A stretch of DNA of 64,000 nt, from positions 372,001-436,000 of the forward strand of contig NZ_LT897836.1 in the NCBI RefSeq assembly GCF_900161835.1, read 5' to 3'. Positions 1-64,000 of the stretch are shown here, in pieces (position 1 is the first letter of the stretch; each line of letters begins with the position of its first letter). The notes under the pieces are model-generated. The model did no database searches and had not been told where the DNA came from. It saw nothing but the letters and a program-made list of their open reading frames with translations. The DNA comes from Sodalis endosymbiont of Henestaris halophilus. GTDB taxonomy: Bacteria; Pseudomonadota; Gammaproteobacteria; Enterobacterales; Enterobacteriaceae. Made by a program: the position numbers and the translations under genes.

Positions 1-1389
1 CGCATTACCACCAAAAAAATTGATCGGTGGTGTATGATGTATTAATAAATATACAGGCACCGCATGATTCTAAAAAATCACATCTTTAGTTGAGTTTTAC
101 TACCGGAATGGGTTGTTTAAAGTAACTCATAAAAGGCTGCGTTAATAATCTCTTAGTTCAATTATTCCACAAACACTTTTTTGTTTTGTAGTTTCTCAAA
201 TGATCGTGAAGTAATAATGTTGCTCAGTGCAATTAAGACGATATATCCCGGTGTATTAGTTGGTGGGATCGTAGCACAATTTTGCTTTATGGCGGTTAGC
301 ATCACATTGTGCATACCGCCTAGACAAGCAGCGACAGTAGCGTTATTTAATTAGTAGAGTTAAAATGCAGCAATGAGGCTGTGCTGAAAAGTAAGGTCTG
401 CGCATTAAACTCCTTAGTTTGTCTTAATTATTATCCTGTTTAAGTCAGGTTAAGAGCTTTTCAGTATCTAAGTAAACTTTTTACAGCTTTTATCTATTGA
501 TTTTTTGCCGTATTTATGCGTACCACCTCTAGTAGAGGTGGTACGCATTCAGAATATTTATCGGTAATAGGAATAACTAATGAGCTATGACTAGCCACTG
601 TGACGACATTAGAATTATTGCTTTTGCTTTATTATTGCTGCTGATTTCCCCTATTCAAATTATATAGTACCTATCAACTCTCTAGATGCGACCTTGTCAT
701 ACATTGCCTCAGCGGTGCTGAGCTAAGTCGGCTACACATCATCTAAACAAGGGGTCGAGGAGTAAAAAACTCACTGATGATTTAAAGACTCCTAACAATT
801 GGCTTTTCTTGTTTGAATTATCTTGCTGCATCTCATGGCTCGTATCGCGGTCGCTTATCAGGTCTATATAGTATACGTTTGTTCCGAGACAAGGTAGATA
901 AAATAAGCGTTTCGCTAAGATAGAGAACTCGATGTTTTGCTAAAATTAGTTCAGATTAGTAATCAAAGCATTGTAGGTTGTGCTTTAAATAAAGCTGTCG
1001 CATTTTACTCACAAAAATAATAAATTGATCATAATATCTAATTAGACAAGGTCTAGAGTTCTTGTTCGTCGACGATAGTTTTCATTTATGCATTGGATTT
1101 CGTTTTCTTCAAGATATAGCTCATCTTTTATAGTTTCCTGGCACAGAAACTGGTTTACCTGCACGTTATATCTTGATTGAATCTTATCAGTGCATGGTAT
1201 TGAGTTGATTACAGATCTATATTGTGTTTATCAGAGAGCGTGATTTAGTGTAATAAAATACCTCTTTAGTACATACAGACAGTGTGTCAAAGGTCGCTGG
1301 CTTTGTTGAAAGATTGCTGATAATTAACTAAGTTAATCCGCAGATTGACCCAACAAGGGTGTTATTAAGTAATTGTAAAAGTATCTACT
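1..1389. other. gene-free decayed stretch left of ppiD fossil
   Basis: I recognise no gene here on either strand; all frames are broken by stops. By synteny, the left part may hold the rest of the ppiD fossil and whatever followed it. The one clear structure is the perfect inverted repeat at 516-548, listed separately. Confidence 0.5.
516..548. repeat. perfect 15-bp inverted repeat, 3-nt loop
   Basis: The left arm ATGCGTACCACCTCT (516-530) and right arm AGAGGTGGTACGCAT (534-548) are exact reverse complements around an AGT loop. It is GC-richer than its surroundings. There is no T-tract on either side, so it is not a typical intrinsic terminator. No neighbouring gene explains it. Confidence 0.85.
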
Positions 1390-1638
1390 AAAACACTTAA
1401 CATTTTTTTGTCGTTCATAGGAAAACTGTGTATTCATAAATTCCTGTGTGATGGTCACATTCTACTCTAATTTCGCAAAACTCATTCGCTTACCTATCTT
1501 ATGACCCTTGTGTGAAGTAGGCATCATTTATATTAATCAGATAGTTGCCACCCCTGTCAGCACCAATGAAACTACAATAAACCCAATGATAACTTTTAGC
1601 AAGATTTGATTTGTGGCTGCGCGTAAATTGTTCATCAT
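1390..1638 (-). pseudogene. ppiD: ppiD fossil (periplasmic chaperone PpiD, N-terminal part)
   Basis: On the minus strand a reading begins at 1638 with MMNNLRAA and runs into an inner-membrane anchor (LLKVIIGFIVVSLVLTGV). This closely resembles the start of enterobacterial PpiD (MMDSLRTAAN..LKIIFGIIIVSFILTGV). A stop follows almost at once. After frameshifts the text ITQEFMNTQFSYERQKN resembles the next PpiD segment (ISRGQFENAFNSERNRM). It lies just downstream of the hupB fossil, the ancestral order lon-hupB-ppiD. PpiD is a membrane-anchored, parvulin-domain periplasmic chaperone of about 620 residues, so only a stub is readable. Confidence 0.7.
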
Positions 1639-1739
1639 GAGGTGATACTCTCCGCTATAAATTATTAAAACCTCTATATCTGTAAACGCACTGCTTGCTT
1701 GGAGTAAATCCATCCCCACAATTGCTACGATTAAAGACT

Positions 1740-1983
1740 ATTTGCTAAAAAAAATCTAGATCTTACCCAAGAGATGATAATTATTTTTTATTAGTTTGCG
1801 AATTATGCCCGGTACAGGCAGAGTGCTTATACACGTTAACAGTGCCAAATCTGACCAGTGTAATGTCATTGCATTTCTGGGTAAACTTGTCAATAAAACC
1901 AATAATAGCATTTAGTAGTATCCAAGCGACTGTTTGGGATATGTTAGTTACCTGTTGTGGCAATTTGATCAATTAGTTGTCAT
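1740..1983 (-). pseudogene. hupB: hupB fossil (HU-beta nucleoid protein)
   Basis: Three frames must be joined to read HU-beta: QLIDQIAT near the start (about 1978-1955), LNAIIGFIDKF...DITLVRFGTVNVYKHSACTGHNSQT in the middle (about 1918-1795), and a last piece resembling the VPSFRAGKAL end. The HU hallmarks LVGFGTF and RTGRNPQTG are visible but altered to LVRFGTV and CTGHNSQT. There is a frameshift directly after the first ATG and two more inside. It sits 83 bp after lon, where hupB sits in enterobacteria, and cannot give a functional DNA-binding protein. Confidence 0.8.
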
Positions 1984-2066
1984 ACATTCACTTTCATTGC
2001 CTTTCCTTTGAATTTTAATATCGCGGTAATTTTTAAAACAAGATAATCATCTGTTAAATCAACCCC

Positions 2067-4427
2067 TTATTTTACCACTTCAACCGCCCCTTTAATACCG
2101 AAAGGGGCATTTTGAAGCGCCAAATTTAACACATCATCAATGCGCTGAACTGGATATATATCTAGGTCACGTATCACATTAGCCGGCATATCTTCTAGGT
2201 CTCGTTTATTCTCAAGGGGAATAAGCACGGTTTTAATACCGCCGCGATGCGCTGCCAGCAGTTTTTCCTTAAGGCCCCCGATAGTCAGCACCTGCCCGCG
2301 CAAAGTAATTTCACCGGTCATCGCTACGTTGGCCTTGACCGGATTGCCAGTTAAGCAAGATACCAGCGCGGTACACATCGCGATACCGGCACTCGGGCCA
2401 TCCTTTGGTGTTGCTCCTTCTGGCACATGCACATGAATATCGCGTTTTTCATAGAAATCAGAGTTGATCCCTAACTTGTCTGCCCGTGCGCGCACCACAG
2501 TAAGCGCTGCTTGAATAGATTCCTGCATTACCTCGCCTAGTGAACCGGTATAAGTAAGTTTGCCTTTGCCTGGCACGCATGCGGTCTCGATAGTCAGCAG
2601 ATCGCCACCTACTTCTGTCCAAGCTAGACCGGTTACTTGGCCGATACGATTTTCACCTTCCGCTCGTCCGTAATCAAAACGCTGGACGCCAAGAAAGTCC
2701 TTCAGATTATTGACACAGATGTTTATATTTTTAGTACTTTTGTTCATTAGTAGAGTTTTCACAGCCTTTCGACATAATTTAGAGATTTCCCTCTCCAAAT
2801 TGCGTACACCTGCTTCGCGGGTGTAATAGCGGATAATCCCTACCAAGGCACTGTCTTCAACTGTTAATTCGCCTTTTTTTAAAGCGTTGCGTTCAAGTTG
2901 CTTTGGCAATAGATGCTGACGAGCAATGTTAAGCTTCTCGTCTTCTGTATATCCTGATACGCGGATTACTTCCATACGATCAAGTAACGGTGCCTGGATA
3001 TTCATCGAGTTTGAGGTGGCAACAAACATTACGTCAGAAAGATCATAGTCTACTTCTAGGTAGTGGTCGTTAAACGCCACGTTCTGCTCTGGATCTAGGA
3101 CTTCTAGCAGTGCCGACGCCGGATCACCACGCATATCAGAAGACATTTTATCAATTTCGTCGAGCAAAAATAGTGGGTTTTTTACACCGGCCCTAGACAT
3201 TTTTTGAATAATTTTTCCTGGCATGGAGCCTATATAAGTACGGCGGTGCCCACGTATTTCCGCTTCATCACGCACCCCACCCAGCGCCATGCGTACGTAA
3301 TGACGACCGGTAGCCTTGGCAATGGACTGGCCGAGTGAAGTTTTCCCAACTCCTGGCGGGCCCAAGAGGCACAGGATCGGGCCCTTAATTTTACTTATCC
3401 GGCTTTGTACTGCTAAATATTCTAGAATGCGGTCTTTGACTCTTTCAAGTCCATAATGATCATTATCAAGCGTTTCCTGCGCCTTGACTAGATCTTTTTT
3501 AACTTTACTGCGCGCATGCCAAGGCACTGATAGCATCCAATCGATGTACCCGCGCACCACGGTGGCCTCAGCGGACATCGGCGACATCATTTTTAATTTT
3601 TGCATTTCCGCCTCGATCTTTTCCCGGGCTTCCCGTGGCATTTTGGCTGCCTCTATCTTGCGCTTAAGAGCTTCGTTCTCATCAGGAGCGTCGTCCATTT
3701 CGCCCAGTTCTTTCTGAATTGCTTTCATTTGCTCATTAAGATAATACTCTCGCTGGCTTTTTTCCATCTGCTTTTTGACGCGATTGCGGATACGTTTCTC
3801 AACTTGCAGTAGGTCGATTTCTGATTCCATCATTGCCATTAAGTATTCAAGACGCTCGGTGACAGCCGACATTTCTAGTACTGACTGTTTGTCAATTAAT
3901 TTTAGTGGCATATGGGCAGCAATAGTATCAGCTAGACGGGCGGCATCATCGATGCTGTTTAACGAGGTCAGCACTTCAGGAGGTATTTTTTTGTTTAATT
4001 TTATATAGCCTTCAAATTGATTGATAGCGGCACGCACGAGCACTTCTTGTTCCTTCTCATCTAGTTCGGGTGCGTCAAAATAGTTTGTTTCTGCGGTGAA
4101 ATGATCGCCACTGTCTGTCAGTTTTTTGATACGGGCACGAGTCAGACCTTCCACAAGCACTTTGACTGTGCCGTCAGGCAGTTTAAGCATCTGAAGAATG
4201 CAAGATACTGTCCCAACTGAAAATAGATCATTAACACCTGGCTCGTCGGTTGATGCTTCTTTTTGAGCTACCAAAATGATTTTTTTATCACTATCCATGG
4301 CTGCTTCAAGACACCGAATAGATTTTTCTCGGCCTACAAATAGTGGAATAACCATATGTGGATAGACCACCACATCGCGCAGAGGCAATACAGGAATTTC
4401 TATGTGTTCGGAATGCTCAGCATTCAT
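2067..4427 (-). CDS. lon: ATP-dependent protease La (Lon)
   Basis: Lon is a cytoplasmic homo-oligomeric AAA+ serine protease that degrades misfolded and some regulatory proteins. The product is 786 residues, usual for the family (E. coli 784), and close to it throughout. Visible parts: N-terminal substrate domain (IEIPVLPLRDVVVYPH), coiled-coil linker, Walker A GPPGVGKT, Walker B FLLDEID, and a C-terminal protease domain with catalytic Ser in PKDGPSAG and Lys in GGLKEK. I chose ATG 4427 because it matches the usual MNxExSExIEIP start and has GAGAG about 6 nt upstream; the frame stays open to 4457. It is followed by hupB and ppiD fossils and preceded by clpX and an apparent heat-shock promoter. 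Confidence 0.98.
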   Translation of the reverse strand: MNAEHSEHIEIPVLPLRDVVVYPHMVIPLFVGREKSIRCLEAAMDSDKKIILVAQKEASTDEPGVNDLFSVGTVSCILQMLKLPDGTVKVLVEGLTRARIKKLTDSGDHFTAETNYFDAPELDEKEQEVLVRAAINQFEGYIKLNKKIPPEVLTSLNSIDDAARLADTIAAHMPLKLIDKQSVLEMSAVTERLEYLMAMMESEIDLLQVEKRIRNRVKKQMEKSQREYYLNEQMKAIQKELGEMDDAPDENEALKRKIEAAKMPREAREKIEAEMQKLKMMSPMSAEATVVRGYIDWMLSVPWHARSKVKKDLVKAQETLDNDHYGLERVKDRILEYLAVQSRISKIKGPILCLLGPPGVGKTSLGQSIAKATGRHYVRMALGGVRDEAEIRGHRRTYIGSMPGKIIQKMSRAGVKNPLFLLDEIDKMSSDMRGDPASALLEVLDPEQNVAFNDHYLEVDYDLSDVMFVATSNSMNIQAPLLDRMEVIRVSGYTEDEKLNIARQHLLPKQLERNALKKGELTVEDSALVGIIRYYTREAGVRNLEREISKLCRKAVKTLLMNKSTKNINICVNNLKDFLGVQRFDYGRAEGENRIGQVTGLAWTEVGGDLLTIETACVPGKGKLTYTGSLGEVMQESIQAALTVVRARADKLGINSDFYEKRDIHVHVPEGATPKDGPSAGIAMCTALVSCLTGNPVKANVAMTGEITLRGQVLTIGGLKEKLLAAHRGGIKTVLIPLENKRDLEDMPANVIRDLDIYPVQRIDDVLNLALQNAPFGIKGAVEVVK

Positions 4428-4514
4428 AGAGCTCTCTCTTGTTTTGGTTTCCGTCAAGTTTGTAGGATGTACAAAAATCAGTTGGTGTTAGTTTCAATAA
4501 TCAGTTACTTTTGA

Positions 4515-4543
4515 GTATATGGGGTCGAATGGTGTAGATTCAA
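4515..4543 (-). promoter_or_regulatory. sigma-32 heat-shock promoter of lon
   Basis: Read on the minus strand, GTTGAA (4543-4538), 14 nt, then CCCCATATA (4523-4515), with the lon ATG about 90 nt downstream. This matches the sigma-32 pattern (TTGAA, 13-15 nt, CCCCATnT) and closely resembles the remembered E. coli lon promoter (GTTGAA..CCCCATATA). Its survival in decaying spacer DNA suggests heat-shock control of lon is still selected. Confidence 0.75.
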
Positions 4544-4633
4544 CGGCCGCCAGCAATGAAAATCGTGGGGTGAAATCTTCTTATCTGGGTGTTCTCAATC
4601 GGTGCACGTGCGTACTATAAGAACCGTTTTTAA

Positions 4634-5905
4634 TTACTTGATTGCCTGCTGAGCTTCACGCTTACTGTATATAAGCAAGGGCTTTGATTGGTCAGTGATA
4701 ACTGCTTCGTCAATTACTACTTTTTCTACGTTATTCTGGGAAGGCAATTCGTACATAGTTTCTAGAAGCGCGCTTTCCACTATGGAACGGAGGCCGCGTG
4801 CGCCAGTTTTGCACTCCATGGCTTTTTGGGCGATAGCGATCAGCGCTTCGTTGCGGAATTCTAGCTCTACGCCTTCCTGGTTGAACAGGACCTGATATTG
4901 TTTAGTTAGCGCATTTTTCGGTACTTTCAGGATCTTAATCAGCGCTTCTTCGCTCAATTCATTTAGCGTAGCAACGACGGGTAACCGGCCGATGAATTCC
5001 GGGATAAGGCCGAACTTAATAAAATCTTCCGGCTCTACTTGCGCTAACAATGCACTTTCAGTAATTTTTTCCGTGCTGCCCTTAAGGGTAGCGCTAAAGC
5101 CGATGCCGCAGTTAATTTTGGTGCGTTGCTCAATCACTTTATCTAAGCCTGAAAAAGCGCCGCCGCAAATAAACAGGATTTTAGAAGTATCTACTTGAAG
5201 GAATTCCTGTTGCGGATGTTTTCGCCCGCCTTGAGGCGGTACCGCTGCCACAGTGCCTTCTATCAATTTTAGCAGCGCTTGTTGCACTCCTTCACCGGAG
5301 ACGTCACGAGTAATGGAGGGGTTATCTGATTTACGAGAGATTTTGTCTATCTCATCAATGTAGATAATGCCACTCTGGGCTTTTTGCACGTCGTAATTGC
5401 ATTTTTGCAATAGTTTTTGAATTATGTTTTCCACATCGTCACCGACGTATCCAGCCTCGGTAAGGGTTGTGGCGTCGGCTATAGTAAAAGGCACATCTAG
5501 GAAACGTGCCAGCGTTTCCGCTAGTAAGGTCTTGCCGCTCCCGGTAGGTCCAACTAGCAAAATATTGCTTTTACCGAGTTCGATGCCGTTATTAGTGTCG
5601 CTATTGCGTAATCTCTTATAGTGATTATAAACAGCAACTGCTAGTACTTTTTTGGCTTTTTCCTGATCGATGACATAATCGTCCAAGTGGTGACGGATCT
5701 CATGTGGCGTCGGCATTGAATTAGATTCACGGCCCAGCGATATTTCTTTTATTTCTTCGCGGATAATATCGTTGCACAAGTCGACACACTCATCGCAGAT
5801 ATACACTGACGGCCCGGCGATTAGTTTTCGCACTTCATGTTGGCTTTTACCACAAAAAGAGCAATATAGCAGCTTTGCTGAACCGTTTTTTTGCTTATCC
5901 GTCAT
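4634..5905 (-). CDS. clpX: ATP-dependent Clp protease ATPase subunit ClpX
   Basis: ClpX is the hexameric AAA+ unfoldase that feeds tagged substrates into ClpP. The 423 residues match the usual length (E. coli 424). The N-terminal zinc-binding domain shows CSFCGK (residues 15-20) and ICDECVDLC; the AAA+ core shows Walker A GPTGSGKT, Walker B IIYIDEID and the GYVGDDV pore-loop region. The ClpP-contacting IGF loop reads CGIGFSA. The start follows GGAG about 11 nt upstream. It is downstream of clpP in the same direction with a 154-bp gap, the usual clpP-clpX-lon order. Confidence 0.98.
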
Positions 5906-6059
5906 TCAGTATAAACTCCTTTTTTTTCGTCTTTATACCTCAGCCATTAGGGGGTAGGTAACGCTCCAACTAAACTTTAAGCTGTAAGCCGGAAGCGCTG
6001 ATGATTCTATACGACACACTACATTAACTAGAAGTTTATATCTTCCCATTATTAAGCAA

Positions 6060-6683
6060 TTACGCGCGCTGGCTTAATACGAAATCTACTAATCCATAGT
6101 TTACTGCTTCAGGTGCTGAGAGAAAAAGATCACGTTCTGTATCCCTTTCTATTATTTCAAGAGGTTGCCCTGTATGTAGCGTCATTAATTCATTCATTCG
6201 CGCTTTAACTTTCAGTATTTCTCGTGCGTGAATTGCAATATCGGTTGCTTGTCCCTGAAATCCGCCGAGCGGCTGATGGATCATGATCCGTGAGTTAGGT
6301 AGACAGAAACGCTTACTCTTTGCACCAGCTGCTAAGAGGAAAGCCCCCATGGAGGCGGCTTGTCCCATACAAAATGTGCTGACATCTGGTTTAATGAACT
6401 GCATAGTGTCATATATAGACATACCAGCAGTAATGACCCCCCCTGGTGAATTAATGTATAGATAGATATCTTTTTCTGGATTTTCTGCTTCTAAAAATAG
6501 CATCTGCGCCGTGATTAAATTCGCCATATGGTCTTCGACTTGACCTGTCATGAAGATAAGTCTTTCTTTCAGAAGTCGCGAAAAGATATCATATGAACGT
6601 TCTCCGCGTGAAGTTTGTTCTACTACCATTGGCACTAGGGACATATGAAATAAAAGATTATTTTGTTTACTACTGTATGACAT
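6060..6683 (-). CDS. clpP: ATP-dependent Clp protease proteolytic subunit ClpP
   Basis: ClpP is the serine peptidase that forms the two-ring degradation chamber of ClpXP. The 207-residue product has the family length. The catalytic triad is readable: Ser in [11 protein letters not shown], His in MIHQPLGG, Asp in [11 protein letters not shown]. The N-terminus is short, with the self-processing region altered ([17 protein letters not shown]). I chose ATG 6683; a GTG one codon earlier also opens the frame. A candidate heat-shock promoter lies upstream, and the ancestral upstream gene tig is a fossil. Confidence 0.98.
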
Positions 6684-6813
6684 CACAGTGGCCTATCAAT
6701 TTTTTTGACATTTAAATCACCTATTTTATGTGAGATGTGAACGCATTGTCATGTCCCATAGACGTAACTTTTTGTAAAGATTAATAACGCGATATTTTAT
6801 TTTCCCTCCATTT

Positions 6814-6842
6814 ATTGTGGGGAGCGTTTTGCCCTTTTCAAG
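6814..6842 (-). promoter_or_regulatory. sigma-32 heat-shock promoter of clpP
   Basis: On the minus strand CTTGAA (6842-6837) is followed after 14 nt by CCCCACAAT (6822-6814), 131 bp before the clpP ATG. This fits the sigma-32 consensus (CTTGAA, 13-15 nt, CCCCAT) with one clear departure in the -10. It has the same 14-nt spacing as the lon promoter in this window. Confidence 0.65.
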
Positions 6843-7075
6843 TCGGCTGCGGTATTATTTTATCGCTAGTTATTGCCGAGTATTCCCACTGCATACACTA
6901 TTTAATACTAATTATTAATTAAATATATCGCTGGTTGTCAGCGTCAAGTTTATCATAAGCTTCTTATTTCAATAAGTATCCTACCATCGCATAGATAGTA
7001 GTAGGCTATTATTAATGTGATAGATAATCTTTGTTACCTTTTCGGGCCAACTTAATATGGTCCGGTGTGCTCAGC

Positions 7076-8380
7076 TCATGCATCAACGCTGTAAGTTAGT
7101 TTTTTGTAATTAGAATATTTGGCCAACAATGCTTCAATTGCCTGTTCTTTGAGCGCTACGTTTTCGCATCTTGTTTATTGGCTTTTATTTTGTCGTAGAA
7201 TGTCGTTGCTACTTTTCAAATCTTTTTAGGCAACTCGCTCATTTTTTAATGAGCGAGTTTATACAGGATTTGTTTGCTTTTAGTTCATATTTTGAATGAT
7301 TTCGCTTAGTCATAAATCAGGTTTGAGGTGTGGCTAGACCTGATTTTCAAATAGCTCGCGCGAAAATTTTAGTATCTGCTTCTTGTTGTCACCTAACAGT
7401 TGTGTCACTTAGCGTTTTAGTACGTCGTTTATACTGTCAATTAGCGTTGCGGTAACGTAAATTTCGTTCGCTTTTGGTAGGACTTAGTTATTTTAATTTT
7501 CAATTAGTTGTGCTCTTATTTTAGTTCGCGTTTCATTTTGTTACGAACTTCTGTTATCCTTACCGCTGATTTTGGCTATCCTGCGACAACTATAAAAATT
7601 TTAATAAATCTTCATGCAGCGCAGATAGTTGACTCTATTCAGCATGTTAGCTTAATAGCGCATGTGCAACTTTGATTTTTGGATTTTCCAATTAAGTAAT
7701 TTTTAGGGGAAGGTCATGTTCATGTCAAAGTTTTTCTTGTTTTACGACTAATGATGTATTTGTCAGAGACGAAGATCAAGATATCCTAAGATCATACGTC
7801 TCTGTCTTACCATGATTAAAAAACAATTGATGGCTTTCTTGCTGGTAACCTGAAGTGTTTTCCATAATCTTAGTTTAATTTCAGAAGATGACGTGAGTTT
7901 CTGCGCTAGTGGCATTTACGTTTGTTGTGAAGTTGTTCTGATGTGTACGCAGCATTTTAAAAACAATATTTATATACGCTTTCTTCACTTACCTGTGATT
8001 TGTTAACCTCTTATCAACCTCAATGGTGTTTAGTTCTATTATTTTATATTGGAGTAATTCTAGGTTTTATTGAATTCATGAAGTTTTTACCAGCTTTATA
8101 TTTAGTTATCACATAATCACGCACTACCGCCAAATTGATTTTTTATTAAATAATAGCGTCAACACAAATTTATATTGCATCTGATCGCCGCGATACATCC
8201 TGATTAAACGAAGGAAACATCGCACTAGATGGCACCAATTACGAACCTCTATCGTGGCGTACTCTGTAGTATACGATCACTATCGTAATTCATTTTTACT
8301 TCCTGCTCAATTTTATTGTCGGCGCTGTTAATACGGATGCTTGCCTTAGCCCTGTAGTTGTTTTAACAAAAATTATATTT
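7076..8380 (-). pseudogene. tig: tig fossil (trigger factor)
   Basis: Most of trigger factor can be traced in broken frames. Near the start: VKTTTGL, IRINSADNKIEQEVK. After frame changes: VDAII..KINLAVVRDYVITKYKAGKNF, matching the family segment [27 protein letters not shown]. At the end: FYDKIKANKQ and NVALKEQAIEALLAK, matching FYSKNKEL and NVALEEQAVEAVLAK. There are many stops and shifts, but the span (about 1.3 kb) is close to the full 432-codon gene. It lies upstream of clpP as in enterobacteria. Trigger factor is the ribosome-bound chaperone and prolyl isomerase for nascent chains, so this function is lost from this locus. Confidence 0.85.
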
Positions 8381-8639
8381 AGTAACCTTTTAAAAATAAC
8401 AGTGCGCAATTAATTATAGTGTTTTTAAAATAGTCATCTATACCTACGAACGTATAAACAGATCCGGTAGTGATTTAAATAAAAAAACTTGTTGCCTATC
8501 TTAGATAGGCGTATAAGAAATACTTATTATAAATATAAAATGAAAATTGTGTTATAAGCTGCATAAACTAGTATTAGATAATCATACGAAATTGTGTTTT
8601 GTATGATCTGATAGGTAGAAGTAGGGTTAAAAACCGACT

Positions 8640-8875
8640 GGCGTATCGTTCTCTTACTCTTTTAGATTATTTACCATTTGCCGATGAGGCTCAGTATACG
8701 CTTATCGTTGAACTGGTCGCTGATTAATATCAATTTTGAATTACTCTTAGAGTCCGCCGAAACATTATTGTGATAACTTTCGTTTATTAATTTTATATGT
8801 CGCAGTAAAACTTACATTGAGTTTTACTTTTATTTGCTTGTGTAGATTATGTTTTCTTTGGCTGTAATCTTAACT
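8640..8875 (-). pseudogene. bolA: bolA fossil
   Basis: The minus strand reads KLNVSFTATYKIN, then ESYHNNVSADSKSNSKLILISDQFNDKRIL in joined frames. This matches BolA KLRAAFQPVFLEV and [30 protein letters not shown]. It lies upstream of the tig fossil in the same direction, the ancestral bolA-tig order. BolA acts with monothiol glutaredoxins in iron-sulfur metabolism and in morphology control. The C-terminal half is not readable. Confidence 0.75.
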
Positions 8876-9109
8876 ATTTGCTTTGTTAATAAATCAGTTT
8901 GTTTAAATGTTCTTTGATGTCTAGCGTTTAAATCGACTAATTTTACCGTCTCATGTCTTTACCTGTATAGGGTTTATATCAGATTTTGGGTATCGAGAAA
9001 ATATTATATATTGACAAATTAAGAGCTATTTAAACATTAAGGCTTTCACCGTTACTTTTGAAATTATACCTTAGACTAAAGCAACTACCCCTTTTATTTG
9101 TTCTAATAC

Positions 9110-9690
9110 AGAAAAATCTTTTTTGCTAAAACTCACTACCACTACTGGTGGTTTGATTTTTTATTTGTCTGCTCCATCAGCACACCAAGGCGCTAGGTAA
9201 TTCAGCGGCCACAACAGAATCCAGCGCGTTGATGGGCATTACCGTCAGAGTAAAGGAACCCATTCAGCGGCCGAATGAGGTGCCTAACTAAGGACACTTC
9301 CTGATCACATTTAGTAACCTATTTTCTCAGCGCACGATCTGCGCTTTTTACTTGAAGACGGCACTAGAGAAAAAGATGGCCGATCTCGGCTACATGATTA
9401 ATAAGATCATAGTGTCATTATTTTGCAGATCGTGATTAAAAATTTTACATTGCTGTCTCTAAAGGGACAGCTGGGCTTATAACATTATCATTCGGACGAA
9501 TTTCTCCATGATTGATTAGATGTATTAGTAACAGCAAGTGCATTTCTATCAGTTAGCATATAATGTAAAACGCTCCTTACGAGCTACCAATGGTAAGTTT
9601 ACTAGATCTTTAGATAGCTTGCTGGTTAATATGATCAACTAGATAGCCTACGGCAGAAACATTATTCACTTGTTTAAAAAAAACAGCTAA
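9110..9690 (+). pseudogene. yajG: yajG fossil (lipoprotein)
   Basis: The plus strand reads SALMGITVRVKEPIQR, TICAFYLKTALEKKMADLGYM and, further on, YNVKRSLRATNGKF...HLFKKN. These align in order with YajG (PSLMGVTVSINGADQR, DLRFLLQEVLEKQMTARGYM, YNVEGAFQASNKNI...EFIKQN). Several in-frame stops break it. The signal peptide and lipobox are not clearly readable, so the start is approximate. YajG is an enterobacterial lipoprotein of unknown role encoded next to ampG. Confidence 0.75.
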
Positions 9691-9959
9691 TGCATTTTAT
9701 TTCATTTATTCGTGCCTACCCTTGATATCAGTTGGGTTTACTAAGATTTTATCTATCACTATAAATCTATCTATAAATATGACACCCATTTGTTTAGTCA
9801 CACTAACTTAGCAATGTTTCTTCTTATTGCTGTGATTCAGCTTTTATCCAAGTTGTTATTAATATTTACCTAAGATATACGCGTCAGTTCTTTATGCCGA
9901 TAGTCTTTTATAACTTAAAATTATTAAGTAGCTCTATTAATCAGGCGTACGTTTTCAAA

Positions 9960-10420
9960 AAAAACGCCTTTAGTTGCCTGTAATAGATAGTTACAGCCTG
10001 CAGCCGCGTAGTTGCGAATTATTGCAGGCCTTCTCATATTAAATATATTGTCAATTTAGCAAGCAGGTTATTTGCCTTCTGCGGCGTGGCCATGAAACGG
10101 CTAATTACTACCTGTATCTATACCAGGTAGGTGGTAATCTGCTAAGATATAATTATAGCTTAAGTAAAATCGGCAATAATAGATTTATGTTGGGAAAGAG
10201 GTTCTCTTTTGATTTGTGGCTCATAAGTACACATATGAAATGTATTTTCGATTCTCGAGAGAGAATACAGGCATGTCGACCGCATTACTGTTCATCCTAA
10301 CTATATTAAGTTCAAAGTATGTAGCGATGGGTGATAAATTTGCCGACGTTAACAACATATATTTATCTTATTATCTTTTGCAGAGATTATGTGTTTACTT
10401 TATGTGTAGATCATGAAAAT
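9960..10420 (+). pseudogene. ampG: ampG fossil (muropeptide permease), partial
   Basis: Two weak matches to AmpG occur in order. RRGHETANYYLYLYQVG (around 10085-10135) resembles the RGAGAAISVLGYRLG region. A 66-codon open stretch at 10216-10413 resembles the GRNNAWLILLLIVLYKLGD helix, then LYGGILMQRLSLF (read here as YLSYYLLQRLCVY). The position between the yajG and cyoA fossils is where ampG belongs. AmpG imports anhydromuropeptides for cell-wall recycling. The alignment is much looser than for the cyo genes, so the assignment rests largely on synteny. Confidence 0.45.
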
Positions 10421-10724
10421 TTATTATTTTAATATTCTAGAAACACGCATTTATATATTCATGGTTTTGTTAAAGTAACATTAATTTATTGACTAAATAA
10501 TACAAGTCATTAGCTATTATTAGCTTTATTTAAGAAATAAATATATTAATGATATGTTTATAACTTTTATTAATCTTTTTTTCATATCTTACCTCACTGG
10601 TGTAATACGTTCTAGCAAAACTCATAAATATTATTTATAGATAAAATTAAGTATGTTTTCAGTACTGTGCTTTTACTATAAAAACCCCAGAATTAATAAT
10701 AGATCACATTATTAATGTTTTTAG

Positions 10725-11422
10725 ATGAAACTTATAAATATAATAAAATCCTATGGCCGTTGCCATATATTGTTAATAAACGTCTAAGATACGGATTAAA
10801 TTAAAGCAACCTTCATGAATACTAATTCCCTCAGGCTTATGTTGATCGTTGTTATACCAGCTATCTTAATAGTATTCGTCTTTGCTATAATACCCGCTGT
10901 CAAAATATAAAGGCGCGCGTACAGCCCCCCAATTATAGCCATAATTCCACCAAGATAAAACTAGTGACGTATATAGGCATTCATCTCCATTATCATCTTT
11001 CTATTGACTCTTACCTAGAATTTTACCTAGGGGTCTGTATTCTAGCAAATCCATTGATTATTTCGTCAAATACGTTAATATTCAAGTTGTTATAATAGAC
11101 TCGTAATAACACCATCCAGAGTAAATTATTACTAAGGTCAATCAAATAGCTTTTCCGACTAAAGTTCCTGTGAAGATTAGATTACATCTAATGTAGTAAT
11201 GAACTCATTTTTATTCTACAGTTTCGTAGCGAAATTTATACAATAACTGGAATGAATGCTTACCTAAATCTTATAGTTAACAAGCCAGGTAGCTATAAAG
11301 GCATATCATCTAGTAGATTACTTTCCAGTGTAAACCCCAATCTGAATCAAGATGTGATCGGTAAATTTATAAGCAAAGAGAATAGAATAACTATTACAAA
11401 GACAACAGAGATGGATATGTAA
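10725..11422 (+). pseudogene. cyoA: cyoA fossil (cytochrome bo3 oxidase subunit II)
   Basis: Joined frames recover CyoA from near its start: KYNKILWPLPYIVNK, LMLIVVIPAILIVFVFA (matching LMLIVVIPAILMAVGFA), SIIIFLLTLT, IAFPTKVPVKIRL (IAFPANTPVYFKV), NVVMNSFL, SEIYTITGMNAYLNLIVNKPGSYKGISS ([28 protein letters not shown]) and NQDVIGKF near the end. The span is somewhat under the family length of 315 codons, with multiple stops and frameshifts. It begins the collinear cyoA-cyoB-cyoE fossil operon. Confidence 0.9.
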
Positions 11423-11464
11423 ATGGGTAAACAATCTTACTTATTATTTCTATGAATAATAATT

Positions 11465-12476
11465 ATGTTTAGAAAATTAATGCTTGATGCATTTTATAAT
11501 ACACACCAATTATTATGATAACCATCATCGCAATAATTATGATTGATCTAAGGCTATTAGCCGTCATGACCTATTTCGATCAATGGCAATATCTTTGGCA
11601 TGATTAGTTTACATCAATCAATCACAAAAAAATCATCATTATTACATGAAGTTAACGTTCGTGATATTACGTATTCGTGGCGTTGTCAATACCAAATATG
11701 CTGCGTTCGCAGCCGGTACTATTCGCGGCCGTCGAAGCATATTTTTCTCTCTGCATCATTATAATCAGGTAGTAACCATTCACGGCGTCATCATAATCAT
11801 TTTTATTTTGATGCCGTTTTTATTGGGTTAATGAACCTTGGCGGTGCTGCTATAAATCTTTGAGCGTGACATTGCCTTTTTTCCAAAACCCCGTTAGTTT
11901 CTAACTAGTTATTGTCGGCGTGATATGTAACAAATATATCCCTTGTCGTAGGTGAATTTTCCCAAACTGTTTGGGTGTTTATCTGCAGCTGACGGGCAAG
12001 GAATACGGTTTTAGTGTCGGGTTGATTATTATATCTAAGTATTCAGGTAGTAAGTATCAGAACCACACTAACCAGTGTTAACTTCTTAGCTATCATATTT
12101 GGTATTCGCGTTCAGGCAGGATAATTATGAAAATGCCGGTCTTTACCTGGGTTGCATTATGCGCCAACGTGCTTATCATCCAGATATCCCCCATGTTAAC
12201 TGTGACCATAGTACTCTTGACTTTGGGCGCTATCTAGGCCACAGTGTTTCGCTAATGATATAGAAGACGGCAATACGTAATGTACGTGAATCTTTTTTTT
12301 TAGGCTTGAAGTTGCCACCGAAGTGCACATTCTAGTACTGCTGATTTTGGTAACTTTTAGTAGTTAACAACTATTTTTCTAAAAACTACTTTTCTGTTAA
12401 ACTTCGTTAGTTTGTACGATTCTCAAAATTAATCTGTTATCGTTTTGCGTCTGGCGGCATCATTTCTTCTAAAAAA
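11465..12476 (+). pseudogene. cyoB: cyoB fossil (cytochrome bo3 oxidase subunit I), truncated
   Basis: Starts MFRKLMLDAF (family MFGKLSLDAV). It then follows CyoB almost continuously across shifted frames: AVMTYFDQWQYLWHD, SLHHYNQVVTIHGVI (PPHHYDQIFTAHGVI), [63 protein letters not shown] and WRHHFF. HHYxQ..HGV is a hallmark of haem-copper oxidase subunit I. The match stops after the equivalent of residue 345 of about 663; the rest is deleted and the cyoE fossil follows within 25 bp. CyoB held the catalytic haem-copper centre of the proton-pumping ubiquinol oxidase. Confidence 0.93.
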
Positions 12477-12500
12477 AATGAAAAAGACTGAAACATAATC

Positions 12501-13175
12501 ATGTTGAAAAAATTAATTTATCTAAAATCAGATTAATTTATGTTACGGTATTAGGTATCGTTAGTCGCGAGCTGCTGTATATGATCGTTAATCTTCTCGT
12601 CATTTAGTTATCAGCTGTATAATCTATGTCTGTGTGTACGGACTGTTATATGAAGCGCACATTAGTTTATGGTGCGTTTTTGTTGCAGCTTGTCTAACAC
12701 CTTACCGTCTGTTATAAACTACTGCGCTGTTAGCGACCCGGTTGACACTAGTGCGCTAGTTTTTCTGCTGATCTTTAGTCTGCGGCAAATGCTACGTTTT
12801 TATACCATAGCTATCTTCCTTTTTAAGGATTGTCAGGCGGCGTCGATTCCGGTGTTGCCTTGTAACACACGTATTATGGTGACTAAATACTATATTATCT
12901 TGTATGTTATTGGATTCATGTTAGCAATGATAATGTTGACGATTAGTTGTTATGCTAGCTATAAATACCTTATTGTCGCATCTTCAGTCAGCGTTGGGTG
13001 GTTGATTATGACACTGCTAAATTATAAATTTACCAACGATTATAAAAAATGGGCCCGCAAGTTGTTCATTTTTTCGATTTTCGTGATCACCCCCATTGCC
13101 CCCGCTAAGCTTAATGACATCATTGTACTTTATGGTGCCCCGTCCGCACTACCAGCATACCATAACGTATGGTAA
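12501..13175 (+). pseudogene. cyoE: cyoE fossil (protohaem IX farnesyltransferase)
   Basis: A 168-codon open stretch at 12669-13175 matches the C-terminal half of Cyo[64 protein letters not shown]. Upstream, IIYVCVYGLL and YMKR lie in other frames, and MLKKLIYLK at 12501 resembles the start. The middle of the N-terminal half is missing, including the first prenyltransferase Asp-rich motif. CyoE makes haem O for the bo3 oxidase. The long open stretch could still be translated but could not be functional. Confidence 0.88.
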
Positions 13176-13368
13176 CGCACGCATGGTAACGTGCTTCTCC
13201 ACACCTTTTGCTAGCAATGGGGTTGTGTGTCCAGTTCTTTTATTTTTTCATAGTTTTTTATTTATGGCTGTCGGTACAGCGTTAATGCAGAGGTTGCCAA
13301 GTTTGCCGATTTTTGTCATGCGGTAAATCATGACACAATGGCCTAGTAAAATATTGTGAGGTAATGAT

Positions 13369-14736
13369 ATGAACGATACAAAGATGACGGGCATGGAGTT
13401 GAGGGCAACTTGGAGCTTGTGTACGGTATTATCATTGCGCATGCTTGGGATGTTCATGGTATTGCCGGTATTGACCACGTACGGCATGACCTTACAGGGG
13501 GCCAGCGAATTTCTCATTGGCCTCTCTATCGGCATTTACGGGTTGATGCAGGCGATTTGCCAGATCCCATGCGGCCTATTTGCTGACCGCGTAGGTCGCA
13601 AACAGTTTATCATTGGCGGCTTGCTGGTCTTCTCCTTAGGCAGCTTTATAGCTGCGATGACTGAAAACATTTGGGGTGTGATTCTTGGCCGTGCATTGCA
13701 GGGATCAGGCACTGTTTCTGCCGCGATAATGGCACTACTTTCTGATCTAACCCGCGAACAAAACCGTACTAAGGCTATGGCGTTTATTGGTGTCAGTTTT
13801 GGTGTGACTTTTGCTATCGCCATGGTAGTAAGTCCGATCATAACCCACAATATCGGACTTCGTGGCTTGTTTGGGGGAATCACTGCACTGGCTCTGGTCA
13901 GTGTCTTTTTGACCCAGTTTGTAGTGCCCAACGCCATTAAACATACTATTAACCGCGAGGCAAATATCGTGCGTAGCAGCATAGGTAAAATTTTGACTAA
14001 TTCACAATTACTGAAGCTTAATATGAGTATTTTTTGCTTACACACCATTTTGATGTCAAATTTTATTGCCTTACCGGCCATGATGGCCGCAGCTGATTTT
14101 TTGCCTAACAAACAATGGAAAGTATATTTAATTACTATGCTAGTTTCATTTGCAGCTGTAGTGCCGGCTATTATTTACGCCGAAGTCAAGCGCCGTATGA
14201 AGCTCCTACTCCTCGGTTGCGTAACTTTGTTGTTGTTTACGGAGTTGTTATTAATTTTTGCTAACGGCTATCTCTTAATGATGTTTGTTGGTATTCAATT
14301 ATTTTTTCTAGCATTCTATGTTATAGAAGCTTTATTACCTTCATTAATTAGTAAAGAGGCGCCAGCTAGCTATAAAGGTACTGCAATGGGAGTTTACTCC
14401 ACAAGTCAGTTTATCGGTGTGGCTTTCGGTGGCACTCTGGGCGGTTTTATGTTGCAGACTCAAGGGTCTTGTCTTGTGTTTCTGGCGGGGGCGGTAGTAG
14501 CGCTTGCTTGGTGGGTAATTAGCGCAACGTTACGTGAACCTCCATATGTCAGCAGTTTGCGTATCACTTTGCCAATAAGTTGCGCATCGGTCGATTATGA
14601 TCAATTAGCACAGCGTCTACAAGCACATCCTGGAGTAACCGAAGTGGTGGTAGTGCCTCAGGAGCATAGCGTTTACGTTAAGGTGGATATTACACAAACC
14701 AACCGCACTGAACTGGAAAAGGCAGTAGCGGTTTGA
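13369..14736 (+). CDS. yajR: MFS transporter YajR
   Basis: This is a major facilitator inner-membrane protein of 455 residues, the length of E. coli YajR (454). The sequence is strongly hydrophobic, with about 12 predicted membrane segments. Motif A is visible as GLFADRVGRK after the second helix. The last 70 residues form the soluble YAM domain typical of YajR (SVDYDQLAQRLQAHPGVTEVVVVPQEHSVYVKVD). GAGGT lies about 8 nt before the ATG. Its natural substrate is not known; proton-driven efflux is inferred from the family. It follows the dead cyo operon in the ancestral order cyoE-yajR and is the only intact gene for several kilobases on either side. Confidence 0.95.
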   Translation: MNDTKMTGMELRATWSLCTVLSLRMLGMFMVLPVLTTYGMTLQGASEFLIGLSIGIYGLMQAICQIPCGLFADRVGRKQFIIGGLLVFSLGSFIAAMTENIWGVILGRALQGSGTVSAAIMALLSDLTREQNRTKAMAFIGVSFGVTFAIAMVVSPIITHNIGLRGLFGGITALALVSVFLTQFVVPNAIKHTINREANIVRSSIGKILTNSQLLKLNMSIFCLHTILMSNFIALPAMMAAADFLPNKQWKVYLITMLVSFAAVVPAIIYAEVKRRMKLLLLGCVTLLLFTELLLIFANGYLLMMFVGIQLFFLAFYVIEALLPSLISKEAPASYKGTAMGVYSTSQFIGVAFGGTLGGFMLQTQGSCLVFLAGAVVALAWWVISATLREPPYVSSLRITLPISCASVDYDQLAQRLQAHPGVTEVVVVPQEHSVYVKVDITQTNRTELEKAVAV

Positions 14737-14909
14737 TCCCTAGCACTACCAATTCAATTACTATATATAAAGTAGCTCAATATATTAGTTACTATCAAAC
14801 TATCTGCGTTCTTCGTAAAGATTACACATTCTTTTTAGTTGCCTTAGTAAAAATCGGCAAACTTGTGGTTATGATGCTAAAATTGAACTGTGATTTGTGC
14901 AGTTGGTCG

Positions 14910-15377
14910 TTAATCACGATAGTTAGAAAACTTACAATGGCTGATTTGGTGAATTGTCTTTTATCAAAGCGAACATTTTCTGTAAATCATTATCGCGTAT
15001 CTGTATTTTGCCTGCATATTTAATTTTGCTAATTTTATAAGTTTAACGATTTATAAATATAATCATCTTCTTAAACTACGCATTGAGGCTGTTAGTTTTT
15101 CTGCTGTGCTCTCATTCGTACTGCCATTTCATAGCCGCCGCCTAAAATGTTACTACCGCGTTTGATTAATTTTTTCGTAGGGTTTTGATTAGTTGTTTAC
15201 TTGAAATTAGCGTTCGTAAATGCTTCTGGCGAAGCTAATTTTCACTTCACGTTTGAACACGCTTGACCAAGGTATTACGAAAGTTTCATGAGGTGCTCAG
15301 TTCATAATTTTACGTTTTCTAATAAGTTATGAATTTTGCATGTTAATTTATGATACGATCTCATAATCAGAGCACAT
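14910..15377 (-). pseudogene. yajQ: yajQ fossil (nucleotide-binding YajQ family)
   Basis: Minus-strand frames join into YajQ: SDYEIVS*INMQ at the start (family PSFDIVSEVDMQ), FQVN-QLIKTLRK-LIKRGSN ([21 protein letters not shown]), KIQIRDNDLQKMFALIKD (RVTGKSRDDLQAVMAMVRG) and CKFSNYRD at the stop (FQFKNFRD). The span of 468 bp is near the intact length (about 490 bp), so decay is by small indels and stops. It is convergent with yajR, as in E. coli. YajQ proteins have been described as nucleotide or cyclic-di-GMP binding. Confidence 0.85.
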
Positions 15378-15719
15378 TTTAGTCTGGCAAGGATAAGTTT
15401 TCTTGTATCATTGCCTGTAAGATTAAAGAGATGAAAAAATGATATCCCCGTGATAAGTTATGCACTGGCGTGCCAGAAGTTTTGTACTATATCAGAAAAT
15501 TTATACATTTTATAACTATCACATAATAGGTTAAGCAAAGTTATTTTATTTCCTTACCTTGTAAAAGATTAATTAGTATTAATAGCCTGTGGTCTGTGAC
15601 TATTTAGGGGGGGGGGCAATATAGGCTAGTAAGTTCGCTTGGCTAATCAGACTTCAGGTATACATCACACTTTCATAGATTACGAAAGTAGTACTGCAAT
15701 CATTTTGTAACGCAGATGT
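15378..15719. other. decayed spacer with a 10-base G run
   Basis: No gene is recognisable. The stretch contains an uninterrupted run of ten G at 15607-15616, striking in AT-rich DNA. By synteny this was panE (ketopantoate reductase), of which I see no trace. Confidence 0.45.
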
Positions 15720-15975
15720 TATTAATAAACGCAAGGGTTATAAAATTGTTTGCAACTACCCGGCTGGGTTAGTTGCGCCTTAGTTCATGTTGCCGCTAGC
15801 GATCGACTGATGGTAACATTAAAAGTTTGTTAGGGGTATCAAAATGTAGGCCGCGATTTAACTCCCGCTAGGGACACTGCTTTTGCGTAAGCCAACCGTT
15901 GACGTAACGTCCTTGGCACTCGTGAAGAATTACTTATTATGTTGTGGTGTCTATGGCCTCTGATTATGGCTGACC
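15720..15975 (+). pseudogene. yajL: yajL fossil (DJ-1/PfpI family), C-terminal part
   Basis: The plus strand reads GYQNVGRDLTPARDTAFA..., then VLGTREEL across stops. This resembles the YajL C-terminal region [21 protein letters not shown]...LLVGREKAH. It lies between the yajQ and thiI fossils, where yajL is found in E. coli, on the expected strand. YajL is a DJ-1 family protein linked to oxidative-stress protection. The catalytic-cysteine half is not readable. Confidence 0.5.
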
Positions 15976-16734
15976 CTACTTAGGTAGTTATCATTGCGAA
16001 GAGGTTTAAGGAGAATATATCTATGTTAATACGATTAGTATGTAGTGTGATAATAATAAGGCGTAATAGGCAAATACCTTTACGAAGGTCCTGTATTATG
16101 TCTCCTTGGAAGAGATGTTTGGTATAGTAATAGTGCTACTATGCGATAAGTAAAGTTTGTCATCCACTTTAGTAGTACAGTGAAACATAATATCCCAAGT
16201 AGGAGATATTATGTGCATTTACTCTCTAATTTTGTATATTTAATAAGCATATTATTTATAATAAATTTATATTTAAACAAATTATTGCTTAATTTAACAT
16301 TATTACAATTAAAAACACGGCTAGAGCTTTGAATCAGAGCCGTTAAACCATCATTGCTGTATAAGCAATCTTTTGTCTAGAAAAGTAATAAAATGTCGCC
16401 AGACTTGTAATGCATCCTTGAGTAAATGATTTATAGCTATAAATAAAGTGTTATCTCTTTAAATAGAGATATATTTTTCTGAAAAAAAAATCTAAAGTAT
16501 TCTTAATATCGGACGTCCTTCAAAGGCTTTTAGGCATACAAATAAACACAATAATACCACAAAACGGATTTGCTGCGTTATACTGTTTGATATATTCTGC
16601 ATTAGCAGCAAGATCATGAGGTTGTCTAATCAATAAACATGATATATTAGTAAGTAACTAAAAAATAGGTAAAATCAATTGTTACCACTAACAACTAACA
16701 ACTAACAACTAACAACTAATAGCTAATATTTAAT
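15976..16734. other. decayed stretch, probable 3' half of thiI fossil
   Basis: By position and length this should hold the C-terminal third of thiI, but I could not read it. It contains an imperfect hairpin (ACATAATATC ... GATATTATGT, 16187-16216) and the heptamer tandem repeat at 16688-16719. Confidence 0.4.
16688..16719. repeat. heptanucleotide tandem repeat (CTAACAA)n
   Basis: The unit CTAACAA is repeated about four and a half times without error, followed by degenerate copies (CTAATAGCTAATA...) to about 16745. It lies just beyond the last readable piece of the thiI fossil. The units are far too short and unspaced for a CRISPR array; replication slippage in unselected DNA is the simplest origin. 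Confidence 0.9.
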
Positions 16735-17405
16735 AGTTAATAGCTAAGGGATATTTAGTTATCACATAGTAGTATTCGACTATGTGATTGAGATCTTTTT
16801 TGTATCTATCTTGCGCGCCCGCTTTATAACATGCTCATTTATTAAAAATGATAGAACATAGATATACGCGTATCTGAGATATTTTTAATTAAACGCAAAT
16901 TAACTGGTTAGTTTCTGGCTAGTAATTTGCCGATCCAGTTATGTTCGCAACCATACCGTAAATTACGTATTTCTGTGCGATGTCCTACGCCATTTGCACC
17001 ATAATATATTATAGAATAATTCCTATTAGGTTATAGGCCACTTTTGTTATGATACATTAATCACCGTAGCAAAATCTATGGATACAAAGCTAACTGTATC
17101 TTACAAATTATAACGATGCCTTAAATTATACACTACCTGACGGGATTCTTATTTCATACATTCAGTCGCCAAGATTAAAAATCTTGCATTAATGCATTCC
17201 GTACTTTGAGACTTATCAGCATTTAAAATGCTAAAATAGAAGACGCCGTAAATCAGCTGCAGCACACATCCCCTTTTGGTACCACGGATATTGATATGTC
17301 CTAGACATGCAGGTGCTTTTTTTCTCATCAGCCACTGATTTTATGGATTTCCGGCAGTAGTCTTTTGGTATTAATGTGACAATTTAGTACGAATGTTATC
17401 TTCAT
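16735..17405 (-). pseudogene. thiI: thiI fossil (tRNA 4-thiouridine / thiazole sulfurtransferase)
   Basis: Minus-strand pieces align in order with ThiI: MKITFVLNCHINTK at the start, GHINIRGTK (DNIEVRAKD), VSIDFATVI (VAINFEPVV), IAQKYVIYGMVANITG, LDRQITSQKLTS (LGQVSSQTLTN), LRLIKNISDTRI (LRLIDNVSDTLI), ARQIDTKK, and LNHIVEYYYVITKYP (FARTMPEYCGVISKSP). About half the expected length between pieces is deleted. ThiI supplies sulfur for 4-thiouridine in tRNA and for the thiamin thiazole ring. The gene is dead while thiL downstream is intact. Confidence 0.8.
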
Positions 17406-18025
17406 TCTAGTACAATTGTCGCCGACGTAGCATCAATCTAGGCTTAGAGTAAGTACAATCTTACTTACTAAAGTACTTGACCTTTACGCACAAGATGTTC
17501 CTATCAAGTAGGAATCGATATTTCCCCATATCTTGCATATAAATATTCATGTATGTACTATATTAAGTACTTGCATTCACTTCCAGAATGGAAGTGAATG
17601 CAAGGTAATGCAGATCAAGTCAACATACCTTTAAGGGTAAAGTTGTGTATCACAGTTAGACACTTTGATATAATCTCAATTAAACATCACCGCACTAAAT
17701 CTTAAAATTTTTGAGAAGATTGCTGGTGAATTTTTGTAAGGAATGTTCTCTATAGGAAAAATTTTTATGATTTTCAGCAATAGGTTGAAACTAAACTATT
17801 ATGGCGATGGTCGTAATTTTATTTTTAAAGAATCACGCGTCGTAACATCTCATATAATAAGGAGCTTGGCTTACGTTAAGCCTTTGGCATCACACTTGCA
17901 CCGTTGCACATATAACTTTGCGCCTCTGAATTAAAATTTAAACATTTGCTTATCTTCTTAGCATTCTGGGCTACAGAAGTGTGCTGCTCTTTTTGCCTTT
18001 CTATTGCACTATGGAATATAAAATA
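17406..18025. other. gene-free spacer containing a long perfect hairpin
   Basis: No protein is recognisable; a 63-codon open stretch at 17743-17934 resembles nothing I know. In E. coli thiI and xseB are adjacent and divergent, so this spacer is longer than expected. The notable content is the inverted repeat at 17570-17604. Confidence 0.5.
17570..17604. repeat. perfect 16-bp inverted repeat, 3-nt loop
   Basis: CTTGCATTCACTTCCA (17570-17585) and TGGAAGTGAATGCAAG (17589-17604) are exact complements around GAA. No T-tract follows on either strand, which argues against a simple terminator. A smaller hairpin TTCCTA-TCAAG-TAGGAA lies about 60 bp upstream. It sits in the spacer between the divergent thiI and xseB fossils. 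Confidence 0.88.
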
Positions 18026-18228
18026 ATGTTCTCAAAATCTAAACAACCACCAGTTTTGAAACCTCTTTGAGAGTACTAAAGTAAATATTTATTTACTTCT
18101 AATATAATAAATTCCTACTAGAGAAGTGACTTAACGCATTTGATCATTTTGTGCAGCTGACTCGCCAAGGTTATAAAATATCGAAAGAAACGAAACGATT
18201 ATTAGATAATCCTGTTAAAGGACACTAA
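18026..18228 (+). pseudogene. xseB: xseB fossil (exonuclease VII small subunit)
   Basis: Starting at ATG 18026 (MFSKSKQPP), a frame change leads to TSFETSLRVLK, then LEK*LNAFDHFVQLTRQGYKI and ETKRLLDNP. This follows XseB ([46 protein letters not shown]). At least three in-frame stops interrupt it. It is directly upstream of ispA, as in the ancestral xseB-ispA-dxs operon, so its remains may still carry the promoter for ispA-dxs. Confidence 0.85.
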
Positions 18229-18275
18229 AGATACATGGTTAATTTTATTGCCTTTGTTTTGGGAAAATATGCGTG

Positions 18276-19181
18276 ATGATTGATTTCATGTGCGCATTAG
18301 AAGATAGCCGACAGCGGGTCAACGCGTCATTAGAACGTTATTTTCACTCTCTTGTTGCCGGGGAGCAAGCGCAACTTGTCCAGGCAATGCGTTACAGTGC
18401 TTTGCTAGGTGGCAAAAGATTACGTCCTTTTTTGGTTTATCAAACCGGTAAGTTGTTCGGAATCACACTCGCCAGTCTTGACGTGCCGGCGAGCGCAATT
18501 GAGTGTATACATGCATATTCGCTTATTCATGACGATTTACCAGCGATGGATAATGATACGCTTCGCCGCGGTTTGCCGACCTGCCATGTTAAATTTGGTG
18601 AGACTATCGCTATCCTGGCTGGTGATGCGTTGCACACCTTAGCATTCAGCATCCTGGCTGATGCTGATCTGCCAGAGATCTTACCACGGGATAGGCTGAA
18701 GATGATATCGACTTTAGCTGCTGCTAGCGGCGCTGACGGCATGTGTCTTGGGCAGGCTATGGATTTAGCAATGGAGGAACAACAGATGTCATCTACGCAT
18801 TTAGAGATAATTCATCAGCACAAGACTGGTTCTCTGATCCGCGCGGCTGTGCGGATAGGAGCTTTAGCCGCTGGTGAGCGTAGTAATTCAGCTCTATGCT
18901 ATCTTGATCACTTCGCCACGACTATCGGTCTGGCTTTCCAAGTACAAGATGATATTCTTGATGTCGTGGGTGATAGTCAAATCACCGGCAAATGGCAAGG
19001 GAAAGACTATAAATTAAGCAAAAGCACTTATCCTTCTTTACTGGGGCTGGACATGGCATGTACCAAGGCTCATGATTTATATAAGGAAGCCCTAACATCT
19101 TTAGAATGTGTCGCTGAACTTGGTTATAACACTACCACTTTGGTAGCGCTAGCTCGCTATGTTATTGAACGTAAAAAATAA
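18276..19181 (+). CDS. ispA: farnesyl diphosphate synthase
   Basis: IspA condenses isopentenyl and dimethylallyl diphosphate to geranyl and then farnesyl diphosphate, the precursor of undecaprenyl carrier lipid and quinone side chains. The 301 residues match the family (E. coli 299). Both Asp-rich motifs are intact: first HDDLPAMDNDTLRRG, second QVQDDILDVVGD. GGKRLRPF and HKTGSLIRA are also in place. I prefer ATG 18276; a GTG one codon earlier opens the frame. No strong Shine-Dalgarno is seen. dxs follows after 26 bp on the same strand, a probable two-gene operon downstream of the xseB fossil. Confidence 0.97.
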   Translation: MIDFMCALEDSRQRVNASLERYFHSLVAGEQAQLVQAMRYSALLGGKRLRPFLVYQTGKLFGITLASLDVPASAIECIHAYSLIHDDLPAMDNDTLRRGLPTCHVKFGETIAILAGDALHTLAFSILADADLPEILPRDRLKMISTLAAASGADGMCLGQAMDLAMEEQQMSSTHLEIIHQHKTGSLIRAAVRIGALAAGERSNSALCYLDHFATTIGLAFQVQDDILDVVGDSQITGKWQGKDYKLSKSTYPSLLGLDMACTKAHDLYKEALTSLECVAELGYNTTTLVALARYVIERKK

Positions 19182-19207
19182 ATGCTATGTAGTTTTATTC
19201 CCCAAGA

Positions 19208-21085
19208 ATGAGTATTCCAATGAGCCTTGATGCAAAGAAATACCCAACGTTGATACTGGCCGATAATCCTATAGAGTTACGCAAGTTGCCTAAAGAAAGT
19301 TTGGTAAAACTGTGCGACGAGCTAAGGCAATTTTTGCTTGATAGCGTGAGTCGCTCAAGTGGTCATTTTGCTTCGGGGTTGGGTGCAGTAGAATTGACGG
19401 TGGCTCTACACTACGTGTACAATACACCGTTCGATCAATTAATTTGGGATGTCGGTCATCAGGCCTATCCACACAAGATTCTAACCGGACGTCGAGATCG
19501 TATTGGGACTATCCGCCATCGCAACGGTTTGCACCCGTTTCCGTGGCGTGGCGAAAGCGAATACGATCAGCTATCGGTAGGTCATTCCGCAACCTCCATT
19601 AGCGCCGGGCTTGGCATGGCGGTAGCGGCGGAGCATGAGAGTTTGGGTCGTCGAACAGTTTGTGTAATCGGCGATGGTGCTATTACCGCTGGTATGGCCT
19701 TTGAGGCTATGAATCATGCCGGTGATATAAAATCAGATTTATTGGTAGTGCTTAACGACAATGAGATGTCTATTTCAGAAAATGTTGGAGCGCTTAATAA
19801 GCATCTGGCGCAGATCTTGTCGGGCAAACTTTTTACTACCCTGCGAGAGGGTGGTAAAAAGGTGCTGTCCGGCATTCCGCCTATCAAAGAGTTAGTGAAG
19901 CGTACTGAAGAGCATATTAAAGGCATGGTAGTGCCTAGTACACTGTTTGAGGAGCTAGGATTTAACTATATTGGTCCGATAGACGGACATGATGTACATG
20001 GTCTGGTGCAAACTTTAAAAAATATGCGTGTTAAGAAAGGACCGCAGTTGCTGCATATCATAACCCAAAAAGGCCGCGGGTATGCACCAGCAGAGCTAGA
20101 TCCTATTACTTGGCATGCAGTGCCGAAATTTGATCCACAAATTGGTACCCTACCAAAAGTCAGCGATGGATGTGTTGTTTCCTACTCGGGCATTTTTGGC
20201 GATTGGTTGTGCGCTACTGCTGCTGAAGATGATAAATTAATGGCTATCACACCCGCTATGCGCGAAGGTTCTGGCATGGTTGCTTTTTCACGTGAATATC
20301 CGCATCAATATTTTGATGTTGCAATTGCTGAGCAGCATGCGGTCACCTTCGCCGCTGGTCTTGCGATTGGTGGTTATCACCCAGTAGTCGCCATTTATTC
20401 TACTTTTTTGCAACGCGCCTACGATCAGGTAATTCATGACGTAGCAATTCAAAATCTACCGGTGCTGTTTGCTATCGATCGCGGTGGCGTGGTAGGCGCC
20501 GACGGCCAGACCCATCAAGGTGCGTTCGATCTATCTTACCTGCGTTGTATACCCAATATGGTTATTATGACGCCTAGCGATGAAAACGAATGTCGGCTTA
20601 TGTTGCACACTGGTTATAACTATCAAGCAGGTCCAAGCGCGGTTCGTTACCCGCGAGGCAAAGGTACTAACATTATTCTCAGTGAGCTGCATGAATTGCC
20701 GTTAGGTAAAGGATTAGTGCATCGCAAGGGTGCCATAGTGGCTATTCTCAATTTTGGCACCTTATTTCCGCAGGCTAAGGAGGCAGCACAAGTGTTAAAT
20801 GCTACTCTCGTAGATATGCGATTTGTCAAACCGCTTGACGGCGATCTAATAAAAGAACTGGCTGCTAGCCATATAGCACTGGTGACAGTTGAGGAAAATG
20901 CTGTTATGGGTGGTGCTGGCAGCGGCGTCAACGAATTCGTCATGAATCAACGGCTGCGTATACCGGTATTAAACATCGGGTTGCCAGATTATTTTATACC
21001 CCAAGGTAGCCAAGAAGAGATCCGCTCTGATCTGGGTCTCGACTATACGGGGATTCGCCAAAAAATTGAGGATTGGCTGGGCTAA
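19208..21085 (+). CDS. dxs: 1-deoxy-D-xylulose-5-phosphate synthase
   Basis: Dxs joins pyruvate and glyceraldehyde 3-phosphate using thiamin diphosphate, the first step of the MEP isoprenoid pathway. Its 625 residues are close to E. coli (620). The thiamin-binding [18 protein letters not shown]...LNDNEMSIS, the N-terminal [18 protein letters not shown] and the GHQAYPHK motif are visible; the C-terminal domain has [14 protein letters not shown] and [15 protein letters not shown]. The start could be ATG 19208 or ATG 19220; the latter matches E. coli better (MSxDxxKYPTL). It forms an operon with ispA and depends on thiamin diphosphate, whose last step (thiL) is also kept here. Confidence 0.97.
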
Positions 21086-21545
21086 GCTGGCGCGGGGTAT
21101 TAATTTTTAGCGGATATTTTTCGTCTTGTGTTGGTATTCATGTCAGTTTTTTTTGGCAGTTTATCAACTTTAGATTGTCTGCACCTGTTTGACTACGTGT
21201 TTTCTAATTATTATTGATTTTGTTATTGTCTCCTGTTTATTCGCTATTTATGCTTTTAGTTACATACGATATTAATCGGTTGTCGGCATTCCCGTATCAT
21301 ACGGCATACTTCTATTATGTCATGCTAATCTGTGCATGTATTTCCTTTATGTTTTAGCTATATGTTATTTGGTAAAAATCTTAGCGCACAACTGAAAGAA
21401 AGTGCTTTGACATTTTTTTAGCATGAACTAGAAGTAGATAGTAACATTAATTGTTGCTATATAAATAACTAATGTGCTGAGATAGCAGCAAAAGTCTTTT
21501 ACTAATCGCGATATATCCTGACGAGCTTATTACATGTATTACGTA
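21086..21545. other. gene-free spacer after dxs
   Basis: By synteny yajO should lie here on the plus strand, but I read no trace of it and only 460 bp remain. Nothing else is recognisable. Confidence 0.5.
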
Positions 21546-21930
21546 AAGTTATTGCAAATGCATAGTTGTAACTATGACACCTAGCCGGAGAAATAAACTA
21601 GAGAAGGCATATTTGTATGGAGTCATTCCAAATTTGATAAGGTGCGTTTTATGAGCGCTGTATCCAGCTATCGAACCAGCAAATATATTATTTCTAGATA
21701 TTTGGCACTGAAATAGTAAAATATTGCTAACCCACACCGCCATTTTTACCTGTAAGAATATGAAGATAATATACGTATTGACAAATTTATCCCAAAATAA
21801 TGCAGCTATGATCTTAGCCGGTTGTAAAACTTCGCAGTTTAGTGATAAAAGTAGACATCTAAGACAAGGATGAATATAAGTGCATGCTTTTTCCGAAATA
21901 TATCGCTAATAAATGCCTGGGCACGGTATA
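21546..21930 (-). pseudogene. pgpA: pgpA fossil (phosphatidylglycerophosphatase A)
   Basis: Minus-strand text VPRHLLAIYFGKSMHLYSSLS resembles PgpA NPWHLLAVGFGSGLSPIVPG. AALFWDKFVNTYIIF matches GSIVWDEFIGMWITL, and WVSNILLFQ, then WFDSWIQR in another frame, match WVAAGFVIFR and RWFDRNVHG. Several frameshifts and stops separate the pieces. It begins just past the thiL stop, as in the ancestral nusB-thiL-pgpA order. PgpA dephosphorylates phosphatidylglycerol phosphate. Confidence 0.78.
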
Positions 21931-21959
21931 TTCATCCTTTTCGCTTACTATTTTTTCAG

Positions 21960-22928
21960 TTAGAAATGATTATACCCATCCCAGTCATATTCAACTCTCT
22001 GGTTATGTTGAATTAATTGAATACCTTCGCTACGTGGTATAATCTGACCAATGCAGGTAAGTTGCGTATTTGTATGGCTTAACGCGACATCTAGCGCATC
22101 GCGATTAATTTCTGGTACCGTAAAGCACAGTTCGTAATCTTCGCCGCCGCCGAGTGCCCAACGCATAGCTTGATTGCGTGTGACGTGACTCAGTAGCGCC
22201 ATAGAAGTAGGAATATCGTCAATATTGATACGAGCTCCGCAGTCGCTACAAGAAAGTATGTGGCGTAAATCCGTGATGATGCCATCGGATATATCAATGG
22301 CAGCGCTCACTAGGTTACGTATCGCTTGGCCTTCTGTAATGCGCGGTTGTGGGCGCAAATGGCGAGTCAATAAATATTGACGATCCTTAACATTATTTAC
22401 TTGCAGGCGATTTTTTAGGATTGCCAGGCCTGCAGCACTATCTCCCAGAGTGCCGGTGACATAGATCCAGTCTCCGATTTTGGCACCGTATCGGGTTATC
22501 CCGCAACCAGCTGGGACTAAACCCTGGATATTAAGCGTAAGACTGAGTGGACCGCGGGTGGTGTCTCCGCCAATCAGCTGTATATGGTAGTAATCTAGTT
22601 GCTGGAACAAACTGTTGCTGAAAGCGACGAGCCAACTTTCATCCACTGAGGGTAAGGTTAGTGCTAGCGACAGCCAGGCAGGCTCGGCTCCCACTGCAGC
22701 CAGGTCGCTGAGATTAACTGCGAGCGATTTATATCCTAAATGGGATGGACTAATGTTAGGCAGAAAATGTGTACCTGCTACCAAAGTATCCGTACTGACT
22801 GCAATCCATTTTTTCTCATCTACCGATAGTAGTGCACAGTCATCACCGATGCCCATCATCACATCCTGACGCGTGCTACGAATACGGTTAAAATAACGGT
22901 CAATAATATCAAATTCACTACATGCCAT
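21960..22928 (-). CDS. thiL: thiamin-monophosphate kinase
   Basis: ThiL phosphorylates thiamin monophosphate to thiamin diphosphate, the active cofactor. The product has 322 residues (E. coli 325) and is similar from end to end, starting [13 protein letters not shown]. Conserved features: GIGDDCAL (metal-binding Asp residues), [11 protein letters not shown], the nucleotide-binding [38 protein letters not shown] and GGEDYELCF. It follows nusB with an 84-bp gap in the ribD-ribH-nusB-thiL group. The upstream thiazole gene thiI is dead, so substrate supply may be external. Confidence 0.97.
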
Positions 22929-23012
22929 ATTTTGTTAAATGTTACATTTGTGTAGGTATAGCGTAACGGTGGGATCGGGGATACGGCACAATCCTTACCT
23001 CACCATTTATTA

Positions 23013-23432
23013 TTATTTCTTATCGGAGCAAAGATTTAAAGCAACTTTGTCTAGCACACCATTTATAAACTTATGACTCTCTTCAGCACCAAAGGTTTTG
23101 GCCAGCTCGATCGCTTCGTTGATAGCTACCTTATAAGGTATATTCTTGCGCTTGCTCAATTCAAACAGCGCAATGCGCAACACAGCTAATTCGACTTGAC
23201 CAAGTTCTATTAATTGACGTGAAAGATAGGGCGACATCAACTTATCCAGTTCTGTAGCATTAGTTGTCACGCCGGCATATAACTTGCGAAAATAATCGAC
23301 GTCAACATCTGACGTATCTTGCTCAGCTAAAAACTGAACTTTAATATCAGCTATGTCGTTATGTGATAATTGCCACGAATAAAGCGCTTGGACGGCACAT
23401 TCACGAGCACGGTGACGAGCGGTTGGTTTCAC
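23013..23432 (-). CDS. nusB: transcription antitermination factor NusB
   Basis: NusB binds boxA RNA together with ribosomal protein S10 in antitermination complexes on rRNA operons. The product has 139 residues, the same as E. coli, starting [23 protein letters not shown]. The Arg-rich N-terminus for RNA contact and the C-terminal helices (NKIPYK-like [35 protein letters not shown]) are intact. It lies 13 bp downstream of ribH in the same direction. Confidence 0.97.
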
Positions 23433-23445
23433 AAAAAAATCTCCT

Positions 23446-23922
23446 TTATTTTGCCGCTTTTATGCTTTGCAATAAATTGATCATTTCGAGTGCGGTAAGT
23501 GCGGCCTCCGCGCCCTTGTTACCGGCTTTGGTACCAGCGCGTTCAATAGCTTGTTCGATATTTTCAGTAGTCAGCACCCCAAATGATACAGGCATTGCTG
23601 TGCGACTGGCGACAGCGGATAGACCCGCGCTACATTCACCAGCGACGAATTCAAAATGTGCGGTACTACCACGGATAATAGTGCCCAGCGCTACTACAGC
23701 ATCATATTTTTTGCTGTCGGCTAGCACATTGACCGCTAACGCTAATTCGTAGGCGCCAGGGACCCAGGCCACGGTGATGTTTTCATCTTTTACCTGTCCG
23801 ATGCGTTTAAGGGCACCAATGGCACCATTAAGTAAACTATCATTGATAAAGTGGTTAAAACGTGCAATAGCAATTGCTATGCGCGCATTAGGCGCTGCAA
23901 CAACACCTTCAAGAAGGTTCAT
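23446..23922 (-). CDS. ribH: 6,7-dimethyl-8-ribityllumazine synthase
   Basis: Lumazine synthase (RibH, called RibE in E. coli) condenses the ribityl-uracil intermediate with dihydroxybutanone phosphate, the next-to-last riboflavin step. The chosen start ATG 23922 ([17 protein letters not shown]) gives 158 residues, near E. coli (156); AAGGA lies about 6 nt upstream. The frame is open to 23976 but that extension is not family-like. Active-site text is intact: [35 protein letters not shown] with the catalytic His, and [24 protein letters not shown]. It lies between ribD (86 bp upstream) and nusB. Confidence 0.97.
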
Positions 23923-24008
23923 GATTATCCTTACAAAGTTACAATAATAAATAGTTTGAATTGTCTGGAGGAGCAAATTGTAACATAACGCTTTTACCGC
24001 TGCGCGGG

Positions 24009-25145
24009 TTAATTAAGCGCGCTATTGCCGGGCTTCAAACGTAAGCGGATATCTGGTCCTATCTGCCGAATATCAAGCAACGTAAATTCTGGCGCAGCGC
24101 TAAGTTTTTGTAGCCCAGGCAAAAGACATAACGGGCGCGCGTTGGACCCAAGCAGTTTCGGTGCTTGGTACAATATCAATTCATCTACTAATCTAGAGCT
24201 TAGTAACGCGCCCGCCATACTAGCGCCTGCTTCCACCCAAAGACTATTAATCTGACGGCGGCCAAGTTGCATCATTAGCACCATTAAATCAATATGGGTA
24301 GCACCTGTCTTTTCGTTCGCAGGTATTTTAAGCTGCGATACGGACGCAGGCCACGGCAGATCATCCGGATCAAGGCGCGCCAGCCAGGTTTGCCCTTCTT
24401 TTTGTTGTGCGACTACATGCGAGGGCGTTACGCGGTTAGCGGTATCGATGATGATCCGCACAGGTTGACGTAACTGCTCTTCTGGGTAGAGATTCTGGAC
24501 ATCTTCCGGCAGTGACTGCCAGCGCACTGTCAGAGCAGGATCGTCTGCCATCACTGTGGCGGCGGTGGAAAGAATAGCATCGCTTTCGGCCCGCCATCGC
24601 TGGACATCGCATCGTGCCTCGGACGATGTAATCCATTTACTTTCCCCTGATGCCATAGCAGTGCGACCATCAAGCGATGCCGCTAGCTTGAGTCTGACCC
24701 ACGGGAAACCGGTGCGCATGCGTTTTAGAAAGCCAGGGTTTACCGCTTCCGCTTCCGGCAGCATTAGACCATGGCGTAATGCTATGCCTGCTTGTTCTAA
24801 CTTGCAGAAACCTCGACCTGCCACCTGCGGGTTAGGATCAATCATCGCAGCCACCACCCGCACAATTCCGGCATTTATAAGTGCATCGGTGCAGGGCGAT
24901 GTGCGGCCGTAATGACTACAGGGCTCAAGAGTAACATAGGCAGTGGCGCCGCGCGCTGCTTTTCCCGCCCAGCGTAGAGCATAGATTTCGGCGTGCGGAT
25001 CTCCGGGGCGTTGATGGTAACCTTCGCCCACAATTCGTTCATCGCGAACGATAACGCAACCTACGTTAGGATTAGGCGATGTAGTGAAGCGGCCACGCCA
25101 CGCTAGTTCCAATGCCCGCGAGAGAAAAAATTCATCATGCTCCAT
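24009..25145 (-). CDS. ribD: bifunctional riboflavin deaminase/reductase RibD
   Basis: RibD carries out the second and third riboflavin steps: deamination of the pyrimidine and reduction of the ribosyl side chain. The 378 residues compare with about 367 in E. coli. The N-terminal cytidine-deaminase-like domain has the zinc ligands HAE and [11 protein letters not shown]. The C-terminal reductase domain starts near residue 150 ([20 protein letters not shown]) and contains [24 protein letters not shown] and [13 protein letters not shown]. It opens the ribD-ribH-nusB-thiL group. The ancestral first gene, nrdR, is a fossil immediately upstream, so the promoter must lie in or after that remnant. 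Confidence 0.97.
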
Positions 25146-25189
25146 GGGATGGTCCTTAAGAGTTGACGTTTAGTCCTGTAGTCGGGTTA

Positions 25190-25648
25190 CCCCTTCGCTG
25201 AACTTGCATATATCCACAACTACTTGATAAACAAAGGAAAACTAATATATGTGACTTTACCTATCTTTTTAGCTATTCCATCACATAATCACAGATTATT
25301 TTGCTCGACACTTAGCGCTCATCTGTAGCGCTAAGTTATTATTTTATGTAGTTGATTACCATTTTGGTATCGGCAGCCTGTATCGGCTGTTTTCCAGTAA
25401 TTTTTTAAAAGCGTTACACAGAACTTTTCTTCGTTAAAAGTTTCGCACCTGTCATTGCTTTTAATGCTTCTACGCAGCATGATTTACACTACTTCAAAGG
25501 TTGTGTAATCTTTCATTACGTTGCCAATCTTTCATTAGAAATAGCACATTGCCGGCGGCGCCGAACATGGATTCCTTTCCTTCATTAGCTGGGAATCAAT
25601 CACTTAAGTATCGACTGCAGAACAAAACGGGCTATATCTAATATTTTC
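25190..25648 (-). pseudogene. nrdR: nrdR fossil (ribonucleotide reductase repressor)
   Basis: Almost the whole protein is traceable in shifting frames: SPFCSAVDT*VIDSQLMKE (family CPFCFAVDTKVIDSRLVGE), RRRRQCAISNER (RRRRQCLVCNER), YTTFEVV, SIKSNDRCETFNEEK (VVKSNDVREPFNEEK), KMVINYIK, SATDER, SSKIICDYVME*LKR*VK and HILVFL. Zinc-ribbon cysteines are partly lost. The span equals the 149-codon gene. It lies directly upstream of ribD as in enterobacteria. NrdR represses ribonucleotide reductase genes; its loss would leave them without this control unless another copy exists. Confidence 0.9.
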
Positions 25649-28600
25649 TGGTCAGATCATCCTGTATAGGAGTAGTGCTAATATACTCCCACTAAACTAA
25701 AAAGCAGCAGTCCTTGTAGCAGCGTTAGTTCTACAAAACGACTTATATTTATGGAAGAATTAGAAGCGACTTTTTAATACTGCTTCAGCTTTAAATTTAA
25801 CTTAATTTTAGAGTAACACTCTACTTAGATTAGAATTTCTTTTCTATTTTTTTTGTTCTTTAATCTATAATTCTCTATTCTAAAAGTAAAGAATGTCAAG
25901 TCCTTCTCATTCGGCTATGGCTGTCTTAAGCGGCAAACTTCAGTAGAATAAATACTATATCGGCAAGTATTTTTTCTTGCAAGCCTTATTTGCGCGTCGG
26001 CAGTCTATGCTTACACTGTATCCGGCAATTCGATGCAATCTTATTTATTGTTTTTTACTCTAAATATCTAACAGAAAATCTTAGGTTATCAAAATTATTT
26101 TCTTTATTTCTCAATACGCTATAACCATACATGATACTTTGTGGACATTGTTGCTAACACTACATCTCAAGAGCTTTATTAGCTATCTAGCGCTTCTCTG
26201 TTATTCATAATCATCGTGCGGTTCCACTTTTACAATCTAGGTTGCATTTTTGTAGATCATAAACTAATACATTAGCCGTTATATTTACCCCACGCTTTTG
26301 TAAAGAGTAAAAAGATAATATCTTTAGATATTATATGCTAAACGCCAAGAGCGTTGTGTGCTATATTAAGCATAAGAAATATAAATTAAATAATATGCAC
26401 TTAGTCTATCGAAACATTTACGTTACATTAAGTGTGTCTCTTAAAACCTATCTTGAACTTCGAACAACTCCTTACGGCCATTCCTAGCAATACCATAACT
26501 ATAACTGCATTCTAAAATTAACTAATTAAATTGAGGCGTTTTATTTAAAATTTTTATAGGTAATAAAAATTAAGCATGTACTACTGAACTAAAACTCAAA
26601 ATGAATAAACTGGTCATTGATTAACATTCTTCTGATAAAGAGTGTTATTAAAGCTATGCACACGAGTTATTGATTGATCAGTAGTCGGATAAAAATTTCC
26701 AACTCGGAAGTTGATGGAAAATGTCGCTAATATTTTATCAACCGCAAAACAAATTAAATTCATAGTTATGGAAAGATAACATTAAAAATAAAAATGAAGA
26801 ATAAATATCAAAATGGCCTCAAGGCTATTAATGCGTAATTTACTCAAGAAGTTGTTGTAATTAACAAACGCAGAGCGTGAAGCTTAATCGCTTTGTTGTG
26901 TCAGATTTTTATTCTGTATCTTAGTTACTACATATCGCAATATTATCGCATCAATTATCTTGATTCTGAAGTGCATGATTAAACGCAGTTTGGTAAAATC
27001 TTGTAACGATGGCAACAACAGTTACCCATTGGGTACCAAAAGCTTTAATTTTATTTTAACCTACTACCACTAGGGGTTAAAGATCGGTATTTTACTAGTC
27101 TATATATAGATAAGCGAGCGAATAAATAATGTTTAAGTATCAATGCATAAATACAAAGGCAAGGTGAAATACGGGATGATACTATCTCTTCTTGATTGCC
27201 AATTTGCGTTGAAACTACTTAGTCAAATTTGATATAGTTATGGCACTGATATCTGGCAGTGTAGTGCTGAGTTTATCTACCGATAATTCAGCTACAAATA
27301 TATTTGTATTTTTTATTTTATGTTTGAGTAATTAACTGGCTTAGACGATTTGTTTTTATAAAAGTTATAACAGTATATTTATGTATGATTGTAGTTTTTA
27401 TTAACTGACCACACATTTTTAATTAAAGTAATAATTAATAATTTATTATATAGTTTATACCTTCCTCTTTATTTTATGAATATAACATTATTTTAAAAAT
27501 TCAAAACAGCAATAATTATAATACATGCTGCTTTAAAATAAATAACTCAATGAATATTATGATCTCAGGCGTTAAAGATTTTACTATTACTACTTAAGCT
27601 TATTTAGCAACTTCATTTTCTGATATTAGTATAATTACTTATCTAACCATTTTGGTTTTATCTATTTGTGTAATAGTAAGATTCATAAATATTGTTCTTA
27701 ATAACAACCTAATGTTTATTAAATAATTAACCAGGAATCAGGAGGTGAATAAATTATTTAATTTTACTAATTAATCTATGACTTAATCATTAAAATATTT
27801 TATTTTATGTTAACTACCGTATAGTCAGTAATATAAGTGTGTATTTAGCTCAATCTCAGCAATCATTTGTAACTTTGCAACAATAGCAATGTTTCTTGAT
27901 TATATTAAAGTAATCATTTTATTTTAGTTTATATTAAATGAAGATTCTCTGATCATCTTATGATGTGCTTGATTTATATTGATAGATTAAAATTTAATCA
28001 AGTTATTATGCATGTATTATAATACACTAGGTCCTGTGCACAAAATAAGTAATAATTAATTTATTATATTAAATAATATTCATTTTAATGTAAGAAATGT
28101 TAGATAAATTATGATTATACTTTAATGTAACATCAAAAATCATCATATCTTTATGCATAAGATGTTTTTCATATTACCTTTAGGTTTACTTTTGGTTATC
28201 ACAAAGAGATAAGTAGTAGAGGTTTCATGAGCTCTATACGTCACAAATTTATTGCTTATGCTGATATATGTTAATATATCAGCATGATTTATGCGTATGG
28301 AAGTATTAATTACAATAATTACAGTATGTTAAGAAACAAAGTAGTAATGAAATATAACTCGTTTATTTTTGCTCATAAACAAAACCCGTAAGAATTTGTT
28401 GTATAAACCATTTATGAGTTTGAAGTATTTAACACATATGCGGATAGAAATGCTTAATAACAAGCTTCTAAGGTAGGATACTATCGCACATATCTTGTGC
28501 AATATTAAGAGAGGTGATTCTTTAGTGCCTTGCTTTCTTCCTGACAGCCTGCAAGACAATCAGGATAGATACCCTGCTTGACGTCCGATTTAAAATTACA

Positions 28601-29344
28601 TATTGAATGCTGTTAGCTTAAGTTTCTCGGTAAGAGTCACGCTGTTTTCTAATTGTTAGTATGTCTATCGATTTCACATTATATAGGAATTGGCTTCATA
28701 CAACATATTGTCTCGCTTAATAATATATTTCTACATGTGTTATATTAAACAATAAATAACAATGACAAAGCATCTACTTATCAAGTATGGCTACGAATAA
28801 ATTAGTAATCATAGTTTACTATAAATTTATTATGTCATGGCATAAGCTAGTAAGAAATTACAGTATTGTATACTCTATGGAGAGTATCATGTTTTCCGTG
28901 GTTAGAAATAGGAGACGGATAACTCTGCTAATTAGGGGCAGAGAGTTATCCCTACTCAAGATACTTCCTGTATCTTGAAGCCGTTATAACGCTCGTCGAC
29001 AGGCTATGAAAATGTTATCATTTTTATGATTGCCCATTGATGCTTTAATGTAGTATTTGACTTATCTATCATGACTAACTTAATTTTTATTGCTTTTATT
29101 AGATTTAAATACTTCTTTTTAAGATCGTGCTCGCTATTAAATTATTACTGGCATTGCCACGGTACTGAATTCACCATGCGTTCAGTAACGAGATAAAAAT
29201 GTTTATTTCTAAAATGTTCTTAATGAGAACGATATATCCTAAGAAAATTTTAAATAACAAACCATAATGTATAAGTAATTATTTATGTCATAGCGCACAT
29301 AATTAGTGCATTATACACGTTTGTAATTACATACACAACTAGCA
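25649..29344. other. 3.7 kb without recognisable genes (nrdR to fabA)
   Basis: Very AT-rich, with stops in every frame. I found no readable fossil of secF, tsx or other genes expected upstream of nrdR, nor of rmf expected next to fabA. Short open stretches (28329-28559 minus, 28787-28978 plus) resemble nothing known. Because nrdR-ribD and fabA are far apart in E. coli, an ancestral rearrangement junction should lie here. The only strong structure is the cluster of hairpins at 28870-28978. Confidence 0.5.
28870..28978 (+). repeat. cluster of three successive hairpins
   Basis: Three inverted repeats lie within 109 nt. First: ATACTCT-ATGG-AGAGTAT (28870-28887). Second: GGATAACTCTGC (28917-28928) against GCAGAGAGTTATCC (28938-28951), 12 bp with a 2-nt bulge and a 9-nt loop. 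Third: TCAAGATAC-TTCCT-GTATCTTGA (28956-28978). They cover most of the segment and lie about 370 bp from the fabA stop. A small structured RNA is possible; I do not recognise a known family. Confidence 0.6.
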
Positions 29345-29863
29345 TTAGAAGGTTGTTGTATCTTTGAACAAGCCAACTTTTAGATTGTTCGCTACATAAA
29401 TAATATTTCCGTCGCACAATACTTCACCATCAGCCAAACCCATCACTAATTTGCGGTTTATCACTCGACGAAAATGGATCCGATAAATTACTTGTTTTGC
29501 GCTCGGCAAAATTTGCCCAGTAAATTTTACTTCGCCTACACCCAGCGCTCGTCCTTTTCCTTCTCTACCTAACCATCCTAAATAGAAACCTACTAGCTGC
29601 CACATGGCATCTAGCCCCAAACAGCCTGGCATTACCGGGTCGCCTATAAAATGGCAACTGAAAAACCACATATTCGGGTTAATATCCAGTTCTGCCTCTA
29701 CGAAACCTTTATTATAATTGCCACCAGTTTCGGTCATTTTTACTACCCGGTCTATCATAAGCATATTCGGAGCCGGTAATTGTGGGCCCTCTTTGCCGAA
29801 CAGATCGCCGCAGCTAGACGCCAGCAGTTCTTCCTTGGTATAAAATTCGCGTTTATCTACCAT
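29345..29863 (-). CDS. fabA: 3-hydroxydecanoyl-ACP dehydratase/isomerase
   Basis: FabA dehydrates 3-hydroxyacyl-ACP and isomerises trans-2- to cis-3-decenoyl-ACP, the branch point to unsaturated fatty acids. The 172 residues equal the E. coli length. The hot-dog-fold active site is intact: His in [24 protein letters not shown], with the catalytic Asp in the same stretch. AAGG precedes the ATG by about 12 nt. It lies 81 bp downstream of a lonH/ycbZ-type gene in the same direction, as in enterobacteria. Confidence 0.98.
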
Positions 29864-29944
29864 GTTTATTTAAACCTTAATTATTGAGTTACGCATACCA
29901 TTCGACGTGTAAGGACGCTAACAATTTCCTTCGCTTTAGGTAAA

Positions 29945-31681
29945 CTAATTTAACCAGCGTAAGCCCCAAGGAAAACGTTTCCTTTCGTGCAAATTAACAT
30001 TGGCTATACGCTCGCGTATTGATGCTATTAGACTTGGAAGTTTTTCGTTGTTAAATGGCATCGAGGTCAGAATTGCCAGAGCTTCATCAATAGTATCCAC
30101 TGCCCAAAGGGAAAATTGATTTGCGCGAACTGCCTTGATGACATCGTCATGCAGGCAAAGGTGTCGCACATTTTTGGTAGGAATAATCACCCCGTGGGCT
30201 CCGGTTAGCCCACGCGCTTGACATAGAGCAAAAAAACCTTCTATCTTTTCATTAACGCCACCGATCGGTTGTACGTGGCCGAATTGATCTATTGAACCAG
30301 TGACAGCAATTTGTTGATTAATAGGCTTATCCGCCAGCGCGCTAATAAGCGCTCCCACTTCAGCCAACGAAGCGCTATCTCCGTCTACCTCATCATAAGA
30401 TTGTTCGAAAACCAGCGAAGCGGAGAAGGGTAGTGGTTGTTCTAACTTGAGTACTGACATTAAAAATGCCTGCATTATCATCATGCCTTTAGCATGAAGA
30501 TTACCGCCTAGTTCTGCTTTGCGTTCGATGTCATTTATTTCACCGTTACCTAAATGTACTACGCAGCTAATGCGAGACGGCTGGCCGAACGACAGCGGGT
30601 AGCCTGGTACATCTAGTACCGAAAGGGCATTCACCTGTCCGACAACATATCCCTCGCTTTTTACCATGATTTGACCTTCTGCAATTTCGCTTTGCATACA
30701 TTCGCGGAAATAACTTTCGCACCATATTTTGATGCGATCACTTTCGGTAAATGCCGAAGCGGTCAGTGTTTGCTTTGAGCTATAAAGCATCGCTTCTTTC
30801 ATACGTCGTATAAGCCATTGCGGACATAATGGAAGTTTGCATTGATCGCCGCTATAACGGACTGCTTGTCGCACCAGTGTATACCAAGCATCATTGCTTA
30901 GTAGCGGTAATTCATAGCGCCGCGCTAGGGTGCTAACCCAAACGCACCATTGCTTCATTTCCTTTTTTCCCGCAATGTGCAATTCAGAATCAAATTCGCC
31001 ATACTGTGCTAGACAGTTAAGATTAGGTTCTAAATCGCTAAGGCTAGCTAATCCTTCACGAGACCCGACCACAATCAGCCGTAAATCTAGCGGCATCGAC
31101 GGTACGGAAATTGGTAATGAACAGCTTGCATATGGCGGTAGCCAATCAAAGCGCTGATGCAAGATCATTCGTTTGAGTCGTCGCCAGAGTATAGGGTTGT
31201 TCACTAACGAGTGAACGCCGATGATGAGAATACCGCCGTTAGCGCGATGCACGAGGCCAGGCTGCAGATCGATTACATCTTTATAGCAGCGCATCGCGCC
31301 AAATATCTGCTCATGCTCAGCCCAAGACTGCCACACGCATGTTTCACGCGCGGCAAAGTTATCTTCAATCGTAGTCGCTGGCTGTTCACTAATGCCCATT
31401 GCGGTCATAACATATCGGCTACCGATAGGTTGATCCAATGCCGGTAACATTTGTTTAATTGTTTCAGCAATGAGATAAAGATATTCATCTTCTTCTGGCG
31501 CCTTTAACAGCATGAAACGGCTAGGAGAGCACGAATGGCAAAATTGTATTAATCCCTCTTTGAGGCGAGTCTGAAGATTTGCCATAGGATTAAAGAGAGG
31601 CGGGCAAGATTGATCAAATACCGATGCGAAACAGGTCAGATCGGGCAGTAAATGTTTCCATGTTAATTTTTTTTTTATCAA
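29945..31681 (-). CDS. ycbZ: Lon-like protease YcbZ (LonH)
   Basis: A predicted Lon-family protease of 578 residues (E. coli YcbZ 586). The C-terminal third is a Lon peptidase domain with the Ser-Lys dyad: Ser in EVDGDSASLAE and Lys in GGVNEKIEGFF. The N-terminal part (TWKHLLPDL..., LQPGLVHRANGGILII) matches YcbZ. The ATPase-like region lacks a clear Walker A, as I recall for YcbZ, so ATP use is uncertain. Its cellular role is poorly defined. The initiation codon at 31681 is followed by a poly-A tract in the coding strand (MIKKK), a possible slippage site. It precedes fabA; the flanking matP and ompA genes of E. coli are not recognisable. Confidence 0.93.
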   Translation of the reverse strand: MIKKKLTWKHLLPDLTCFASVFDQSCPPLFNPMANLQTRLKEGLIQFCHSCSPSRFMLLKAPEEDEYLYLIAETIKQMLPALDQPIGSRYVMTAMGISEQPATTIEDNFAARETCVWQSWAEHEQIFGAMRCYKDVIDLQPGLVHRANGGILIIGVHSLVNNPILWRRLKRMILHQRFDWLPPYASCSLPISVPSMPLDLRLIVVGSREGLASLSDLEPNLNCLAQYGEFDSELHIAGKKEMKQWCVWVSTLARRYELPLLSNDAWYTLVRQAVRYSGDQCKLPLCPQWLIRRMKEAMLYSSKQTLTASAFTESDRIKIWCESYFRECMQSEIAEGQIMVKSEGYVVGQVNALSVLDVPGYPLSFGQPSRISCVVHLGNGEINDIERKAELGGNLHAKGMMIMQAFLMSVLKLEQPLPFSASLVFEQSYDEVDGDSASLAEVGALISALADKPINQQIAVTGSIDQFGHVQPIGGVNEKIEGFFALCQARGLTGAHGVIIPTKNVRHLCLHDDVIKAVRANQFSLWAVDTIDEALAILTSMPFNNEKLPSLIASIRERIANVNLHERKRFPWGLRWLN

Positions 31682-34600
31682 GATGCTAAATAATATTCTT
31701 TTAAGAAATCTTTAATTATATAAGCAGAAACACTGCTTAGTTTTAGTTTTTTTGCTTCCTACTTGCATTAATCCACATATATCCTCATGCGCATATACAA
31801 AATAATTAGTACAGATAGATAGTTATTTAAATTAAAAAACTAACAATTATATTATTAGGCACAAGTTACAAGATTACAGTTGTGTCTCTCTAAAATATCA
31901 GTAGATCAAAAATCTAGAAATCAACTAAAAGTGTCAATTCTAATAAAAACATACCGTTAAAGGGCAATTTCTGTTATTATAAGAATAACGTAAAAATGAA
32001 ATTTACCACTATTTTCTTGTTGTTACTATTCATTAATGGAATATATATAACCTACATTTGCACATATGAGATTTACGGGCTGAAAAGCTACATTACACAA
32101 ATCATTCGTGCGTAGCTAAGCAGTCTTATAACACTGCGCATCAACATCCTGTAAAAATTCATTAATCTCAAATACCTGGTTTAGCAACAGCTTGCTATGT
32201 TGAACCAGCAACGTAGAAACACCTTGTCAGAAACTACTATAAATGTGCTTAACTATACGTAACTAAAGGAAAAATACAATATTTTATCTTCTTTGCGCCG
32301 TGCCTTAAAGAATATCCTTAACAAAACACAGCTGACCAAAGCAAAATATTATGCTTTGCGTATAAATAGATACTTACGACAAATATATAAAATCAAGATG
32401 AATTAGGGTATTGTATGATGAATAGTCGTAGACTATTACTAATAGTAGAAATATAATAAATCCGTTTAAAACATTTACTTTAAGTAAATATCATTAAACT
32501 AGATTTTAACTATAAAATTCTTTGCATACAATTAGTTGTAAGTGCGCCAAAATAGCAGCTTGCAATTTTGTTAAGGAGTAAGCGCTAAACATGCTACAAC
32601 ACTGCGCTCAATCTTATTTTAACCACACGGTCTTCATGCCTTATTACATATAAGTTTTTATATAACGTGTTATTTACCACCGCACATAATACAAATAGAC
32701 ATTTAGCAATATTTAAATGAAGATGCTTATATCAGGGATCGTAGCGATAGAGAAGGACATTAGGTGAATGTCAAAGCATTAGTGTTTGCCTTTATTAATT
32801 TATAGGCAAACCCCTTCTTAGTACAGCAAGAAATCTCTTGTTCCTCGTGATGTTTCATACTACTTTTTGCCAATTATAAAATGTATTTAATCTTACTAAC
32901 GATGAGGATACTGCATTTCGCAGTATCGTATATCGATTGTTTCTGCCGTCCGCCGTAGTCTAAAAAACGCTTTTTTATCACTAATTAGATAGTTATCGCG
33001 TACAGTATGTTATTATAGCAGCGTGAGTTGTTGTACTTCAGTAATCAATAAATAACCAATATTTTATCTGTGAATATTTAGGTAGTACCCTCGCATTTTA
33101 GTTCGTTTGTCGTTAAACCCATACTTCTCATTAAGACCTAGATCCTAATAACATTCTATAGTATCACATTATGATACAATGAAAGTGTATTATATCAGAC
33201 ACGGCATAAGTAAGTTTCTAATAGTTCGCTGTTTTAAACATTTTTCTATTTTTAGATAGTTGACAACCAGCTCCAGCTAACTGTTATCTCAGTAGTCATT
33301 GCTCCGATTGAGATTAAGCTTTCATTCAATAACTTTACAAAATATGCGGATAGTTACTGTTGAGTGTAATATTTTTTTCTGAATCAAACAATTAGGCAAA
33401 CCTAACAAGTTTGCGCAGTTCCCAAATGAGTTGCATAGCTTGCATGGTTATTTACCAACCATGTTCATTTAGATTTTATCGCTTCACCTGTGGGTTGGAG
33501 AAGAAAATGCATTACCATCTATGTGTGAATTTAGCACGTTCCTTCCCAGATCTCAGTGAGATAGCTGTACTAAACCTGACTATTAGTTTAACTGCGAACG
33601 GGCGATCGAGAAGAGGCTGTATTTTTACATGTTAATTGACTTAGCGCTTGTATTTTAATGATGCACTTGAGTATCAACCTGATAGGTACGGCAATGCCGT
33701 GGGCGGAAGTGAACGCGATAAATATCTAGCACAAAATGTGATTAAAATTTACGCTCTGATGTTATTAATGATCTATAGTTATTAGCTGAGTTTGATATAA
33801 AAAGCCGTAGTTTTTTTAGATTCAATGCCTTGCTTCAAGATGTTATCTTTATGGTAGGTAATTCAATTTGTTAGGTAGAAGTGTAATTTTAACGAAATCT
33901 CCTCTAAGTGTGATAAAGGTTTTTGTCTTACTATTTAATAACCTAATAGCTGACTTTCATGATTTAGCAATATTTCATTAACGTTTAATATTTTTATTAC
34001 TATATTGGTCACTGCAAGTTTAAATTAAACATTAAATTAGTTGCCTAACTATTAGTTAATCAAAATGAGATAAAGCAGGGGTGAGTGTTAACCTATACGA
34101 TATTAAATAAAATAACCACTATGAATTCAGCTATAGGCTACAGTTGAAATGATTGTCTCGGTTACGTATATCTAATTAGAAGACTTCTTATAAATATTTA
34201 TAATATTTATAGGTCATTCGTTGTGCCTATAAATAGTAGGCATAGCGTATTAACTTAAAATATTTTGTGTTGTTAGTAAGTGTGTTCTTGATAATTACTT
34301 TAATTTATTATTAGGGATGTTAGTTTTATATTGCATAAAGAATGCAAGTAGAGCACAGACCCCTGCCTGCTACATGTTCTTAATTTTATTTTTTAATTCC
34401 ATAGGTATTATGCATTTATGCATTTTATATAATAAAACTTTATATATTTTAAATGCTTGAATTTACTTTTAGTTATTTAATAGAATAATTCTATGCTTAA
34501 TCTTTATAAGATTAACTAGTAATTTATATAATAAAAATTATTTTTTATTATGTTATGCAATATTTCTAACTACTTACGCAAGGTGCTCGTACAGTTAATG

Positions 34601-35339
34601 CCCATAAAAACTGTACGGCTAGAGTGTAATTATCGCGTGCTTATTTTATGATCATACTTAACTGAGGTATAGTTTTACTTCAGTCAACATCAAATGATAG
34701 AAGTTGTTAACATCTTAGACCTTGCAGTTGAGGAAAATAATTTTAATGCTTGTTGTACCTAGTTACATAGATTTTGCGCACTCTTATGTTTACGTATTAA
34801 CAAATTTTACTGTTAATACGTAAGAATTTATGCGTTGTTGAAATATAATTTTGTTTGTTTTTATTAAAACGTGCAATAGTTGCCTATAAAGCCTTCGGTT
34901 CAGCTGTTTTCTACTATTTTCTCAATGGTATTGCATGTACTTATGACCGATGAAGAATTTTCTTCTTGGGCTATAAGTATTATATTAAGATATTTCATTA
35001 ATGCATATTTAACCTTTGTCTAACGAAACCGGCAATAAAATTTTATCATTATGTAGATAACAATATTTTGTCTAAAATCCTTGGGTTTACATGAGCACTA
35101 CTACCTATTACAGTACATCATCTTTTTATAGAATATTTAGAAATATTATTACTTATAATAACTGCAAGGAAATATACTATTAAATAACTCAAGATTATTT
35201 GCACTGCACGGTATCGTTAAAATAGCACGGCGATGGTGTCATGTCATGCTGCTATAAAGATTTACTGAATACGATGTTGATATAACAATAAATACATAGT
35301 GAGTGTAGTTTATTATTAATTTTCTTGTGATAATAACTT
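31682..35339. other. 3.7 kb without recognisable genes (lonH to prmA fossil)
   Basis: No readable gene. matP, ompA and sulA would be expected on the lonH side, and dusB and fis on the prmA side; none was confirmed. A GC-richer island at 33400-33730 has a 74-codon open stretch (33411-33635) that I cannot match. Inverted repeats occur at 34588-34617 (CGTACAGTT ... AACTGTACG) and 34790-34823. A rearrangement junction between the fabA and acc neighbourhoods should lie here. Confidence 0.45.
34790..34823. repeat. perfect 13-bp inverted repeat, 8-nt loop
   Basis: TTACGTATTAACA (34790-34802) pairs exactly with TGTTAATACGTAA (34811-34823) around AATTTTAC. No gene is nearby; it may be a leftover terminator of the dusB-fis region or a chance AT-rich palindrome. 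Confidence 0.7.
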
Positions 35340-35885
35340 ATATTAATACTTATTAGCTATGTGCTATGATTACGTTCTGCCTTACTAAGTAACTAAATAA
35401 CTCAAGAAAATCTTCTAATCGCGGCAAAAGAATAACAACAAAATAAAAAACTCTAGTTCACGCAGTTGTTTGAATAAGGTATTTTACTATAAGATATGGT
35501 AGTAACTCTCCATGCAGCTACGTTTGTTAGTAGATATAATACCCAAATGTTCCGTCATTCTGTTGCGATGAACTTTATCGCTAATCTCTCAACCTTGTAT
35601 ATAGATCGTATGCGTGTCAATCACGACACGTGTAAACCGCTCCTATCGTTTAGAGTAAAATTACCCTCATGAACAGATCCACAGTCAAAATTAATCATTT
35701 TCTTGTCATATTATTCAAGGCTTTTAGGTTTGCAGACAAAAATTAATTTTCGGATATGTGTCCCGCTACAAAATACGAGACAAGAATTGAGCATCGCACA
35801 CATTTACCACTTACAGATTTGGTATGCTGTGCCGACTAGCTAGACATATCCATAGTCTTTCGTCTAAGCGAATAAAATGAAAATT
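35340..35885 (-). pseudogene. prmA: prmA fossil (ribosomal protein L11 methyltransferase)
   Basis: The minus strand reads DERLWICLASRHSIPN (family GERLWICPSWRDVPDEN), MINFDCGSVHEGNF (VIDFGCGSGILAIA, the SAM-binding motif I, damaged), NTLFKQLRELEFFI (NILAGPLRELAPLI) and LSYLVRQNVIIAH. Stops and shifts separate them. About 100 N-terminal codons are missing: the fossil starts where panF text ends at about 35945, so one deletion probably removed the panF end and the prmA start. PrmA trimethylates L11 and is dispensable in E. coli. Confidence 0.82.
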
Positions 35886-35948
35886 GTTTATCTATTCTCT
35901 TTCCCAATTTTGTCCTCCAATATTTTATTTTGTAAACTAAACAGGCAG

Positions 35949-37250
35949 CTAGCAATGAATTGCTATGTAGAGAGCATTCCACCACAATGGCCATATCAAT
36001 CTTGTCCTATACATACAAGCTAATAACAGGTCAATGGATAAATGTATCGGTAATTTCCTTGTAAGTGCTTTTTCGGAAACTGGCTTGTCACTAAGGAGTA
36101 TCGTGAGTATCTTAAAATATAACTTACGCACGTGTCGGTTATCGTAAATGCTTTTCTTAATAGACTAGTGAAGATAATTTTTTAGTTTTTACCCAAGGCA
36201 AATAGGTTCTTGTCATAAGCACTGGGTAGAGCAGTCGTAATCTTTCAAAAATACCAATAGGTATATGGCGTTAACACCAATAAAGTTTGGTGCCCACTGC
36301 TTGTCTACAAGTTAAATGCCAGATCATAATTTTTAGCGTACGATAGGTGCATGGAATACATCACACTACTTATGATAATAAGGTTAATGATAACGCGGTC
36401 GTTAACCACTTTTCTGTAGGGATAAAATTTAGCATGCCGCATTATTCGTATAACGTTACGGCATTAAAATACCACTAGGATCCAACAAGATTTCATAAAT
36501 TGCTATAAGATAATGTCATACTCTTTGTATAATAAAATTAACACACAAGATCTAGATGTTTGCATTTTGCGATCGCCACGCCCCTTTGGTTTAAAACCTG
36601 GATCACCGTTACAAACAGGATGATGGGTGCTTATAAGCATAATAAATAGGCGTCATTGAACAGAATTGCGCGCTCATCCGCCTTAAATAGATATAAATAG
36701 AGCACAATACTGATGCAGAAATTATCAGGCTAGTATTTTAAGAGGATGATAACCGTATTTTACAGCAATTTTGATGCATTAATAGCCATAAATAGCAGGC
36801 TACAAAAGCCTGCTAGGCACTTATCAGTCAAAATGACTATGATTGATTGAGTACAAGAATAACAAATTTTTTCAGGATTTCGCAGGATACTCTTGCGCTA
36901 GAAACTAAATTATAGGTATCTAGAATAGATCATTGTAATACGCCTCGCCCAAATACGTTAATGAAATAGCAGACACTGATATATATTAATTGGCAAGAAA
37001 CATTAGGTGAATGGACGATTACTAAGGTAATTTTTTGTAAGATAGCCTAGCACTTAACAAAAGATAAAAAAACATACAGTGATAGCAGAAAATTCCAGGG
37101 AACAGTAGAAATTGCCAACTGTATTATCATATTACTGCGTATCATGCTACACTCATACAAAATATTTCGATACGTTATCTGTCACTTTAATCGTAATAGA
37201 TGGATGAAGGGCATTTAATACCACAGAAAAGTTATTTTAAGCTAAATTGA
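35949..37250 (-). pseudogene. panF: panF fossil (sodium/pantothenate symporter)
   Basis: Minus-strand matches in order: AILQKIT near the N-terminal side; RAILFNDAYLL...IILFVTVIQVLNQRGVAIAK (family RASVLNDTMQGL..VVLLIGVVHAAGGLSNAVQ); KVVNDRVIINLIIISSVMYSMHLSYA (KAVHRGIIIGTIVVAILMFGMHLAGA); and a 60-codon open stretch at 35949-36131 with LYFKIL and LIWPLWW (LYLNIR, FLWPL). It sits downstream of accC as in E. coli (accC-yhdT-panF-prmA). PanF imports pantothenate, the CoA precursor. Confidence 0.82.
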
Positions 37251-37482
37251 TTGTTTTTTAACACCAGGTTTTATATATTATTATAGCTAAGTAAACATCA
37301 CTAACAGCTAAATGAAACGATTAGCCAGGATGAGCATCGGAGAACATGCTGTACTTCGCAGTAAATTTGCGGAAGTTTCGTCAATAAAATATTTGTTAAA
37401 ATAGATGATATATCTCAAAAAATTACGGAATATTTAGAGATTACTTAATTTTAACACTCAAACATAAAGAGTCTCCTGTCAT

Positions 37483-38832
37483 TTAGGTTGGTAGTGATCC
37501 AAGTTTTTTTTCTAAATAATGGATGTTAGCACCACCCTGCTGGAAATGCTTGTCATGCATGATCTTCAATTGCAAATCAATATTGGTTTTGATGCCGTCA
37601 ATAATTAGTTCTGAAAGTGCATTTCTCATGCGAGAAATGGCTATGTCACGAGTTTCACCGAAACAAATAAGCTTGCCTATCATAGAGTCATAATAGGGTG
37701 GTACTGAATAACCGGCATAAATATGCGATTCCCAGCGTACACTCAAGCCGCCTGGCGCGTGGAACCGGGTAATTTTGCCCGGACTTGGCAAGAAGCTTGT
37801 CGGATCTTCTGCGTTGATTCGGCATTCTACCGCGTGTCCAGATATTTTTATATCTTCTTGCTTCAAGTGCAATGGATGTCCGGCAGCAATTCTTAGCTGT
37901 GCTTTAATGAGATCTACGCCGGTTATCATTTCGGTAACTGGGTGTTCTACCTGTATGCGTGTATTCATCTCGATAAAGAAAAATTCACCATTCTCGTAGA
38001 GAAATTCAAAAGTGCCAGCACTTCGATAGCCAATTTTCACGCATGCTTTTGCGCATAGTTCACCTATAAAGCGGCGCAATTCTTCGGTGATACCTGGAGC
38101 CGGTGCTTCTTCTACTACCTTTTGGTGACGACGTTGCATGGAGCAGTCTCGTTCCGCTAGATAAAGAGCGCTGCCTTGATTATCAGCCAATACCTGAATT
38201 TCTATATGACGCGGATTCTCCAGGTATTTTTCCATGTAGATCATATCGTTGTTAAACGCGGCTTTTGCTTCTGCACGGGTCATGCGTATAGAGACATCTA
38301 GCTCTTCATCTCTATTTACCACCCGCATTCCGCGCCCCCCTCCGCCGCCTGAGGCTTTGATAATCAACGGATATCCTATACGGTTAGCAATGATGCGGTT
38401 TTTATCCATATCCTCACCAATTGGACCGTCGGAACCTAAAACGCAGGGGACTCCAGCTTTTTTCATCGCGTCGATTGCGGAAACTTTATCGCCCATTAGT
38501 CTAATGGTTTCAGCTCTTGGGCCGATAAAGATGAAGCCTGAACGCTCAACCTGTTCGGCGAAATCAGCATTCTCAGAAAGAAAACCGTAGCCAGGATGGA
38601 TGGCCACCGCACCGGTGATTTCTGCCGCGGATATAATGGCAGGAATATTGAAATAACTTTTCACTGCATGCGGCGGACCGATACAGATAGTTTCATCAGC
38701 TAACAGAACATGTTTTAAGTCACGATCGGCGGTCGAGTGTACCGCCACGGTTTTGATACCAAGTTCTTTGCACGCGCGCAAAATACGCAATGCAATTTCA
38801 CCGCGGTTTGCGATGACAATTTTATCTAGCAT
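37483..38832 (-). CDS. accC: acetyl-CoA carboxylase, biotin carboxylase subunit
   Basis: AccC carboxylates the biotin carried by AccB using ATP and bicarbonate, the first half of malonyl-CoA formation. The 449 residues equal the E. coli length. Visible features: [25 protein letters not shown], the Gly-rich ATP-grasp loop [49 protein letters not shown], catalytic [20 protein letters not shown], and the C-terminal [12 protein letters not shown]. It starts 12 bp after accB in the same direction, an operon with aroQ. accA and accD are not in this window. Confidence 0.98.
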
Positions 38833-38844
38833 TTTGGTACCTCT

Positions 38845-39309
38845 TTATTCGATGATGACCAGTGGCTCGTCGAATTCAACCGGTTGACCATTATCTAGCA
38901 GGATAGCTTTTACTACGCCGGCTTTGTCTGATTCAATTTGGTTCATCATTTTCATGGCTTCAACGATACAAAGAGTGTCGCCAACGTTAACCTTTAGCCC
39001 CACCTCAATGAAAGGTTTAGCATCTGGGCTAGGGGTACGGTAGAAGGTCCCTACCATCGGCGAGCGCACAAGATGACCGTTCATAGTCACTGGCACGGTA
39101 GAGCCTTCTTCTGCGACAGGTACGGTAGAAACCGGCGCTGTGGAAGGTTGCTGCACCGAAGGGATAGAAGCCTGTTGCATCATCGGATATGTCATTTGCG
39201 CCGTAGCACGACTAATACGAACCAATTCTTCATCTTCAGCAATTTCCAGCTCGGAAATGCCGTGTTCTTCAATAAGTTCAATTAGTTTCTTGATCTTACG
39301 AATATCCAT
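38845..39309 (-). CDS. accB: biotin carboxyl carrier protein of acetyl-CoA carboxylase
   Basis: AccB carries biotin between the carboxylase (AccC) and transferase halves. I chose ATG 39309 ([18 protein letters not shown]), giving 154 residues (E. coli 156). The frame extends upstream to 39402, but that part overlaps aroQ and is not family-like. Domains: N-terminal helix region, a Pro/Ala/Val-rich linker (about 48-80), then the biotinyl domain with the biotinylated Lys in [11 protein letters not shown] and the thumb segment [14 protein letters not shown]. It lies 17 bp downstream of aroQ. Confidence 0.97.
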
Positions 39310-39326
39310 GAGTGGGGTTCCATGCT

Positions 39327-39782
39327 CTAATGAATTAGATGTGGCAGGCGTTTGACCGCCGTCTGTAAAGCTACGTGATATCCGTCGGTGCCAAAGCCGC
39401 ATATCACGCCAACCGCAATATCGGACAGATAGGAGTGACGACGAAAAGGTTCCCTCGCATGCACATTAGAGAGATGAATCTCAATAAACGGGATGTTTAC
39501 TGCTAACAGCGCATCGCGTAAGGCTATGCTCGTATGAGTAAACGCTGCGGGGTTGATAAGTATAAAATCAGTATTGCCACGGGCCTGATGAATACGATCG
39601 ATCAGCGCATGCTCAGAATTGGATTGAAAATGGCTGAGTTCTGCTCCCAGGCTGCCTGCCAGTTCTTTCATATTATCTATAATATCGGTAAGTGTGGTAT
39701 AACCATATTTTTCTGGTTCACGTGTGCCGAGTAAATTCAGGTTCGGGCCATTGAGAAGCAAAATGTATAACTTATCTGTCAT
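39327..39782 (-). CDS. aroQ: type II 3-dehydroquinate dehydratase
   Basis: AroQ converts 3-dehydroquinate to 3-dehydroshikimate, the third step of the shikimate pathway, here by the type II enzyme. The 151 residues are typical. Hallmarks: [19 protein letters not shown] with catalytic Arg and Tyr, [25 protein letters not shown], and [23 protein letters not shown] with catalytic His. E. coli K-12 uses the unrelated AroD; aroQ-accB-accC is found in Yersinia, Serratia and Sodalis relatives. It is the first gene of that operon. Confidence 0.97.
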
Positions 39783-42902
<3,120 letters not shown>

Positions 42903-42927
42903 CTTATCTCTTAAATAGAGGAGATGT

Positions 42928-42988
42928 TCGATTATAATAATCGACATGGGTTTTCTCGGACGGAAACTTTATCTTTGTTGAGAAAACC
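42928..42988 (+). promoter_or_regulatory. paired hairpins in the mreB-mreC spacer
   Basis: TCGATTA-TAA-TAATCGA (42928-42944) is followed by GGTTTTCTC (42949-42957) pairing exactly with GAGAAAACC (42980-42988) across a 22-nt loop. The second stem ends 12 nt before the mreC ATG, where a ribosome-binding site would be, and no AGGA-like sequence is seen there. A role in attenuation, mRNA stability or mreC translation is conceivable but unproven. Confidence 0.45.
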
Positions 42989-43000
42989 ACATAGTTTTTT

Positions 43001-44251
43001 ATGAAGCCGATTTTTAGCAGAGGTCCTGCTCTAAAACTACGACTTTTTCTAGCGATCATCATGGCTATATCCATTATCATAGTCGACAGTTGTCTGGAAA
43101 CCTTCGTTAAAATCCGGACTTATATGGATACAGCCATTAGTCCTTTCTATTTTTTAGCCAATGGTCCTTGCCAAATGCTAGATAATGTGTCGCAGACACT
43201 AGCGGCACGTGATAAACTAGTGATGGAAAACCGAGTGTTGCGCAAGGAGTTGCTGTTAAAAAATAGCGAGCAACTTCTGCTGGGTCAGTACAAGCAGGAA
43301 AATATCAGGTTACGAAAATTGCTGGGGTCTCCGTTGCGCCAAAACGAACAGAAAATGGTTACCCAAGTGATCTCTATTAGTAACGATCCTTATAGCAATC
43401 AAGTAGTTATAGATAAAGGTATAGATGATGGCGTTTATATTGGCCAGCCGGTCATCAACAATACAGGAGTGGTAGGGCAAGTTATTGCCACTAACAAACT
43501 CACTAGCCGGGTACTTCTGATATGCGATGTGGCTCATGCGTTACCGGTACAAGTCCTGCGCAATGATATTCGTATGATCGTGGCCGGTAATGGTTGCACC
43601 GAGTATTTACAGCTAAAGCATTTACCTAGGAATGCTGATATTTGTGTCGGTGATGTGTTAGTGACTTCTGGTCTTGGTGGTCACTTTCCTGAAGGGTATC
43701 CGGTGGCGGTTGTATCCTCGGTAAAAGTTGATAACCAGCGCGGTTATACCATCATCCAGGCACGTCTCACGGCTGGTTTGCAGAGTTTGCGCTACTTGCT
43801 GTTGCTGGGGGGCGCCGATTCGTGCGGCAAAGTTTCACGGACACCTGACGAGGTGCATAGGGTAGCTAATGAACGTTTGATGCAAATGATTCCACAGGAG
43901 CTTCCGCATTCTGACACTATAGTATTGCTGACACCGGCAGGAGTGGCCGGTATAACGGACGCCTATTCGGTTAATCCTGGTGTCCTGATTAATAAGAGTG
44001 GTGACAAAACTCAGAGCTGCCGTGCTATACCCCTTCAACATATGGTCAATATCCGACCAGGCACTTATACAAATTCGCACCTTGGTGAAAACTTACTTCA
44101 AAGAAGGCGTACGGCGGTCAACTTGACTAACCGCTTTTCTAACAAAACCGGCGGTAGTCATGGCCGTATCCAGGAGACGGTCTCTGGCGACTCTGTTTCA
44201 AACGCTATACGCCCGCGCCAGCCATTATTTGGCTGTATGGGAGAGCAATAA
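43001..44251 (+). CDS. mreC: rod-shape determining protein MreC
   Basis: MreC is a bitopic inner-membrane protein whose periplasmic domain links MreB to the elongation synthases. Residues 13-33 form the single membrane anchor ([18 protein letters not shown]). A coiled coil follows (about 65-105), then the beta-barrel domains ([46 protein letters not shown]). At 416 residues it is about 50 longer than E. coli (367). The part after residue 285 is low in recognisable conservation, ending [13 protein letters not shown]. No clear Shine-Dalgarno; a hairpin precedes it. Its stop overlaps the proposed mreD start by one base. Confidence 0.94.
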
Positions 44252-44739
44252 TAAAGAGTTATCACCACCACGGAAGTTGGATCTTGTGGCTATCTTTCCT
44301 TATCGCGATGATTTTTCAAATCATGCCCTGGCCGCTACAGTTGTATCTTTTCCGTCCTTCTTGGCTCAATTTGCTACTCATTTATTGGGTAATGGCGTTA
44401 CCTAACCGGGTGAATGTAGGTGTTGGTTTTATTTTAGGATTAATTATGGATCTAATTCTCGGTTCAACGCTCGGAGTTCGTGCTTTGGCGCTTAGTATTC
44501 TAGCTTATTTAACGGTAATGAAATTTCAGTTATTTCGTAATATGTGTCTTTGGCAACAGGCGTTGATTGTAATGCTGTTATCATTCATAAACCAAATGAT
44601 CATATTCTGGGCGGAGTTTGTAATTATAAATATATCATTCCGCCCCGCAATAATTTGTAGCAGTGTCGTGGATGGCGTATTGTGGCCCTGGCTTTTCTTG
44701 TTTATGCGCAAAATTCGCCGGCGATTTGCTGTGCAATGA
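44251..44739 (+). CDS. mreD: rod-shape determining protein MreD, apparent AUA start
   Basis: MreD is a small polytopic inner-membrane partner of MreC and the RodA/PBP2 machinery. From 44284 the match to E. coli MreD is continuous ([19 protein letters not shown] ... [23 protein letters not shown]). Upstream in the same frame, [11 protein letters not shown] aligns with ASYRSQGRWVI, but the codon in the place of the initiator ATG is ATA (44251-44253). GGGAGAG lies about 7 nt before it. With ATA the protein has 162 residues, exactly the E. coli length. The alternative is TTG 44284, which would lose 11 N-terminal residues and begin inside the first membrane segment. Few canonical options exist. 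Confidence 0.85.
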
Positions 44740-44760
44740 AAGATAATGCCAGTTATCTTT
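44739..44760 (+). terminator. hairpin at the end of mreD
   Basis: AAAGATAA (44739-44746), loop TGCCAG, TTATCTTT (44753-44760): a perfect 8-bp stem starting on the last base of the mreD stop codon, with the right arm ending in TTT. It is AT-rich and weak, but placed as expected for the end of mreBCD transcription. Confidence 0.5.
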
Positions 44761-45567
44761 AAGTGATTTATTTGATACTTGGTTCCGTCCCAAGTAGGGT
44801 ATGTCTGTTACAGAATAATTCGTTACGACGAATGTACTCACCTACTGTGGAGGATGCAGTAGTGGTAAATTATATGTATATGTAGCTGTTAGGACGTGAT
44901 AAGGTTCGTGCAACCTTTAATTGTTTTTATTAATCAACCCTCTTTTCTAGGACTTCTCTCTGATATTTCGTATACTAACCTCTGATAATATGGATCGCGA
45001 CATGAATAGTGGCGAATCGTTGTATAAGTCGATCGTTTTAGTTTTATAAATTCACAGCAATAATCGATGTGATTATGCCGTTTATCTTGTTACAGATGAA
45101 CAGTTCATAACTGTTCAGTGCATTTAAGGATCATTTTAAGAAACAAAAATGATTATATATTATAGCTTAATTCCTGTTTAATCTAATGCTATTAAGAATT
45201 ATTGTTATGTACATAATAACAGGGTATTTACAGGAAATCTATTAGAGTAGTAAGCCGATTGTAGTATTGAGGGTATTATACTTATAAAGGATAAATTAGC
45301 CGCATGCTGTCGGTCATGCGGTTATATTTTTAAAATAGGATGGATAAAGTCTTACTTTCCTGTAATGTCTCGGCTAGAGTGTTTTCTTTAAGAGGGCTGT
45401 TAAAGAATCAAGAATTTTTAAGTGTTGTATATCCCCAGGCTAGTTGCGACGATAGGGGATAAATGTTATGATATAAAGTTGTAAATGACCCAGGGGATCA
45501 CAATGGTCAGCACCGTTCACTTATATTATTACTCTATCTCAGTATAATTTAGTATTTATATCTAAAG

Positions 45568-45611
45568 CCGCATCTAGGTCGATATATGACAGTATATCGA
45601 CTTAGATACGG
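45568..45611. repeat. 19-position near-perfect hairpin
   Basis: CCGCATCTAGGTCGATATA (45568-45586) pairs with TATATCGACTTAGATACGG (45593-45611) across the 6-nt loop TGACAG, with one G-T wobble and one C-A mismatch. It is among the longest stems in the window. No T-run follows on the plus strand. It lies about 0.8 kb after mreD in gene-free DNA. Confidence 0.75.
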
Positions 45612-46891
45612 AAAGTTCAACGTTTGAAAAATTGCCCGTATCACCAAGCGCCAGATGATATTAATAGAGAAAAGATTTTTAAGGATATCGTCTTTCTTAA
45701 GCGGCTGTAGGTGAAAAGTATTAAGACAAGCGCTGCAATTAAATTAGTTATATTCTGTATTTGGTTTTTAGTTATGGTCTAACGTAAATTGTGCGAATTG
45801 TCATCATTGATAAGATGAACTAGATTGTAATCTAGTCACGGTTAGCGCATAAATTAATGCTATATTTTATTGCTGAATATATTTTAGAAATAAGCTCACA
45901 GATAAAATGCTACAATGGTAAGTAACAGATCTTTTATTTTTATGGTTCATAAAATGAAAAGCAGTAATTCTAAATTTAAAGCGCAAGATTTAGTTTAAAT
46001 CTAGTTTTTTTCTGAACTTTAATCAAATCAGGCGATGACTACTATCAATATGCACAATACGGATCACCATTCCTAGTATTTAAATTGACTTTGAGTTGTC
46101 GAAAAAAAAAGTTGAGTTAAAAACGGCATCAAAGGATTTTCGCAATTATGACTAGTAGGAATAAAACAACACACTCTAGTTAAAAAGTATTTAACGTCTT
46201 CTTTGCAGTGCCTATTCTACTCCATCCAAGGACGAATTTGGTTGGTAAACTATCAACCAGTGAGCTATGATATTTTGCATAAAATTATGCGTATGCACTA
46301 TTTTATATAACTCTTATTTTTCTAAGACTATACGTGTTGGTCATTATGGGAGCGATATTGAAAAGAGATCTATATGACTTGCTTTTTTGCGAGGGGAGAG
46401 TGAAAATTTGTTTATCGGCAATCTAGGCGAACAGTCAGATTGAGTAGCTTGACAGACAGGAGCAAGTTAGATATTTTATATATATAAGATATTGTTGTTA
46501 GTTTGACATGTAATTCAGTATAGATGTTAAGTTGAACGCGTTAGCTGTACAACAGAAAGCAAAAGGTGGTTTAGGTATAAAACGACTTAACTACTTACTC
46601 AGGAATGATTTATGACAATTGTTGCTTACATAAGTGTTCAAGATCGTTGAGGGTGTTAACCTGTTGTGTTTGGTTGTTTAGCATACTTTATTGGTTGTAA
46701 CTTGCATGGGTTTCAATGTAACTTAATACCTTTAATGCTGATTATCATATAAGTTAGTTGCACAGTGGCTGGCTTATCTTATGGGTCGTCGCTCTAGATA
46801 TCGGTTTGGGATTGCTGTCATAAAATCACCACTTGTGCGACTGCATATGCAGTCTCATCGCACTAAGTAGCAATGCTAAACGTTGTAGTAA

Positions 46892-46917
46892 TCCTTCCCA
46901 TATATGTTTGGGAAGGA
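46892..46917. terminator. terminator-like hairpin
   Basis: TCCTTCCCA (46892-46900), loop TATATGTT, TGGGAAGGA (46909-46917): a perfect 9-bp, fairly GC-rich stem. The sequence after it (gtctttac) is only mildly T-rich. It could be the surviving terminator of a lost gene between mreD and yhdP. Confidence 0.4.
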
Positions 46918-49488
46918 GTCTTTACAGGCCGCGATCATTTTGATCATTATCTGCAACTAGATTTTAATACCGTGCTGGTGAGACAAGAGCTTTAAGTTAT
47001 TTCTCCATCCAGTTTGGATAGCACTAAAGTTTAGAATAGCGCAATAGATTTGTATATAAATTTCTGCACAATCAGCAAGGGTTGCTAACAGCAAAAAGCC
47101 ACTCGTGGATAACGGAAATATTTATCCGCAGACCAGGAATATCGATCTTATGTCATTGTTTAGTTAACTACTATAAAACGCTTTTTGAGTCAAACAGCCT
47201 GGCTTACATTCGATAATGACGAGATTATTAATGCGTATTGGCTGCTTATTCTTTCCGGGTGTATTTTAAATAAAGAGCACCAAGAGAGGTGCACTAACTT
47301 GACGTCAATAAGCTGTTGTCGCATTTTATCGCTGCGAACAGCAGGATGTCTGAAAGATTGATCTAACAGCGCTGATGAATATCGTTATTAACGCCAAAAT
47401 GAGCGTTTTTGTGCGAAGGCAATTTTCTAGTAGCTGTTCTAGTAAAGCGGTATTTTCTCTATGCAATAAGTTAAAGAAAAACTTATGAGCTTAAGCAAGC
47501 TGGGGGGGCGCGCAGTGCATTTACCCCCTTTACTTAGTTTTTTTTTGCGCTAAAGACGCGTTGCTATGCGTAACTCGGGTATTAGTCTTTCCAGATAGTC
47601 ACACATAGCACAAGCTATGTAAACTTGTATGGTGCCCTTTGAGCATATTTTGTATGCTATATTACAAGGGGGACAATGGCGAGGAAAAGATGGTTAGCTG
47701 GTTGCTAGGGTGCTATAATGTGTGTTTAACAAACTGCATGTTTGTTCGATCAGTGTATGTTCTGCTTTTCGCAGGGGCAGTGAATATAAGCTAATAGCTA
47801 TTATTATTTCTATAATTTGGTTATGGTCTAAGTAAGTTTTGTCTAGATATTCTTGCTGGGGTTGCGTCTAACTGACATCATCGATAACTAGTATTGTTTT
47901 TATACTCCTGATATGGGTGCGCATGTTTGCCTATTTTAGTGAGTCCACTTAAACGGGGCCAGAAGTGGATGGTGTTGATATTCTAGTGTTTGTGCATATA
48001 ACCCTAGTAGGTTATAATTTATATATATCATAATAAACGCTAACTTTATGTGTAATCGATGTTCAAGTACAAGATAATCTGCTTTCACATCTATTTTGCT
48101 AGCGTTTATGTTAATATATCCCTTGATAATTAATTAGTTACGTCTATCGCAACGTGATGCTAAAATATAATTTTAACAATTAAGTTGTCGTGAATAAACA
48201 TTCGGGAATAACAACCCGGAAGAGTTATAGGTTCTTTGCATAAATTTGCATAAATAATAACAATTAATTATATGCTTAATTTGTCTTATTTAATTCATCT
48301 CTTGATAAGTAACGCGTGGGTCGACAAAGATCTATACATTACATTATCTTGATGATGTTATTCTGGTTTTATGTCAATAGAGGTTTAAAATCGGCCAGGA
48401 TGCTTAATTCATTGCCCGGTTGTAAAGCTGCACTAGATAATGCAATCTGTCACGACCGCACGGTTTAGCAAAGGGATATCGTTATCACTAGGGTAATGAT
48501 AGATCGATCGGGTACAATGAGAATATTGTGAAAAGTAATTGCACAATGTTAACAGTACGTTTAGGGTAACACCCTACTGTTTCAATAGGTTGTGGGTTAC
48601 TGAGGAGATTTTAAGCTCGTCATGAACGCTACTACAAGGGCTGCGTTCCTTTTTGTTGCACTCACTATGTTGAGGTAATAGGCTCTATATTATAGCGTGC
48701 CGATTTTTTACATGTTTGACTGACAAAATAGACATTAATTTTATCAGGCGCGTGGCACCAGTAAAAATAATGAGTATCCCTTGGATATTAGATAATATTA
48801 ATATGTGTTTGAGTTTTTTATATTTTACTTTTACGACAAGTAATGTCTAGCATGTATTACTCAAATTAGAACTCATAAATGTATTAATATATGAAGAAGT
48901 GTTTTTTGTTTTATTTACTCACAACATGAATTATGTTAAAAAACAGTTTGTTATATGCAAAGAACACTTCTAATTCGCTATAGTAGGTTAACTAATATTT
49001 CTCATTTTAGGCAAACATATTTATTATTCTTTATGGTTTATACACTTATTCTAAACGCTACAGTAATAACGATCTTTAGTTGTAAATTTATGTCAATCTT
49101 GAGGCTTTTAGCACAAAATAAAATCGATTACAGTATAATAAAAGTATAATTTATTTTAGTTGCGTCTAAAACTTGGATTTCTTTATAACTAAAGAATTAT
49201 ATGCAAAATGTTTTCGAGCGCTGCTTTTGCGCATTATAAAATCTTACTTACGAGAAGTAAGTATGATTTATTTAATCTCTAATATTAGTCAATGCGACTA
49301 TATATTACTGTGTATGATCATATCTCGTTTAAGATTTTATGACATCCATTGCTAATAAAATCGTATGCATTGCTAGCACTTTGCGACTGATGCAGATAGT
49401 CACCATTGATTTTTGAGTATAATTATTGTATATTGATCCACCTTTAAATCTGACAATTTAGATAAGCATATTTGCGTTTGTAGCCCGT

Positions 49489-50044
49489 TTGCTAAATATC
49501 GTTAGTTTGCTTGCAGAGATGTATATTAAAATACCCAAATTTAATACTCAAGGAGTACAGACCAGTAATCTATTTTGTCATCGACAAACTGCGTTTTTGA
49601 CAATTGCTATTGCTAACAATTGGCAAGGTACTTATTTTTTTAATTATTTACGCTGGTTAGTTCGTTACCCATGGTTTTATAACGGTAGCGCTGGTGAAGA
49701 AGATAACTTTTATCTGCTAGTTTTTTTTAAGAAACCAAGTTAAAAACATGGAGCGTAAGATTGGATTATCGTGTCAAATTAGGTTTGGTCTGTAACTATA
49801 TTCACATCAGTATTTCTTTCAGCAATACATCGCTGTCAGCATGTATAACATAGTAGTTGTACGGTCAACAGAAAGGCTCTTACCAGCATTGACTCCAATT
49901 TGGGATTCTGTGGTAAGAAGCCTACGACAAAAGCGTATACCAGTAAAAATTATGCTGGAAGATAAGATGAAAAGGTATTCCTACTACCAGGGGTGTTACC
50001 ATTTAACTATCTCAATTACCGGGTGTCTAAGCTGTATACCCTAG
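49489..50044 (+). pseudogene. yhdP: yhdP fossil (AsmA-like envelope protein), internal part
   Basis: Two open stretches remain. At 49489-49743, TAFLTIAIANNWQG resembles YhdP KAYQVAVNLNGNWQP. At 49841-50044, ALTPIWDSVVRSL...IPVKIMLEDKMKRYSYYQGCYHLTISITG resembles PPMNGAEWLALFQ...FPQHITLRTPMLSLGNQQWNNLSIVSQ. Their spacing (about 260 bp) is near that in YhdP (about 300 bp). The strand and position downstream of mreBCD fit. YhdP is a very large envelope protein (about 1266 residues) in the AsmA group that helps move phospholipids to the outer membrane. This is a looser match than the other fossils. Confidence 0.45.
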
Positions 50045-53000
50045 CTTTTTCTGACATCGCCAAAAGCTATTCACGATCGTGAATTATCGCCGAGAGAATA
50101 TAATAACCATCCATTGGTACTCCTATAGGCTTATTGTCGAGCTGTTTATGGTTAGCGGAACAATTCGTGCGTCGTTAATTATGCTTACGTTAAGTTACCT
50201 TTAAGCCGCATTTTTACATTTAAATTTATTATTTAGTAAAGGTATGAAATTTATACGACTCAGTTTGGTGAGTAACATAATACTAATTATTATTGTCAGC
50301 ATTTAGCCGCTTCTTAACAAATGACGCCGAAGTATTCATTTAAATTGTTGTAGATACTAGTTGATATATTTTCTCACCGCTCCACATTAAGTGTTATAGC
50401 GATAACGCGCTTGCTAATTTATTGATCAATTATGAGCAATCACTACCGCTTTATTAATCAATAATGTTTAGAAATAGGAGATAAAGAATACCTATGGCAG
50501 CTGATGAAAAGCTACTAACTAACTATTTAAAAATGTGTATCAAGTTAATGATAAAATCGGAAAATAGCAGTTCTCAGCAATCAATAGGGTGTGTAAATAA
50601 TTACCTTTAATGATTTTTGCAACTGCTGTTGAGTTCATCTATTGATACAGTAAGTGAGATGCATTTCTTGATAAATATGATACTTCACGTGCTTTCCGTA
50701 ACTTTAAGTTACAATACACTATTGCTCTATAATGACTGGTTAGCTAGTTATTATGCGCCATGGTTTTATAAAAAGATTAAAATTAACACACTAATAATCT
50801 GTGTCTAGAGGCGTAGATTCTGACCACTTACTCATTAAGTAACCTCACCTTCTTACGAATTAAAACATGCAAGGATAAACTAGGGTTGTGCACCGAAATC
50901 TCTATAAGCTTTTCTGCCGATTCTAGTTATGAATCGACTGGAAGTTCCAACAGTACTTCTTTATGAGAGTATTGAGAATAATGCTATAGTTTAAGTCGCT
51001 GATGGTAGTAAAAGATTATGTGATCTATATGTCAATGACATTTTATTGATCGGCTTGCTGTATTACATGGGTTGTGAGGCTTTCTGTCTCAGTCCCAAGT
51101 TTTGCTTGGCACTGTGTATTGCTTTGCTATAGGCATATTCTGGTGCTGATAAGTAATCTTGCAGCATAGATGCGGTGTTTTGTTATGGATCGTTGTCTCT
51201 CTTTGTCACTCTGGCGTTATTAATCAACTTCTATATTTTAACATTCGTACATTCTTTAAGATGTCTACTATTAGACAATGTATTTATTGTCTTTTTTGAT
51301 TCTACTAGTCTTGTAAAATCTTTAATATCTCTAAGCAATACATAGAAAAGTTTTTGTTTAATTGTTCGCGTATATTGGTATTTGTGTTAGTTTAAACTTA
51401 AAACATGTAGAGTATAATCGAAGATTATGAAGTTGATGGGCATTGTTAACCAACATCCTCGCAAATCCCTCTGTGAATACAGGTAAGATCCCATACATAC
51501 CTTCAGATAACGTATTAAATTTGAAGCGGTAAATTTGCAAGCGTCGCATTTACACTTAAAATATGCTTTCGGTTGAGCACTCATATCGATCTCCTAAATG
51601 TTTTATGACATAAAGTTTCACTCTTATCCCTTACACATGCAGTCTCATTTTCATACCGATAAACGCGGTGACTACATTGGTGCTAACGTATTGTTTTATC
51701 GTTATTTATACTAACTGGTTCAAATAAAATTAGCTACCTAGAAGATGAAATAAAAGGCGATGCTCGTTAATAAGGTTTATTATCTCACAAATATAAATGC
51801 AGAGACAACTAATATATTAAAAGATTACATCCTTTTCTATTACTAGTGATTAGTGGTAAAACGATTTTACCAGGATACGGTGTGGTAATATTAATAATAT
51901 TTAGGCTGATAAATGCTAGGCAGTTTTATGTTGGTAGTGTGAAATTTTTCCAAAATAGGTAAGTGACTTAATATCGATCTCCAAATTTATTATTAACTAT
52001 TAAAGTGATTTATGTGTCTAGGTAGCTTTGTAGCTCGTTTGCTAGTAAAGATCTAGAAAGCTATGATACCATCAGTAAATACTGACAGTCCTGATGGCAT
52101 TAGGAGGTGATATTTTAGTATAATCCGTCTATATAAATGTTAGTATAATAACGCTATAAAGCAGTATTGAGTATTATAGAAGCGAAAAACGCCTAGGGGT
52201 GTGCCCCCGGTAGGGCATAAGTTTACAGTGCCTTAACGTAAGCATAACCTCCATAACTAATATTTATATTATGGAGGATGGTTACTACAGCGCGACGAAG
52301 ACCCTTATTTATAATAAATTTTAATTGAAAACGCATCAGCTTATGTTGTTTTATAATCATTCAGTTGAGGGTGACCAGTATTTATTTATCCCTTCTAGTA
52401 ATTTATAAGGAGTAAATAAAAATACTATAGATCTAGTTAGTAACTAGTCGCAATGCCTTTAATAAAGCCCTTGATATTTTATCAGCAAGGTTTTTAAGTG
52501 AATAACTCTAATTAATAAAGATACTATATAAAATGAGAAAACGTTTAATTTTTATAACGTTATATTAAAATATTTTAGTCGTTAATAATAACCATTAATC
52601 TGATTAAATCAGATATTGCAATAGTTAAAATATATCGCTGCCGCGATAAGAACTCTAATTTTAGAGAAACAATTTTGTTAAAATATTTCAGTTGCTTTAG
52701 CTTGCTCAGAAAAATTAAGACAATTCCAAATGGGGGTACTTTGCTTAGTTTGAAGGTAAGAAATTAATTTAAGGACTTAAAACGGATTTTCTACGCCTAA
52801 AAACGCAAAGTATCTTGACTTTTGTATACTATTATTTGATATCAACCACGATAACAGCAAAAGAAGTACAAATAATGTAATGAGTTATAGCGTTAAGTCT
52901 TTGCCATAAATAACATAGCCTGAAAGGGTGGTGGCGAAGAATCTTCTTAACAAAATAAGCAAAAGAATGCAATTTTAAGCCTATTTAATTTTATTTTGTT

Positions 53001-53069
53001 AAAGATAAAATACTTAGCGTATTGTACAAGTAGTTTTATTAAACTATATATAGGAAAATTTTTTGAACT
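50045..53069. other. 3 kb without recognisable genes
   Basis: The left part may continue the yhdP fossil (a weak resemblance to its C-terminus near 51080-51200), and tldD would follow. The right part should contain the rearrangement junction to the slmA-dut neighbourhood. A GC-richer patch at 52190-52310 contains a 9-bp hairpin, CCTCCATAA ... TTATGGAGG (52248-52277). No protein or RNA family is recognised. Confidence 0.4.
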
Positions 53070-53270
53070 TAATTACCTATTAATGTAATGCAAGGTTTTA
53101 TGTTACATCACCTGTAACCCGCTTAAGCAATCCCATTGCTGAACAAACAGGATGCCATGCACATTACAGTAGGTAACCAGTAACAACGGTTGATGAGGTA
53201 TCGATTCTATGATGATACTATCGTTTTAAATAAATATAAATTTAAACAGTAAGCCACAATAAAACTTAAT
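53070..53270 (-). pseudogene. slmA: slmA fossil (nucleoid occlusion factor), partial
   Basis: The minus strand reads QPLLLVTYCNVHGILFVQQWDCLSGLQV, which follows SlmA [27 protein letters not shown]. It lies just downstream of dut, the ancestral dut-slmA order. The DNA-binding N-terminal half is not readable. SlmA blocks FtsZ assembly over the nucleoid. The match is a single segment, so confidence is moderate. Confidence 0.5.
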
Positions 53271-53407
53271 TTTTCCAGGTAATTAAGAAATATTAATCGT
53301 ATTAATATCTACCTAATAATAGACATAAATGTATAAACTGTGTTAACTTTCATACTACGGTTTATTATTTAATAGTGTGTAATAGGCTTAGTCTTTATGG
53401 CTCATTA

Positions 53408-53860
53408 TTAACCAGAATGGCCAAAGCCTGCCTCGCCGCGTTGGCTGGCGTCAAAGGACGTAACCAAATTAAATGCTACTCGCATGACTGGTACAAAAAC
53501 TATTTGTGCCATACGCACCCCGGGTTTAACGATAAAAATATTTTGTCCTCTGTTCCATATCGAGACCTTCAGTGGCCCTTGGTAGTCCGAATCAATCAGG
53601 CCTACTAGATTGCCTAAAACGATACCGTGCTTATGACCCAACCCGGAACGTGGCAGGATAATAGCCGCTAGATTTACATCTTTAATGTGAATTGCCATCC
53701 CGGTCTGTATGAGTGTAATGTTACCTGGAGCTAGCACTATTGGCTTATCAATACAAGCGCATAAATCCAAACCTGCAGATCCCATGGTTGCATAAGAAGG
53801 TAACGGGAATATATCGCCAATGCGGCGATCTAAGATCTTTACGTCGATTTTTTTTATCAT
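53408..53860 (-). CDS. dut: dUTP diphosphatase
   Basis: Dut hydrolyses dUTP to dUMP, preventing uracil incorporation and supplying dTMP synthesis. The 150 residues (E. coli 152) contain all five trimeric dUTPase motifs: [48 protein letters not shown] and [10 protein letters not shown]. It is the only intact gene between mreD and rpmB. coaBC upstream and slmA downstream are fossils, so it must now have its own promoter. Confidence 0.97.
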
Positions 53861-54399
53861 AATAGCTGACTATCTCATTAACTAGTTGTTTAATTCGTGA
53901 GGTGACAGTGGTTTATTACTCAGTAGTTATAAGGTTTGCCCACTTATCTAAAACAGATGTAATGTCTTTGTTATAATTGTTAAGCCATTATATTTCTTGG
54001 GATAATGTTATGAGCTTACATCAAATTTATTTGTTTATATATGCGCAGGTGCCGGCAAATTCCTCTAAATAGAGAGAGATGGAAAATCCGACGATGCCAA
54101 TAAAATATTTTATTAATGCGTGCAAAATTACCACAATAAGAGTATTTTTAATTCAAGTGATCGTCGGATCATCAGTTTGTTATTTGTGTTTAAAGGTAGT
54201 TTGTGTGCTTGAACAAATTAGCTAATTAGCACTTTAATAACTAAAATATATAAAATTCAACGCATATTCTAGTTCGCTCGGCTATATAATTATTTTTATA
54301 TTAAAATGGCATAGTGAGCAATTAGGAAGGGTGGGATTCTGCGACACATATAGCTCCTCTCTTCTTAACGGGAAGCTATATTGTATCGTTTGCCGGGGG
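53861..54399. other. decayed spacer upstream of dut
   Basis: By position this should carry the C-terminal CoaB half of the coaBC fossil. A minus-strand open stretch at 54282-54464 contains FPLRREEL, which resembles the CoaB segment LPLERKEL, but the rest is unreadable. The dut promoter presumably lies here. Confidence 0.4.
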
Positions 54400-54735
54400 A
54401 TTGGTAAGGAGTGACTTTCTACCATCCATAAACTGCGCGTCTTGCCGCTTAAAACACGTTGCAAGTTTATCCGCGTGGCCTCTTAGCGTGGCCTGGTGAT
54501 GGTAATATGTTGCTAGTTTCTTAGCTAGCGTCGCAATAAACAAGGGTGTGGCCCCAATTAAACAAATCTGTCCGTTAATGAATGCATGGAGACTTCTGAA
54601 AGCTTAGTGGTGTAATAAACGTATCTTTCAGCTCCGTTATTACCATGTTGATTTTTGTACTCTACTAGGAAAAACTATGCACTAAGGTTATGTGGTATAG
54701 GTGACAATGCTCACCTTCGCTTATGCCCTAATACA
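54400..54735 (-). pseudogene. coaBC: coaBC fossil (phosphopantothenoylcysteine synthase/decarboxylase)
   Basis: Minus-strand text NMVITELKDTFITPLSFQ follows CoaBC VRVAMTEAAKAFITPLSLQ. Then, in another frame, ICLIGATPLFIATLAKKLAT follows the substrate-site region LVILAPATADLIARVAAGMAND. The Pro of the conserved APAT is changed and stops lie between the pieces. It is upstream of dut in the same direction, as in the ancestral coaBC-dut pair. CoaBC makes 4'-phosphopantetheine from 4'-phosphopantothenate, the substrate of CoaD, whose gene is intact 3 kb away. Confidence 0.72.
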
Positions 54736-54759
54736 ATATGTTTACTGGTTAGTCCCATG

Positions 54760-55530
54760 ATGTTGCATGTTTTGATGAAAGTATACTTCAGAATGCTTTG
54801 TCATAAACTTTCGTGGTTTCGTTTATTTGTCTTTTGTGGTGAGTTTGAAGACACCTTAAGCTTTTTTTTACCATACCAAGCGATACAATTTACTAGGTTA
54901 TCGCAGATTTGATAATATCAGATAAGAATAATTCCTAGCAGAATAGCTCGATAAAAATAATAAATAAGACAGTAGGTATTGAATTTTTAGCCACGTGAAA
55001 TAATAATTGCGATGTGTCTTACCTTAATAATGAATATAACAAAAGTTACTAGCGCAATTTAGATTAATCATCATGCTAAACGCATATGTGCGGCTGTTTG
55101 CGGATAGCAGCTAGTTTAATTTAGTGTGTTTCTAACAATAGATACACACCAATTATTGTATTTTTTGTGACCACGTATGTTTTGAGGAGCTAGTAATAGA
55201 GGTAGTTACGGGTAGTTTGTTAAAATATTTCGTGCATCTTTCATGTCGCATCTTATGCGTGAGGATTTAGTGACTAGTTTGTATATTAACTTAGCGTTAC
55301 ATCTATCAAGTGTTAATGTGCAATGAAAGTTAGTTGTTTTGTTTGTATTTTTAACCGCCACAATCAGTTCATGAATCTTTAGTAGTTATGTGAGAATGCG
55401 ATGAATAGCATAAACATTTATCTATAAGAGAATTATTTTCGACCACCGATCGAGATCATAGACGCGATTTTTAATATGCTATTGTATCAATAGTCAGTAG
55501 CAGGCTGGGATTTGTTAACTGCACGGTGAT
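54760..55530 (+). pseudogene. radC: radC fossil (JAB/MPN-domain protein)
   Basis: Plus-strand pieces resemble RadC in order: HVLMKVYFRMLCHKLSWFRLF (near [20 protein letters not shown]), VFLTIDTHQ followed by MF*GASN (FLDSQHRV, LFSGTLN), NLALHLSS (NASALILAHNHPSG, catalytic HxH lost) and D-AIFNMLLYQ*SVAG-W (DHIVIGRGEYVSFAERGW). It is upstream of rpmB on the same strand, its usual place. Individual matches are weak; their order and the synteny carry the case. Confidence 0.55.
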
Positions 55531-55583
55531 GGATCGGGTGGTTTAATACCTGCCTGTTTCTTTAATATTTTAGTGCGAAAACC

Positions 55584-55616
55584 TCTGGGTATTAACTAGA
55601 GGTGGCATGTTTTTTT
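55584..55616 (+). terminator. possible terminator between radC fossil and rpmB
   Basis: ACCTCT (about 55584) and AGAGGT frame an 11-nt loop, followed a few bases on by a run of seven T (55609-55616). This is a short but classic stem plus T-tract, placed at the end of the radC fossil. Confidence 0.5.
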
Positions 55617-55865
55617 GCCGAACAAAGCTCACTGTAAGTCTTTTTCTGCAGTTAAATCTTTTATCCTTAAGGAGTTGAACAGTGATATACTACAGTAGAA
55701 TACTACATGTTCTTTGAGAACCTTAGATGTAGCGTTAAGAGTCTTATTGCAACACAATTTCTCTGTTAGAAGTATCTGCTCAAAAATACTTAAAACTCTA
55801 AAGCTTGACAAGGAAGCTACTGCTGGTCCTTAGAGCTTAAGTTTATTTGAGTTTTGGAGAATAAA

Positions 55866-56111
55866 ATGTCAAAAATTTGCCAAGTTACTGGAAAGCGCCC
55901 GGTAAGCGGTAATAACCGCTCCCACGCAATGAATGCGACTAAACGACGTTTTTTGCCTAATCTGCACTATCACCGTTTTTGGGTTGATAGAGACAAACGT
56001 TTTATTACGTTGCGTGTATCTGCTAAAGGTATGCGTATAATCGATAAGTTGGGCATTGAAGCGGTGTTGGCTGATTGCCGGGTCCACTTTAAGAAATATC
56101 AAAAGTATTAA
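55866..56111 (+). CDS. rpmB: 50S ribosomal protein L28
   Basis: L28 is a small basic protein of the large ribosomal subunit. The product has 81 residues (E. coli 78), starting [34 protein letters not shown], the family signature. The ATG at 55866 is preceded by GGAG 7 nt upstream; a TTG at 55854 opens the frame earlier but lies in the Shine-Dalgarno region. The C-terminus (HFKKYQKY) is slightly extended. rpmG follows after 16 bp as in enterobacteria. Confidence 0.97.
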
Positions 56112-56127
56112 GATTAGGCACTAAATT

Positions 56128-56295
56128 ATGGCTAAGGGTATTCGCGAAAAGATCAAACTAATTTCTTCTGCTGGTACTGGTCACTTCTATACGACTACGA
56201 AAAACAAGCGTACAAAACCTGACAAGATAGAATTAAAAAAATTTGATCCGTTTGTACGTAAACATCTTCTTTACAAAGAAGCCAAAATAAAATAA
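56128..56295 (+). CDS. rpmG: 50S ribosomal protein L33
   Basis: A 55-residue product starting [28 protein letters not shown], matching L33 of the cysteine-free type (no zinc-binding CxxC pairs). It ends [11 protein letters not shown], as in enterobacteria. It lies 16 bp after rpmB on the same strand, forming the conserved rpmB-rpmG pair, and about 100 bp before mutM. L33 sits near the E site of the large subunit. Confidence 0.97.
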
Positions 56296-56397
56296 TTTTG
56301 GTGACTAGTTAAAAACTATAACTTTAGATGTGTTTTATATAGTTATCGGGTGTGTGCTACCGTAGTCCGCTGGATATTCCGTTAAAAGGGATATAAT

Positions 56398-57207
56398 ATG
56401 CCAGAATTACCGGAAGTAGAAACAATTAGGAGAGGGATTGAACCTTGGTTAGTGGGTCATACTATTTTGCGGGCTACAGTCCGTAATGCGCGACTACGCT
56501 GGCCAGTAGATGAAAAAATTATTACAATGCGTTACAGACCGGTTTTAAGTGTACAGCGTCGAGCAAAATATTTGTTGTTGGAGTTAGATCAAGGCTGGAT
56601 AATTATTCATCTTGGCATGTCAGGATGTTTACGGGTTTTGCCTCAGATGCAGTCACCACAAAAGCATGATCATATCGATTTGGTCATCAGTAATGGATGT
56701 GTAATTCGTTACACTGATCCGCGGCGTTTCGGTTTTTGGTTATGGAGTGATGATGTGCGCTATAGCCAGCTACTAGCTACTCTGGGGCCAGAGCCGCTCA
56801 GTGATGCGTTTGATGGTCGCTGGTTATACGAGAAATCGCGGAATAAACGCACTCCAATCAAACCGTGGCTTATGAATAATAAGTTGGTAGTCGGTATCGG
56901 CAATATTTACGCTAACGAATTGCTTTTTATTGCAGGAATTTTTCCTGGACGTGCTGCCTATTCATTGACCGAAGAAGATTCCGTTCTATTAGCGCACAGT
57001 ATTAAGGTGGTATTGCTGCGCTCAATTGAGCATGGTGGTACTACTTTCAGAAATTTTTTACAGTCTAATGGTAAACCGGGCTATTTTGTGCAAGAGTTGC
57101 AGGTTTACGGCAGGGCTGGCAAACCTTGCCGGACGTGCGAAACCCTGATACAGGTCATTAAGCACAGCCAAAGGAGCACATTTTTGTGCCCCAAATGTCA
57201 GCGCTAA
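56398..57207 (+). CDS. mutM: formamidopyrimidine-DNA glycosylase
   Basis: MutM (Fpg) removes 8-oxoguanine and formamidopyrimidines from DNA and cuts the resulting abasic site. The 269 residues equal the E. coli length. The catalytic N-terminal Pro-Glu ([14 protein letters not shown]) is intact, as are the conserved Lys in RAKYLLL, the helix-two-turn-helix [12 protein letters not shown] and the C-terminal zinc finger (CRTCETL...CPKCQR). It follows rpmG and converges with coaD, leaving 25 bp between stops. Confidence 0.98.
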
Positions 57208-57232
57208 GGAGCGAAACTGGCTTTTCTCGTTG

Positions 57233-58500
<1,268 letters not shown>

Positions 58501-58504
58501 TTTA

Positions 58505-59770
58505 CTAACTCCGTTGTGGCAGATAAGGTTCAAGCAGACTGAGCAGACGATGCAACGCGCCTTGGTTTTTGTTTAGGAACTCGACTGCATGATAGCCGTA
58601 ATATAGGCGGTTATTCTCATCGGTTAACATGGTCGATATCGCGTTGACTAGCGATGGTACGTCGGTGACTGTAATCAACCCGCCAGCTTTATTAAGTTTG
58701 CTGCAAATATCTTGGAAATTTAAAGTGTGCGGACCCATCAGTACCGGTATAGCATGCGCTGCCGCTTCCAAGGGATTATGTCCGCCGTGCGCTACGAGGC
58801 TGCCGCCGACAAACGCTAGGTCGGCGATACCATACAATAGCATCAACTCACCCATGGTATCACCTACCACTACCTGCGTGCTGGTAGTAGGTATTTCTCC
58901 GCTGCTGCGCATTATGTAATTAAAACCAGCCTTTATGGTCATTGCTTCCGCCGCCGGAAAACGTTCCGGGTGTCGAGGAACTAAAATAAATAACAGGGCT
59001 GGATAGTTTTTTATTAGCTGGCGGTGCGCTTGCAATAGAATCTTCTCTTCACCTTCATGAGTGCTTGTGGCTATCCATACCGGGCGCCGTGCCGCCCACT
59101 GATGGCGCATGGTTAGCGCTTTTGCTGCCAGATCAGGCGTAACAGAAATATCGAATTTTAAGTTACCAATGACTGCCAATTGGTTTTTTTTCAGCCCAAT
59201 AGCTAAGAAACGGGCGCCATCTTCTTCGTTTTGTGCCGCGATTAGCGTAATGCGGCGCATCATGTCAGCTACAAATCGTCTGAATATTTTGTAACCAGCA
59301 GAAGAACGGGCTGAAAGGCGAGCATTTGCGACTACCAGAGGGATGTTCCGGCGGTGCAGCGCTTTGATTAGATTTGGCCATAGCTCAGTTTCCATGATGA
59401 TAACTAGCTTAGGAGTAACCCGATCAAGGAAACGGCTCATAGCTCCAGGTAAATCATATGGCAAGTAGACATGGTGAATATCGTTGCCGAACGCCGACTG
59501 TACCCGTTCTAAGCCGGTAGGAGTCATAGTAGTAACGGTGATAGGCAAAAGTGGGTAGCGGTTTCGTAGGGCACGCACGAGTGGTACTGCTGCTAGCGTT
59601 TCGCCAACCGATACGGAGTGCAACATGATGCATCCTGGTTTTACTTTGTCCCGGCAAAAACCATACCGTTCTGGCCAGCTGCGCCTGTAGGCGGGAGCTT
59701 GTCTACTGCGCCATAATAATCTTATCCAAACTAAAGGCTGTATTAAATATACAACAATATTATAAATCAT
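58505..59770 (-). CDS. waaA: 3-deoxy-D-manno-octulosonic acid (Kdo) transferase
   Basis: WaaA attaches two Kdo residues to lipid IVA at the inner face of the inner membrane. The 421 residues compare with 425 in E. coli. An N-terminal membrane anchor ([17 protein letters not shown]) is followed by [28 protein letters not shown] with the catalytic Glu, [13 protein letters not shown] and the C-terminal sugar-nucleotide-binding region ([28 protein letters not shown]). It leads waaE and coaD. A retained Kdo transferase implies an LPS-bearing outer membrane. Confidence 0.97.
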
Positions 59771-59961
59771 AGTTATTGACCACTACAAGTTATGTCAACC
59801 CATGTGTTTGAATGAGTTGTTAACCAGGTAACGTTAATATCTTACAATCGCGAATACGCTGTAAGATAAGTGATTATATCCCATGATATGGGTGCATTTA
59901 TCCAATTATTGCTACAATCTGACCGTGGTGCTATCGTCATAGTACATCATAGCATCACATG

Positions 59962-61089
59962 CTATGACAAAAGTTGTTGATAAAGACCTATAAGTTGACG
60001 TGACAAATTTGCCGGTGTACAGGTGCTTACCTTTTGCCGTGCTGCGATGCCCATTGTGGGATCCCGCTCACGTGAAGGTATTGCGTGGGCAAAAGCTCTC
60101 AGACTGGCGATATCCAGTGCATCGCAAATAAATCCCTCGCAGCCTTGATTGATAAATTCTGCGCCACCGCACCGGTGGCTTGTGATAACTGGTAGGCCAC
60201 AAGACATGGCTTCAAGAATCACGTTTGGAAACGGGTCATACAGCGTTGGCAATATGAGCGCGTCGGCAGCGTGGTAGTAGGGCAGAACGTCTTGTCGAAC
60301 GCCCGCAAAACGTACGCGAGACAGGCAGCCTAGGCTTTTCGCCAGATTTTTATAGCGTCGCTGGTGTTTATCTTTTCCAACGATAATTAGATAGTGGTTA
60401 GTGGTAGATACTGCATGAAGGGTTTGTTGCAACCCTTTGCGTGCAAAACCGGAACCAACAAAGATCAGCGTGCAGGCTTGTGCAGGAATCGATAGCGCAT
60501 CTCGGGCTGTTCGGCGTTGCACGGATGAGGCTGTTGTAAATCGTTGTGAATCTATAGCGTTATAAATTAGGGCAAATTTATTTTGGGCTACTCCATAATA
60601 ATGGATTATATCATCTCGTACCATCGCTGAATTGCATATAATTTTTTTGAGTCGTGGTGAATAAAATATGTCGCGCTCCATAGACAGCATATAACGGTGA
60701 TATTTATTGAATGGTATCAGCCACCGCTGATGAGGGGCAATAATTCTTTTTCTCTGCTCTAACCATGCCATATGAACGCCATCGCCAGCGCGGAATATAT
60801 CACATCCGGCGATGCGCTCATGGCTTTGCACTAAATCAAAATCGTTCTGTTGCCAGTACTGCCGAGCGGCCTCAGTAAAACCGCGCGCGCGTGCAACGCG
60901 GCTATTGCCTCGCGGGTTACAGATATGCACCCGCCAGTTGGGGTGCAGTTCACCTGCCCACTGGCGGGTTATAATGTTAAGTTCTAGCTCACTATTATCA
61001 AGCGCTTGTAGAGCGCGAGAGATAAAGCGTTCCGCGCCGCCGTCGGGACGGTATGTTTGCCGTACTATTGCCAGGCGGATAGTTTTCAT
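59962..61089 (-). CDS. family-4 glycosyltransferase, probably LPS core
   Basis: A 375-residue GT-B fold enzyme, probably adding a core sugar to LPS at the cytoplasmic face. The N-terminal domain begins RLAIVRQTYRPDGGAERFISRAL (sugar-acceptor loop). The C-terminal GT4 donor site shows IFVGSGFARKGLQQTL and the E-x7-E motif in DPFPNVILEAMSCGLPVITS. Similar genes lie next to waaA in Yersinia and Sodalis-type genomes. WaaG- or WabG-like activity is possible, but I cannot assign the exact sugar, so I give no symbol. It is 191 bp upstream of waaA on the same strand. Confidence 0.85.
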   Translation of the reverse strand: MKTIRLAIVRQTYRPDGGAERFISRALQALDNSELELNIITRQWAGELHPNWRVHICNPRGNSRVARARGFTEAARQYWQQNDFDLVQSHERIAGCDIFRAGDGVHMAWLEQRKRIIAPHQRWLIPFNKYHRYMLSMERDIFYSPRLKKIICNSAMVRDDIIHYYGVAQNKFALIYNAIDSQRFTTASSVQRRTARDALSIPAQACTLIFVGSGFARKGLQQTLHAVSTTNHYLIIVGKDKHQRRYKNLAKSLGCLSRVRFAGVRQDVLPYYHAADALILPTLYDPFPNVILEAMSCGLPVITSHRCGGAEFINQGCEGFICDALDIASLRAFAHAIPSRERDPTMGIAARQKVSTCTPANLSRQLIGLYQQLLS

Positions 61090-63272
61090 GTCAGATTTTC
61101 CTTACAGCTGCTATATACGGACGGGCCGATGTTTTCTATAATGCATATGCCGTTATCAATCGCGTGCTCTGGATCGATGATCCAGACTTTTTACTATCAT
61201 CGGGTCAAGTTTTAATAACATATCATCTTGCTGCCATTAGCAGCAGTTTAAGCAGAATTTTACTGAGTTATGGCTGCTTGTTTTAAGTGTCAATCGTATT
61301 TTTATCAGACTGTGTGGCATAATTGCTTTCTCAGCATTATGGTAATATTTTGCCCTATGGATGCCAATACTAGAGTGTAATGAGTTAGAATATGTAAGGT
61401 TTGTGCTACGAGTAAGGGTGTTCAGCGCCGCAATGCTATATGTATTGCATTGATTGTTACAAGTTGAGGAGAGAGATTATAGATGTGCCCCGATCATATA
61501 AATGGGTGGCAACTTCTTAACAACGTAAAATAATATACCTAGCTTTCTTTATTCTTTTTTGATCTTACATGGCTGTAAGCACCTTAATAACCAACTGATT
61601 GCAAGTTTTGCAATCAGCTGTCTTATTTTGTGGTAGTTTCAGCATTTATATAATCAACTGGATATAAACTGAACGGATGATATAGTTGTCCGGTGTTTGC
61701 ACAGTAACGTTTTTTCGTATTTTATTTATTGTTTAGTATGTACAAATGCGCCCTGTGACTGTAGTGGGTCATGGCAAGAAATTAAACTAGTTTTAGTATA
61801 TTGATGTTTTACTACATAGTTAAGTAGTAAGAGCATTATTGGCAATTGTTACCAAATAGTTGTAGTTAAGTGTCGATAGACAAGAAAGCTGCTTTTAGCA
61901 TCTTAAAACTAATTTACAACACTGAACTATTAAGTAGAGTACTAATCGTGTTGCGCACCTGATCAATCATATTGATAACTAGCTTAAATGGTCTATGCGT
62001 AAAGATTACGTTAATACTGATTTTATGCTAACTGCCGTATATTAACTATAATTTCACATTGACTATTACTGATTTTAATCTCTGGGATGTAGATGAGCAA
62101 TTCGCTAGAATAGGTGATTTTGCTTTAATACAACGGCACGTCAATTGCTGTTGACTAACAATTTTATAGCGTATCATTAATTACTAGATTTATAAATTAT
62201 ATCAACATCATATCGTTATTGCGACTTGATTTAATCCGCAAGTAATCCGTGAACAAAGATATCTTTCTTTTTGAGACACGGTTTGTTATATCAAATTAAT
62301 GAGTGAGAATATAGGCATGGGCTATTTTAAATAGTACTTTACTGAGTAAAGTTATCCATTAAATAAAAATTATGAAGGATGAACAATAACTTTATCCATT
62401 ACATGCCAGATAATGCCGACAGACATACTATTTTAAAATAAAATTTATCAAATCTGTGATAATAACTTATAATTACAAGGAAGAAGGATGCTATGGATTT
62501 ATTGTAAGCTGATTAATAGTAGTGCCCTGGCTTCTCGACTAAGGCACCTATAAAACGCAGAGATAGAGATAGCTAAGTTGTGCTTGGCTATAATATTATA
62601 AGTTATTTTGTGCAGGGTAGAGAAATGATTGGGTGAATAAAGTAAATAAAGATTTACCTACGTTAAACGGAAATCTTAGCGGCAGGATATCTGAAGATCT
62701 CAAGAAATGTTAAATAAATCGATTTGAAATAAAATTTTATAAAAAGAAAAAATGCAGGACATACGGCGGAGCAATACGTAAAGAAGTGATTGAGCAATGA
62801 TTTTGTATTGATAACAAATAAGTATAAAATACTTATATAAATTTATAAAGTTATAGGTTTTATCATTGAGTATATTATTAATTATCAGTTGGTTAAATGC
62901 TGAATTTAGTTCGCGCAGCTCCGTATGACGGATGTACTGTAGCTTTATGAATAATTATTTATCTGAAGTATTTAGGATAAGTTGTGTTGCATCACGATTA
63001 TGTTGGTTTACAGTTTCGAATTATTTTATACTTACGTATAAAAAAAGGTTTAAACAAGTTAAATATAATGACTTTTTTATACAAAACGAACACTAAGCTG
63101 AATTGCTGCGGATTCTGTTTGAGTAAATGATCAAAAGTATTTCTTTAAATAAAAATGCTCTTAGTGTTTTCAGCTGTATTAAAATGCAATGTGTGCTAAG
63201 GCTATATATTGCCTACAAATAGTTATTATTGCGTAGGCCTGTAGATGATTATATGAAATAACTGGCGGTCGG
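61090..63272. other. 2.2 kb without recognisable genes
   Basis: All frames are broken and AT-rich. LPS core genes would be expected between the two glycosyltransferases, but none is readable. One strong hairpin is at 61595-61617. Confidence 0.5.
61595..61617 (+). terminator. perfect 10-bp hairpin with T-rich tail
   Basis: CTGATTGCAA (61595-61604), loop GTT, TTGCAATCAG (61608-61617), followed by CTGTCTTATTTT. The stem and T-rich tail fit an intrinsic terminator on the plus strand. No plus-strand gene remains upstream, so it may have outlived its gene. Confidence 0.5.
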
Positions 63273-63651
63273 TCATAAATTGCCCACAGTTTTTGCTAAC
63301 GAAATACTACTTAAATCCGTCAGCCACGCTAAAGGTTCCTCGTCTAAAATCTCAACAGGTCCGCCTGTACATCGGGTACTCACTACCGGTGTATCACATA
63401 TAAGATCTTCAACTAGTACGTTGCCAAATCCCTTACTATCAGAGCTCAGTATTCAGCATGCTAGCATAGCAAATATAGGAATAAGGATTTGTGTTAAATG
63501 CTGTAAATATCACCCGATCGGTAATGTTTAAATATTGCGCTAGTAAGTTAAGCCGTCTTATCAGAGCGTCGCTGCCTTTGCCTAGAATAATAACTAATAG
63601 TGCCTGAGAATATCGCTTGCGGCGTAGGATTTTAGTAGCCGTTCTTGGCAT
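63273..63651 (-). pseudogene. broken family-4 glycosyltransferase (C-terminal part)
   Basis: On the minus strand the first frame reads LLVIILGKGSDALIRRLNLLAQYLNITDRVIFTAFNTNPYSYICYASML. Near 63450 it shifts by one base and continues [38 protein letters not shown]. Together this is the GT4 donor-binding half (VIVGdGpe...L.iadRViFtGf..NPy...a.lfvLsS..[26 protein letters not shown].EIL). A minus-strand open stretch at 63755-63940 may be more of the same gene but is not recognisable. It is probably another LPS or O-antigen glycosyltransferase, recently broken because both halves still read well. Confidence 0.75.
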
Positions 63652-64000
63652 TTATTTTATGCAGATGGTTAACGTGAATTAGGTAAGCTTGACTAGCTAA
63701 TTCATGGGGCTACGGCAAGTCTCCGAATAGTGGTTAAATCAAAAGGGTTGTACATTAAACCTTGGCTTGGGAGGGCTTTACCTTAAAACCATGAGCATAT
63801 CGTCCAAGACGCCGCGCGAGACGGCAATGATATTGCGATTTTAGTAAAGTGAATGAATGTTTTAACGTTTTAACCAGAGAGATAGCCCTTTGCGATGACC
63901 CAAATATCCTAAGGAAAATATAGTATGCAGGTAAAACCAAATGCGTTTCTATAGCAATACGCGGCTACGAGCGACAATGCGGTTTGTTTTATGTAGATGA
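63652..64000. other. right end of window, upstream of broken glycosyltransferase
   Basis: A 61-codon minus-strand open stretch (63755-63940) is rich in basic residues (YHCRLARRLGRYAHGFKV) and could be the middle or N-terminal part of the glycosyltransferase fossil. I cannot confirm it. Nothing else is visible. Confidence 0.35.

Follow-up and report, generated by a model that had tools for sequence, protein, structure and literature searches.

The window, the whole 64,000-nucleotide stretch analyzed here, spans positions 372001-436000 of the single-contig genome (1,622,395 bases) of the Sodalis endosymbiont of Henestaris halophilus and carries mreB, mreC, and mreD in the order expected of MreD loci (Table 1). 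Over the 856,000 sampled bases of the symbiont genome, the G+C content is 36.9%, and passages of PMC7864827 describe the Candidatus Sodalis baculum HBA genome (LT897836) as one contig with 36.8% G+C. Downstream of mreD, where the E. coli order continues with yhdE, rng, and yhdP, about 5 kb (44740-49700; 34.0% G+C) hold no open stretch longer than 79 codons, and DNA comparison of this region with two related genomes (G004 and G026) gave one short match only, near 49647-49739. The yhdE, rng, and yhdP genes look lost or decayed in the symbiont.

Table 1. Features of the mreB-mreC-mreD region (positions in the window).
Feature	Position	Strand	Support or remark
mreB, 347 codons	41859..42902	+	TIGR00904, 555.3 bits (cut-off 365.75)
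mreC, 416 codons	43001..44251	+	TIGR00219, 335.3 bits (cut-off 92.75)
GGGAGAG, Shine-Dalgarno site of mreD within the end of mreC	44239..44245	+	GGGAG (44239-44243) is the part predicted to pair with the 16S tail
mreC stop TAA	44249..44251	+	overlaps the ATA by one base
ATA at the conserved mreD start column (presumed AUA initiator)	44251..44253	+	use as start presumed
mreD, 162 codons counted from the ATA, then a TGA stop	44251..44739	+	NF008282, PF04093, dN/dS
Second TAA in the mreC frame	44252..44254	+	relatives have the mreC stop TGA here
GGAAG, weak Shine-Dalgarno-like site 5' of TTG 44284	44272..44276	+	-3.6 kcal/mol
TTG, alternative start	44284..44286	+	the 21 relatives compared have ATT or ATC

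The mreD gene shows no visible decay, bearing in mind that a very recent loss would leave dN/dS unmarked. Its product scores well above the cut-offs of three MreD profiles (NF008282, 249.2 against 205 bits; TIGR03426, 124 against 34.85; PF04093, 134.5 against 24), no stop or frameshift interrupts the 162 codons, and no second mreD copy was found in the symbiont genome, where mreB, mreC, rodA, mrdA, and infC are all intact. Compared with Sodalis praecaptivus (L002) over codons 2-162, dN is 0.103 and dS 1.30, giving a dN/dS of 0.079, which is the median of 147 sampled symbiont genes; adding the Ctenarytaina eucalypti symbiont (L048) as a third sequence gives 0.093 (bootstrap 0.043-0.180) for the branch of the symbiont itself. 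An AlphaFold model, built from an 18-row alignment in which the row of L051 is shortened at its start, predicts an all-helical MreD with a mean pLDDT of 88.4, and no solved structure related to MreD by sequence was found at E up to 1.

The initial annotation had placed an ATA at the codon homologous to the mreD initiator, overlapped by one base of the mreC stop and giving a protein of exactly the family length. All three points hold: the triplet lies in the mreD frame, the mreC TAA shares one base with it, and the count of 162 codons is that of E. coli MreD. The frame is open downstream of a stop at 44155-44157, and it contains no ATG, GTG, or TTG between that stop and TTG 44284, the first such codon in the ORF reading. 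This TTG lies 11 codons 3' of the ATA and is the nearest standard start, in agreement with its earlier description as the sole nearby alternative. In the mreC frame, a further TAA precedes the position of the relatives' stop by one codon, so that the ATA is flanked by two TAA triplets. An annotation procedure requiring ATG, GTG, or TTG would truncate mreD or label it a pseudogene.

Comparison of mreD starts in relatives, which the initial annotation had proposed as a check, shows a standard codon in the same column in 45 of 48 related loci (ATG 33, GTG 10, TTG 2), and in the other three (L027-L029) ATG lies one or two codons downstream. This tally covers L002-L049; the 16 loci L050-L065 stand outside it (L050-L060 were inspected separately), and mreD starts from a set of 198 genomes were counted only where these were among the extracted loci. 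Like its counterparts in E. coli K-12 and the Sodalis-type relatives, the symbiont mreD follows mreC with a start/stop overlap, has 162 codons, and carries a Shine-Dalgarno (SD) site, whereas the initiators differ: GTG rather than ATG in E. coli K-12, where it too overlaps mreC by one base; ATG, GTG, or TTG in the 45 column-aligned relatives; and ATA in the symbiont. In four Sodalis-type loci (L002, L003, L031, and L032), GGGAGAG or TGGAGAG is followed by ATGA, that is, the ATG start of mreD over the TGA stop of mreC. The symbiont's ATAA differs from it by a single G-to-A, which therefore both alters the mreD start and turns the relatives' mreC TGA into TAA. Comparison with relatives makes it clear that the canonical mreD start was lost through this one difference. 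The change fits the A+T bias of the symbiont genome, and drift during the shrinkage of that genome most likely fixed the new codon.

To place this case in its genomic setting, 856,000 bases of the symbiont genome were surveyed against 2.0 Mb of the relative G004, which we infer to be Sodalis praecaptivus HS. Of 209 non-overlapping reciprocal best pairs, 153 were kept as ortholog pairs once 48 of poor quality and 8 lying at fragment ends had been set aside. A standard start occupies the start column in 128 of them (ATG 114, TTG 8, GTG 6), and 23 of the remaining 25 have ATG, GTG, or TTG within 8 codons; because the columns were derived by script from two genomes, individual assignments may err. 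The last two are mreD, 11 codons away, and a doubtful pair (1255817-1257592), 20 codons away, which is weakly aligned (48% identity) and whose start was probably mis-assigned. With its nearest standard start this far off, mreD stands out as the sole clear case among the 153 sampled pairs without one within 8 codons. Relaxed start use throughout the genome was also considered, and the same counts give it no support in this sample.

The predicted pairing of the mreD SD site with the 16S tail found in the symbiont genome has an energy of -7.3 kcal/mol and surpasses in strength that of 86% of 128 gene sites and of 99% of random positions. Its pairing part ends 7 nt 5' of the ATA, as the initial annotation had estimated for GGGAGAG. 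The genome also encodes a CAT-anticodon tRNA, which we take to be the initiator tRNA. A second ATA at 44248, in tandem with that at 44251 and a possible start as well, lies just 4 nt past the SD core and outside the conserved column, and the upstream in-frame codons CTG 44233 and ATT 44224 and 44227, tried as mreD starts, were rejected as having no SD (+1.2 to +1.9 kcal/mol). Between -30 and +30, the predicted fold of the start has an energy of -10.0 kcal/mol and is stabler than 84% of sampled gene starts (median -6.9), and no RNA family scored above its gathering score at the mreC/mreD junction (42800-45000).

Passages of PMC10666635 report on coupling between native gene pairs of E. coli: it operates where overlaps are short, and a stop-to-start distance of 38 nt abolishes 80-100% of it. 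From the mreC stop, TTG 44284 is 32 nt away, compared with the one-base overlap of the ATA. The mreC stop and the presumed mreD start share one base, like the pairs with 1-nt or 4-nt overlaps in which those passages describe termination-reinitiation; unlike in such pairs, the overlapping codon is not AUG, GUG, or UUG, and coupling is here a prediction from the one-base overlap.

The strength of the SD, the coupling distance, and published Staphylococcus aureus reporters make weak initiation of mreD at AUA plausible. We give an even chance to the reading that mreD would be translated from the AUA, weakly, with the aid of its SD and of coupling to mreC termination. The initiator would have changed from ATG to ATA by one G-to-A while the gene was retained; ribosomes terminating mreC at UAA 44249-44251 would be positioned on the mreD SD and AUA and would initiate at that codon inefficiently, using the usual initiator tRNA. 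Part of the weakness of the codon would be offset by the strong SD and by the overlap of stop and start in one base, and a low MreD output would suffice. UUG 44284 may contribute some initiation, and mixed use of the two codons is possible. The initial annotation, in which mreD appeared to start at AUA, was right that the canonical start is gone, and AUA is the best-supported reading given the median dN/dS and the strong, well-spaced SD, whereas initiation at the AUA itself can only be presumed. Counting against it are the folded start region, the faster-changing residues 2-12, and the new TTG 44284 with its SD-like site. A stricter version, in which mreD is initiated in vivo only at the AUA within UAAUAA, by termination-reinitiation from mreC, so that drift removed the AUG and coupling plus the SD rescued the gene, is one that we would put forward tentatively, with more doubt than belief.

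Natural AUA starts were called very rare in the initial annotation; rare they are, but already described in S. aureus. Passages of PMC13009471 describe them for infC, ccpN, and citZ, from ribosome profiling for infC and ccpN and from reporters for ccpN and citZ. In poor medium the AUA reporters of ccpN and citZ gave about 10% of the AUG output; in rich medium the ccpN reporter gave as much as 30%. The symbiont mreD resembles these genes in being conserved, in having a strong SD, and in an expected low output. It differs from them in being the second gene of an overlapping pair whose relatives keep ATG, and its use of AUA is deduced from sequence instead of being seen by profiling or reporters. 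Since relatives keep ATG in mreD, a conserved regulatory role of the AUA is unlikely. In E. coli, the AUU start codons of infC and of pcnB (the latter as cited in PMC13009471) likewise have a weak third base and, like the mreD AUA, are probably IF3-sensitive, but they are conserved and regulatory, whereas the mreD AUA is a lineage-specific change. Two published results on weak codons also count against initiation of mreD at AUA. The sister codon AUU reaches about 0.3% of AUG in E. coli (Hecht et al. 2017, as cited in PMC10666635), and passages of PMC10158994 describe, for a defined in-vitro system, weaker initiation when the third base of the codon does not pair or pairs poorly. Among titles and abstract openings, we found nothing relevant on the start codon or translation of MreD, and terms for weak starts were not found in PMC12548453.

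The strongest competing explanation is that the start moved to UUG 44284, so that MreD would lack 11 residues and the ATA would be a remnant of the former start. We regard this as less likely than AUA use but as a serious alternative, stronger than the initial annotation would suggest, because the codon is new to the lineage, follows an SD-like GGAAG, gives a product that still passes the family cut-off, and truncates an N-terminus that is not strongly conserved. Codon 12 of mreD is TTG in the symbiont alone, a codon also found at the start column in 8 of the 153 sampled genes, and MreD begun there scores 235.4 bits against the cut-off of 205. Since ATG, GTG, and TTG together make up 6.46% of sampled codons, however, one of them would be expected within codons 2-12 by chance about half the time. 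The GGAAG beats 87% of random positions but just 27% of the 128 gene sites, being weaker than about 73% of them, while the strong old SD is still present upstream of the ATA. The TTG site is equally folded (-10.2 kcal/mol), and, judging from passages of PMC10666635, little coupling would be expected to survive at its distance of 32 nt from the mreC stop.

The N-terminal residues give evidence on both sides. Eleven residues would indeed be removed by a start at TTG 44284, as had been noted, but the description of them as conserved holds only moderately: in residues 2-12, 6 of 11 are identical to S. praecaptivus, and the 18-row alignment, with its shortened L051 row, shows no invariant position N-terminal to P26. 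The 5 differences in these 11 residues are proportionally more than the 23 in 150 elsewhere (p=0.024, uncorrected), an excess not seen in two sister symbionts with an ATG start (4 of 11, versus 31 and 46 of 150). In addition, MreD of L051 appears to begin at about residue 6, which suggests that a shorter N-terminus is feasible. Against this, a start at TTG 44284 removes residues 2-11 of a helix predicted at 2-24 (residues 1-10 have a mean pLDDT of 62), so that beginning at residue 12 would cost nearly half of the helix.

We consider it improbable that mreD is a very young pseudogene, which recently lost its start, yields little or no MreD, and has a frame that is not yet decayed. The genome is indeed reduced and A+T-rich (1.62 Mb), passages of PMC13345370 report that pseudogenes of Sodalis endolongispinus and its partner symbiont less often start with ATG, and dN/dS would carry no trace of so recent an event. 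The same passages describe pseudogenes as less likely to have an SD, however, and that of mreD is strong. While some 5 kb 3' of mreD are without the relatives' genes, rodA, mrdA, mreB, and mreC are intact, and its uninterrupted 162 codons and median dN/dS also speak against decay. Least probable of all is a sequence error or polymorphism, with the reference A at 44253 being G in the organism or in most of the population, since, although this is one base in one assembly and no same-genus genome was among the matches listed, nearby bases, too, deviate from those of relatives, as this lineage would lead one to expect, the G-to-A is in line with the A+T bias, and consensus errors are unlikely to take the form of substitutions outside homopolymer runs.

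If the AUA is used, mreD would be a conserved structural gene that naturally starts at AUA while its relatives have ordinary starts, and would show a strong SD and termination-reinitiation buffering the loss of a start codon during genome erosion. It would add to the non-canonical AUA and AUU starts already known.

Other starts in the symbiont genome (G000:C1) offer further observations. E. coli infC starts at AUU. The symbiont infC (L207, 961387-961890, minus strand), which is outside the 153-pair set and was examined separately, has ATT at the homologous start place after GGAGGAATAAGGT, so the reduced genome seems to retain the E. coli-type AUU start. This counts in favor of AUA use in mreD. 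In a gene at 1045674-1046681 (minus strand), presumably epmB-like, the first codons of the relative are lost to an upstream stop and the nearest ATG lies 8 codons past the old start, which points to a likely start relocation. Another gene at 163103-163582 (minus strand), which we take to be greB-like, has ATA where the relative has GTG, and its start is not in doubt, because two ATG codons follow directly. Finally, stop-codon usage in the 153 sampled genes has moved toward TAA in the symbiont (TAA 108, TGA 32, and TAG 13) relative to G004 (92, 42, and 19, respectively).
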